Of a stretch of DNA of 64,000 nucleotides, positions 1-64,000 are shown one piece after another. Position numbers and translations under genes: made by a program. Location of the stretch: the NCBI RefSeq assembly GCF_026210795.1, contig NC_089443.1, positions 4,464,001 through 4,528,000 on the forward strand. Reading direction: 5' to 3'. How positions within the stretch are numbered: the stretch's first letter is position 1; each line of letters opens with the position of its first letter. The notes under the pieces are model-generated. The model saw only the letters and a program-made list of their open reading frames with translations. It did not search any database and was not told where the DNA came from. Source of the DNA: Rhizophagus irregularis (taxonomy: Eukaryota > Glomeromycota > Glomeromycetes > Glomerales > Glomeraceae).

Positions 1-410
1 ATCCCTCAAATTTCATAAATCGGGCTCTATAAATAATGTTGATCTATGTTTATATATTCCATGTTTTTTTATTTTGCCGATCATTATCCGCATTTTCACG
101 GAGTGTTTCGGAAGTACTTGATTAACACATAATGACTTAATTTTTATTCATTTTGACTAATTAATATTGAACGGAAATTACGATTTTTTAAATGCATCAG
201 TTGTTCATTTTTTTTTTGGATAACAACGCCTAATTTCATATTAGATATGATTTCTTTTTTATATAATATATAAAACTTTAGAATCAAATGTGAGATCGAA
301 TCATAAATAATCATAATAACCCCTTATTTAAGAAAACAAACGTTAGGCATGAAATTTTAGATATAATATATTTTACAATAATCTGGGCGTCCGCGGCATT
401 ACAAATACTT

Positions 411-418
411 AAAAAAAA
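411..418 (-). terminator. Pol III T-run terminator of the tRNA
   Basis: Fourteen bases after the tRNA 3' end the minus strand has a run of eight T, a standard RNA polymerase III stop signal. Nothing else in the spacer suggests a longer transcript. Confidence 0.75.
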
Positions 419-432
419 TTTCAATTTAAATT

Positions 433-515
433 GCGAGTTGGGTGGATTGAACACCCGGCCTTCAGATTACGAATCTAACTTCAGTCTGACGCTCTCCCAA
501 CTGAGCTAAACTCGC
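433..515 (-). tRNA. tRNA-Phe(GAA) with an 11-base intron
   Basis: Read on the minus strand the 83 bases fold as a tRNA. The acceptor stem pairs GCGAGTT with AACTCGC, the A-box region is GCTCAGTTGGGAGAGC, and the B box is GGTGTTCAATCC. The anticodon stem pairs TCAGA with TCTGA, and the loop reads CTGAAG followed by A, giving anticodon GAA. An 11-base intron (TTAGATTCGTA) sits after position 37, the canonical place for nuclear tRNA introns. Mature length is 72 bases before CCA. It closely resembles yeast nuclear tRNA-Phe. The structure and anticodon are seen directly; removal of the intron is inferred. Confidence 0.97.
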
Positions 516-1345
516 GAATATCGAAGGAAGATGAATTTTTCTAAATCATGATATTAATTACGGATTACTTACAAAAAAAAAAATTTACGAAATTTGAAAT
601 TCACGATTTCTCTTCCTCATATCTTACAAATATAATTTCTCAAAAAATTAATTTTTCTTGAATAAATTGTAACCGAAACATTAATCCTATAATGAAATGT
701 AATTTTTAATTTTAATAATATAATTTTAAATTACTTTATCGATAATGATGATTTAGATGAAGACAAATTTATCGAATCGATGACGTAAATGAATATTCTT
801 TTACATCGTATTTAATAAAGGTAGTTCATGGTTTCTTTTTGATAATGCCAGGCGGCATTATGTAATTCCAGCCCCGAAGAGATGCGTAGTAAAATTATTG
901 CCGATCTCTAGTTACCCGTGTCCGCTCAAGAAATCTGAAGACGCATTTTTATACAAATAAATTGCAAAGATTTACTTATCGTTTCGACAAGCTTAATTTA
1001 TTTATTGGCGTAAGTCAATTTGCATATTTATTTTCTCAAAATTTAAATCGTCAAAATGTATGGATTTGCTTTTTAATATAAACACTTTAGAAAATCTAAA
1101 TTTAATACACTTGGATAATATTACATCTAAAATCTAACATAAATTGTCAATTTGAATTTAAAAAAAATTAACAATATTTAATAGTATACAAACAAAAGAC
1201 AATAATAGATTAAAACTAATATGTATTCCAATATTAATATCTGGAGGAGTATAACTTTGTTTAACGTCGTACCTAAAATTAATAAAATTTCATTAAAATA
1301 AAAATTAATAAAGTAATTTATTATTAGATAATATACTAATGAAAT
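516..1345. other. intergenic, no gene seen
   Basis: AT-rich spacer between the tRNA and the peptidase gene. It holds one GC-richer patch at about 842-950 with the palindromic motif ATAATGCC-AGG-CGGCATTAT, which recurs with small changes at about 10628-10646. No open frame of note and no RNA gene recognised. Confidence 0.6.
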
Positions 1346-2413
1346 TTACCCTAAAACTCCCAAGAATCGTCTCAAATTAGGACCTATCGGACCAGTTGTA
1401 TTAGTACTACCAGTTTTTTCCATCTTATCATCAAGAGTTTCTCCGCTAGTATAACTATATACCATCAAAAAATCACTAGTATTATTATAAGTTTGCATGT
1501 CTACATGACCAATACTTGAACCATTGTTAAAAAGGATACTAGTCTCTAATAAGAGGATATCATTTTGATTGGGAGATAATTGATTACTGGATTGTATATT
1601 AGATGTAAGTAGAAGACCCATTGTACCACGCGTATTATTAGCAATATTATACACATATTGAGCTATTGAAAATTGCGGCGATTTCGAAAACGAATTAATA
1701 AAATCTTGATCAGAATATGTTGTTAAGTTATACTGAAATTGATTTAATTCATCGGTCATAGATGAAAGAGATTTTCCGTTTTGCGTTAGTACTATAAATT
1801 TATCAAATATGTTTTCAACGAATAGAGGTTGTGAAGGTGAATCTCCAAAACCAGGTCTTAATGCTGTTTTTAAAGGATAATCATCCCATGAATTTGTAAA
1901 TCCTAATCCATGAATAAATTCATGAATTACAACGTACAACAAATCCACATATCCTACTGGCATAGGCAGTGGATCTCCTCTAAACCAATAATCCTTTTGT
2001 GAATTAATAATTAACTTAATATCATCACCTGGTTCATATTTTGAACGAATTTGTTTATACAGTGCTAATGGGAATGATCTCACTTTACCATCAGTATCAT
2101 TAAATTTAATTATTAATGGGGATGCGGATGCTATTATATTATGATTATTATTAACATCACAATTTCGTTCTTTACATAAATCTAAAAATCCTGCATCAAT
2201 TTTTATTGAAAGTTTGAAATTCAATGTGGCTGTTATATATTTTCCCGCTAAATTGATTACGTTTTTTACTTTATCACATTTTGTTTTATCGCTTGTACAT
2301 TGAAATTTAGTTATGATAAACCAGTTTGTTGGTGATGGATTTTGTGATAACGTCGTTCGTGTTAAACATAATAATGATAGAATGATGAAAAAAATTATTG
2401 TTAAAATCTTCAT
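1346..2413 (-). CDS. secreted HExxH zinc metallopeptidase-like protein
   Basis: Intronless 355-residue frame. Residues 1-23 form a signal peptide (charged start, hydrophobic core IIFFIILSLLCL, small residues before the cut), so export is expected. Residues 164-171 read HEFIHGLG: His164 and His168 would bind zinc and Glu165 would be the catalytic base of a zincin-type peptidase. A second conserved-looking block, GHVDMQTYNNTSDFLMVYS (302-320), resembles the His/Met-turn segment of such enzymes, with Met317 as the Met-turn candidate. Several NxT/S sites and paired cysteines (39, 46, 80, 85) fit a secreted glycoprotein. The ATG follows an A-rich leader on the minus strand. The peptidase class is inferred from motifs; substrate is unknown. 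It could be an inactive or non-proteolytic family member. Confidence 0.8.
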   Translation of the reverse strand: MKILTIIFFIILSLLCLTRTTLSQNPSPTNWFIITKFQCTSDKTKCDKVKNVINLAGKYITATLNFKLSIKIDAGFLDLCKERNCDVNNNHNIIASASPLIIKFNDTDGKVRSFPLALYKQIRSKYEPGDDIKLIINSQKDYWFRGDPLPMPVGYVDLLYVVIHEFIHGLGFTNSWDDYPLKTALRPGFGDSPSQPLFVENIFDKFIVLTQNGKSLSSMTDELNQFQYNLTTYSDQDFINSFSKSPQFSIAQYVYNIANNTRGTMGLLLTSNIQSSNQLSPNQNDILLLETSILFNNGSSIGHVDMQTYNNTSDFLMVYSYTSGETLDDKMEKTGSTNTTGPIGPNLRRFLGVLG

Positions 2414-3202
2414 TTTTCTTAAAAAAAATTAATTTTCAAAAAAAAAAAAATATTTTTTTCTTTATAATACGACCTTTTGAATGATTTTTCTTTTTTATAT
2501 AAAAAAAGATGATCCGTACGCATCATGCATGATGCAAAATCTAGGCTGACATACATAAAATATGATGATATAATTAATATATTGACAAATTATGAATTCA
2601 ATATCGAGTTAGAATTATAATTTTGGCCAATGTTAACAAAAGTTTATTATCAGTTCCAAGAACACTTCAAAAAAATTTCATAGAAAAAAATATATAAGAT
2701 ATTATTTTCCTTCGTTATATATGTTGATATGCCTAATGCTTGAAAAAAAGCAAATGTTCTTAACCAATTTGGATGTTGCGCCAAAAACATATTACCGTAA
2801 GTGTGATACAAGGACTACATTTGAAATTTCCTTTTGTAATTATTTAAATAAAAAACTTATGAAATCTAATTTCATTCTGCACTACAAAAAAAGAACTATA
2901 GTAGACAATAATTTATTTATTTCAGAAAATATAAATGAAACGTTCCGAAATTTGATTCTTTCTCGTTTTTTTCACATGGAATTTCAATACATGATGTTGG
3001 CACATATAAAATACATGTAGTGCTGCGCCAGTTTTGGAAGTTTCTCAAAGAATATTTAAAAAGTTCAATAGAAAAAAAAAATCGACTAATTTCACGTATA
3101 TGTAAAATGACTCAATGTAATTATAATAATAAATTTATGGAAAAAAAAATCAAACGATTATTTTCTATCTGGAAAAAAAACTGCGTCTGCAATTGTGACG
3201 TC
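2414..3202. other. intergenic; weak short frames only
   Basis: Contains two short adjoining plus-strand frames (2721-3020 and 3020-3205). They are Lys/Asn/Phe-rich, have no recognised domain and do not join without a frameshift. They may be remnants of an old coding exon or chance. A hAT-type MITE is inserted at the 3' end of this stretch. Confidence 0.4.
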
Positions 3203-3416
3203 TAGTGTTTTGATCCGGATAAAATCTTAAATATTTTAAATGAGATTATTGCCGAAAAAAGATTTTAAATCTCAGCTCTGAATAGACTATAATTTCGACC
3301 AGAATATTTAATATATTATGAATCAAAAAATTGGTAATTCTGATAGTTCCATCCTGAATTAACCGAAACGGATACCGGATAAAAACCGGATAAAACCGCT
3401 TCGGATCCAAACACTA
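3203..3416. mobile_element. hAT-type MITE, copy 1, with perfect 8-base TSD
   Basis: A 214-base element starts TAGTGTTTTGATCCGGATAA and ends with the inverted counterpart (GGATCCAAACACTA). It is flanked on both sides by the identical octamer GTGACGTC (3195-3202 and 3417-3424). TAGTG ends plus an 8-base target duplication are the hallmark of the hAT superfamily. There is no transposase inside, so it is a non-autonomous MITE. A second copy lies at 9604-9838. Confidence 0.9.
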
Positions 3417-3689
3417 GTGACGTCACTAGCCTTAAAGGGATGAAGTAATTAGTAATTAACGCCGTAATAATTGTTTTGGCTTTTTTTTTGTAAATTTTAT
3501 TTAAAATAAATTTTATTAAACATAAAAATCGAATATTTCACAGAAAAGAATCGTATAATTTAAATCCCGTGACCAAAATTCAAAATTATCAATATTAACC
3601 TTTTTTTCATCGTTATTAATAATAATCAAAGAGAATGATTTTCGTCAAATTTATAAATAATGATTAAAATTCTTCAGGAGGTATTCTTG

Positions 3690-4075
3690 ACATATATGAT
3701 ATTAAGATACCATTATGTGAATATTTTATAAAAGCCTCTAATTTCTCATTTTCGTTCAAAAAATTCCCTCCGCATAAAATTCTAACGCTTTCTAAATTCT
3801 GACAATTATTAAAGATTAATTTCAATTTATTATTTTTAATTCTAGTGAAAAGTTTTCATAAAAATTTGCTATTGCATAAATTTAATAATATTCCATTATC
3901 ACCTACTTTAATATAAGATTCTTTTAAATTGTTTCCATTAAAAATTTTATCAAATTAAATATTTTTAATACTTTGTAATTTTGGGAAAGAAATATCTCAA
4001 CTCAATAAAATAGTCATGATCATCATTAATAATAAATTTAAAGTTCTTATAAATTTTATAAATTTAGAGATAGGT
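3690..4075 (-). pseudogene. F-box/LRR gene relic (C-terminal LRR part)
   Basis: On the minus strand this stretch aligns with the C-terminal leucine-rich region of the intact F-box gene at 6376-7839. A segment reading NLESVRILCGGNFLNE matches YLESIKIWCGGEYLSE of that gene, followed by a KYSH motif in both. The relic is broken by several stops and frameshifts, and its F-box end is missing. It is seen as a decayed duplicate; no function is expected. Confidence 0.7.
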
Positions 4076-6375
4076 ATAAGATCACGCACTGGGATGCCGA
4101 ATCTAGAGATCTGCTCTTTTTCCACAAATTTAGGAATTTACAATGAATTCGCCAATTTTCAGCAAGGGACCTGCTGTTTTCAGTAGGTACCCACAGGTCC
4201 CATTAATATGGTGATTATTACACAAGCATATCAGCAAAAATATTTCCCTTTCAACAACATTTGAAATAGAAAATATAAATTTAGTAAATTTAGTAAATTT
4301 AAATAAATTACCAAATTCTTGGGAAATATCGATTGTAGGATAAAATTCAATTTATTACTTACAAAAAGTATTCTATTATGAATTTTAAGCAACAAGGAAA
4401 ATTTTATTTTAAACTCCTTTTTTTTTAAAAAAAAAAATACAATGTAATTATTGCTTCTACGTAAAAAAAAAGAAAATTTTGTGGACATTTAATAAATAAG
4501 AATTTAAAGTTGCAACATTTTTCGAAGTTTTAATTTTTAAAATATATCATCTACCCAAAAACTTAATTATGCTTCCCATGGAAGGATTGATCCTGTTAAA
4601 ATCTATGCTTAAAGAAAAAATCAGCAAATTCGCCTCGCCCAAGTTCCACACATTTCTTTAAAAAAAAAAAATTTTTTGAAAAGTTTTGATACTTCTCTTT
4701 GAAACTTATTGATCCAAGTAGTCATCGATACCTAAAAAAGTAACCAATCCTTCCATGTTCCATACAAAATATCTCCTCAAGTATAATTTAATTTTTTTAA
4801 ATAGGGTAAATTGATTTATACCCGAAGTATTTGAGTCAGTGCTATACGGTAGTTCTTTATGGATTTCATTTTCAATTTCGGTCACGTTATCCTAAAATAA
4901 AGTAAATGCAATCTTAAAAGATGGTTTATTTAAGTGTGCGAAAAGTAAAGGCGAAATTTGATAATTGCTACCATGCAATACTAAAGACTCCTTGCAATTT
5001 TATTTGAAAAATATTTTGCCGCTATAGCATTTGCACTCTACCAGTTCGGGTACAAGTCCTTGTATATCGTTCGCTTTCTTAATACGATTCAATAGCTTCT
5101 CTTTGATTTCAATTTTAATGCTCTTATTTGTTGAAAATATTTATCTGTAGGGCTCCGGAGACTTGAAAAAAAAAGAAGAAATGTCAGCACGTTCCTCTAA
5201 CGTAATTAAACATATTTCCCCCAATATATCTTCTAGGCTCGTCCAGAGTCTAGAGACTTACAAAAAAAGAAAGAAATCGAGCGTTACTAAAAAAAAAATA
5301 AATAAAAGAAAAATTTTATTTATAATGAAATAAAATATACCGGTTTACAAAAAATAAAATAATTTTTTTTTTAAAAAAAAAACTTAAAAGATTATCAATT
5401 GGAACGACCATATAAAAAATGCCAATTGTTTTTTAATATATTTATAAATTAAGACGGTTAATCTCAATAATTTTTCATAAAAAAAAAAATATTATTATAT
5501 TTTTTCATTTGGAAGACAAGTTAACAATCGCTCCACACCAAATGCGGTTAACTTATAAGCATGAACTCAAAATGCAATTAAGTTTGTGTTTGTGTGTTAC
5601 AAAAGTCATGTGTGGGTTACCTATTATGGATTAGTTACATTTAAGGTATTTGTATAAATAAATCGTATCGATAAATAAGATTTTTAAATTATGAATATAG
5701 GCTATTTGACAAGTGCAAATAGAATATATATTACATTCTTTTTTAGTTTATTTACTCCAAAATTTTGGATTTTATTCAACGTGAAGTTGATTTCATGATA
5801 ATATTATTCGATATAATGGAATAACAAAATTTGAGTCGGGTAATATTAATGTAAAATTTAATGATTATTTCTTTTATTCACTAAAAAATTATTAATTAAA
5901 ATGTCAAAAGAAATTAATAACTGGGCAACAAAATTATTTGTATTTGAAAGGAAACTTTAGATAATTCTTAGATAATTGGCTCGGCGACCCGTGATCTCAT
6001 CGGGTGTCGATCCACGAATAGTTTTACTGCGGAATCAGCAATTTTATAATGCGAAAACACCTTAATATTAATTGATGAATAGGTTAATAATTAATCGATA
6101 AAATTACTAGAATTATAAATCGAATTATTAGTATTAACTTTCATGACTATATTTAGTGCTTTAAAAACGCAATTACCAAGCTGAATTCCCCTCGCGCCAA
6201 GATTTCGTGTGAGCGAATCTTACCTCTAAACGGAATTATTACTTACCAACTTCTAAAACCTGTATAAAAAGTACCAAGTACCGTAAACTCATATACAACA
6301 GTAAATATGGTATATATATAACAATATTTTTATTATAAATAATTTAAATAATACAAATAATAAAAAATAAAACCT
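4076..6375. other. intergenic, no gene seen
   Basis: Low-complexity AT-rich DNA. A short hairpin-like patch near 4164-4200 pairs GGGACCTG with CAGGTCCC. Another hairpin-like patch (CGACCCG...CGGGTGTCG) lies near 5985-6015. The only frame of size (4231-4488, minus) is Phe/Lys/Leu-rich low complexity and is not supported as a gene. Confidence 0.5.
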
Positions 6376-7839
6376 TTAATTGTAATCATCATCTTCATAA
6401 TATGCGACTTTAAATTTATTAACAATACCTAATTTAATATATCTTTTAATAATTTCCATATTCTTCTCATCTGTATCCAAGCTAAAACTAAATGATTCAT
6501 CTTTAATAATAATCAAAGAGATTGATTTTGGTTTACGATGTATCCAATTTGTAAAAAAGGATTCTAATTCATCCGGTAACAATTCTGATTGGGTATAATA
6601 TTGATGATATAATATAATTTCACAAAGATTTTCATGTGAGTATTTCACAACTGATTCCAATGCCTCCTTTTCACTCAAATATTCACCTCCACACCATATT
6701 TTAATACTTTCCAAGTAAATGCAACTTTTTAATATCATTTGTAGCGTCTCAATTTCATCATTTTTAAATCCAGTGGAAAGTTTTCTAAGTTTTGGACAAA
6801 ATTTTGCTATGACTAAATTTAAAGAATTATCACTATAATTACCTTCACCATCACCTATATAAAATTCTCTTAAATTATTACCGTTATTTTTTAAGAAAGT
6901 TATTAATAATTCATAACTTACGAATATAAATGGAATTTTTAAAATTTGTAAATTTGGAAAAGTAACATATTGTAATCTTTCAAAATCTTCAAAATCATAA
7001 TAATCGAATGATAATTCAAGTTCTTGTAAATTTTTAAATTTAGCGACAAATAATAATGATACGTCATAATTTCCACTCAGATTAAGTTTAATTAAAGTAT
7101 CATAGTGTTTACTTGTTAATAAAGGAATTATATCATTCACTTTATTATCACCACGATATTGCGCTTGTTGTTTTAAACCCAAACATTTTAAATTCTTTTG
7201 AACTGAGATTAAATTTGATAATCCGTCAGAATTAACTTTCTCAAATGTTATATTTAGTGATTGTATATTATGACAAATTTGTGATAATTGATAAAAAAAT
7301 TCGGACGAAATATCTGAACTACAATTTAATTTTGAAAGATTTTTTAAACAATCGTTTGCTCCAGGATATGTAGTAAGAATTACTTTTGAAGTATTCTTAT
7401 AAAAATCTAATTCCATTAAAGAAGGAATTTGTGTCATAAATAATTTAAATATTTCTCGGGCCACTATAAATGTTTTGTCGTCAAGATCTCGTGGAATGAT
7501 ATATTTTTTACTTTTAAGAAGAAGTTGTTCAACCTTATTATAAATTCTATCAATTGAAAGAATTTTACAAAATGATGCGTAATTAAATGCGGGAAGCTTT
7601 GAATTCGAAGTTGAAACCATGATCCCGTTATTATATAAAATTTCTTTTGACTCATTTGGAAGACAAGCAATTAGAGTGTCATAATTTGAAGTACTATAAT
7701 CCCAAACATCTCTCCATAATAATTTAACAGAAATTTCGCACCATAAACGATTGACTAATAAACATGAATGTAAGGTGATCTGATCTTCTTCAAAATATTT
7801 AAAAATTTCACTTAGACAATCGGCGGGGAGTTTGGACAT
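6376..7839 (-). CDS. F-box/LRR protein, intact
   Basis: Intronless 487-residue frame. Residues 1-45 form an F-box of the type common in Glomeromycotina: LP-x-DCLSEIFKYF, then TLHSCLLVNRLWC and LLWRDVW. This is the segment that would dock on Skp1 in an SCF ubiquitin ligase. The rest is a leucine-rich-repeat array, for example around LSKLNCSSD, IQSLNITFE, LIKLNLSGN, LQELELSFD, LQILKIPF and LRKLSTGF, which would recognise a substrate. The C-terminus is acidic (EDDDYN). The start is the first ATG before the F-box and no upstream in-frame ATG is near. The substrate cannot be told. A decayed relative of the C-terminal part lies at 3690-4075. Confidence 0.92.
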   Translation of the reverse strand: MSKLPADCLSEIFKYFEEDQITLHSCLLVNRLWCEISVKLLWRDVWDYSTSNYDTLIACLPNESKEILYNNGIMVSTSNSKLPAFNYASFCKILSIDRIYNKVEQLLLKSKKYIIPRDLDDKTFIVAREIFKLFMTQIPSLMELDFYKNTSKVILTTYPGANDCLKNLSKLNCSSDISSEFFYQLSQICHNIQSLNITFEKVNSDGLSNLISVQKNLKCLGLKQQAQYRGDNKVNDIIPLLTSKHYDTLIKLNLSGNYDVSLLFVAKFKNLQELELSFDYYDFEDFERLQYVTFPNLQILKIPFIFVSYELLITFLKNNGNNLREFYIGDGEGNYSDNSLNLVIAKFCPKLRKLSTGFKNDEIETLQMILKSCIYLESIKIWCGGEYLSEKEALESVVKYSHENLCEIILYHQYYTQSELLPDELESFFTNWIHRKPKSISLIIIKDESFSFSLDTDEKNMEIIKRYIKLGIVNKFKVAYYEDDDYN

Positions 7840-8745
7840 TGTTAAATAAATTGTTTAAAAGAATTTTTTTAACGAATCTCTATGGTGCGTTTTGACTGTA
7901 CATTAGGTAAAACAAAAAAATGCACCAGTAAGAAAAAAAAAAATGTTTCATTTTTTTTTCAGAATTAAAGTTCATTTACAGCAATTGTGTTACAAACCCT
8001 AAAAATACTAATTTTACAAATCGAAATAATTATCCTATCAAAATATGAGTAAATATAAATTGTTTATATTAAAGTACTTGAATTAATTACATATTTAGCG
8101 TTAGTTACTCGATCACCTGAATGCTGATCCGTTATATAACAAGTTACGTAAAAATTGTTTTTCTATATCTGATTCATCATCATTACTTTTTTAAACTAGT
8201 ATAAAAAATATTTTTTTTTCTTTTTTTCTCTATAAAATATATGATTATAATACTATTCAGAATTTACATAAAAGGCTAATCACTTAAAATTTCATATTGA
8301 AAATATTACCTGGGTAACTTTCAGTTGTGACACTGCATAAATTTCAGCAGTTTTTGATAGATGACACATTTTTTATTTTATAAATAAAGGTTTTTAAATG
8401 AACTTTATTTCATTATGTACTGCGTAGCCCAAAAACTTAATCGGCTGAAATAAGTAATGTAACTCTATAAAAATCGAGTATTATACTATTAAGGAAACTC
8501 TAAATAATTCGATTGATAATCTCCTTTTTTTTTTCTCCTTTAAATAATTCCTAATCAAGCTCATTCATTTTTTTTTGTACGAACTAACAAATATATATTT
8601 TTTCATGTGATCAAAATGATCGATCAAACTATTTAAGTAGTACTTGGCGTTGGTGATACGATACTTTACTAACCGGCACTGTACATTTATCCGACAGACA
8701 TACATATTATTTCATTGTTTTTATAGGTGTAAAATGAGTTTGGTA
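7840..8745. other. intergenic, no gene seen
   Basis: AT-rich spacer upstream of the F-box gene at 6376-7839. No open frame, RNA gene or clear repeat recognised. Confidence 0.5.
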
Positions 8746-9036
8746 TGAAATCCCAAAACTTGAAATCCCGAAGGTACAAAGGTACATTATCCTGACACTC
8801 TAAATCCCGAAACGTCAAAATCCGACACTTCATAATTTCGAAATTCAAAATACCGAATTGAAAAATCTTGAAATTTATTACTGTAATAAAAGAAAGAAAA
8901 TTAGTATTATGAGGTATCGGGATTGGGATCAATTCGGATTTAGAATTTAGACAAGTTGGAATTTTGAAATTTCTGGATTTAGAGTGTCGGGATAACGATA
9001 ACGTACCTTCGGGATTTCGAGTTTCGGGATTTTGGA
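8746..9036. repeat. fold-back repeat with AATCCCGA-rich arms
   Basis: The left arm begins GAAATCCCAAAACTTGAAAT and runs on through a CCCGAAGGTAC block and GACACTCTAAATCC. The right arm is its reverse complement with some changes (TCGGGATTT..GTACCTTCGGGATTTCGAG). Arms are about 75-90 bases with a short AT-rich centre. The arms are made of a loose 10-12-base motif (AATCCCGAAAC). The same motif in degenerate form appears at 9300-9435, 10475-10550 and 39460-39560, so this is a dispersed repeat family. Confidence 0.75.
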
Positions 9037-9079
9037 CGGATCCCGTGTAAAGAACCCGTGTAAAGTATATGATGGGTTA

Positions 9080-9291
9080 GGTTCACTTCCCCGACAATCA
9101 TTTCACCGACAATCAAGTTTGGAAACTTAACCTTATCCTAAATCTAATTTAACCCTAATTTCCTTACCTAACCCTAAATCTAATCCTAAATTCCCTTATC
9201 GATGAGATGATCGTCGACGAAATATTTTTTCTGCGAATTGACCCTGTCGGTGAAATAATTGTCGGTGAAATGATTGTCAGTGAAATGAACC
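9080..9291. mobile_element. MITE with GGTTCA...TGAACC inverted ends
   Basis: The left end GGTTCACTTCCCCGACAATC and the reverse complement of the right end (GGTTCATTTCACTGACAATC) match. Both continue with ATTTCACCGACAAT, giving an inverted repeat of about 34 bases. The inside contains degenerate CCTAA-type repeats (about 9120-9195). No coding region. No clear target duplication could be fixed. Confidence 0.75.
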
Positions 9292-9299
9292 AGACCTTT

Positions 9300-9435
9300 T
9301 CCACTCCATCGGGATCTCCGAACATCCATAATCTCGATGACACTATATCCTGACAGTTCTAAATTCTGAAAAATCAAAATCTCGACGGTCACAGAATCCC
9401 AACGATTAAAAATCCTGTTGGTAAGATCCAAAATT
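9300..9435. repeat. degenerate AATCCCGA-type repeat patch
   Basis: A run of loosely spaced motifs such as ATCTCGATGACACT, ATCCTGACAG and AATCTCGACGG, related to the arms of the fold-back repeat at 8746-9036 but too decayed to fold well. It abuts the MITE at 9080-9291. Confidence 0.5.
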
Positions 9436-9603
9436 TAGAAGTCTGAGACGAAAATAAATTTTTTTTTTTTTTTTTAAACAGTAACGCGTTTACGAAAATA
9501 AATTTATAATTTCTTTAAATTGAAATAAGATATTTTTTTGTTTATATAATTATTAATATTATTAACACAAAATAGATTAACCATTCTTTTTGTGTTACCA
9601 CAA

Positions 9604-9838
9604 TAGTGCTTCGATCCGGATAAAAACCGTTATCCGGATAAAATAATTATTTTATCCGGATGAATAGTTATTAAAATAAAATTCGGGTTAAAACTGATTA
9701 TTTTTAAATTTCAGTAATATGACCACATTCGTAGCATTAAGAGCTTTCAAACAAGCTATGAATCATAGAGTTCTTTAAATTATCCGAAACTTACAATCCG
9801 GATAAAATCCGGATAAACCGGACTCGGATCGAACACTA
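9604..9838. mobile_element. hAT-type MITE, copy 2, with perfect 8-base TSD
   Basis: A 235-base element begins TAGTGCTTCGATCCGGATAA and ends CGGATCGAACACTA. It is flanked by the identical octamer TACCACAA at 9596-9603 and 9839-9846. Ends and internal ATCCGGATAAAA blocks match copy 1 at 3203-3416, while the middle differs. The ends and TSD place it in the hAT superfamily; it has no transposase. Confidence 0.92.
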
Positions 9839-9846
9839 TACCACAA

Positions 9847-11407
9847 GCTCACTTACCTCACTTTAAAAAAATCGATTTTCTGACTAGTATACTTTACAAA
9901 AAAAAAAAAAAAAGTATAATACAAAAATACATTAATTGGAATTGAAATTTTACAAATATTTTTGTGATAAACTGATAATTTAAATATTTTGTGATAATAA
10001 TTTTATTAGCGATACAAATGTAAAAAACTATTATTTAGTATTAATTGAAGGAAATTTCTAAAGGTTGAAAAGTGAAATTTTGACTAAGTGAAAATCGATA
10101 AACCGGATCTCGTGATCATGAACCAATAAAATTCAAGTAACGTGATACGGTAAATCTTAATTTTGGCCAGAATTATAAAAAACTTAATTCTGGCTAAAGT
10201 TATATATTATATCTTCAAATAAAAATATTAAATAATATTGAAGCCATGATATAAAAATAATTAATATGTACTTAATGTCTGAAATTTTATTGCGTATTTT
10301 TGCAGGATTTTTAATATCAGTTGTCAATTATGCGTACTACTCATATAAAAAGTCTCTGCTATATATATATATTTGGGTCCTGTTTTGATATTGCACCACA
10401 TTCCTGGTTAAGTAATCGATATGTCATCGCGTGGTCAATGAATAATTTTTCTGTCTCTAGTATAACAACAATTGGGATTTTGATCGGATTTTGGTACTGT
10501 CAGGATTTTAGTGTCGAGATTATTGACCGCCAAGATTATGGATGCAGGACTCTGTGATAAACCTATTTCAATTTATATCTTGGACAAATGTAAATGTAGG
10601 TAATCATAAGATTTTTCCTTTTTTTAGATAATGCCAGACGGCGTTATACAATAGTGGTTATAGTATATTTTGGGTCTTATGGAAATGTATAAAATATGCG
10701 TGCACGTTTTCATATTTGTTTTGTTCACTGCACTGTTGCTTGTGCGTAAAAATTTTATACATTTTTGAAAAATTTACATGCAAGCTTTTCAAATAATTTT
10801 CTCTATTTGCATTATGATCTCAAATTATTGGTACATAACATATAAAATCAATATAAATGTGCGGAATCACCTAATAGGTTATAGAAATGTTTTCATACGA
10901 TTTACGTTGTCAAGTTAATTACTTAATTTAATGTATGCGAAAATTCACTCCTTAATTTTATTACAAAGATTTATTTTATGAATAAAAATATTGTAGTAAT
11001 AACAATTAATACATAAAATGTTTTTGGTGATTAAAATTTCAACTATTTTATTTATGACTATAATTTGCCAAAGTAAAAGTTTCTATAGTAAATGGAAATA
11101 GCGTAAGGGAGTATAATCACATGATCATCAATAATACAGATCTTAAAGTTTCGTTAGACGAATATTGCATGGTCTTGAGCCTTTTATAATATTATCGTTC
11201 AGCCCAATAGAATCATGCAGATTTTCATAGACCGATATTTTTATTAGCCATAGCAATAACACATGATTGATATAAATAACAAATAATTGATATAATAAAG
11301 TAGAGTAAAAAAATGGCGTAAATGAATATTTGTAGGAAAAGTTTAAATAAAGCTTATAAAGTGGATTAAAAATGAAATTTATAGAAAGCTTATTATGAGA
11401 TAACACA
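9847..11407. other. intergenic with scattered repeat fragments
   Basis: Holds a TTTTGGCCAGAATT/AATTCTGGCTAAAGT inverted patch (about 10160-10200), an AATCCCGA-type patch (10475-10550) and the ATAATGCC-like palindromic motif (10628-10646). Short frames at 10321-10557 and 11143-11469 lie over repeat sequence and are not supported as genes. Confidence 0.5.
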
Positions 11408-11534
11408 CTTATTGGATGTGGGCTATATCGGTCACAGGGACCTTCATTGATTGGTGAAAATGGCCACAACGTGGCCCATTTTCATCCAATCATTCGGTCC
11501 TCTGACCGATATAGCTACTTCCTCATCCAATAAT
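11408..11534. repeat. near-perfect long palindrome (hairpin element)
   Basis: Two arms of about 60 bases meet at GGCCAC-AAC-GTGGCC. The left arm TTATTGGATG...GCTATATCGGTCA...GGACC...GATTGG pairs with the right arm CCAATC...GGTCC...TGACCGATATAGC...CATCCAATAA. The spacer is about three bases, so the transcript or single strand would form one long hairpin. Most likely a very short TIR element; a hairpin RNA precursor is possible but unsupported. Confidence 0.8.
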
Positions 11535-11900
11535 ATGTATTTATTACTTATTGTGATTAAATTATTCTATCATTTTTTCAATATAATCTTTTCACTCAAA
11601 ATAATCAAAATAATATTAATTTTCACTACCAGCTAATTATAAAAAATTGTCTTCAATAATTTTATTCACTATTTACCATTCCAATAAATGATAAAAAGAC
11701 AGAAATAATTTATCTATGCTTTTAGTAGTATAGATCAGAGTATTAAATACAAGTGAACTTATAAAACATTTATACTTTATTCAGTTTATTGGCAATTTAG
11801 ATTGTTTCAATATAGAACAAAAAACTGAAATTTATGTTTTTTAATTACAGTAACTAATAATTCTATAATAATTATTTAATATTAATAAAAATATTTGTTA

Positions 11901-13527
11901 TCATAAGATAAATTTCTCAATATTAATACTTGAACTATAACAATCTAAAACTTGAATATCATATAATTTATAATAATCTACTTTATCCTTTAGATCAAAC
12001 AAATTTTTGCGAGGTGCGGTAAGAAAAGATGTAAGAAAAGTTTGTAAAATAGCCAAATATTTAATTCTTTTCTTTTTTATAATATATTCCTCTATATAAG
12101 GGAAAATATCTTCACTTTCATATTTTGTTGTATTTTTAATTACCAATATTTTAATAAAAGTATTTTGTGAATTCTTTAAAAATGCTTCTAAATCACTTCT
12201 ATTTGTTATAAGACTCAAATACAAATATTCTAATTTAAAGGGAAGAATTTGTCCTAAATTTTGTAATATAATTGAACTCAAATGATTATCATTAGTATCA
12301 ATTAAAAGGTAATTAAGATTCTGTTTTATATTTTCAATTAAATTGATTAATGAATTAATATTCTGACTATTTAGCCCACTAGGTAAATATAAAATTTTAA
12401 TCTTAGAACAATATATTACAACTGATTCAAGTAATTGAAGTAATTGTTGTGATACATTTATTCCTATTTTAAATCCAAAATCTTCTATATTATTACCAAA
12501 TTTTTGTATTAGTAGTAATAATGATTCAATTTGTAATATTTCATTCAAAATTAAAGATTTTAATTTAAATGGTTTAGTGATATTAATAATTTGTGGAATA
12601 AACTTAGTATCTAGAAATTGGCAAAAAATAATTTGAATTGATTCTAAAACATTCAATTGATTGAATACTTCATTTAAACCAATTATATTTTTAAAATAAA
12701 CATAATAAAATATAATTGTGTTTAATGTATTTTAGCAATTAGAACTTTTTAATGATAATAATGTATGATACAAAGAAAATCTACTAAAGCCAAGTAAAAT
12801 CTTTCTAAGATTTTCTTGAGAATTAATAATTTGTGATAAACTTTTTTCGATCGTTGGATGGTCATTGTTATCGTTGTAACATAGTGGGAATTTAAAATAA
12901 AGTGATGAAATTGAATTGCAATTAGAGTTGAGCAATGTTGAAATTTTGTTAAAGTTTCAGCTGTTATAAAAGAATCTTCTAGATTCAAAATTTTGATATT
13001 ACGAAAGAAATTTGGATTTAATTTAAGAATGTCATCAAAATATTTACTTTCTTGACTTGAAGATGATACAACTTCCAAACTATGCAAATTTACTTCATTT
13101 TCAATGAATATTTGAAACAGTGACCTATAAATAAATTTTATTAAGTTTGATATTTGTGTTGTTGAAGTTCTAACAGCTGCTCCCCAACTTTCAATAGAAC
13201 TAATAATATTACTTGTATCCAAATGCTGAATAAAACTAGAATAATTGAATAATGTATTTGAAGGAATTAAATCATTATTAATTCCATATTCATTTAATTT
13301 TGTTTTATCATTATCATTTAAATTATGTAAATAAATTTCAATAAAGTGATATTTTTAGGAAACTGAATTGAAAATGGATTTTCCCATAATAATGGAATTG
13401 CTAAACGACACCATAATCTATTAACTAATATACACGAATGTAATGTTATGTAGTCATCATGAAAATATTTTATAATTTCATTTGTTAACTCTGGTAAATC
13501 CCCTGAAAATATCTTTAAACACGCCAT
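11901..13527 (-). pseudogene. full-length F-box/LRR pseudogene, paralogue of 61338-62972
   Basis: On the minus strand the sequence is colinear over its whole length with the intact 544-residue F-box gene at 61338-62972 (1627 versus 1635 bases). It starts MACLKIFSGDLPELTNEI and keeps TLHSCILVNRLWC. Three clear lesions break it. A single T is missing near 13350, so FPKNYHFIE becomes FPKNITLLK and stops. A small indel near 12944 shifts the frame before the NSNCNSISSLYF segment. A TCA serine codon has become TAA at 12732-12734. The rest stays well aligned to the C-terminus (stop at 11901). Preserved reading frames between lesions suggest fairly recent inactivation. Confidence 0.92.
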
Positions 13528-13597
13528 ATGTTAAGAGAAAGGAAAGAAGAGAAAAAGGGTTCTCGGATTAAAAAGTTGTTACATAGAATATTTAATT

Positions 13598-13762
13598 ACT
13601 TTACAGAAACTTACCATTTTTAATCAATATAGAATCGATATCGTTAAGTTTATCTTAACGGTATCATTTCGATATCATTTCAATATCGATTTAATATCGA
13701 AATGATATTGATACGATATCGAAATGATATCATTTGAAAATTTAAAGTTTCTGTAAAGTATA
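13598..13762. mobile_element. MITE with TACTTTACAGAAACTT ends and GATATCG core
   Basis: The left end TACTTTACAGAAACTT and the right end AAGTTTCTGTAAAGTA are exact inverted copies. The core is a set of overlapping palindromes (ATCGATATC, CGATATCATTTCGATATC) that folds back on itself. Similar GATATC-rich cores or ends occur near 14410-14480 and 17190-17250. No coding capacity. Confidence 0.8.
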
Positions 13763-14778
13763 TGGATTTCGGAGCAACAATTCTGTTTGTCACAAATATT
13801 TACGTAAAATTTTCACAATCAAAAATAGTGTTACATTTTTAAAAATAGTATTACAAAATTTTAAAAATAGTGTGTTTTATGAACATGCCGATTTTAATAC
13901 TAAACATTGACATGTGGTAACACTGATTTAAGGCATTTTTATTGGCGATAATAAGATAATTTGATCAGATGACTAACCTTTGCCATAATTTTTTACGGTT
14001 CAATGGTTGATATTAACTATCCCTTAATCTGGACGGTATTTACTCCAGTACTTCCCCACGTGATTTGTGATATCTAAATTTTGATTGGCTTATAGAATAT
14101 TATAATAAAAAAATTATTTTATTTCTTTTACAATAAAAACATTTAAAAATATTACCTTTACACTTTTATTAAATTTAAAATATACAAATAAACAAACACC
14201 ATTTAAAAATCCTTAGTAAAATTTGAAAAAATACTAATTACTCCAAATATCTAATAAAAGTGCAAAATTACGCTGTAAAGTGAAAAATCCAATTGCGCGC
14301 AGCACAGTAATTTTACACAAAAATATCCATGACTTTGGGAATTGGGAAGACCTAAGCTATTTTGATAAAAAACTAATACTTGGGTAATTCTCTATATGCT
14401 GAAGAACTTTACTTACTTTGCAGAAACTATAAAATTTTTTCTGACGTCAATATGATATTGATAAGGTATCGATAAAACACCAATATTGCAATTGTTCATA
14501 TTCCTATACTGATACATTATGAGACAGGTATCATTAAGTAACGGTAAGAATAGCGACACATTGTCAGTTATCGTTGCAATGTTATTACCATATTATAACA
14601 CGAATCTTAAAGACATTGGTAAGAATTTGTTATAATAATATCGTATAAATATTAGTACAATTACGTAACGATATGTTAATGATATAAGAACTATATTAGT
14701 AAATAGCAAATTTATTGTTTCCTTACTTTAATTAGATAGCCTTAAAGTAGTAGTACATATTTCTTATATAGTTGGTAT

Positions 14779-16020
14779 TCAGTAAATCGCGTTATTAATT
14801 AAATCTATTGCAGATAATGGAAAAACATGTCGCCATCTATTATCTGTTTGTATTCTATATATCGGACAGACAAGTTTAATCTGATAAGTCTCCTCAAACC
14901 ATTTCACAATAATAAATACATACAACTTATTATCGTTACCATTATGACTAAAAATTGCTTCAACAATGACGTAACATTCATTGTAATCTTGTATTTGCAT
15001 CATAACAACATCTCCAATACGCAAGCAATTTATAGTAAAATTGCCATGTTCATCTTCATGAAAGTATGTTGAGTTCAAATTTTTTTGTGTATTAAGGCCG
15101 CATTATAACCCATATCTGAATATGATATCATTAATTCAGATCTGAATAAGGGTCCATATATATCTACATAAACGTTCCCTAGTTTTGGTATCGATATACG
15201 CTGCCTAGGAGATAACTTGATAATATTGTTGGTATTTGTATGTACAGTACAAAGAATAGAACAAAGTAAAAAAAACAATTTATATAATAAAGACAAATGA
15301 AATATTAAAAACTAACTATTTGTTTCAATATCATCGTAATAAGGTTGTTCTTCAATAATAAACCAATCACCAGCTATTCGTGCAAAATAATCTGATAAAT
15401 TGGTGAAACCTTCGCAAGATTTGGATATTCTCGGATCAACGCCACCATCAATTAAGGGCTGTAATGCAAAGAGAGTAGTGTATCTTTTCATTAAATCTAA
15501 TTCAATTTTTTCGATTCATCTTTGGTACCATTCCCTTAAAAATTATATGTACAACTTCTTTGGTACCTACAGAAGAATCAATTAATGTGGCAAAAGTTTT
15601 TGCATTTTTAACAGATGAAAATTTGCATGCCTATGAAAAAAAAATATATATATAAATATAGTATGTTGAAATAATTTAATAATAAAATTAATATACAGTT
15701 TTATGATATAAATTAATGTTAACAATCACCTGTGAGAGAATTATCATCTCTTTTCCATAATTTAATATTCTTTTTAGTAGATATTTTAATGGAATGTGAT
15801 CGAATAGGTATTTATGGTAACCGTTGTTGCCATACTCTAAATCGTCGGATATTTGAAATAATATCACTAAAACAAAATTGTGAATGTATTAATAGTCAAC
15901 TAATTCATCATATGCACGTGTAGAAATGCTGTGTTTTTGAATCCAACAAAAAATAATGTTATCTGAAAGCAGATCTGCGATCTTTAATTTTTACACTTAC
16001 TATCTGTAAATATGCCCTAA
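14779..16020 (-). pseudogene. decayed multi-exon transposon-type protein gene
   Basis: Several minus-strand pieces look like parts of one protein. The first (about 15733-15943) reads ILFQISDDLEYGNNGYHKYL and ends YGKEMIILSQ at a GT donor. The second joins through a TTTTCATAG acceptor (about 15630) and reads ACKFSSVKNAKTFATLIDSS. After a one-base frameshift near 15515 it continues ELDLMKRYTTLFALQPLIDG, GDWFIIEEQPYYDDIETN. A third (about 15080-15220) reads RQRISIPKLGNVYVDIYGPL. The last (14779-15078) reads CLRIGDVVMM...VFIIVKWF...CPIYRI...WRHVFPLSAIDL, a BAH-like segment like those in multi-copy transposon proteins of these fungi. An in-frame stop, a frameshift and overlapping frames mark it as dead. 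The superfamily is not determined. Confidence 0.55.
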
Positions 16021-16559
16021 ACTACTTTATCAATTCCTATTTCTATAACTGTATATATGATTTATTTTTTTATCTAACCTATCATGCTTATTTTACACAT
16101 TTTTGTCTTTCTTTTCCTTCTTTTATGGAAGTCTTGTCAAACAGCTTGCATTTACCAGATTTTATTCTTGGAACTCTTCTCGTGTTGGTATTTTACTATT
16201 ATTATTATTTCAGTTTCCATCACATTTAATCCCACTAACCACTCTCCAATATAACCATCCTAATTTTCCTTACCTTAACTCTCTTTTCTACTTTTTCATT
16301 CTTTTCTTTGGCGGCCTCTTTCTTCTTTTCTCAACTCATTAATTACCTCCACTACTTTCTTTAGGGTTGTATATTCATTAATTTTTGTTGATTGGACGGT
16401 GTTGCTTCATTCAAGATACCTTGTTTAAATTTATTCAATTTAGTTATCTGTCATGTATATTGAATTTTGTTTTTTTATATATTTTTAAAAATTTTTTTTT
16501 ATTTTTTTTTATTATTTTTTGTGTATCCGGAAAACAAGTTTAGGGACTTTTTTGAAAGG

Positions 16560-17070
16560 TAAGTTTTGGAATTTTTCTAGTAAAAAATTTGCATTTTTTT
16601 TGTTAAGAACGTATACTAACGTTCTTTTTTAATTTTTTATATATAGAGTATGGCTCTCTGGTCCTTTCAAGTTTCAAGATGAAATGGACGTAAGGTATGC
16701 CAATGGAAGAATGTTTTTAAAATTTTTTTTTTATTATGAACGTTTACTAATATTCTTCTCTATCTTTTTCTAGAAGACGGTTCCCTGGACCTTTCAAAAC
16801 GAAGTAGATGCAAGGTATGCAGGGGAAGAGGAATTTTATTTTTTAAATTTATTTGTTAAGAATGTTAGTTCCTAACGTTCTTCAATATCCTTTATTTTAG
16901 AGAAAAGCCAGTTTTATGGGTTCCGGACTAATTCTTTTCGTGAAAATGCTGGTGTTCACCGCACACGGACTTGGTTGGTGTTTTTTTAGTTTTAATTTTT
17001 TATTTTAATGAACTGTTATTAACAGTTCATCAGTTCTTTTTATTCCTTTTTTTAGGTGATTCTCAATGTG
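16560..17070 (+). ncRNA. tandem exon-like units with splice signals (candidate spliced RNA)
   Basis: Homologous exon-like blocks lie between good splice signals. Block 1 is 16647-16694 (after ATATAG, before GTATGCC); block 2 is 16774-16814 (after TTTTTCTAG, before GTATGCAG); block 3 starts at 16901 (after TTTATTTTAG). Blocks 1 and 2 share CTCTGGTCCTTTCAA / CCCTGGACCTTTCAA and end alike (GACGTAAG / GATGCAAG). The introns each contain inverted GAACGT...AACGTTC motifs. An upstream donor (GAAAG|GTAAGT at 16559) and a downstream acceptor (TTTTTAG at about 17056) bracket the set. No frame stays open, so this is either a noncoding RNA or a decayed gene fragment. Confidence 0.35.
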
Positions 17071-17415
17071 GGATTTGATTGTCAAACGTTAGGAACTTAC
17101 ATTTTATTATTATTTCATCATCACATGTTTTTAAACATTTTCTAAGTAGTTTGATAATCTTCATTAGTAAATTTTGTAAATTACAATGGTCGTTAAGATA
17201 ATCTTAACGATATCATTAATAATATCATTACGATATCAATTTGCCTAATAAAACTTTAATCACTACGATTCCAATAGTCATGCTGAGAGCTCTCACAATT
17301 GATTGCGCGATTTGTTTACTATTCGGACACAATTAAATACATTTCAGCAAAGATGTTAATTTATGAGATTAGAGATTAGATGTTGACTTTATATGAGTAA
17401 TAATACAAACTAATA

Positions 17416-17588
17416 CCGTAAAATCGCAAAATTAAGCACCCCTTTTTTGTGGATGAAAAGTTGGGGAGGTGCTTATTTTTGCGATATTTTTTTATATATA
17501 TATTCTTATGTTTTATTGCTGCATGAGATCGTGCAAAATAGGGGGAGGTGCTTATTTTCGAGGGGTGCTTATTTTTGCGATTTTACGG
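17416..17588. mobile_element. TA-flanked MITE (Tc1/mariner-like)
   Basis: The ends CCGTAAAATCGCAAAA... and ...TTTTGCGATTTTACGG are inverted repeats of about 27 bases with one mismatch, ending in the GCACCCC/GGGGTGC block. The element is bounded by TA on each side (17414-17415, 17589-17590), as expected for the Tc1/mariner superfamily. Inside, GGGGAGGTGCTTATTTT blocks repeat directly. No coding region; a short frame at 17447-17662 runs over it by chance. Confidence 0.82.
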
Positions 17589-17590
17589 TA

Positions 17591-18752
17591 TATATTCGAT
17601 ACGCAGTATATTACAATCAGTATATAAATTTGTTATACTTACATCTGATTGATAAGAAATAGACTTTCAGTATACTTTTTTTATTGTCCGAAACGGTAAG
17701 TATAGTCCAAACTAGGGAATATTAAAATTCTAGGATCTTGTGTAACTATCGAAATGTCATTTTTGTTATGTATATCACGCGTGTTTAATTTATTTAGCTT
17801 TCAAGTACAACTAGTACACTTAAGAGCTGAGCTTATTTTTTCGGTAATGTATACGTACAATAAAAACTTAATATAAAAATTATTGTTAAACTATTAAATT
17901 TAGCTTGAATAAAAATTTAATAAATTTATTTTAATTAACAATAATAAAAGCTTTAATAATATGGGAATATTACACAATATCATAATATATTAATATGTAA
18001 TTAATTATGCAAGTATATTAAGTATATTTAAGTTAATTATATGGTTTATAGGGAATAAATCATATTAACTATGTATTATATTTTCCGCTTAAAAAATAAT
18101 TCTATGAAAGGCTGTAGGCTGAAGGATCATAGCAGATCAACAATTAATTTTATACATAATTTTTTTATTTTTAGATTGATAAAAAAAACAAGTTCCTAAA
18201 CGTTAAATCGCACATTGAAATATTTCAAATGATTTTACCGTTTGTGAATTAGCAAAAATTTCATGTTAACATTATTTTCTGAATCGAAGTTTGAAATTTG
18301 ATGTATCCATAAAAAACACACACTTTGCTGTAACTTTAAATATAAAATTATTTATTTTTAATAATCAAAAAGTTATTAGTGAATTTTATCAATTTATAAA
18401 TTTAATTTAATCATGTTAATAACAATGTTAATATAATTATTATGATACTAAAAGTTGAATAAAAAAATAAATATGTAAAATTTTCTTTTAGAGATATTCA
18501 AATAAAAAACAAAAACTTTTTTTCATTTGCAATTACAGGTTACCACCATAGTTAGGAATCAACTATTGACAATTAGAGTTATACCATAAGTCCATAGTAT
18601 TATTGTTCGTATGCATTTTCTTGAGATGTTAACCAGCAATAGATATACATGACTACAAATTATTAAATATAAAATTAACAAATAATTCTGAAAAAAATAA
18701 AATAGAAACAAATAAAGATAAATTTACCATAAAATAAATAGAATATAATCAT
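17591..18752. other. intergenic, no gene seen
   Basis: Very AT-rich spacer downstream of kinase 1. No open frame, RNA gene or repeat family recognised. Confidence 0.5.
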
Positions 18753-20414
18753 TCAATAATTGAAATCATCTTTATTATTAGCATCATCTGTTGTTTTGAA
18801 TAGAAACATAAATTAATTAATTTATATGGTACATTGTAAATTATATCTTATTACCTACCTTCTGAGCTATCAACCTCTAAGTCAAATAATAGAGGATCTG
18901 GACAGCCTATAAAAGAAATATTAAATAAAATCAGCAATTATTGAATAAAATAATCGTTAAATTAAACATAATACCATACATAATACCTTCATCATCAAGG
19001 TATGACGTAATAAGAGATGAATTAATAGGTTTTGTTAAATTATTAAATGTAAATAATCTGCTAGTATATATAGCATTAGGGTTTTTTTCATATGAAGTTG
19101 AAATATTTGGTATTTCTTTATCAGCTTCTTTAAACATAGCCTTAATTTCCTTTCCTTTATATCCAAATTTTTCATATTCTTGATATTCTTTATAGCCATT
19201 ACAGGAACAGTACAAAAAGGCTACACTATCATGCAATTCACTTGCTGTTGGTCTTTGATTTGAATTAGCATTCATACATTTATAAGCTAGTTTCTTATAA
19301 ATTTCAGGAGTTCCTTTTCCAAAATTTGGCCTGAGTCCATTACATATATCTAATGCTAAGGTAGTATCATGTTTTCTTTCATGAAAAGGTGGTATTCCAG
19401 ATGATAATTCAGTCATAATTACACCAAAACTATAGATATCAGATGATAATGTATATGGTTCTCCATTCAAAACTTCTGGGGCAATATATGGTAATACTCC
19501 ACATATTTTATCATCTGATTTTTGTTTATTTGATAATCCAGATAATCCAAAATCTGAAACATAAGTTCGAGAATTTTCTTGTAATATATTACCACTATGA
19601 AGATCTTTGTGGAAATATCCTAAATAATGTAAATAATTGAGACCTCCTGCTAACCATTCTAAATATAAAAATTTATCTTCCCATAAAAGGTTATTGAAGT
19701 TGTGTGAAAGAACACTTCTCAAATTGCCTTCATTTGCAAATAGTAAAATCATCATAAATTCTTTAGTTTCAGGATCTTTGGTCATTCCATAAAATTTTAA
19801 TGCAACTATGTCATTTGCTTTATAATAATTCCAATGTACTTTAAGCTATTATTTACATTAAAATTAACAAAGAAAATTTTAATTATCATTAATTAATAAT
19901 TAAAAATATGTAAAGTTAATACAAATCATACCTCATTTAAATATTCAACTGACATATTCTCTGATCCATTTAATCTTTTCAAAGCAACTTTGATAGGTTG
20001 AGGTTCTTTTTTTTTCCAACTTAAATCATCTTGTCTAGTATATCCTGCTTTACCATCAATCCATGTTGCAGAATACACTTTTGCAAATCCACCTACACCA
20101 ATTTGGTTTATATCTTTAAACCTATCAAATGGCACCCATTCAAGAAATTTAGCTTTATACTTTTCATCTACATTCCTCATATCATAAATTGTATCTTTGA
20201 TAAATTTATCAACGTCATTATTTCCGCTAGTCCAACCTTCAATCATGCGATGAGGATCACATTCTTTACACCATAATTCTTCAGTAAATGGTTTATTGCA
20301 ATAAGAACAATTATTATGGTTAATATTTACTGAATTAGAAACTTTATCAAAGATTTTTAAATTATTCTGTTCAGTTTCAGTAGGAACTTGAGTTTCATTT
20401 GCTTTAGCCATCAT
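18753..20414 (-). CDS. protein kinase 1 (TKL-like) with N-terminal CxxC pairs
   Basis: Four exons: 20414-19932, 19845-18987, 18906-18859 and 18787-18753. Introns are GT-AG with phases 0, 1 and 1, giving a 474-residue protein. Two CxxC pairs (Cys36/39, Cys49/52) may bind zinc, followed by a WTSGNNDVDKFI segment typical of Rhizophagus kinases. The kinase domain runs from about residue 102. It has the glycine loop IGVGGFAKV, the VALK lysine (Lys146), HKDLHSGN with Asp242 and Asn247 (Lys replaces the Arg of HRD), SDFG (Asp259) and APE (283-285). The tail ends in a short acidic peptide. All catalytic residues are present, so it should phosphorylate Ser/Thr or Tyr; the target is unknown. A one-exon reading would stop too early inside intron sequence (after residue 161 and again after DDEG). 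Confidence 0.9.
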
Positions 20415-20568
20415 TAATTTTTAAATAATTTAGTAATAAAAAAAAATAAGTTGGCGTTATTGGTGTTACTTTATATTATATTTTAATGAGGATAAAAAAG
20501 GAATAATTAGAATGTTAATTTTGTATCACAGTAATACACTAGGTCAGGTTTTTTGAACTTCTCAGTAT

Positions 20569-21366
20569 CACTGCAGAAAAATGTCACATTTACGTGATTT
20601 GTGATGTTGATCATTTCTAAAAATATCAATTCCGTTTTTATCAACGAAAATAATGACAAAAAAATAAAAGTAAACAAAACAAATAGACTTTAAAAACTAC
20701 TTTAATATTTCTATTCAAGTTAATAATCAATAAAATTATTTTTGAAGTTGTAACTTTCAAATCCTTTTTATTAATAAAATATAATTTTATAATGTAAATT
20801 ATTATATATGTATTAATATTATAATCTTTCCAAGTATGAGACATTGTATGTCACTTATTATAACTTTTAATATCTTTTATCATTTTTTCAAAGGCTTAAA
20901 ATTTTTTTCAACTTTTTTTTAACCATTCAATATTACTTTAGAATCATCTTGAAATTCTGTAATATCAATGACTTCGAAAGTATTACTACGTGTGTTTTCC
21001 TTGTATTTTATAATCTATTCAACTATAATCTCTAGCAAATCTTCAATAAAATATGATAATTGTCTTGATTTTTTCATGTTCTTTTATTTGTCTTTTCCGA
21101 TTAGTACGTGCGCGTGAAGTCACCTGACAGTTTTTATCACGCGTTACATGTTTTTTTTTCCATCAAAAAAGTCGAGATTACGTTTTTAAACATCCGGAGC
21201 AAGATTTTACTAGATTACTTGAATCCATGGTTTATTAAACTTTGGTAGAATAGAAAAAAAAAGAGATGGATATAATAATACTGTAAAAATCTATCATAAA
21301 TTATTATATACAGTTTTAAAAATGATCGATATCACAAATCACGTGAATGTGAATTTTTCTGTGAAG
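20569..21366. mobile_element. TIR element of about 0.8 kb with CACGTGATTTGTGAT arms
   Basis: The left arm CACTGCAGAAAAATGTCACA...ACGTGATTTGTGATGTTGAT and the reverse complement of the right arm (CTTCACAGAAAAATTCACATTCACGTGATTTGTGATATCGAT) match over about 45 bases. The interior is AT-rich with a GC-richer patch near 21110-21150 and no long frame. It sits just upstream of kinase 1, so it could carry part of the promoter region. Target duplication not resolved. A fragment of the same arm (CACGTGATTTGTGATAT) is seen at about 14058. Confidence 0.7.
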
Positions 21367-24055
21367 TTGGTTTAAATTTACTGCGTCCGCAATGATGTTA
21401 TTGAATGACTAATTTATGATCCGCGATGACGTTAAACTATGCTAATTGAAAGGGTTTTTATTGGTTCTTTTTGGGGATTAATATAGTTAATTTTGACAGA
21501 GGGCAGCAGTAGTTGATCTGTATATTAAATTGGATATTAATAGGACGATTGGGGAAACTTTGAAAAAAGGAAATTATTATTTTAATTGGTTAATTATTTT
21601 CCTTTAAATATAACACATGGGAATTTCTTAGGAATGAAACTTAGAATTTTATTTTCTTTCTTGAATTTTTCATTTTGCTATTTAACTTTATTTTTATTAT
21701 GAAACTCGGAAAATGTTATAATTTTTATCAAAAATAATAAATCTATTTTGTAGCTTGTGGTGGCAAATGTCTTTATGACGGGCACAAGTTCTATACCGCT
21801 CACCTCAATAGTACGAGCATTGATTTTTGAGCTACTGTGCTTTGCATCACGTGAGTACAAAAATTCCGCAGTCATTGGTACGCGATCATTTTTGTGGGAC
21901 CGATTAACTTGGCACGTAATTATATTGAGTGTAACTTTGTGTACTATTGTTTCTCTTTACGTTAACATTATCGTCATTAAAAATAGAACTTATATGCTTA
22001 ATAATAAGAAACTTCATTTGAAAACAAGTTACAGTGAGTTTTAAGCGATCAAAGATAACAATTATCGCGAATAATCTCGTACAACAGTACCTGAAGTCCT
22101 GAACACGCTTATCCAGGTTAATTTGGTATCGTCCACAGATCCCTGATCGAATCTAAAAGACAAAAAAATTTTAAGTTGCTTTCTTATTTTTCATTTTTAT
22201 CTTTCTTATTTTTTATTTTTATCTTTATTTTTTTTAAAAAAAAGAAGACAATTACTAGTAATTGAATAATGTTAAAGAAAAGGAAGAAAAAAAGTGAAAA
22301 AAAATTAAAAAAGAAAAAAATAAATAAAAAACTATATTATTAGTATTAGTAATAAAAAAAAGTTAAGATGGAAAAAAAATCGTAACTACCTACTGGAATC
22401 TGCTTTACTATTTTTAAATTTCCCAAACTACATTTTTCAATGAAAAAAAAATTAATTATATACTGATTGGTACTGTCTATAATATCACCCTTTATGAATA
22501 CCCCGATGATAATATCATGTACGGAAGAACTTTGAAATATCAACATAAAACGGGCACATACACTTTTTTATTTGTAAGTTCTTAGTCCTAAAAGATGAAA
22601 AAAAAAATTGAAAAAAACTAATTATAAATACACTATGCTTTGAAACTTACTTATCAAAAGTCCAAAGAAGTTAATCGAAGCTGATAATTAAAAAAAAACA
22701 AACAAAAATACCCAAAGTCAAACCAATATCTATAGTAGGAAAAAAAAGAAAAAGAGTTTCTAAAAAATGATTTTGAACCATAACACTTTGATCGGCATAT
22801 ACGACTGATTATTGGCTGGGTTAATGATTTGATTTGAACCTATGTTGGTAACCGATTGGTTGTCAATTGTTACTGTAAAATCAATTTTTATTATGATGAT
22901 TATGATAAAATTATGATTTTATTGACTTTAAATGGATCAATTTTAAAAATATCAATTTTTTATTAATAAGTACGAGAGAATGATTATTTTGCCATAGAAA
23001 TGATCGGCATTTTACAAATTTACCGATCAAATGGTAATTCGCAAATGATCTTAATTTTGAATTTTTTTTTTTATTATTAGAAAAGTAAAAAATAAAAAAA
23101 AAATATAAAAAAGACATTGGTGATGGGTGAGCCTCGGTGTCAAATTCGACATTAAGAAACGAACAGAACGAACAAAATTTTTAATGTTGACGTTAAAAAT
23201 TTGTTCTTGCCTTATTGGACGCCGATCATTTAGCCATGCTTACATAATACATTTTCCATTGTTTCAAAATCGACTTGCTAATCTTTTTAAGTGATCACAA
23301 TGAATAAAAAGAATTTTTTTTATATCATTCGCAATTATTTCGATAAGAAAATTGTAATAACCAAACAAAATTATTATTAGCAAATTATACTTATAGGAAG
23401 AATAATCAAAAAAAATCAACATATTATAGAATTCATGCATAAAATTTTATAAATAAAGTTTACTGCGTTAACAATTTAATCAAGCTTGGACTCGAGTCAC
23501 TCGAGCTCTGCCCGAGTGTCTTTTATAATATTTGTCGTACTTGTTCTACTCGATTAAGATACATTAATAAGAAAATTTGCCCTTAACAAATAGAATAGTT
23601 TTATTTATGATATTCATTTAACCATATTTTTGTTCAATAATAAAATTTACCATCAAATAATTTATCCTTAAACTCCATTTGTATAACTTTTTTGTAACGT
23701 TAACTCCTGGTGATTATCTAACATACCGGATATAATGCAGTGAAATACGCCAACTTACCAACACGCTTATTGACAATGACCGTTTTATATCGACGATCAT
23801 TGCTCGATTAACAGAAATTTTTTTTAGAACCTAACCTTGACTATACCAGGTTAGGTTAGAAACTTTTTTTTTTTTTAGTATGATAAAAAATAATTATCTG
23901 TAAAAATTTAGATTATGGCAGCAAATTCTTTCGCAATATCTTTGTGTTACCTCAACTATATTAAATAACATGGTAATAGAGGTTGCTTTAAGAACGTTAA
24001 TCAATAGATTAACTCTTCTTTTCGAAAAGAAAATAATCTTTATCAAATTAGTAAA
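21367..24055. other. intergenic with no supported gene
   Basis: Short frames (21757-22044 plus, 22346-22546 and 22911-23117 minus) have no recognised domain. A patch at about 21898-21980 (GACCGATTAA...AATTATATTGAGTGTAACT) resembles one at about 56205-56300 and is probably a dispersed repeat. A small perfect hairpin, AACCTAACCT...AGGTTAGGTT, lies near 23830-23860, about 200 bases before the channel gene start. Confidence 0.5.
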
Positions 24056-27000
24056 ATGGATGAAATTTCCATAAAAATCGATGAAAAATCCGATATCGAT
24101 ATTGATAAACCACATAATGATAAACTACATAACAATAATCCACATAACGATAAACCTGTTACTAAGATAGAAATATCACCAAATGAGAAATATCTTGTTA
24201 CTTATAGTCAAGTAGATAATTCAATTGCCGGTTGGAATGTTAAGTATTCACTTAAATTAGACAATATACTCGATTTAAGTGATAGAAATGTTCAAATTAA
24301 ACGAGACTTGACTAATGACGAATCAGAATCCAACAAAACCTTATACCAAATAAGTGTTTCCGATGATAAAGAAGTTGCGTTTATTAATGATGAAAATAAA
24401 ATAGGTAAGAACTAAATAACTAATTATTCAAATCTTTATGAATTATATGAATTATATGAATTATAAAGGTTTAAACTATGATAATTAATATTTATTTGAT
24501 TATATTTTATTATATTTTATTAGAAATATACCATATGAACAATTCTCAAGAAATTATATTGGATTGTGGTTACTATTGTGATTATGTTTATTGTACTTTT
24601 AACGTAAATGGGGAACTCATTTTATATGGTAGTAATCATACTGTTTTTATTTATTCCACGCAAACTAATAATAAAAAATGGGATTGTAAAAGAGTATATA
24701 AATTATTTAAAGATCCTGAAGATTTTAAATTTATTACCATATCAAAATATAATAAACTTTATTTATTTTCAAATAATTCCATTTATAAGTGGAATCTTGA
24801 TACTGAAAAAAGTATAAAAATATTAATTATTGACGAAGAAATAGAAGGTAAAGATTGGGAACGTAAAAAGTATATCGAAAATAATATCGAAATTTCTAGT
24901 AGCGAGAAGTTTATTTGTACAAGAGTCAAGAATGAAATTATTATATATTCAATTGAATTAGAAATTCCTATTGCTTCTTTAGATATAAATAATGGTAAAG
25001 TTTTTTTTTTCCCTAAAATTAAAAATATTATAACATATTAACATCATTTTTTTTTTATTTAGTTACTCAACTACGTAATCTTATAAAATATCCCGCTTTA
25101 CGTTCTCGATTATTTCCTTTATTGTGTCCTTTATTCAGTAATAAGATATGCAGCGGATTTTGGGATTCCGTTAAGGGTTGGAAAAAATGTTTAGGTCATT
25201 CGAAACAGAATGACAAATTATTAACAAAATGTGACATTAGCGTCCGAGCTACGAACAAAATTGCATATGTAATTCAGGATGGAGATATTTGGAAGGTTGA
25301 TTTGGAAAAAATGATATTATACATAAATTCTTTACCTATTAATAATTCCGATGAAGTTATCAACAAGGAAATGGATAAAACGTATAGCCATTTGAATATT
25401 TTTTCACTTATTTCTTATAATTCATATATGGATACTATAAGTAAATTATTTCAAGAAGCTGAATCAGGTTCTAAAAAATTCATATTGGAACAAAATTTTG
25501 TTAAATGGATTATTAATTATAGGAACCTTGCAGATTATAAAGGAATTAAATTGCAAGTTATTAAAAAGAATAATATTAATAATAGATGGGATTTAATTTG
25601 TACAAGAGATGAAAAGTTTAAAGTGGATTATGGGATAGAACCATTTGAAATGAATTTATTTAATGATAATGAGATCATTATATTAACAAATGTTGGTCTT
25701 CTAATTTACCATTTTAATGAGAATGACAAAACTATTTCTTTAAACTATTATTATTATATGAAATTTAATAAGATTGATCATTCACGAGATTTACGAGATT
25801 TACGAGATTATAGAAAAGAATTTTCAAAATCTACTTTACCTTTACCAAAATATAATAGCTTTGCGATTTGTGATGGTTGGGCTTCAGTTATTAAAAATAA
25901 TAAGGAATATCTCTTGAAATATGGTATTGAATTATTAAATTCTGCAATTAAAGGACGTGATTTAGAATTAGTGGATCAAATTTATAAAATTTGTTTAAAT
26001 CATTTCGAAAAAGATTTCAGAAATAAGATGTTTTTAAGTATCATTACTTCTACAATGCCATTACTTAACGAATATTATCCAGAATATATTGAAAAATTTT
26101 CATTAGAAACAACAATGATTATTGATTCACCTTCTTATAGTATTGAACATCAAAGTAGTAATTTACATCTTTTTTCTTTTCAATATCCTCATATGGTTAA
26201 TTTATCTCGATCTATATTATGGTTTAAATATAATGAATTAATGAGTAGTTTACTTGAAAATCATGAGAGAATATCCCTAATACTAAATTCATTTCAATTT
26301 TTAATAATACTTTTAACATTTCCCATCTATTTTATTACATTTTATATATTATCATATTTTAATTTTATTGATGATCTAATAACATGTGGTTTATTTTCTG
26401 AGTTTTATTTTAAGATTGTTAGTTATTCTTCAAATTATAAAAGAATACCAACAATTACTTTCATTAATCCTTATATTAAATTTGTAAATTATTCAAAATA
26501 TTATAATTGGTTTACAGAATTAATATTACCTAAACCTAGTCCATTTGTTGAAACAATAAATAGAGATATTTATAGAACATGGAGTGGTGAAGCAATACTT
26601 AATTTTAAATGGAATAAATATGGAAAATATTATCATTTAGCAATTTGGTTTGGATATATAATTTTACTTATATGTTTTAATATAGCTGCTAAAATTTCTC
26701 AAGAACATGTAGATATTCAAAGGAAACTCTTGATTACTTCGATTACACTTGGATCTATGTATTTGATTTTAGAAATTCGTCAATTTATTTATGATCCTAC
26801 TAAATGGATACAAGATATTGGAAATATACTTGGTAAATTATTTTAATTTCTTTAAAAGAATTTTAATTTAAGAAATTTATTAATTTAAGTTATTTATTTA
26901 TTTTTTTTTAGTATTATTTGTATATATATTTCCTATTTGCACTTCAATTTGGTGTCTTCACGAAAATGATCATGAAAAGATAATTCCATATATCACTTTT

Positions 27001-28075
27001 TCATGCTTACTTTTAAATTTAAAATTAATATCATTTTTTAGAATATTTGAAAATTATGATGCTTATTATACAATTGTTGTTAGAATAGCAAAAAGGGTCA
27101 TGTTTTTTTTTGTATACTTTATAATGGTTATTTTAACAAGTTTCGCATTTGCGTTCCATATTCTATTATCACCAAAAATGAATTATTCTTTAGATAAACG
27201 TATAATTAATGATGATCCTAATAATCCTTGGAATATGGCTCCCACTTATCAAGTATTTGATAATGAAACTAGCACTGACTCCAATTTATTTATTTTACAA
27301 ACACCTGATGAGAACACAAACATGTTTACAACTTTCTCTACCTCATTTTTTGCAACTTGTTTATTGCTCACAGGTATATGAAAGTATTTTTATTTATTAT
27401 TAGTTTATTTAATTAGTAACTCTATTAACTTTTTTTAACATATATATATGTAGGCGATACGAGTTCTTTTTATAATTGGCCATATGAAGATAATCCTACA
27501 CTTATGATATTGTTGATTTTGTTCGCATTTATAATGGCTATATATATTCTAAATGTATTTATCACGCTATTTAGTGAGGCAATTTCAGATCATGATGGCT
27601 CATTTTTGGTTACAAGAGCAGAGGTATTTAATATATACTATATCATATTAATATAAAATTTTTTTAATTTTTTTTTGCTAAAAATTTATGATAATTTCTT
27701 GTAGTATTTGGCCAAAATTGAATTATTCTATTTATTACCACATCAGAGACGTTGGAAAGAATGGTTTCCTGAAGTAATGTATGTAAAATTTATTTATTAA
27801 TTTATTTATTTTATTTTTAAAATAATTTTTAAATACCTTTTTTTATTTACATATAAATTTATTTATTTTTTCTTTTTAAAAGATATTATCATGCTAATGT
27901 TGATGAGACACGAAAAAAAGTTAGAGAAATGATTGATAATCGTGATTGGAAAACTAATGAATTCCCTGATATGAAGATAAAATTATTAAAAAAACTTAAT
28001 ATTGATGATTATATCACTAATAAACCTGTTGATGAGTTTACTTTGCGAAAAGTATTAAAAGAAACGAAAAACTAA
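24056..28075 (+). CDS. TRP-like ion-transport channel with WD-like N-terminus
   Basis: Seven exons: 24056-24404, 24524-24994, 25063-26832, 26912-27373, 27454-27623, 27705-27778 and 27883-28075. All introns are GT-AG and the frame stays open through every junction, giving 1162 residues. Residues 1 to about 400 look like a beta-propeller (repeats such as KIEISPNEKYLVTYS...IAGWNV and LYLFSNNSIYKWNLD). About eight membrane segments follow: near 679-705, 795-815, 829-845, 864-880, 885-905, 927-950, a pore-like FFATCLLLTGD (1008-1018) and 1034-1058. The LLTGDTSS...NPTLMILLI...LFSEAI block and the cytosolic tail with HQRRWKEWFPE and YYHANV match the expanded Rhizophagus Ion_trans/TRP-type family. 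It probably forms a cation channel in a membrane; ligand and ion are unknown. Confidence 0.88.
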
Positions 28076-28508
28076 GTTATAATACAATACTAGAAATTTA
28101 TGTTAATAATTGATCACTGGAATTATAGAGTATTATTATTATTATTATTTTATATATAGAATAGACCAGTTTGTAATCAATTATAAAAATACAAATGTAA
28201 CAATAAATATTCGTTTTGACCTTCCAAAACTACTATCCTTTGCGTGTGACTAGGTCAATCTGCTCAGGAATCTATTTTCAAATGCTACAATTATGATAAT
28301 TATGTTAAAAAATGAATAAAATCAAGTAATCCTTCCTATTTTGACTATGTTTAGTCAATAAATCAAAATTTTAATATAATATGTGAAGGATATGTCTATT
28401 GATTGTCGGTCAGTAATGTATTGGGAAAACAGAACAAAATATAAAGCATTTCTTTTGCTAAGATTTGAAAAGTGGAGAAAGTTTGTTGCGAATTTTTAAT
28501 GTGTATAT

Positions 28509-28930
28509 GTTGTGGGTCAGATGATGATTTGCGTCAGATGCATCGACGTGCGTCAATACCTGACGCGCGTCACTTGTGATATAAAATTGTTATAATTATG
28601 TTATAATTAAACACAAACTTAATATTTTTTTTTATTAAAATAAGTTTATTAATTATATTAAGAAATATGTAATTCTAAAACATTAAAATTGATTAGACTT
28701 AAACTCATGGAAAAGTACTTCATTCAAAAGTACAAGTTTTTTTCAAGTAAATCTTATAACATAAATTAAATAGGTATAATATTATGCAATTTATTGTCAC
28801 ATATAAGTTTACTTATGGAATAAAAAGTAGTTTCATTAGTAAAAAAAAAGTAGACCTTTATTGTACGATTCAGGTGACGCACGTCAGGTATCAATCCACA
28901 TCTGACGCAAATCGTCATCTGACCCACAAC
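28509..28930. mobile_element. MITE with GTTGTGGGTCAGATGA ends
   Basis: The left arm GTTGTGGGTCAGATGATGAT, with TTTGCGTCAGATG and CCTGACGCGCGTCAC, is matched by the reverse complement of the right arm (GTTGTGGGTCAGATGACGAT, TTTGCGTCAGATG, CCTGACGTGCGTCACC). Arms are about 65 bases and CpG-rich, while the centre is AT-rich and noncoding. The repeated CGTCAG words could act as transposase-binding sites. Target duplication not resolved. Confidence 0.85.
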
Positions 28931-29365
28931 ATAAATATTGAATTGAATTTTTAAAACCTATTTTTTTTATTATGAAATTACTTTTCGCAACAGATTATTC
29001 AAACTTTAATTGTCTAATTATAAATTTTTACAAATCGGATGTACAAACGCTTCAAATGTTAAACAAACAAATAAATCATCAAATCTGACGAAAAATAAAA
29101 TAATTTTTGCTTATACAGTAAATATACTAAAAATCAGCTTTCTTTTCTTCCATAAAATTCATAAAAAATTGAAACAATTTTATTTCACATTAACTCGACA
29201 AAGAATGAGGTTTCACGTAGTAAGTATTTTATGGAGTTTTGATATATATGATGACGATCATTAGACTTTACGTAAATATTTGTGTGACACAGCAGAATTG
29301 TCGCTTGGTCGCTCCGAAAATCATATAATGATGTAACTTCTAATTCTTTTATTTTTTTTTGAATG

Positions 29366-29735
29366 TTCAAAGATATTTTCAGGAGATTTACCAGAGTTAA
29401 TAAATGAAATTATACAATATTTCCATTTGTTGTAAAATTAAATTTTTATATTTATTTAGTGAGCTAAATAATCAGAATATTAATTTATTATGAAAATATT
29501 AAACAGAATCTTAATTACCTTTTAATTGAAATCCATGATAATCATTTGAGCTTAATCATATTACAAAATTTAGGACAAATTCTCCCTTTAAATATTTGGC
29601 TACTTTATTACAAATTTTTCTTACTAGCGATTTGTTTTTTCTGAAAGATAAAGTAGATGAATATAAATTATATGATATTTAAAGTTTTAGGTTATTTAAA
29701 TATTGATGTTAAGAAATTTATTTATATTGATATGA
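29366..29735 (+). pseudogene. deletion derivative of the 61338-62972 F-box gene
   Basis: Starts with the same F-box N-terminus (KIFSGDLPELINEIIQYFH). It then jumps at a TTGTTG word straight to the part that encodes KIKFLYL...ELN-QNIN near residue 373 of the intact gene, so roughly 1 kb is missing. A smaller deletion follows and the remainder is frameshifted to the C-terminal KFIY. The upstream 300 bases (about 29060-29365) also resemble the leader of the intact gene (61130-61337), so a whole gene copy was duplicated before the deletion. The start codon context is lost. Not functional. Confidence 0.88.
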
Positions 29736-31326
29736 TCAAAATTGTATAAATAGTTTATTTAAGTTTCATTTTTTTTTTTCTCCTAAATTTGAATCTTTTA
29801 AATTTTTTTTTGATAGGTAATAAAAATTTGTTAACTTTTATCCATTCCTTTATTCATATATTTTTTGATTAAAGTCATAAAAGAGTGCATTATATTGAAT
29901 ATTTTAATGGCAAGAAGATAATTATTATATTTATATTATGCAGCCAAATAGGTTCATGTAGTTTTTAACATACTGATATTTTTTTAGATGAATTATTATT
30001 GCATAAAATATCTTTGTTATTTTTGACGCATTACGTTATTTAGATTATATTAATTTTTATAGGTAAAATACCTATTGTTTTATACTATGCTTTTATATGG
30101 AACATGATCTTGGACGTCTGCATAATAATACAGTTATTTCATAGCATATGTTTCTAGTATTTCTAACCATTGATAAAATAATATTTTTTTACATTAAAAG
30201 AAAACGTGAATCTTTTATTTCATTACCAGTAAGCTGTTAGATAACATCAATTAATTTCGCTATTAAAGGTTATTCAATATTATCACTAATATTATGGTCG
30301 GCTGATCACGCCACTGTCACGTGATAGGAACATCTAAAGAATATGTATAACGAAGATAATATTGCAAATTTAAGGTCTATACTTTATTAAAAGTAATAAT
30401 AAAATCGTATATTAATAAAACAGCACAAATAAAACTCGATTTAAAACACTAATATATGAAATACAATATTACTGCCTCATTCGGCGATCAAATAATACTG
30501 GATTTAAAACTAAGACTGACAAAATTCATTCTTCTAACCCTCGTTCTCCTCTTTTTATATCATTCTTTTCATCCTATCTTGTAAGCTATAAAAATTGTAA
30601 ATTACAATTGCAACTCGAATGTGTAGAGGTAACGCACATTTACTACATCTTAATTCTGGTTCGAGATACATAATGTCAGTAGATGTCACAAAACTCTGGC
30701 TGGCATTGTCCAAAAAAGAAAAAATCTACAAATTATTTTGGTCCCATTCTTACAGCAAATTCGGTCCTTGTAGATCATCGTTTTTCCGTCCAATTGTTGA
30801 TCCTATTTTCCGACGTTTGTGAAAGGTAGGACAACAATTATATTACGCCCCATAATTGTCTTTATTTATTTATAGCATCTAGAGATTTGGCGCATCTAAA
30901 ATGAAATCTGTCGTTATAGATAATATAGATAAAAAGTTCGTAATGTGTTATTCGAAAATAAAATTTAGTTAAATTTATTGATTAACTATCTCAGAATAAG
31001 CAATGAGGAGATCATTTATTCGATTGTTTAGGCAAATTTTGTTAGATCACATGATCAGTGTAACATTCAGCGTCTGACTGTCAAGAGAAGAACATTCTAT
31101 TAGGAACTTTCCTTCGTTATTTATTTGTATTCGTTTTTGTAATCAATAATGGTGCAATTTTTGTGTTGCAAATCTGTCGATTGTCAATTATGTCTAACTT
31201 CGTTTTTATAAATGATTATGGTGTAATTTTGTGTTAGTTGCACCAATTAAAATTACATATATTTAAAACCAAGCGTCAGAGCTTTTGTTTCCTTGCCCTG
31301 CTTGTCAACATCGTCATCTTCTAACA
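29736..31326. other. intergenic; leader of the SulP gene
   Basis: AT-rich spacer. One 67-codon frame at 30619-30822 is GC-richer than its surroundings (MCRGNAHLLHLNSG...), but nothing in it is recognised. Just before the SulP start there is an imperfect direct repeat (ATGGTGCAATTTTTGTGTTG, about 31149, and ATGGTGTAATTTTGTGTTAG, about 31218) that may be regulatory. Confidence 0.45.
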
Positions 31327-33982
31327 ATGTCGAACGATACAAATAATAACCCAAACTTACTGTACACGGAAAAGGGCCCCTCTCTCAAATCTCAATTTAA
31401 TGATTTCTTTAAACAATTTCCTCATCATTCTCTTGAATATACTAAATCGATTTTCCCCATAAGAAATTGGATCGGAAGATACAATTTAACATGGCTTTAC
31501 GGAGATCTCATCGCCGGTTTTACTGTGGGCGCTGTTGTAATTCCTCAAGCAATGGGTTTCGCAAATATTGTCGGAATACCAGTTGAATATGGTCTTTACT
31601 CCTCCTTCGTTGGCATGACATTGTATTGTTTATTCGCCACATCCAAGGACATGACGATTGGTCCAACTGCCGTAATGTCCATTATACTTGCTCAAACCAT
31701 ACCACGCGTTAAAGCTGATTATGGTGATACAGATTTTCCATACTTAAGCACGGATATTACCACAACTATTTGTTTTTTCTCCGGGATCATTTCCTTAGCT
31801 ATTGGTCTCTTCCGTCTTGGATGGTTATTCAACTTCATTCCTGGTGAGTGTCTTAATTTACGGAAACCAAAGTAGCAAACACATCTTGCTCATTTTCACA
31901 ATGAATCAATTAGGTCCAGTCATTGCGGGCTACATCTCCGCCTCAGTCATAACCATCAGGTAATAATATGGTTTATAGTTTATTGTCAAGAAATTTTTAA
32001 TCTCATTAAATTAAATCTCAGCATTGGTCAACTTCCGAATCTATTTGGAATTACTGGTGTTGAGACAAGATTAAATCCTCCATATAGGATTCTTATAGAT
32101 TTTTGCGCAGGGCTACCTAGAACAAAGTCTGATGTTGCAATAGGACTCATATCGCTAGCATTCCTTTACGCAGTGAAATACGGGTGCGCATATGGTGAAA
32201 AACGCTCTACAAAATATAAAAAAGTCTTTTTCTTCTGCGGTATCTTGCGGTACATAATCTGCATCATCGTCACCACTTTTATCTCTTGGTTAATCTTGAG
32301 AAATATCACGGACGAAAAACTTTTCCCATTCAGGGTTGTAAAAAAAGTACCCCGCGGATTAAACCATGTTAAAGTTCCCAACTTTGAGCCTCAATTAGTG
32401 AATGCTGTATTCAAAAGTATTCATATCATAGTTCTCATTTCACTTCTGGAACACATTTCGATCGCAAAGAGTTTTGGGAGAATTAACGATTACAAAGGTA
32501 AGACTTTTAGCTTACTTTTCGACATGAATTTCGATTTCTCATCTTTAATATCGATTACGTATTACGTCTTAGTTCAACCGAGCCAAGAGATAATTGCTAT
32601 TGGTATAACCAATGTTATCGGTAGTTTCTTGGGTGCCATTACTGCCACTGGTTCTTTTTCACGTAGCGCCCTCAAATCAAGAGCCGGTGTGCGCACGCCA
32701 CTTTCCGGTGTCTCTAGTGCAACATTAGTCATCCTTGCTCTTTACGTGTTGACTCCCGCTTTTTTCTATATACCACAAGCCGCACTCTCGTAAGTACTAC
32801 GCATATTACATGTTGTTAGAATTTACGTTATAAATATTATTATTTCATTTGTTCTATAGCGCCGTTATCATTCAAGCCGTGATGGTTTTATTATCAAGGC
32901 CTTCTTATATCAGGACATTATATTATGTCGAATGCAAGTACAAGATTTCGATTTAATTAATTTTTTTGAAACCATATGCTTATAGAATATATTATTTTTA
33001 TAGTTTGGGACTTGGTTGTCTTCGCTATTGCTATCGTAGTCTCCATGTTCTCCACTCTTGACGTAAGTAGTACAATTGCAAAATAATTTTTCATTCAATG
33101 ATATATTTATGAATTTATCTCTTTCAGAATGGTATCTTTGCTTCATGGGGTTTCTCATTTATTGTCCTTCTTGCTCGCATGGCCCGTCCACGTGTCGACA
33201 CGTTAGGTCGCCTTGCTCTTGCCACTTTCAATAGGAAATCTGATAAATCTGATGATTCTATTCCAAAATACGCCTTTGTTCCGCTAGAAGATCCTTCATT
33301 CACGACGGTGGAAACTCCACCTGAAGGAATAGTAATTTTTCGCTTTACTGAATCACTTACCTTCCCAAATTCTAATTATATCGATGATAGTATTGTTGAA
33401 TATATCGAACTGCATACACGTCGATTGTACAAGAGAGCTGTGAAGAAAGGTGATTGTTTGCTCCAGATCCAATACTAGAACGACAGGTTAGAAAGTATTA
33501 ACATCATTTCATTTTAGATGATCAACCATGGAATGAAACTGATGGCCTCGTCGATGCTGCAGAAAATGAGAAGTTGTTACCGTTACGAGCTGTTATATAT
33601 GATTTCTCGGCAATTTCTTATGTGGACACCAGTGGTTTTCAGGCTTTGATTGATGTTAGAAAAGCGGTTAGCTTATATTTCAAATATCTTGATGGTCAGT
33701 TTTTTAACACGATATGTTTTTAAATTGGTTAAATATTTATTTTACATATAGGTGAATAAGCATGCGGCACGTGAAGTTGAATATCACTTTGTAAATATTT
33801 TGGATGAACGCGTTCAAAATGCTTTGATTAGGGCTGATTTTGGGCGACAAATCCCAATCATAACTGAAAGCATAAACGAGAAAACAGAAAATAATATCGA
33901 AGAAGGAATAGAATTTCCAAAAACCAATAAACGATTCTTCCATTTAACAATAGAAGAAGCCATTGTTGAAGCTCAAAGTTGA
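31327..33982 (+). CDS. SulP-family sulfate/anion transporter with STAS domain
   Basis: Nine exons: 31327-31843, 31914-31959, 32022-32497, 32573-32789, 32860-32933, 33004-33062, 33128-33449, 33518-33666 and 33752-33982. The frame is open throughout (696 residues). The N-terminal signature GDLIAGFTVGAVVIPQAMGF, VEYGLYSSFVG and the IGPTAV motif are diagnostic of SulP. FGRIN-DYK joins VQPSQEIIAIG across a 75-base intron whose length is a multiple of three and which holds no stop. The C-terminal STAS domain has VIYDFSAISYVDTSGFQAL, with the usual DTSG. Intron 5 appears to use a GC donor (GAAT|GCAAGT...TAG|TTTGG), the only junction that keeps the frame. The protein should sit in the plasma membrane and import sulfate or a related anion. 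The ATG at 31327 is preferred; upstream in-frame sequence lacks ATG. Confidence 0.93.
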
Positions 33983-34831
33983 ACATAATAATTTCATAAT
34001 TTTTTTCATATCGATCATAAGATCGTTATGATAACAACACATGATATGTAATAATATGTTTATTAATACTTTGTAAAATATATAAAGATTTTTATTAAAA
34101 ATAATTTTATTAAATAAATTAAGTAAACTATAGTTTTGGGACATAAAATTGTTCAAATTATAAATTTAATAAAAAATTTTTTTTAGATACATACTGTATA
34201 TTTAAAATATAACCATGTAATTTAATTGATACTAACTTAAACTACAAAAATGATGTTGTGATTGTTCTGATTGGATATACTATAAATTTAGGTATTTTTT
34301 TGAAGTTAGAATTTGAAACGTATTATTCTGGCCAGAATTTGACAAAATTTCATAATTTAGTCCAAATTCAAAATAATATAAATATAATGATTGAAAATAA
34401 GAGTTCATGACTTCATGTTTAAAGGGGAAGTTAGGACTATAAAATGTAAAATATGTGAAATGTGATTTATTTTGAACTTGTTCATTTCAAACATTCGAAT
34501 TTATAATAAATATTTGTTTAACCATAATTGAGTTAATTATGCAAAATTTTTAGTATCTTGATTTTATCATACCTTCATGTGCAGCAGTGAAAGGAGTTGT
34601 TTTTTATATGAAAAGTTCTATATAAAATTATTTTATATAGTTTTAAGGACCCAACATGGATTTTATGTAAATGTGTAAAATATGTCTATGTAGATTTTTT
34701 ATTTAAAATTCAAACATCTTTCATATAGTTTTAAATAAGTATTATTTAATATTGGCCACGTAAATCCATTTTCCAACGATTACTTGCTTCATATAAATAA
34801 AAATATTTTGAATTTGGCGCATTTAATCCCA

Positions 34832-36265
34832 TTATATTGTACATAAACTTCCAGTCACCAGATCAATTGACCAATGCACATCGTTAACAGAAATCCCATT
34901 TTCTTGAAGATCTTGAAGTTGATACTTAACAACTTTGGCCAATGTTTGTATCTTTCTTTGTCTATATATAAATACAAATACTAATTTATTATTTAATAAT
35001 AAATGATATAAAAAATTTATAAAATTAATACTATCTATATTGATGTCTGGTTTTAACACTTCCTCTTTTTTATTTAATAAACACATAGTATTTATCAGCA
35101 CATGATTTTGTTTACGACCCACATTTCTTCCATCTCCATCAAGCTTCAAATTAATTGTATTTCCTGGTTGAAGAATCGGTGGGTTTGATCTGCTCCAAAT
35201 AGGAATAAATATTTGAAGAAGATTTCTAATAGATCGATAAACACCATTACCAATTTCTTGTTCATCAACCATGATTCCAATAGGATTATCTTGATGTTCT
35301 TCATCATCATCAAGTATGGGTTGTTGATTCAATTCTTTATCAATTGTTCATTAATTAATTTTGTAATTTCTATCCCCCTTTGTGCAACTGATATTCATGC
35401 ATCAACCCTGTTTTCACAGCAGCAAGTCTTCGATATCCATCATGATCTAATAAAGCTTCATCACAGGCACGTATATAGGCATCTAATTTTATATTATCTA
35501 ATGATAAATTGTATTTTATATTAATAATATGATCTTCATATTCTAATTCCATATTACGTACTAAGTGAATTGACTCCCCAGATTCTGATACTATTTGATG
35601 TCATAAAATAAACTGTTTAATTTTCTTGTGAGCATCTCCTCCAAATGATGCATATCGTTTATTTTGTTGTGATACTGATACTACTTCACTTTCTTTTATC
35701 AATAGTAGTTTTTTCTATAGATGATTCTCCAGTTCGTACTTGATGTAATATTTTAATATCAAATCCAAAAACATGTACTCCGGAAATTTAGGATTTTTCA
35801 CGATTAGTTTTCTATATTAATTAATAAAAACGCGTAAAAACACGTATTTAATTTACTAAATATTATATGCTTCATATTAATATTAATTTAATTTTTGCAA
35901 ATAAGTAATTAAAATACCTTTAAAAATGCATTTACAGCCCACTAGCAGACCGTTCACTAGATACCATCCATTCTGCTCGTCCTTTTTTCTATGTAATAGT
36001 ATATAAAACCTTATTTGCCAAAGTGTACTTTGTTTCTACAGAATTTGGTCTGCAATTTCTGTCTTTACAATATATCCATCAGGAATTTGATATTGAACAG
36101 CACTTCAACCAATTTTTTGTGTATACTTAACATTTTGTGGATAATGTCCAAGTACTATTATTTTATATTTTGAGCGAAAAATCTTTCCTCCAGCAATATA
36201 CTGAGCATTTATATAAGGATTATTAGGATAATCTTGGTAAAAAATTCTTGCAGTCTATTTGTAAA
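34832..36265 (-). pseudogene. decayed member of a multi-copy transposon-like family
   Basis: Minus-strand pieces in order. Near 35990-36265: NPYINAQYIAGGKIFRSKYK, IIVLGHYPQNVKYTQKIGWS and QYQIPDGYIVKTEIADQIL, ending in a stop. At 35370-35552: DAYIRACDEALLDHDGYRRLAAVK. At 34832-35332: GNGVYRSIRNLLQIFIPIWS, NPPILQPGNTINLKLDGDGR and NVGRKQNHVLINT, ending early at HWSIDLVTGSLCTI. The pieces are separated by frameshifts and stops and lie in different frames. The sequence is of a type found many times in Rhizophagus genomes and lacks the downstream half, so it is read as a dead copy of a mobile or expanded family. Biochemical role unknown. Confidence 0.6.
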
Positions 36266-39036
36266 CATTTAATAATTAAGATATTAAACATACATGTTAT
36301 TCATAAAGAAAGCAAAATTGCTTACCATAGGGCAATTTGAGAGTATTATATATAGAGAGTTTAATTTTTGGTTTTTTATTAAAAATTTTTAAAACTTAAG
36401 CAGTGAAAATAAAAAATAACATATATTACAAAAACAACTTATAATACTTATTTTTGATTTTGTAATGAACCTTTTCAAACCAATCTACAACTAATCTGAA
36501 ACTTACGCCTTCAATAGTAAAAAAAAAAATTTTTTTTTCGCTATTTGAGTGATTTAGCACATATTTTGGTAGTACAAATCAGGTCATCAAGTTACATCAC
36601 AAAATGTACTAGCACGATCAGATTATAACGTGTCAATATTTTATGCGTATAAAAATTTTTTGAAGGTATCACTGCTCAAGACATACTTTCTCTATTGTTA
36701 ATTAAACTAAATTTTTAGTAATCAAGATTTTTTCATGAATATTTTTTATGTTGAGTTATATTGGATTAAAAATATCAATAAATTAATAAAATGAGGCGAG
36801 ATTAGTTTATGTATCAATTAAATTAATTTAAGCATATACCTTATATACCATCTAATAACCAACCAATAAATTTTGAACATTACGATAATTCATATGTAAA
36901 AAAAAAAATTATATGTAAAAAAAATGGCGTTCAAATTCAAAAAATACATAAAATTTCTTCCTCCCAGGGTAATGTCGGCTGTAATTATCAAAAAAGGAAT
37001 GCACATTGTGACACAAAAGTACGAAACACTTCATGCAAAATATTATAATATCTTAGTAATAATCACGCCTGTTTAAAAAATAAAAAAAAAATAATAATAA
37101 ATTGAAAGTAATATTTAAGTTTCTTAGCGCTTTCTTTCAAGAAAAAATCAAATGTAACTAATTAGAACATATAACAAATATAATACCAATACACGACACG
37201 AGGTTCTCAAACTATATAACGGAGAGTTCAACGGTAATTATACCTAATTCTTAATTCAAAAAAATATAATACAAAGACGTTGCATCTAATACTCAACGTG
37301 TTACCTTTTATTTCATCGGACCGAACTTTATTATGGTTAAAAACTTTAATATTAACTTAGTTAGAAAGAAAGACATAATAAAATTTAATTCTTAATAAAT
37401 TATAATATGATAATTTGATAATTTCTTTTTTTATTAGAATTCATATTGAACAATATTAATATTACATGCATTTTTTAAATTTTTTAGAATAATATCAATT
37501 CAGAATAAACGTTACCTTATTAATTGATAATCAAAATAAATGTGCTTGAGGATCAAAACTTCTTGCGCCATTCCACCTTTACCGTGAAAGTTAAAAATCT
37601 TTAATTTAGGTGCAAAGTAAAGATTGCTATTTGATTTTCTTCGAGCAGCTGGAATCAAAAATGTGGTTAAAAATGTGGTTATTAAGGGATTTTCCATTTA
37701 CGTACTAGTAAAATTAATTTGGTCAAATATAGATTTATTAAATTTTTATAATTTTTTTGCTTGAAAAACATTATAAAAAACATATTATGCATTGTAAGTT
37801 GTATAGTAATTATAATATAATAGTAATAATAATCATATAGCGAAAACATGGTAAATATACAGTTTACTGCACATTAAGGAAATTAAATTTCTGTAAATCT
37901 ACAAGAAATATAAAAGATGAGATTCTAAGAAATATATTGGAGAATATCCTCGTACCTAATTATCACTTCACGAATGTTTCATCCGCCGAAATTAAAAAAA
38001 AAATTACAATGTCATAAAAATAGCAACCAATTGGGTACTTTTGTCTCGTTCGAGTCGAATAAACCGAATAATCAGCTTTGCCATTTTTAGAACGGGCTAT
38101 TAACACAATTAGAAAGTACAATTTTATATAGGAAAAAATAAACAACCCTAATTTAACTTTTTATGGATTAATATTTCTGCATCTTAATTTCCGGTTTATA
38201 TTGTCAAAATTTTTTAATTCTAGAATTCACGGTCTGCAATTTAAAATCTCTTGTAACGATATTCTTAAAACAAATTTTAAATTGAAACACATCGAACCTC
38301 CTTGGTTACAACAATTCTAACAAAGAAAATTTTCATGTTGGTGAGTTTGGTTTCGCAATTTTATTCAAAGTAGATCTGTTTAACATGTAAAATTTACTAA
38401 AGCGGTTATGATATCACTGTAAGACGTTAGATCAGTGTTTCCCTCGTGACAAATTTTTTTATAAATTCGGAGCCGATATATACCTAAGAAAATTTATTAA
38501 TTATAAGATTAAAGACGATACAAAATTTTAAATCTTATAAATATATTTAATAAATGGAAAAATGGACTTAATAATTTATTCATATATTATAAAGATAAAA
38601 AAAGTTAATCATTATAATGTAATTTTGCATCATTATCTTAAATGATTCTATAAAAAAAATAAAGACGTGTGATACAAAATACAAATTATCGTCACACCTA
38701 AAGTGATAAACGTGAATCTGACAGAAAATTTCAAAATCATAATTTTTGTGTGACACCGTAATTTACGTGTGGCACCTGCACACTGGAAAAAAAAAATAAT
38801 TTTATAGTTAGATGTTTTATTGTTTTTTTTACGTATAAATATTGCATCTAAAACCTTCTTTTTTTCGAAAAAAATCTTTTGCAGAGAAATAACAAAAATC
38901 AACTTGATAATTTCCTAAGCAAAAGATAAAAAAAAAATCAAATTCTCATAATTTTCTCATATTAAATTCAAAAAAAAAATAATAAAATCTCATATTTTAA
39001 ATTTTTTTTTATTCTTCACTAATTTATTAATTCATC
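36266..39036. other. intergenic, no gene seen
   Basis: AT-rich with long A and T runs. Short minus frames at 37512-37697, 37963-38145 and 38648-38902 show no recognised domain. A partly inverted GTGTGAC/GTCACAC patch at 38665-38780 may be a worn MITE. Confidence 0.45.
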
Positions 39037-39363
39037 ATGAGCGTAGCACATTTAGAAATTCTTACTGATTCAAACAACTTTCAATCTTCACATATTAATT
39101 TTGCATCGCAGAGTATTTTCCATGATAATGTAAATTATGATTATTCTCAACAAACAGATTCTTTTACCATCCCATCTCAATTATATTCTGAATAATCTTA
39201 TTTTATGAACCAAAACGATTTATCAAATCAACAATATTCAATCAATCAACAAATACTTCAAAGTATACTTATTCACCCAACCAAATTTTTTTATCAGCCA
39301 CCAAATGATCCTTTCAATTATCACATTAAATGTGAAAAAGTTTCTAACCAATTCATTAAATAA
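39037..39363 (+). pseudogene. small Gln/Ser/Asn-rich frame with one in-frame stop
   Basis: From the ATG at 39037 the frame reads MSVAHLEILTDSNNFQSSHI... for 52 codons to a TAA at 39193. It then continues in the same frame (MNQNDLSNQQYSINQQ..., FYQPPNDPFNYHIKCEKVSN) to a second TAA at 39361. Composition on both sides of the first stop is alike, which suggests one 108-codon coding unit with a nonsense change, or a 52-residue peptide with readthrough. The ATG has an A-rich leader and an AT-rich promoter-like region. Family not recognised. Confidence 0.4.
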
Positions 39364-42080
39364 GTCAATTAATAAACAATTAAAAGAAAATGAATATACA
39401 TTCTTTTATTTACGGGTCACATTGAACTGGACATTTTCCTGAAACATCCAATTTCCCAAATTATTATTTCCCAAATCTTCTGAAATTCGATTTCCTGCCA
39501 ATATTCTGAATCCTAATATCTCGAATTACAATATCATAAATCCTGAATTTGCATAAATTGCTGTTTTTTAAATTTTGTTAAACAATAATTAAAGTGAGGC
39601 ATTCTAGATTTCTAGTTGAATGATAACTGTTCATTCTGTGTTTCTTTTGTGAATGCATTTTTGTATAAACTTTAATAATAAAGTTAAAAAATTTGGGAAG
39701 AATGTGCTAAAATCAAATTTACAAAAAAAAAACACTTCTGTATTTCAAGAAAATTAATTCATAACTGAAAAATTATATTAAAAAATTATGCCAAGAAATT
39801 TTTCTTCTGAAGCACAAACATCAAATTAATTTAATTTCTTTTTCCTTTGATAATGAATAAAAATGCTTGTATTATTTTGAAAAACTAGACAAATTTTTTT
39901 ATTTCACTTAGAAAAACAATTGAATCATGTGATATTAGTAAAATATTTCCTGATAATATCCCTCAATTTTATCACCTAATCATTACTTAGTGAATTGAGT
40001 CCCGATTAGCCTATATGTTATTTCATACAATATATGAGCATCAACTAGAGTCATAATGCTAGGGCCGGCCCTTTAAATATATTAGTATATATAACTATAT
40101 AGATTGTCTAGTGTGCAATAATGTGTATATAAAATAATAAATGTAGTTTGTTTTTTTATTAATATGATATTATAGTATGAAAATAGAATTTTAGAATTGT
40201 AATATCTCATGAGGTTTATGAAATAGGAAGTAGTTGTGATGCTACTTGTTTTAAACGTAAATATTCTTTAATTGCATTTGGGTTTACATTGAATGATTCT
40301 CTACTTAGATTAATTATTTTAATGTTTTTATGAAAGTGAATTTTATAATATTTTATTGTGTTTCAATTATGTATTGGAAATAGAGAATTTTCTAGTGATT
40401 ATATAGTGAATTTTGTTAACAGTTAATTTTTTAATAAGCGAAATAAATAAATAATTTAGTGATCAATAATAAATAGGCTTTGAGAATTAATATTGTTATT
40501 ATGGCTTTTAATTTTTTTTTAATTTTAATATAAAACTTATTTTAAAAATATCATAAATAATTTTTGATATAATTTTGAATTGTGTAGATCTCTTACAAAA
40601 TTTTTATAAGTATTGCTAGCCGTAACCCGTCACGCTGTGCTGGGATATATAGTATTGATTGCATATTATAGTATTATGTATTGAAAATAAAATTCTTACT
40701 TATATAATACTAATTTTATTTGTAATTAGAAATTTAAAGAATTGAAAGTAAATAAATAATTCAAATAAAATAAATAATAAAATTAAATAAAAAAAAATTT
40801 AAAAAGGTGAAAGGTAGTCAGTATCCTTAGAAAAAAGTTTTTTATATAGAAAAGTTCTTTTACATATTAGAAAAATTTTTGCATGTTAATAAGAAACTGA
40901 AGTAGTTATGTAGATTTGTATTTAATATTAGAATAACAATTTAATTTTTGTACATACAGTAATTTATATTTATAATATGATTATTATACATTATATATTT
41001 TATGGTTTATTTATATGTTTACAGACTCATCATAAATAAATCAATTCTGAATAATTAATTGTTACAAAAAAATAAATTTCTCATCACCAAGAATACCATC
41101 ATACAAATGTATTATTACAGTAGATTATATCATAGTAATCTATTTAAAAAAAAATTTATATCAAAAAAAAAATTCCATTATCAAATCTATTGTTACAAAA
41201 AAAATTCTTATCACCAAAGCCCTATTGTTATTACTAAAAAAAATTGATAGAACTACTTAATAGTATTAGAATGACGTCAATTACCAGGAAGCAAAAAAAA
41301 GTAAATTTTTTTTGTAACCGGGAACTAACTATTACTAATTAATATTAGTAAATGTCAGTTACTGAACATAAAGAAAGGGCAAAGTCCAATCTATTGTTGG
41401 AAAAAAAATTTTAATGAAAAAAAAATCTGACCTGTTGTTAAAAAAAATTTCTAAATTAAAAAAAAAATTCTAAAAAAAAATGAAAAAATAACTAAATGAT
41501 CTATTTAAGAAAATAAAATAAAGTTACTAAACGATCTATTAAAAAATAATAAAAAAATTAAAAAAATTACTAAATGATCTATCGTTAAAAAAAAATAAAT
41601 TGTTTAATAAAAAATTAAAAAATTACTAAACAAAAGGAAGGCCAAAGTTCGATCTATTGTTACCAAAAAAAAAATAAAAATTACTATCGTAAAAAGAAGA
41701 GCGATATTGTTTTTAAAAATTTTACAATTTATTAACTTAAATAAGTTTAATTGTCTATTACTTATTAATATTAGCAAAACTTCAATTACCAGAAACTAAA
41801 AAATAATTTAAAATATTTTTATTAGTAATCAACATGGATTTGCTAATAAGCTACTATATGAATATGGAATAGTTCAGGTGCAGACAAATCATGTGTTAGA
41901 CAATTCAATATTTATACAAGCTAATCTAAACGTTAGGTTATAGGAAATTTTTTTAGTATATTACTAACCTAATATGAAATAGATTAGGCGCGGCAGATCA
42001 TGTGTTTCATATTACACAATTCAAATTATTTATATACGGTAATCTAAACATGACCAAATTTTTTTGAATATATGTTTATC
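39364..42080. other. intergenic, AT-rich repeats
   Basis: Contains an AATCCCGA-type patch (about 39460-39560) and, from about 41040 to 41830, many loose copies of a 'CTATTGTTA(A)n-ATT-ACCAAA' motif that is also seen at 43960-44160 and, inverted, at 51880-52510. No gene supported; the frame at 41059-41247 runs over this low-complexity repeat. Confidence 0.5.
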
Positions 42081-43330
42081 CAGTACGGTACGAATTTGCA
42101 AACCTGTACGGTACGGTTGATCAATTTTTGTGATAATCATTTCGTACCGTACCGTACTGGTTCTATAATAATCTCTTTATATATAGAACCAGTACGGTAC
42201 GGTATGAAATGATCAACCATAAAATTTAACCAACTGTACCGTACCGTACTGGCTCTATAATAATCTCTCTATATATAGAACCAGTACAGTACGGTACGGT
42301 TATTGTTTTAAATGAACATTTTGGACATTAGTGTCCAAATTTTCAAAATGGACATTTTGGACATTGGTGTCCAAATTACAAAAATGAACATTTTGGACAT
42401 TGTGTCCAAATTATTAAAATGGACACTGGTGTCCAATAATTATATGCTAAATGTACCGTACTGATTTTCTCTTTATTATAGTGTCAGTACGGTACTGTAC
42501 GGTCATGTTGATCAAATTTTGTAATTTTGTATGGGGTGATCAACTGTACCGGTTATGCCTTACAGTGTCCGGTCTGATGATCTTTCTGAGTCCAGTCATG
42601 TCAATTTTTAGTACAGTCATGTGGAATTGGGTCCGGACCCTCGGACCATGCGGTCCGATGATCCGCTTAAAATCACTTGAGTCCGATTAATTGTAAAGCT
42701 TTGATCTACACTGGATTTTTTTTTGCCATTCGCTTCATAATGAGTCATTAAAAAAAAATATTTTTAATTTAATGAGATATTACTATTATGCCATAATGAA
42801 CAATTATAATGTCATTAATATTATATAATTAATAATTTTAATTAATAATTTCAAATTTGTAAGCCTTCCAAATGAAATATTTTTTTCAATTTTTCATGTA
42901 TTTAATTTTATAAAGAAAAACATGGATGTAATTAACATTACTGAAAATAATAAAAATAATATTACATTTAGTTCACTAATAGAAATACCAAATGTTAGTT
43001 ATAAAATTTTCGTGTCAATATTAATATTAATGTTATATTTTATAATAATATTAAATACTATTATAATTGTAATTATTAAATTCAAGAAATGTAGATCAGA
43101 TCAGTCGTGTAAATTTAGTTCAGTCCGATTGATCAACATCACAGGACTCGGCACAATTAACTCAGTCCGATGGTAGTGAAGTCCGATCAAAGTTTAAATT
43201 CAATCCGCATCAAAATTCACATGACTGTGCTAAAAACTGACATGACTGGACTCAGAAAGATCATCGGACCGGACTCAGTAAGGATATACTCAACTGTACC
43301 GTACAGGTTTGCAATTTCGTACCGTACCGA
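42081..43330. mobile_element. 1.25-kb palindrome-rich TIR element (GTACGGTAC family)
   Basis: The left end CAGTACGGTACGAATTTGCA followed by AACCTGTACGGTAC is matched by the reverse complement of the right end (TCGGTACGGTACGAAATTGC, AAACCTGTACGGTAC). Inside both arms lies a second matching block (GATGATCTTTCTGAGTCCAG, TCATGTCA-TTTTTAG-ACAGTCATGTG), so the inverted repeats are several hundred bases long but interrupted in the left arm. The left arm also holds two hairpins (about 42145-42200 and 42235-42295) with CCGTACTGG-TCTATA pairing to its complement, and a minisatellite. TTATC flanks both ends (42076-42080, 43331-43335), a possible 5-base target duplication. The AT-rich centre has a chance frame (42922-43176). 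No transposase seen. Confidence 0.8.
42314..42440. repeat. 36-base minisatellite, about 3.5 copies
   Basis: Units read GAACATTTTGGACATTAGTG TCCAAATT-TCAAAATG with small changes. Each unit carries the palindrome TTGGACA...TGTCCAA. The minisatellite sits in the left arm of the TIR element at 42081-43330 and is absent from its right arm. Confidence 0.85.
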
Positions 43331-45686
43331 TTATCTTACTACCTAATTTTTTTAGTTATATAATAAGCCACACGAATAAATTTTTTTTATTTTGGCAAAA
43401 AAATTTTTTTTTTAACAATATGGATTTTTTCAACATACTATATATAATTTCAGCAATATCACCATGGATAAATTTTTTTTTTTTAGACTTTTTTCAACAA
43501 TATCACACATAATTTTTTTAATATTGTTCTTTTAAATTATATAATGTATTTATATAATGTATGATAAATCTGCATTAAAACAATTTGATCGGTAAATTGA
43601 TAATAATTTCTTGATGGACTCCAGATTATTGTTTATTAATTGAACAATTCAAGCTGAATGAAAAATGGCAAATTCTGATAGTAGTACAATTTTTATTAGT
43701 CATCATATGTTAACTGCGAGTTACATTTGTTAATTATACTTAAAATTTAATTAATTTTACTTTTAAAAAATTTTTATTTTACTCTATATAAATAAAAAAT
43801 AACAAAGATAATTATAGATCATAATAATAACTAATTTTAAATCAGGGATTAGATGGATGATTTATTATATTATAATTATCAAATAAAAAACTATTTTGTT
43901 ATTAGTTTTTTACTTTATTAACAAATCAGCAAGTGACAGAAAAAAAAATCACATTATAACAATCTAGTTGCAAAAAAAAACTCTTCAGAAAAATCATATC
44001 ATAGCAATCTATTGTTATACAAAGAATTTTTTCAAATGTCAAAAAAAAATAATTATTTCCAACCTATTGTTATACAAAGAATTTTTCTGAATGCAAAAAA
44101 AATAATTATACCCAATTTATTGTTAAAAAAATTCTTACCAAAAAAAAAATTATTTAGGATCTGCCGGTATTGATCAATAGTTCTAACTATAAAAACATCA
44201 GACCCAGGATCTGTAAATAGGTCACATGCATGCCATTCAATTTAAAAAATAATTTATATGGGTTAATCTAAACAAAAAAGAGTCAACTAACTATTAGTAT
44301 TTATTAATATTAGTATGGTTAATTAATTTATATCAGTAAAAAAGCGTGATAATTGGTAATAACTATCACCAATTAATGTTAGTAAAATGCAACTAAAAAA
44401 TAATTTTTTATATATTGGTAATCATGAATTTGCCGATCAAATGATTTCAAATATTACACATAAATTATTTATTATTTACTGTATATAGTGCAAATTTTCA
44501 TTTTTATTAAAATTTTTTTTACTTTTATATTAATAAATAAATCATAACTAATAAAAAATTATAATTTTTAAATAATACATTAAAAACAATGATTATAGTA
44601 ATATATTACAAGCAATAACCTTTTTATGAATAATTAAAGATGAAAATTATGATAAATAATTTTGACAATTTTATAGAATTGAAATCAACCTTTAAAGTGT
44701 TAATCATTGACGCCAATTTTTGAGACCAATACAATTCTGGTTAATGGGTAGAAATGAAAATTTTTATACATCAAAAAATATATGCACGCAAAAGTAATGA
44801 TAAATTAAAAAATTAATTTAGTCATCCCGATCATTTAAATCACATGTAATTAATTTATGTCCTGACGCTAATTTTAGATGTGTTAACTATTATAATCATA
44901 GTTGTGGATTTTTTTTTAGTCATCAACAAAAAAAATTAATAATTTTTACATAACAGTAAATAAATTATCTTTCTTTTTGGCTTAAATATAAAGAAAAGAT
45001 TTTATAGGTAATGTATTACTATGCAGCTGCAATTCAGATTATGCCGTAGATGTTAGATCATCATTATCAATATTTTTTTTTTGAAACCCAATATAAACAA
45101 CCGCTATTTGTATAAAAATTGAAATTGACATGATATGATATGATATGACATGACATGACATGACATGATATGATATGATATTCATATACATATACATATA
45201 CATGTTTTTTTTATAACATGTTTTATAAAAACGCACCCTATAGTTGCTGCATGATGCTAACCAAATTTATACCTCTCCTTCCTTTTCGAGAACACACTAA
45301 ACCAACTATAGCCAATCATGTAAGATAAATATACTAAATTGAGGTCATCTGACTCTAACAACTATATAGTGCAATCTGCATATATTGTTAATTATGACAT
45401 ATACACGTTAATTTTCAATAAAATGTATACAAGTCGTATATAGACATCATGATCATTTCTTATATTTTGATAGTTTTATTCATGCTTATATTCATTTATT
45501 TATTCATTTATTTATTTATTCATTAATTGTTCAATTTTTACACGTAAAAAAAAGTATTAAGAATACTAATTAAAAAAATAAATATTGAAAAAATAAAGTA
45601 TCTGAAAATTAAAAATCACTTGATGAGGTGCGCCAGGTCGCCAAATAATAATAGCCTTATATTATTATTTTGATAATTTAAAAGAT
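43331..45686. other. intergenic, AT-rich; no gene seen
   Basis: More copies of the CTATTGTTA-type low-complexity motif (43960-44160). No open frame, RNA gene or TIR element recognised beyond the microsatellite listed separately. Confidence 0.5.
45126..45204. repeat. (ATATG)n/(ACATG)n and (CATATA)n microsatellites
   Basis: A pentamer run alternates ATATG and ACATG blocks (45126-45180) and is followed by CATATA hexamers (45183-45204). Likely polymorphic in length. Confidence 0.9.
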
Positions 45687-45880
45687 TTATTTAAATTACA
45701 AACTAAGAAACTTGTAAAATATTTACTACTCTAGTCTTAGTGTTTAAATAATTCTAAGTATAATAAAAAAAAGTGAAAAGCTATAAAAAAAAAGGAATTA
45801 TTTAAATTACAAACTAAGAAACTTGTAAAATATTTTACTACTCTAGCCTTAGTGTTTAAATAAATCTAAAAAGAATAAAA
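45687..45880. repeat. two-copy tandem duplication, period about 111
   Basis: The block TTTAAATTACAAACTAAGAA followed by ACTTGTAAAATATT, CTACTCTAG and CTTAGTGTTTAAATAA occurs at 45690-45765 and again at 45800-45875 with very few changes. It lies just beyond the 3' end of kinase 2, a locus that is rich in tandem duplications of similar period. Confidence 0.85.
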
Positions 45881-45965
45881 TAAAGAACAATTTCTTTTGA
45901 ATGCATAATATCAAATATCACTTAAAAAAAACTATAAATTTTTTTAAAAAACAAACAATGATAAG

Positions 45966-48900
45966 TTAATTTTCATCAGTTTTAATATCTAATAATTAAA
46001 TATTAAAAAATAAAATTAATTTCACATAAATAATTTGCAAGATTAATTCCTTTTATATATCATAGTACATACCTGATGACCCCAAATTCTTAATTATACA
46101 ATCACTCAAATTTTCACTTACTAGTATTTCATTTGTTTTTACACTAGCTTGTGAATCTTCACTTTCAAGAATTTCATTCAACTTAATAATATTCTCATCT
46201 GTTTTAATAATTAATAAATTAATTAACTTCATATTAATAATTTGCAAGATTAATTTTTTATATAATATAGTATATACCAAATGTTCTCAAATCTTTAATC
46301 ACACAATCATTCAAATTTTCACTTTCAAGAATTTCATTCAATTTTTTACTAGTAAAATCAAGTAAGCGACTTGTATAACATGCTTTAGGATGAAATTGAG
46401 TAACAAGATTGTTATGCTGCCCAATTGGTGCATTTATAAATTCCATAATGTTGCTTTTTAATTCATCATTGACTTCATCATCTTTATAAGGACGGAAAAT
46501 CCATTTTTTAATAATTTTTAATACTTCTTTAGAAGCTGGTCTTTTTAATGGATCTTCATTCCAACATTTTTTCATTAAATCTACATAACATTGTGGAGTA
46601 TTTTCAATAATTTCAGGTCGTTCACCTTTTCTACAAATATCTAAACTAAGTTCAAGATCATGTGCTCTATTATTAAATGGTGGTATCCCAGATGTAAGTT
46701 CCCACATAATCATAGAAAAACTATATATATCACTAGCTGGAGTATAAGATTTGCCTCTTAAAACTTCAGGAGCCATAAATGGTATAACACCATAAATATC
46801 ATATTTTTTCAAAAACGATTTTACAGGTTGACATAATCCTAAATCACTAATATAAATTTTATCACCATCAAACTTATTATTATGATTTAAAATATTACCA
46901 TCATGAAAATCACAATGAATAAGATTTTCTCCATGTATCTTATTAAGTCCAGAAATAATTTCGTACAACATATATAATTTTTGATTCCAATTATTTTCGA
47001 CTATTGTTGTTAAATTTTCTCTTAAATTACCTTTATTTGCATACTCCATTACTACCATATATTTTGAAGTATTTGGATCTTTTGTGAATCCATAAACATT
47101 TATAATATCACTTGAAGCTAAAACACTTGTATGATATTCCCACTATAAAAGATAATAATTATTATTAATATAGATAAATTTTAATTTAAATTAAAAATAG
47201 AAAATAATATACTATCATACTTCTTTTAAAAATTCATTTAAATTTTCATTTAAATTCTTGGGACATTTAAGAATTACTTCTTCATCCTCTTCATCTTCTT
47301 TATCTCCATTATTCTTTAACCAAATAGCTCTGTATATAGTACCAAATCCTCCTTCACTAAGATGTTCAACATTTTTAAATTTGTTATAAGGAATCCATCT
47401 TAATGTTTTTTCAAGAATAAAATCATCTATAATTGCATTTCCACTTTTCCCAAATCTATAAATTTAAATAATTAAAATTATATTATAGATTGTATTATAA
47501 TTTACACAAAATAAATTATTACTTACTCTAAAATTTAAATAGGAATTTAATGTAATATAAGTCTTAGTTTTTGGATAAATACATATAATAATCTATAATT
47601 TACAACTTACCAACTAAAGTAACAGATATTTTTAAATGAAAGAATTAAATTAACGAATAAATATTATATAAATATATAACAATAGGAATACTTACAAGCT
47701 AGATCATAAATAATTTTTTAAGTGAAAAAAAATAGATAGTTTAAATTATATGTAAATATAAGTAATAATAGAATTAAATAAATAACTTACTCCCTATATT
47801 ATTTAATAATTTTTTAAATAAAGAAATTAGATAGTTTAAAATATATGTAAATATTATAACAATAAGTAATAATAGAATTAAATAAATAACTTACTCCCTA
47901 TATTATTTAATAATTTTTTAAATAAAGAAATTAGATAGTTTAAAATATATGTAAATATTATAACAATAAGTAATAATAGAATTAAATAAGTAACTTATGA
48001 CTTACCAACTAAAATAAATTACAAAATAATTTTTTAAATAAAGAAATTAGATAGTTTAAAATATATGTAAATATTATAACAATAAGTAATAATAGAATTA
48101 AATAAATAACTTACTCCCTATATTATTTAATAATTTTTTAAATAAAGAAATTAGATAGTTTAAAATATATGTAAATATTATAACAATAAGTAATAATAGA
48201 ATTAAATAAGTAACTTATGACTTACCAACTAAAATAAATTACAAAATAATTTTTTAAATAAAGAAATTAGATAGTTTAAAATATATGTAAATATTATAAC
48301 AATAAGTAATAATAGAATTAAATAAATAACTTACTCCCTATATTATTTAATAATTTTTTAAATAAAGAAATTAGATAGTTTAAAATATATGTAAATATTA
48401 TAACAATAAGTAATAATAGAATTAAATAAGTAACTTATGACTTACCAACTAAAATAAATTACAAAATAATTTTTTAAATAAAGAAATTAGATAGTTTAAA
48501 ATATATGTAAATATTATAACAATAAGTAATAATAGAATTAAATAAATAACTTACGATCTACGAAATAATTTTTTAAATAAAGAAATTAGATAGTTTAAAA
48601 TATATGTAAATATTATAACAATAAGTAATAATAGAATTAAATAAATAACTTACTCCCTATATTATTTAATAATTTTTTAAATAAAGAAATTAGATAGTTT
48701 AAAATATATGTAAATATTATAACAATAAGTAATAATAGAATTAAATAAATAACTTACTCCCTATATTATTTAATAATTTTTTAAATAAAGAAATTAGATA
48801 GTTTAAAATATATGTAAATATTATAACAATAAGTAATAATAGAATTAAATAAGTAACTTATGACTTACCAACTAAAATAAATTACAAAATAATTTTTTAA

Positions 48901-51557
48901 ATAAAGAAATTAGATAGTTTAAAATATATGTAAATATTATAACAATAAGTAATAATAGAATTAAATAAATAACTTACTCCCTATATTATTTAATAATTTT
49001 TTAAATAAAGAAATTAGATAGTTTAAAATATATGTAAATATTATAACAATAAGTAATAATAGAATTAAATAAGTAACTTATGACTTACCAACTAAAATAA
49101 ATTACAAAATAATTTTTTAAATAAAGAAATTAGATAGTTTAAAATATATGTAAATATTATAACAATAAGTAATAATAGAATTAAATAAATAACTTACGAT
49201 CTACGAAATAATTTTTTAAATAAAGAAATTAGATAGTTTAAAATATATGTAAATATTATAACAATAAGTAATAATAGAATTAAATAAATAACTTACTCCC
49301 TATATTATTTAATAATTTTTTAAATAAAGAAATTAGATAGTTTAAAATATATGTAAATATTATAACAATAAGTAATAATAGAATTAAATAAATAACTTAT
49401 GACTTACCAACTAAAATAAATTACAAAATAATTTTTTAAATAAAGAAATTAGATAGTTTAAAATATATGTAAATATTATAACAATAAGTAATAATAGAAT
49501 TAAATAAATAACTTACCCCTATATTATTTAATAATTTTTTAAATAAAGAAATTAGATAGTTTAAAATATATAAATATTATAACAATAAGTAATACCAGAA
49601 TTAAATAATAACTTATGACTTACCAACTAAAATAAATTACAAAATAATTTTTTAAAATAAAGAAATTAGATAGTTTAAAATATATGTAAATATTATAACA
49701 ATAAGTAATAATAGAATTAAATAAATAACTTATGACTTACCAACTAAAATAAATTACAAAATAATTTTTTAAATAAAGAAATTAGATAGTTTAAAATATA
49801 TGTAAATATTATAACAATAAGTAATAATAGAATTAAATAAATAACTTATGACTTACCAACTAAAATAAATTACAAAATAATTTTTTAAATAAAGAAATTA
49901 GATAGTTTAAAATATATGTAAATATTATAACAATAAGTAATAATAGAATTAAATAAATAACTTACTCCCTATATTATTTAATAATTTTTTAAATAAAGAA
50001 ATTAGATAGTTTAAAATATATGTAAATATTATAACAATAAGTAATAATAGAATTAAATAAATAACTTACTCCCTATATTATTTAATAATTTTTTAAATAA
50101 AGAAATTAGATAGTTTAAAATATATGTAAATATTATAACAATAAGTAATAATAGAATTAAATAAATAACTTATGACTTACCAACTAAAATAAATTACAAA
50201 ATAATTTTTTAAATAAAGAAATTAGATAGTTTAAAATATATGTAAATATTATAACAATAAGTAATAATAGAATTAAATAAATAACTTACTCCCTATATTA
50301 TTTAATAATTTTTTAAATAAAGAAATTAGATAGTTTAAAATATATGTAAATATTATAACAATAAGTAATAATAGAATTAAATAAATAACTTATGACTTAC
50401 CAACTAAAATAAATTACAAAATAATTTTTTAAATAAAGAAATTAGATAGTTTAAAATATATGTAAATATTATAACAATAAGTAATAATAGAATTAAATAA
50501 ATAACTTATGACTTACCAACTAAAATAAATTACAAAATAATTTTTTAAATAAAGAAATTAGATAGTTTAAAATATATGTAAATATTATAACAATAAGTAA
50601 TAATAGAATTAAATAAATAACTTACTCCCTATATTATTTAATAATTTTTTAAATAAAGAAATTAGATAGTTTAAAATATATGTAAATATTATAACAATAA
50701 GTAATAATAGAATTAAATAAATAACTTACTCCCTATATTATTTAATAATTTTTTAAATAAAGAAATTAGATAGTTTAAAATATATGTAAATATTATAACA
50801 ATAAGTAATAATAGAATTAAATAAATAACTTACGATCTACGAAATAATTTTTTAAATAAAGAAATTAGATAGTTTAAAATATATGTAAATATTATAACAA
50901 TAAGTAATAATAGAATTAAATAAATAACTTACGATCTACGAAATAATTTTTTAAATAAAGAAATTAGATAGTTTAAAATATATGTAAATATTATAACAAT
51001 AAGTAATAATAGAATTAAATAAATAACTTATGACTTACCAACTAAAATAAATTACAAAATAATTTTTTAAATAAAGAAATTAGATAGTTTAAATTATACG
51101 TAAATATTATAACAATAAGTAATAATAAAATTAAATAAATAACTTATGACTTACCAACTAAAATAAATTACAAAATAATTTTTTAAATAAAGAAATTAGA
51201 TAGTTTAAATTATACGTAAATATTATAACAATAAGTAATAATAGAATTAAATAAATAACTTACTCCCTATATTATTTAATAATTTTTTAAATAAAGTATT
51301 GGTTAGATTGGATTGTACAAATAATATAAATATAAATATCATAACTTACACCCTGTAGTATTATAAATTATCAATTAGTTAGATATAAAGATAATATAAA
51401 AGTAATTATTGTAAATTATATATATATTACTTACAATCTAGTTATTTAAATTAAGAATATAATTAGTTGAATTATATAAAATATTAAACATAAATTGTTT
51501 ATAAATAAAAACTTAATATTTCAGCTTATTTGATATACCTTCAATACGTTGGTCCAT
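45966..51557 (-). CDS. protein kinase 2 (TKL-like) with a predicted microexon N-terminus
   Basis: Supported exons on the minus strand are 47455-47221 (FGKSGNAIIDDFI, LRWIPYNKF, glycine loop SEGGFGTIY, VILK), 47142-46278, 46198-46073 and 45988-45966 (stop). Introns are GT-AG with consistent phases. The large exon (47142-46278) holds LIHCDFHDGN, SDLG in place of DFG, APEVLRGKSYTPASDIYSF and WNEDPLKRP. A candidate first exon, 51557-51539 (ATG, MDQRIE + G), lies 4 kb upstream. Between them are 38 AG|n|GTAAG sites: 36 of three bases, one of two, one of one base. Including the one-base site (47527) restores the kinase frame; joining exon 1 straight to the kinase exon gives a stop after nine more codons. 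Predicted length is 422 residues without, or about 459 with, the three-base exons. The kinase body is well supported; the 5' structure is inference. Confidence 0.75.
47700..51290 (-). repeat. 33-unit tandem array of mini-introns with 3-base exon candidates
   Basis: Units of 99-111 bases share a core containing, on the minus strand, GTAAGT near the start, CTATCTAATTTC as a branch-like word, and an AG end. Three tail types differ just before the next GTAAGT: ...ATATAG|GGA| (14 units), ...TATTTTAG|TTG| (14) and ...TTTCGTAG|ATC| (4). One unit at 49517 has AG|GG| with only two bases and sits in the most degenerate stretch. Spacings between adjacent sites are about 104 (GGA to GGA), 109-111 (GGA with TTG) and 99 (next to ATC). 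GGA and TTG types alternate over parts of the array, as in a higher-order repeat. It lies wholly in the 5' region of kinase 2. A plain satellite within one long intron is the alternative reading. Confidence 0.9.
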
Positions 51558-52154
51558 TACTATATCAAAATTATCTCTAATTGGAAAAGATAAAGTAAAT
51601 ATCTTTTTTTCTTTTTTTTTATTATTGAGCGTCTTTATCAGTATAAATAAATATAGTAACAATATTTATGCAAAATACATTATGTGCAAAAATGGTGATC
51701 ACAATTTACAAGTACAAGCATTGCATCATTGCATATATGACAAACAAACCAGAATGTAGATCAATTATTACAAAATTGCAGTAACTGGTTAATCATTTCA
51801 TCTTAGGTAATTATTAAGCACCAACTAGTGTACTTTTGGATATAGTGAGTGAGTTTATTTTTAAAAGTATACTTATAAATTAATAAAAGATTTTTTTATA
51901 ACAATAGATTGTGTTTAGTGAGATTCATAAAAAAATCTAATGAGATTTTTTTTTAGGATTTTTTTTTAATAACAATATATCTGTAATAGACAATTAACTT
52001 ATTAACTGAAGTTAATAATTGTTTTTAGTAAGATTTTTTTTATAGTTCACAGTAACACTAATATTACTGATAAGTAATATAAATAAAAGATTTTTTATAA
52101 CAATAGATTACATTTAATAAGGTTAATAAAAAAATTTTCCAAGATTTTTTTAAT

Positions 52155-52508
52155 GGTATAGTACAATAGATAGATATAATAAAATTTTCTGAGATTATTT
52201 TAATAACAATAGGCATGATAAATTTTTGGTGATTATTTTTTTTTTAATAACAATAATAGATTGGTATTATAGTACAATGGATGGTATAGTACAATGGATT
52301 GATTTAATAAATTTTTTGTGATTTTTTTTAATAACAATAGATTTGTAATAGATAAATCAGATCGGTTTTCAATAATTACTGGTCGCAATAATAATTGTCT
52401 ATTACCAATCTATTGTTATTAAAAAAAATCACCAAAAATTTTATCATACCTATTGTTATTAAAATAAATCTCAGAAAGTTTTATATCTAGTATCTATTGT
52501 ACTATACC
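52155..52508. repeat. fold-back element with arms of about 108 bases
   Basis: The left arm (52155-52266) reads GGTATAGTACAATAGAT...TTTCTGAGAT...AATAACAATAGG-ATGATAAA...TTTTTGGTGAT...AATAGATTGGTA. The right arm (52402-52508) is its reverse complement with a few changes. The loop contains further copies of AGTACAATGGAT. Related low-complexity motifs run from about 51880 and at 41040-41830. Confidence 0.8.
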
Positions 52509-52605
52509 AATTAATTTGTCATAAAAAATTCCAGAAACTAATCTCATTTATGCATCTATATTACTAAATTAATTACAGTACATAATTCTATATTAAATCA
52601 TTTCT

Positions 52606-54035
52606 TTATAGTTTATAATCGTTCATAAAATTATAATTTTTATCTGGTTTAAATTTCTTAATAATTCCTTCCTTTTTATATAATTCAATCATATCATTAA
52701 ATTGATTATATTCAGTATTGACCGAATATAAACATAATGATCTTCGATTTCTCCAATTATTTAAAAATGAATCCAAAGATTTAATTTCAAATTTACAATA
52801 ATCAAGTTCTAATTTATGTAAATTAATTAAAGAAAATTCTTTTAAAATATTTAATAATTCATCACCACAATAATTTAAATATAGATTATCAGTATAAATT
52901 ACTATTCCTTCTAATAAAGAACAATTAATTAATAATTGTTTAAAATCTTCAAGATAATAATCTTTTAAAAATATTTTAAGATATTAAGATTAGAACAATA
53001 TTGTGATATTGTTCGAATAAGTTGACCATTTTGATCTATATTCTCAAATTTATTACACTACCCATGTAAATTTCCTTCAGTATTTTGAATAATTTTAATA
53101 ATTGTAGAAAATGATATTGAACATAATTGTAAGATTTGTAATTTAGGGTAAAATGAAGAAATAAATTGTTTATCTAAATCTAATCTATAAAATAAACTTC
53201 CATGTAAAATTAATGTTTTTAAATTAATTAATTTTGGTAATAAAATATTTATAAAATTTATATTATTTTCAATTGTTAAATCTAAATAATTAATAGTTGT
53301 TGAATGTTTCATAATTGCTTGATAAATTAATATATCATCATCTTCTATCATATAAATAATTTTTATATATTTCACTTTTAATTGTGACTCAATATATATT
53401 TGAATTTGTATATATGAATAATATGATTATAAATTTTCGAATAAATTTACATATTTGAGTCAATTTATTAAAAAGTAATAAATTATCATTACTTTTACAT
53501 TGTAATTCTTGAACTTTTGAAATTCTGATTTCTACTTCTGGATATTTATAAAATGGTTGTAAAATTCCAATAATATCCAAAAATTTAATATTTGAACATT
53601 TAATCATGAAAATCTTATAAATTTCTTGTATTATTAAATTTCGTTGATGAAAATGAAAAATTTTATCCATAAATATTACTTCCATTTTTAAAATAAATTC
53701 TATGTTTAATATATTTAGAAAAAGTTAAATAATCAAATAATAAAGGATTTTGTTGAAAATTTAATTTTTTAAATAAATTAATCCCTTGATTTTCCAAATA
53801 ATTTCTATAAATGTAATAAAATAATATTTAAAAGTAATTTTGAATTTTAAAAAAAAATTCTTCATTATTTATTTTTGATAATATAAACCAAGGATCTTTC
53901 CAAATTATTGGTATTACTATTCTACACCATATTGGCATATTCTGTTAACTAATAAACATGAGAATAAAGAATTATATGTTTATTCTCATATAATTTTTCA
54001 ATTATTAAAGTAAGACAATCTTGATTGAGAATCAT
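52606..54035 (-). pseudogene. broken F-box/LRR gene
   Basis: The minus strand starts at an ATG (54035) with MILNQDCLTLIIEKLYENKH and an F-box-like core (SCLLVNR, WCRI, IPIIWKDPW). The core is split by a frameshift at the TTATTCTCATG word and by an 8-base insertion between NRI and WCR. LRR-like segments follow (53389-53685: NIKFLDIIGIL; 53058-53375: INYLDLTIENNINFINILLP, LKTLILHGS, LQILQL). Further breaks precede a C-terminus ending DYKL at 52606. At least four lesions mean no full-length protein. It is a different lineage from the 6376 and 61338 genes. Confidence 0.75.
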
Positions 54036-54083
54036 TTTTCGTTTAAATTTATTAATTATTATGAATTATATCGTACTTATACC

Positions 54084-54252
54084 ATATATATATGTTGTAG
54101 GTGGAAACGGAATCTATGTGGATTCCGAATCCATATATGTGGATACGGGATGTTGGCCAGAATTAATGCATGGTGCCGGACTAGAATTTCGTAATGCTGG
54201 CCAAAATCCGATTTCCACCGGTATTCAGAAACCACATACAACATATATATAT
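54084..54252. mobile_element. MITE with ATATATATGTTGTAGGTGG ends
   Basis: The left end ATATATATGTTGTAGGTGGA and the reverse complement of the right end (ATATATATGTTGTATGTGGT) match over about 19 bases with one change. The interior is much GC-richer than its surroundings and has CCGGAC and TTGGCCAGAATT words. It inserted beside the start of the broken F-box gene. The frame 54025-54255 runs through it by chance. Confidence 0.7.
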
Positions 54253-54264
54253 TAAAGGAATGAA

Positions 54265-54640
54265 GTTTACACCCTCGTTGTATGGTTACGCCTAAAAAAA
54301 ATTCATGATGATAAATTTCAGTTTTTTGCTTTATATTGAATTAATCTAAATTGCATAATTAGCTCAATAAACTGAATAAAGTATTAATGCCTTTAATTGT
54401 AGCACTTATATTTGAGATGAACTAAAGATTAAAACTTTTAAGGATTTAAAAATTATAAGTTCACTTCTTTTATGATATTTTAATTCACTTAGTAGTAAAG
54501 ATATAATTTTACTTATGCTTTTACTAGTATATACTAAAGTATTAGATACTGAATTTTTATTAAATTCTGGTTTAATGCATGAAAATTTAGTGTGCATAAT
54601 ATTAGTGACCTAAATTTGACACATAATAATGATCGAAGAG
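54265..54640. repeat. dispersed segment, copy A (pair of 63148-63510)
   Basis: From GTATGGTTACGCCTAAAAAA onward this stretch matches 63148-63510 closely, best over 54430-54545. The minus strand of both copies keeps an open frame with nearly identical residues (SNTLVYTSKSISKI, SLLLSEL-YHKRSELIIFKSL, KVLIF or KVLVF). A shorter piece of the same sequence is visible near 11705-11755. Whether the peptide is real or the DNA is just a young repeat cannot be told here. Confidence 0.7.
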
Positions 54641-55104
54641 AATTTTTTGAAATTAGTAGCTGGTTGTAAAAAAAAAATATTATGTTTATTTTGGACGAAA
54701 AAATTTCAATGTAGAATAGGTTAAACCTAAATGTCATTTAATAACATTATTGTTAATTATGATAATTATTATTTCGAAGAATTAAATTTGCACCAATTTT
54801 TTTGTTGATAATTATACGATATTTTATACATTTTGTATTGATAATATTATTTTTAAGTAATTTAAATATTAATACAAAAATCATCTGAAAAAAGTTACGG
54901 TATATGGGTCAGATGGCCTTTGAACTTTTTTATTGTTTTTTCTAATTAATAGCCGTGTGCGCAGGACTTTCCAAAAGAGTGGCATTAAAAATCATAAAAA
55001 CGTATGTGACCAATCAATTATCGAAGACAGGTAAAATATTTTGTTAATTTTTAACGAGAAATGCACAACCACTAATTTGGTGTATCATGCATAAATAATT
55101 GGTG

Positions 55105-55773
55105 TAGGACCCCGAACAATACTGATATAGGTAAGGTCCAGAAAAAAAAATTTATTATTAGCTGTACGCAGCACTTTTGACTATGATCAGTACGCATTTA
55201 TAGCTCCTAACCCCTGAAATTTTTACAAAATACGCATTTTAATCCTCTAACTTCAAGTCAGTTTTTAAAATTTTAATTGGCTCTTTTATTAGTTATATCA
55301 AATTGTTCTCTGTCTTCGTCTGCTTTACATCCTGAACATGCTACATGTCTATTTAAATAATCTTCTTCATACCTGTGGTTTAATTTAATTCCTTTCCCAC
55401 ATATACATACTACTTTTTTTGCATTAACAATATGAGTAACGTATTTATGTTAGCCAATCACTCTTTACCATATTTCCAATGAAACATTATGTATGCAATA
55501 CAGAAAAGATTTTTTTCGAAAAAAAAAAATTTATTTTAAGATGATCGTTAAATAAAATTAATTATTATTACTTATTTCCAAAAATATACCAAAAATTAGC
55601 AAATCCAACATCTTACCATCCTAAAATTCAATCAAAATTACGCAAAATCAAATTCTAACCTTATCAAAATTTTTTGATGATTGTACGCATTCCCAAATTC
55701 TAACATATTGAGAGCTACTAAGATGACGACGCATCATCAGCTCCTACCTATATTAGTATTGTTCGGGGTCCTA
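55105..55773. mobile_element. TIR element with TAGGACCCCGAACAATACT ends and TTGGTG duplication
   Basis: The left end TAGGACCCCGAACAATACTG and the reverse complement of the right end (TAGGACCCCGAACAATACTA) continue together with ATATAGGTA, an inverted repeat of about 29 bases with one mismatch. TTGGTG directly flanks both sides (55099-55104 and 55774-55779), extendable to 7 bases. The 669-base body contains a zinc-finger coding relic on the minus strand, so it is a deletion derivative of a larger DNA transposon. Superfamily uncertain; hAT-like ends are possible. Confidence 0.85.
55276..55432 (-). pseudogene. C2HC/BED-like zinc-finger relic inside the TIR element
   Basis: The minus strand reads IVNAKKVVCICGKGIKLNHR, then YEEDYLNRHVACSGCKADED. 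The pattern C-x-C-G-K-x-I-x-L, then Y-L-x-R-H and a later Cys is that of a short zinc finger found in front of transposases in these fungi. No start, no continuation and no transposase domain remain. It supports reading the surrounding 669 bases as a non-autonomous DNA transposon. Confidence 0.6.
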
Positions 55774-58435
55774 TTGGTGTACTTTTCATTGTATAATTAC
55801 ATTAAAAAAAAAAAAAAATTTCTGGTCCCTATGCCTCAATATTCAATTTTTTTTTAATATTTATAATATTTATTTTCTTATTAATCAATACAATACTTTA
55901 ATAATTTGGCGTAGTAAAACCAATTATCTTTTTAAGATCAATATTTGTGATTTTTTCCATTATTAAAAAGCAATATGTTAAACTTAAAAATAATATGGTG
56001 CAAAATGTGTTTATAAAAATAGAGGAAACGGGACAATTTCTGGATTTTTCCGTGCGGTAAATAAATTTTCAAAATTGAGTTCTCTCATTATCGTTATTAT
56101 TTAATGGACGGGTTCACATTGATTAAACATAATAAAAATTGATTTTTCCGTAAGGTAATCATGCTGAAATTTAAAAACAGCAAGTATATGAATTATTAAA
56201 GTGTGACCGATTAAGACGCATAATTATATTTAGTGTAACTAGAATTTCTTTACAGAATATTATGTTACATTAATTTTACGTATTAACGTTATCGCCTTGT
56301 TTGAAAATGAACAATTACTCCAATATGAAAATTTGCGATTAAACTTTTCGTTCAATTGTTAACTCGCCTAATTTTTTCCAAATAGTTAATAGTAACCATA
56401 CCCTTTATTATGTTTAATAATATAATTTTTTGTATAAAAGGGCATTGAATGAAAAAGGTTTGTAAAAAGTTTCTTTTTTCTTTGATTTTAGTAGATTTCA
56501 AATATGTGATTTTTTTTAGATAATCAAATAATCAATCTACAGAGTTAAGCGAAAGTATGTAAATTTACCAAAAAGTAATGAATTAAATTTTGCACTGGTA
56601 ATGCCTATTAACTAATTAAAGACCTATTATGATAGTTCTTTGAGTGTCAGTAAATAGAAATCTTTACTCAAATAATACTTAGCATTAGAGATTATCATGT
56701 CATCATTTGTGTTATTATTATTGAATTTATTTTAAGCTTAATAAATGATAAATTTCAATATTATGATTAAAAAATAATAGTTATTATTATGAATACTTAA
56801 GAAGATTTGACATGATACCTGATTGGCTCATTTTATATATTGACACATTTTAAAGTCAATAAAATTTAATTTTAAAATTAGTTTTTTCAGTCAATGTTGA
56901 TATATTGATTAAATTTTTAGTAAATAAAAGAATTTAGAAGAACTCACTGTATTTAAATGTGATAATTATAATATTTATTCTTCGCATAAAGTGATGATGT
57001 ATTTGCCTTCTCAGTATCAATAATAGTATTTTGTGTTAATCAATAGAAAAATTGATGCAAAAAATATTATTACTGAAACAGGTAACAATATCATTAAAAA
57101 ATTTCTTATAAAAATTATTAATATTATCTGTACAATCTATTGTTTGACTCGCTAAAAAGAATCTTACTAAAAAATCCATGCAATTCATTAGTCAGAAACA
57201 ATAAAAGAAAGCTAATTACTTTGTAATTTACTTTTTATGTAAAAATTAGTAACGTGACTTTTTTCTCATGCTGGTCACGCTTTAACTGACGTCATTATAT
57301 TAATTAGTTAACGGACCTTAATTTTTATTCTTATTTTTATTTTTTACTTTTTCACTATAACTTTATCTAATCTTTATCTACTATTATGTAACTATAAAAA
57401 AAATTCAGAATTTCATATCAATTTTTTTAATTCTTTATATATATAATAATATTTACCTCCCTGCATAGGTTTTTTAAAATTTCGCAATTATTATTATTTC
57501 AATTCATGCAAACTAATATATAACTGTTGTTGAAGTTGATGTCGTTGTTGTTGCCGTAAACGCGAGTCATAAAAAGTGGAGTTGCCAATAATAAACTACA
57601 GTATTTTCTAATTTTTTTTTAAAACAATACTTAGCTTTATCATATAATATTTATCACTTAATAAAAATAAAATAATAAAATCATAGATCTTTAAAGAAAA
57701 TTGGCATTATGGCCTGGCTCAATCACAGAAATTTAGTAAAGTCTCCAACATTTTACTGATTCCTGATAATTTTATCTTACGATATACATGAAAAATTTTC
57801 ATACTTGATGGAAATTTTTAAATATAAAAACACTTTATTATGTGTTATTTGCAACGTTAAGACAAATTTACAAAATTTGAAACGACGATTAGAGGAATAT
57901 TAATCTTTAATGTAATAATTTGCTATATAGCAGGAAAAATAAAATTTTAACTTTCAACAATGCATGAATTAGTAAAAATGATAATATAAGTAATATATTG
58001 TTTTATTTCATGATTATAAAAAAAAAAGATAATTCGTATCTATAGTAAAATTTAAGCTTAGAATGCTAATTTTGCTATGTAATTTACCAAATTTTGCATA
58101 AAATTTAACTATAGTTAAATTTAATAATATTACTATCACCTATATCATGTAAATAAGTTCTTTCGCTAATTTATAAGTTTATTGGTAACTCATCATAGGC
58201 ATAAATTTATGTAAATTTGTGAATTCAGTTATAAAATGGTAATAAACTATATAAATTAGGAAAAATAGGAATTCGTCCATTTTTTTTGTTGAACTAAATA
58301 AGTAGTGTAATGTTTGAGTTTAATATATCGTTAGGATTTTATAAAAAATGAATTAAAGTAGATGAGAATAATAATATCATATATTACTGGTATATTTTGA
58401 ATATATTGCTAAATAAAAAGTATTAAACTTGGAGT
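55774..58435. other. intergenic, no gene seen
   Basis: Long AT-rich stretch without open frames. A GACCGATTAA...TTAGTGTAACT patch (about 56205-56300) resembles 21898-21980. Nothing else recognised. Confidence 0.5.
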
Positions 58436-58564
58436 ATTGCTAAGCATCACCGTTGGTGATTATCACCTTACCAAAAATTGGGTAGAATTTTGGGCATGAA
58501 ACTCCGCCACTAATATCTGCTAATGCTGGTACGGTGACGATCACTAGCGGTGATATTTAGCAAT
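58436..58564. mobile_element. short MITE with ATTGCTAA..ATCACCG ends
   Basis: The left end ATTGCTAAGCATCACCGTTG continues GTGATTATCACC. The reverse complement of the right end reads ATTGCTAAATATCACCGCTA, then GTGATCGTCACC. Inverted repeats are 32 bases with seven changes. The 129-base element has no coding region. Confidence 0.75.
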
Positions 58565-59268
58565 TTTCTTAAACATGGCCATAATTGCATCTCTGCATTA
58601 TATACCGTAAACCTGACTAAGTATGATTATGGAGAGGCCATGGACAACTTCTAAAAATGAGTTTGTAAAAAAAAAATTGGCTAATGATAACGACTTTTGA
58701 TTATTGATTGTCCTCCCATAAGCCATAACAAATAAAAGTCAAATCACATAAAATATAGTATTTCAAGAAACGTTTCCATTGACAAGGTGTATGAACTATA
58801 AAATGCTTTTAATTGTACATAAACATTATATCGTTACTGTATACCGTAAATATAAATTCGATAGCAATGATATTATATGTATAATCAAATATTTATTAGC
58901 CTGAAATATTCTGGGCGAGTTTGATCGAGTTTTCATTACTAGTACATAGCACGCACTTAGTTTACATGTATTATTGCACGCACTTGTAATAAATGCCGTG
59001 TATAATATAGGTTTAATAATTGAATTAAAAATAAAAAAAATTTTCATATTAGCAATAAAAAAAATAATATATAAATGACGAGAGAGATATCTACTTCGAC
59101 CAATAAAGAACAACAATAATAACAAGAAAAATGGACGCGTACCTAAAAAATAAAAATCAATACATATATATATAAATACTATTATTAAAAGATGTAGGTG
59201 ACTAGACATAAAAAATAAAATGATTATCTACTCTATAGTGGTCGTTAATGTTTTGTGTGATAGAACTT

Positions 59269-60470
59269 CTAAGTGATTTTAATATAAGCCACTATGTAAA
59301 AAGTTGGAGGATGTAAATAAAATAAACAAAAGGTCCGTATAGATTTTATAATTTCTGAAGTCAATATGTGGAATTCGTATATAACGTGTTTATTAGGTCT
59401 ACGGCTTCTCCGATCTCTTGCAGAGGTAGGTATTGACGTGGCGCGATCACGTCTAAAATTTTGAGAGTAGGTTTTAAAATTATTTTCAGTAATACTATTA
59501 TCTTTTTTCCATTCTTCCAATTCTTGGAACGTTTTTTCCATATATTAATTTTGAAGTATGAACTGTTTTCGTGTAAGAATGGTAATAAGAGTCGCTCAAT
59601 ATGTTTGATTTTGTTGATATGCATTCGGAATATGTGATAAAGATCATTAGTAACGTATGAGCGCAATAGTAGCACGGCTGAAGGATGAATGTAGGCCCAT
59701 CTAAACGTTTTTGAGTATTTGACGCTATCAGAAATACATAGCGATAGTTTGTCAGCATTTTTGGTTAAAATCGCAATGAGAGAGTTACCGAGGTGTTTAA
59801 AACCAGCTCGGATGTCGTTGGCGAGCAATGGATATGACCATATATGATCATTGGTTTCTTCCGTGTTATTACATAACAAACATGTTGTTTGGTTGTTAAT
59901 AAGTTTTGGGTAGTTACGGTTTAATATATCAAGAGTTGATAAATGTCTTAGTAGAATATTTAATTTTCCATGCTGTGTCTTTGGTTTGTTGAGAACTGGT
60001 GGCAGCTTCGTGATTGTTAAAATTAAACCATTTGCTTGTAAGTGACCAATTGATGATATGAGAAGCAGTAGCTTCCTTGATGTCCTTTAATGACGAGTGG
60101 TTCAAATGATCTTCAAGTCGTTTATAATTGGAGATTATACCAATACATTTTCGAACATCTCGATCGATGCATATGCTTGTTACATATCAAAGTATCAGTT
60201 TGTGATGGTAGTGAGTGTTGATGGGTGATATTAGTAGGTGTGAAGGAAAGTCCGCCTGGCTTGGGCATCCGCTATGTCGTTAAAAGTAATGTTTGAATGT
60301 GTTTTAACTTTGTGTAACTGAACGTGAAGGCGCAGTGTTTATAATATGGTGAATAGTCGACTAGAATATTGTTGTTAATTTTGTTATAACATCGGACGAT
60401 TTATGATAAGCGTCTATGGCAGCTTGCGAATTTTGTATAGATGTTGTGTCATTTTTGACTTATTTGACAA
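59269..60470 (-). pseudogene. non-LTR (LINE) retrotransposon relic: RNase H and zinc-knuckle end
   Basis: Read on the minus strand, about 60445-60240 carries an RNase H-like stretch: SIQNSQAAIDAYHKSSDVIT, then VQLHKVKTHSNITFNDIADA, like the DSQAAID and LHKVKAHS-D-AD motifs of LINE-encoded RNase H. It is broken by frameshifts. It continues as LNILLRHLSTLDILNRNYPK and CLLCNNTEETNDHIWSYP (59880-59800), a CxxC...H...C knuckle with the last Cys changed to Tyr. The tail runs to about 59361 with a frameshift near 59520 (FQELEEWKKDNSITENN). The reverse transcriptase is missing, as expected of a 5'-truncated LINE. Dead copy. Confidence 0.72.
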
Positions 60471-61337
60471 AGCTTTTTTTGGGGGTTTTTTCCGTTAAAT
60501 AACGTGACATATTTAATTCTGGTCAGAATTAAATGATCGGCATACAAAATATCCTTTTTTGGAATAAAGACGAGATTTAAACATCACACATACTATATAG
60601 GTGCGAGATCTAAAATTTACCCTAAAAATAAATATAAAATTTAAATATTCTTTTAATTATTTAGAATTTTATTGAATTTATAGAATTCTTGTATAAGGAG
60701 AAGAACCGGGTCTTGAAAATTTAATCATAATACAAAAAAGGAAAGGTTATTCTATGGTCACTCAGATAAATATAAGTTATTGAATTACTAGACTGATATC
60801 AGAACGCTTTTCAGACATATATACCAGATTTCATTTAGAACATATATATAAATGAACAGTCTCGTAAACTAAATCGTAAAAAGCCTTCATTGCAATTGAA
60901 GCTCAACCTCCAAATTTGCACAGTGTTTGTCAAGTTTAAGCTATTGATTTAATAATGATTTATTCTTATTCGATATTTATATTAATATTACTTTTAGTAG
61001 AATGACTAATAATATATAATCATGATTTGTAACATGTAAATAATATAATTTACTTGCGCTTTGGTGTGATGTGTTTGCGTTTTAAAATGACAATGAAACA
61101 CTCCAATTATTATATAACTTAATTGTCCAAAAAATCATCAGATCAGACAAAAATAAATAATTTTTGTTTATTAACATTTATAACTAGATATGAGTAATCA
61201 TTTAACACAATTAGATATTTCGTATATAGAGTATATGTGAAATTCATTATAAATATTTGTATGTCAAACAGAGTTGCCGTTCTGAAAATCATATAATAAC
61301 ACATTCGATGTAACTTCTAATTATTTTATTCTTTTCA
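60471..61337. other. intergenic; leader of the F-box gene
   Basis: Has a perfect hairpin word ATTTAATTCTGGTCAGAATTAAAT-like (about 60510-60533) of the TTCTGGCCAGAA family seen at about 10160 and 34325. From about 61130 the leader matches the sequence before the F-box deletion copy at 29366. Confidence 0.5.
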
Positions 61338-62972
61338 ATGGCATGCTCAAAGATATTTTTAGGAGATTTACCAGAGTTAATAAATGAAATTATTCAATAT
61401 TTCCATCATGATTATAAAACATTACATTCATGTATATTAATTAATAGATTATGGTGTCGTTTAGCAATTCCTTTATTATGGGAAGATCCATTTTCAATTA
61501 AATTTCCTAAAAATTATCACTTTATTGAAATTTATTTACATAATTTGAATGATGATGATAAAACAAAATTAAATAAATATGAATTTAATAATGATTTAAT
61601 TCCTTCAAATACATTATTCAATTATCCTAGTTTTATTCAACATTTGAATACACGTAAAATTATTAATTCTATTAACAATTGGAAAAGTGCTGTTGGAATT
61701 TCAACAACTAAAGCACGAAACTTTAAAAAATTTATTCATAATTTACTGTATCTAATATTCATTGAAAATATAGTAAATTTGCATAGTTTGGAAGTTGTAT
61801 TATCCACAAGTCAAGAAGAATATTTTAATAATACTCTTAATTTAATTTTACAAAATCCAAATCTCTTTCGCAATATTAAAAATTTAAAACTAGAAGATTT
61901 AGGTGCTGAAACTTTAATAAAACTTTCAACACTTATCAGCTCTAATTGCAATTCAATTTCATCACTTTATTTTGATCTAAATAGTTACAATTATACTAAA
62001 AATAACAATCAAATGATCGAAAAATACTTATCACAAATTATCAATTCTCAAGAAAATCTTAGAAGGATTTTATTTGATTTTTATGAGTTTACTTTGTCAT
62101 TGTTATCATTAAAAAATTCCAATTGTTCAAATACATTAAACACAATTGTATTTTGTTATGTTGATTTTAAAAATATAATTGGTTTAATTGAAATATTCAA
62201 TCAATTGAATGTTTTAGAATCAATTCATATTATTTTTTGCAAATCTCTAGATACTAAATTTATTTCACAAATTATTAATATTACTAAACCATTTAAATTA
62301 AAATCTTTAATTTTCAATAAAATATTACAAATTGAATCATTAATATTGCTAATACAAAAATTTGGTAATAATATAGAAGATTTTGGATTTAGTGGAATAA
62401 AGGAATCACAACAATTACCTCAATTACTTGAATCAGTTATAATATATTGTTGCAAAATTAAATTTTTATATTTACCTGGTGAGCTAAATAGTCAGAATAT
62501 TAATTTATTATTCAATTTAATTGAAAATATTAAACAGAATCTTAATTACCTTTTAATTGATACTTATGATAGTCATTTGAGTTCAATTATATTACAAAAT
62601 TTAGGACAAATTCTTCCCTTTAAATTAGAATATTTGAAATTGAGTCTTGTAATTAATACAAGTGATTTCGAAACATTTTTAAAGAATTCACAAAATATTT
62701 TTATTAAAAAATTGGTAATTACCAACAATAGAATAAAAGACGAAATTGAAGATATTTTCCCTTATATAAAGGAATATATTATAAAAAAGAAAAGAGTTAA
62801 ATATTTGGCTATTAGAGAAATTAGTACTTGTATCATGGATTGTGATAGTTTGTTTTCTCTGAAAGATAAAGTAGATATATTAAAACTATATGATATTCAA
62901 GTTTTAGATTATCATAGTTTATATATTAGTAATGTTGGGAAATTTATTTATGATAACAAATATTTTTATTAA
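61338..62972 (+). CDS. F-box/LRR protein, intact
   Basis: Intronless 544-residue frame. An F-box spans about residues 8-50 (GDLPELINEIIQYFHHDYKT, LHSCILINRLWCRLAIPLLW, EDPFSIKFP) and should bind Skp1. The remainder is a long leucine-rich domain (for example IENIVNLHSLEVVL, NLFRNIKNLKLEDL, NSISSLYFDL, LNVLESIHIIF, FKLKSLIF, KIKFLYLPGELN, FKLEYLKLSLV) that would choose the substrate for ubiquitination. The ATG at 61338 is the first in frame and is shared with the pseudogene at 11901-13527. A second copy at 29366 has a large internal deletion. Of the three copies in the window only this one is intact. Confidence 0.92.
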   Translation: MACSKIFLGDLPELINEIIQYFHHDYKTLHSCILINRLWCRLAIPLLWEDPFSIKFPKNYHFIEIYLHNLNDDDKTKLNKYEFNNDLIPSNTLFNYPSFIQHLNTRKIINSINNWKSAVGISTTKARNFKKFIHNLLYLIFIENIVNLHSLEVVLSTSQEEYFNNTLNLILQNPNLFRNIKNLKLEDLGAETLIKLSTLISSNCNSISSLYFDLNSYNYTKNNNQMIEKYLSQIINSQENLRRILFDFYEFTLSLLSLKNSNCSNTLNTIVFCYVDFKNIIGLIEIFNQLNVLESIHIIFCKSLDTKFISQIINITKPFKLKSLIFNKILQIESLILLIQKFGNNIEDFGFSGIKESQQLPQLLESVIIYCCKIKFLYLPGELNSQNINLLFNLIENIKQNLNYLLIDTYDSHLSSIILQNLGQILPFKLEYLKLSLVINTSDFETFLKNSQNIFIKKLVITNNRIKDEIEDIFPYIKEYIIKKKRVKYLAIREISTCIMDCDSLFSLKDKVDILKLYDIQVLDYHSLYISNVGKFIYDNKYFY

Positions 62973-63147
62973 TATTTAATAATTTTAATAATGCTTTGCG
63001 AAATTTAATGAATTATTAATATTGTTAGTTGATTAGAAAACATCATTCAGAAATTATCTTGAATGTAAGAATTCGTAGTCCTGTGATGGGAGTGTAATCC
63101 TATGTAAGTTCGCGTAAATTTCATAAGAAATTTACAAAAATTAAATT

Positions 63148-63510
63148 TACACCTCTTCGTATGGTTACGCCTAAAAAATTTCCTGATGATAAATTTCAGT
63201 TTTTTACTTTATATTGAATTAATCTAATTTGCATAATTAGCTCAATAAAGTATTTAAATGCTTTATATATTATACTTGAGAAGAATTAAACACTAAAACT
63301 TTTAAGGATTTAAAAATTATAAGTTCACTTCTTTTATGATATTCTAATTCACTTAGTAGTAAAGATGTAATTTTACTTATGCTTTTACTAGTATATACCA
63401 AAGTATTAGATGCTGAATTATTAAAATTCCGGTTTAATGAAAGAAATGTACATATTTGTGACCTAAAGTTGGCAGATATAATAATTGAAGAGAACTTTTT
63501 GAAAAAAAAC
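63148..63510. repeat. dispersed segment, copy B (pair of 54265-54640)
   Basis: Starts TCGTATGGTTACGCCTAAAA, like copy A at 54265. Identity is highest over 63290-63415, where the minus strand of both copies encodes the same KSISKI...LLLSEL-YHKRSELIIFK peptide (80-codon frame 63270-63512 here). It follows the F-box gene by about 180 bases but is not part of it, since the pairing differs at the other sites. Confidence 0.7.
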
Positions 63511-64000
63511 AATATTTTGAATTAAAAAATTTTAATGAAAAAATAATAGAATAGTTTAAATATGAATAATAAAATTTGTATAAAGTTCAGGTTCATTGAA
63601 ATATGTAATCAAGTACGTCAGATTTTTGCTTATTATTTACTAGCCTTTGAATTGATGATGTAATGGTAGGTTTAAAATCTTTTTGTGCAATAACTTATTT
63701 AGAGAATGTGTTTGATTTATATAGGAAAATTATATTAGTTAGTCTTTGTTTTTATCTTTTGTTGGTTTAATAATGGTTCACTAAATTTGAATTAAACTTT
63801 AGAGGATTCACCGTTAATTTGGTCTATCTCATGATAAAAAATTTAGTACTACCATATATCCGCGTTGCACACTCTATATGCATCCTCCTTTATGTTTACA
63901 GTTCCTTTTTTACATTTCTTTATTTATCAGAAAGAGACATTTTAAATTATTGCTGAAAAAAAAATCTTTTTTAAAAGAAAAAAGGTAAAACATGTCCACA
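63511..64000. other. intergenic, no gene seen
   Basis: AT-rich DNA to the window edge with no recognised coding or repeat feature. Confidence 0.5.

Follow-up and report, generated by a model that had tools for sequence, protein, structure and literature searches.

Local tandem duplication is a known source of new introns, whereas in the arrays reported here the duplicated unit appears to be a whole intron together with one codon, a coding satellite. In the micro-exon genes (MEGs) of Schistosoma mansoni, part of a protein is encoded by a chain of 10-20 very short exons (3-81 bp) with introns of up to ~5 kb between them, and the products are secreted (PMC10526429). The arrays of Rhizophagus irregularis, a widespread soil fungus in symbiosis with roots, resemble MEGs in forming such chains and in being hard for automatic annotation, but they comprise 20-90 modelled exons, nearly all of a single codon and in phase 1, have introns of ~97 nt and precede a protein kinase. 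Plants are reported to carry constitutive microexons of 1-15 nt, including the 1-nt exons of APC11 and VPS55 (PMC8831610, PMC4674806). As in the arrays, exons of one or a few nucleotides are included and often overlooked by annotation, and the VPS55 exon has strong GTRAGT donors; the plant microexons of these accounts, however, occur singly or as an adjacent pair, whereas here intron and codon are multiplied in tandem. A further parallel is recursive splicing with RS-exons, where the joining of an exon makes a junction 5' splice site that is used next (PMC6224609), with the difference that the bases here are thought to be retained as coding sequence and the step to be repeated dozens of times. 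Among the matches listed for titles and abstracts of CC-licensed PMC articles, microexons in Rhizophagus or other mycorrhizal fungi, or as arrays, are not described. The main text of the R. irregularis assembly paper, which reports 2,533 kinases in one annotation and describes Nanopore and Illumina RNA reads of DAOM 197198, does not contain the word microexon (PMC10234402).

The array in the window and its gene

The window, a stretch of 64,000 nucleotides of the R. irregularis genome, carries on its minus strand (51434-47526) an array in which AG lies exactly 3 nt before GTAAG at 36 of 38 donors; one of the two exceptions has 2 nt and the last donor stands 1 nt after AG. A tally of all 38 GTAAG donors thus agrees with the 3-base spacing that an earlier sequence-only reading had claimed. 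The array is real, although its one-codon exons number 36 rather than the proposed 37, and its words were also recovered (GGA, TTG and ATC inside the array; ATT, GGT, CTT and TTG at the ends). On the array strand AG-N3-GTAAG occurs 36 times and none of the other spacings between 0 and 11 more than once, while the reversed, complemented and reverse-complemented array sequences contain no AG-N3-GTAAG. In the remainder of the window AG precedes GTRAG by 3 nt in 4 of 103 cases. The array observed in the window is confirmed. Modelled introns are 71-114 nt long and GTAAGT...TAG microintrons part the exons of the expanded portion. Of the 37 introns, 27 are exact copies of another unit; five end introns, at both ends of the array, are 18-31 edits away from the nearest other unit. 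Tandem copying explains this repetition, so that stronger evidence comes from diverged arrays elsewhere.

Table 1. Parts of the kinase gene in the window (positions are those of the window).
Feature	Position	Strand	Remarks
Exon 1	51539..51557	-	ATG to donor GTATATC at 51538; placed by sequence and model anchor; encodes MDQRIE plus one base of the codon that follows (phase 1)
5' one-codon exons	51350..51437	-	ATT (51437-51435) and GGT (51352-51350); conserved; introns unlike array units
Expanded array	47791..51266	-	32 one-codon exons (GGA, TTG, ATC) and one 2-nt exon
Defective 2-nt exon	49517..49518	-	AG-GG-GTAAG; breaks the frame if every exon is included
3' one-codon exons	47611..47698	-	CTT (47698-47696) and TTG (47613-47611); conserved
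1-nt exon	47527..47527	-	A in AG-A-GTAAG; sets the phase of the kinase exon
First kinase exon	47221..47455	-	finishes a codon, then FGKSGNAIIDDF...
Second kinase exon	46278..47142	-	PF07714 kinase domain; 3' end (46278) inferred from public protein P0001 and the DNA

The kinase query of the window is matched by public protein P0001 (100% identity over 100%), and a search for kinase domains (PF07714/PF00069) returned PF07714 with 144.6 bits against a curated cut-off of 23.1. Because of the 2-nt exon, the window copy is out of frame when all exons are included, and we see an even chance that this copy alone is a dead or assembly-damaged member of the family. The 2-nt exon is accompanied by five more edits in the adjoining unit (intron starting at 49623), in an array that is otherwise near-identical, as expected of damage. 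Against this, the kinase reading frame is intact, the 2-nt exon may be a consensus error, and its omission alone would give back 3n+1.

Related arrays and free-length gene models

Fifteen additional arrays were read in R. irregularis, 14 of them before paralogous kinases and one in an unrelated AIG1-GTPase gene, so the same geometry does recur in related kinases, where the sequence-only reading had suggested looking for it. When all 16 arrays were pooled, AG preceded GTRAG by exactly 3 nt in 685 of 711 cases, a count in which 15 arrays had been found through the word AGGGAGTAAG and hence selected for a 3-nt word, and in which one locus later set apart as a different gene (L010) was included with the kinases. 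Within each of 13 loci, microintrons share a mean identity of 0.65-0.85 and show 11-31 distinct lengths. The kinase loci have a common layout, with an ATT-GG[TC] pair near the 5' end (13/15) and a last exon of 1 nt (A, G or C) in all 15, in 12 as modelled and in 3 added by hand at weaker signals. Paralogue L021 shares the 5' layout of the window gene; of the other kinase loci read at the 5' end, most possess a distinct exon 2, often acidic. At the loci read, the end of exon 2 is in phase 1. Schistosoma-type micro-exon genes are marked by a secreted product bearing a signal peptide at its N-terminus; modelled N-termini of the arrays, such as MALSNDKVSDNIELEG, appear non-hydrophobic.

Gene models were derived from splice signals under no constraint on exon length, using splice-site matrices trained on sites that carry AG 3 nt ahead of GTRAG. 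The models of 13 kinase loci contain 562 exons, of which 543 are 3 nt long, and all 11 one-nucleotide exons are the last of their chain; nearest-AG counting had produced further 1-nt exons within arrays, which proved to be 3-nt exons beginning with AG. After the edits stated here, the models of all 15 kinase loci contain 705 3-nt exons among 734, the others comprising 15 one-nucleotide last exons, 11 exons with lengths of 6-18 nt divisible by 3, and 3 frame-breaking exons. The edited L016 model omits six 8-9-nt exons that had been called in an inserted element. As in micro-exon genes of the Schistosoma type, several very short exons follow one another, most of them with a length divisible by 3. 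Of 514 microintrons, 451 have a branch-like CTAAH no more than 65 nt from the 3' site (138 when shuffled); a GTAAGT donor was counted in 440 and a TAG acceptor in 486, partly by construction of the splice model. Exons of 30 nt or less are thus flanked on both sides by the donor, branch-like and acceptor signals of spliceosomal microexons. Intron lengths modulo 3 are near even (175/155/184).

An open chain reaches the kinase in the correct phase in 13 of the 15 kinase loci, the window copy and L021 being out of frame. Eight of these chains needed no edit, and five were edited by hand, either by admitting a weaker splice site or by dropping exons inside an inserted element. The earlier expectation of 3n+1 bases ahead of the kinase exon is supported by the same 13 chains. 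Six models from ATG to kinase were tried and four were open (L013, L014, L017, L020); in L009, L018 and L023 the chain was begun at a microexon because the exon-2 donor was not anchored.

In the AIG1-GTPase gene, whose introns are unlike those of the kinase arrays, the free-length model gave 68 of 68 consecutive exons of 3 nt. The array is open for 67 codons, starting from an ATG divided over the first two exons, and the other phases contain 3 and 6 stops. The 927-aa open reading frame of this gene has no Met before residue 458. Residues 1-130 of the model had no protein match at E<=0.01, a stretch that is partly plain open reading frame and so says little about the array.

Stop codons at exon junctions and rival readings

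Across neighbouring exons of the kinase arrays, phase-1 junction codons include no stop in 627 cases, against 21.8±3.7 expected from shuffles of exon order, the lowest of 5000 shuffles having 10. Owing to tandem copying, the independent junctions are fewer than those counted; per-locus unique pairs gave 0 of 456 (18.7 expected) and the 200 distinct pair types of 13 loci gave none (10.9 expected). Controls showed no depletion: pairs in reversed order yielded 27 stops in 627, near expectation, and the phase-2 count of 13 loci was 63/488 (55.7 expected). Among unique pairs, exons ending in T never preceded AA, AG or GA (18.6 expected), whereas those ending in C, A and G did so 10, 29 and 29 times (12.3, 26.7 and 21.9 expected). 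As junction codons arise only through splicing, the lack of stops in them points to a joining of neighbouring microexons and to their translation in phase 1, the phase that the sequence-only reading had derived from exon 1.

The 627 junctions remain from 721 consecutive exon pairs after exclusion of 45 in which an exon deviates from 3 nt and of 49 with an intron above 140 nt; the intron cut-offs (150, later 140) were picked after stops had been seen in long gaps. A kinase count that ignored missed exons, since discarded, contained 7 phase-1 stops, all in gaps of 172-323 nt, and later models place at least one weaker-donor exon in each of these gaps (GTATGT, GTATGC, GTAAAT, GTAAAC, GCAAGT or GTAGGT). 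One of these gaps, in L011, keeps its stop in the free-length model until an extra exon is added by hand. The 49 long-intron pairs include one phase-1 stop, at a 198-nt intron of L011. A later set of junctions gave 0 stops in 139 (5.5 expected); this set is only partly held-out because parts of L016 and L022 had been used earlier.

A phase-0 reading of genuine exons, in which the chain would close with a 5-nt exon AGTAA and run into ...LSKFGKSGN, is very unlikely. Public models P0001, P0005, P0019, P0040, P0092 and P0101 suggest this phase (by eye except P0001), and the spliced alignment of P0001 uses AGTAA followed by GTAATA at 47527-47523, with a poor fit over the first part of the protein. 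Although TAA, TAG and TGA are rare among the 3-nt exons of the kinases (1/604), such exons beside GTAAG would bring splice sites into competition, a possible reason for their scarcity, and phase 0 leaves the absence of stops at the 627 junctions without a reason. We rejected it as the reading phase on that ground, and also because L022 carries phase-0 stops (TGA, TAGGAA, GCCTAACAA) and is open in phase 1, because L019 and L023 lack the GT that a 5-nt exon would need, and because of the phase-1 end of exon 2. A composite of phase-1 array peptides had no match at E<=10 among 5149 proteins of suitable length. This lack of public matches to the phase-1 peptides, like the near-perfect tandem repetition in the window, would suit a non-coding satellite within one long intron, in which AG-NNN-GTAAG is merely a motif of the repeat unit. 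We regard that as highly improbable, given that exon length and splice signals are kept in diverged arrays though introns vary, that stops are missing at forward neighbour junctions only, that a direct join of exon 1 or 2 (phase 1) with the kinase exon would not keep the frame, and that the geometry recurs with unlike introns in the AIG1 gene.

Strong GTAAGT donors and close AG/GT pairs also recall ratchet points, but there is hardly any chance that the exons are recursive-splicing or decoy stations that aid removal of a long intron while leaving no bases, or that regulate through slow splicing. Such stations require AG-GT with 0 nt retained, an arrangement found in 1 of the 711 cases of the 16 arrays (AG directly before GTRAG); 3 nt are present instead, and these avoid stops in forward order only. 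Variable inclusion of microexon subsets, giving a peptide of variable length, was proposed in the sequence-only reading and appears unlikely. Tiny exons are readily skipped, nearly all microexons have the frame-keeping length of 3 nt, and subsets of GGA, TTG and ATC in the window array indeed never give a stop. This freedom from stops holds for the few words of that array and is no rule of the family, in which skip-one (16/559; 19.5 expected) and skip-two junctions (23/498; 17.4 expected) carry stops at about chance level, so that skipped products are not protected by selection; this speaks against skipping as a routine. In Schistosoma-type micro-exon genes, by comparison, variant products arise by alternative splicing.

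Proposed mechanism and meaning

Taken together, the geometry, the splice signals, the open chains and a stop avoidance limited to neighbour junctions, all legible in the DNA itself, make it very probable that the arrays encode a peptide with one codon per exon, all microexons being spliced in order before the kinase. With phase-1 introns and 3-nt microexons, each codon would be divided over two exons. The spliceosome would join every microexon in turn, the simplest route being intron definition that proceeds from the 5' end to the 3' end. With each step 3 nt would be added and a strong GTAAGT donor would become available for the following one, until the 1-nt exon closes the chain and sets the phase of the kinase exon. 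The predicted product has a short, often acidic N-terminus, then a segment of ~19-100 residues, which may serve as a variable linker or a recognition surface of these expanded kinases, and then the kinase domain. The unit would have multiplied by tandem duplication; because it consists of an intron and one codon, each added ~100 bp would lengthen the protein by one residue with the frame undisturbed.

If confirmed by RNA, these arrays would to our knowledge surpass all others in intron density per coding base, with ~97 nt of intron per codon and chains of up to ~90 exons. They would offer a direct test of accurate serial splicing of dozens of 3-nt exons, probably without exon definition, and an example of a protein segment growing by satellite expansion while introns guard the frame; the public-database N-termini of array-bearing R. 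irregularis kinases would be wrong. The zero-stop test at neighbour junctions provides a general argument for microexon chains from DNA only. More tentatively, R. irregularis may possess a genome-wide class of genes with such a coding satellite, whose peptide could be lengthened, shortened and reshuffled residue by residue with the frame kept, giving a fast-evolving segment before kinase or GTPase domains, possibly for recognition between nuclei, strains or hosts.

The array in the window and its relatives

The sequence-only reading had claimed an exact three-base spacing at 36 of 38 sites in front of the kinase, and the count holds: of 38 minus-strand GTAAG donors from 51434 to 47526, 36 have an AG exactly 3 nt upstream. 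Other spacings from 0 to 11 occur at most once each on the array strand, and the AG-N3-GTAAG geometry was absent from the reversed or complemented window array. The 2-nt exon adjoins an intron with 5 edits, although the array is nearly identical elsewhere; this stretch (49517-49700) represents a unit that is damaged or a place where the assembly consensus is weak. The kinase itself is 100% identical to an R. irregularis DAOM 197198 protein over the whole query length; downstream of its gene, a 112-bp unit is duplicated in tandem at 45680-45885.

Exons of the window array that depart from the three-base length
Feature	Position	Strand	Remark
2-nt exon	49518-49517	-	AG 2 nt before GTAAG donor
1-nt last exon	47527	-	AG 1 nt before final GTAAG donor

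In the genome holding the window (146,748,485 bases, 32 contigs), the word AGGGAGTAAG matched 632 times, against 108 for the reversed control. Many of the first 100 of the 632 matches, on contigs C1-C4, were clustered, and 15 of these clusters were taken as 10-kb loci; being found via one 3-nt-exon word in part of the genome, the 15 arrays are a non-random sample. Over the window and these loci, 685/711 GTRAG sites had AG exactly 3 nt upstream. The suggestion that related kinases might share the geometry was borne out, as 14 of the 15 fetched arrays share the strand of, and stand 5' of, exons from the same kinase family. The one-codon array is thus no local oddity of the window. The arrays have diverged: intron identity between pairs averages 0.65-0.85 within a locus, with 11-31 distinct lengths, and intron lengths modulo 3 are roughly even (175/155/184, 514 introns). 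GTAAGT donors were present in 440 and TAG acceptors in 486 of the 514 introns, figures that arise partly by construction, since strict sites had served to train the matrices behind the model scores. Of the 514 introns, 451 had a CTAAH word no more than 65 nt from the 3' site, compared with 138 shuffled introns.

Exon lengths were then left free from 1 to 20 in a chain model scoring donors and acceptors. At 13 kinase loci, 543 of 562 exons were 3 nt long and 11 were 1 nt, all 11 being the last exon of their chain; the remainder comprised four 6-nt exons, one 12-nt exon, two 4-nt exons and one 2-nt exon. Models of L016 and L022 were extended into neighbouring sequence, chains of L009, L018 and L023 were begun at a microexon for want of an anchored exon-2 donor, a weak-signal exon was added by hand in L011, L019, L022 and L023, and six exons called inside an inserted element were dropped by hand in L016. 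After these edits 13 of 15 kinase loci (8 unedited, five hand-edited) were open and in the right phase at the kinase exon. The failing chains were the window, with its 2-nt exon, and L021, with two 4-nt exons and 4 stops; the L021 array is also highly homogenised and, like the window, out of frame. Six models running from ATG through exon 2 and the microexons to the kinase were tried: L013, L014, L017 and L020 were open, L011 had one stop, and L019, its last exon set by hand, had stops inside the kinase exon. There, unrelated stop-filled sequence follows MDNF, and this kinase seems disrupted close to its beginning, as if by insertion.

Stop codons at exon junctions

With phase-1 introns each array codon takes its first base from the end of one exon and its other two from the start of the following exon, about 100 bases away in the DNA, and the only way in which junction codons would come to avoid stops is that the exons are joined and translated. 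Of 721 consecutive exon pairs, exon length excluded 45 and an intron above 140 nt another 49, leaving pairs of 3-nt exons, and exon order was shuffled within loci (5000 shuffles). Stops were found at 0/627 neighbour junctions (expected 21.8, sd 3.7, minimum 10), tandem copies making these junctions non-independent and the gap cut-off being not set in advance but chosen because 7/7 stops of a first, cruder count fell in long gaps. The 49 pairs with long introns held one stop, in L011. Counting unique pairs per locus gave 0/456 against 18.7 expected. T-ending exons preceded AA, AG or GA in 0 unique pairs (18.6 expected), while C-, A- and G-ending exons did so in 10, 29 and 29 (12.3, 26.7 and 21.9 expected), without comparable depletion. 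Controls in reversed order (27/627, 21.8 expected), skipping one exon (16/559, 19.5 expected) and skipping two (23/498, 17.4 expected) all contained stops. An earlier version with 13 loci had none among 200 distinct pair types (10.9 expected), and no depletion in phase 2 (63/488, 55.7 expected). The stop-free neighbour junctions, together with the undepleted skip controls, indicate at the level of genomic sequence that neighbouring microexons are spliced together and translated in phase 1, and that exon-skipping products have had no protection from stops.

Array ends, annotated kinases and an AIG1-type gene

Among paralogues the chain typically starts with CTC-TTR/TCR-ATG-ATT-GGT and ends with CTT-TTG-A, with variations, translating in phase 1 to A-L-N/D-D-W and F-E/K-FGKSGN; the expanded array lies between these conserved ends. 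The next-to-last exon is TTG, TTA or TCA, so that after a T-ending exon the codon stays TTT or TTC (Phe).

A composite of phase-1 array peptides had no protein match at E<=10 (5149 candidates scored). Six public predicted kinases (P0001, P0005, P0019, P0040, P0092 and P0101) have N-termini resembling a phase-0 reading of array codons with AGTAA as the final exon, a resemblance aligned for P0001 only. Several of these N-termini are rich in Gly, Leu, Ile or Val. Two loci are without any GT permitting the AGTAA exon, and L022, with its hand-added exon, is closed in phase 0 and open in phase 1. The public N-termini look like gene-finder solutions with array codons in the wrong phase.

The remaining array (L010, C1:1719800-1729700, and L024) precedes an AIG1-type GTPase (PF04548, 63.9 bits) bearing a long coiled coil, and has introns different from those of the kinases and the words ACC, ACT, AGG and AAA. 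With length free from 1 to 30, 68/68 exons (67 and the anchor) were 3 nt long. The 67 codons (MDERLWEELEESLKGLLPPTPPPPPLPGRLP...) are open, against 3 and 6 stops in the two remaining phases; with 0.0 stops expected in the gene's own phase, the stop test is powerless here. Further exons may be hidden in three introns of 200-240 nt, and the last junction required a 20- or 26-nt exon, placed by eye, for an in-frame join. In the 927-aa open reading frame behind the array the first Met is residue 458, so the start probably lies upstream; no 5' leader exon was found at L010 and L024, and in the model the ATG appears split between the first two microexons.

Proposed splicing route, growth and role

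The most likely mechanism of chained one-codon splicing, as judged from sequence, is as follows. A 3-nt exon could hardly bind the factors of its 3' and 5' sites simultaneously, and intron definition proceeding one intron after another in the 5'-to-3' direction would therefore be the simplest route, each step re-forming an exon end that carries a strong donor. Arrays probably grow by tandem duplication of a unit of intron plus codon, as seen in identical window units (27/37 introns identical to another unit) and in block repeats in L016. A short GGGGAGGGG-bearing element is inserted among the L016 microintrons around 4905, 6622 and 8306, apparently copied with duplication of a ~1.7-kb block carrying many microexons. 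In these loci the added segment amounts to 19-100 residues, preceded by a short N-terminal part and followed by the kinase, and its putative role is most likely that of a variable linker or recognition surface.
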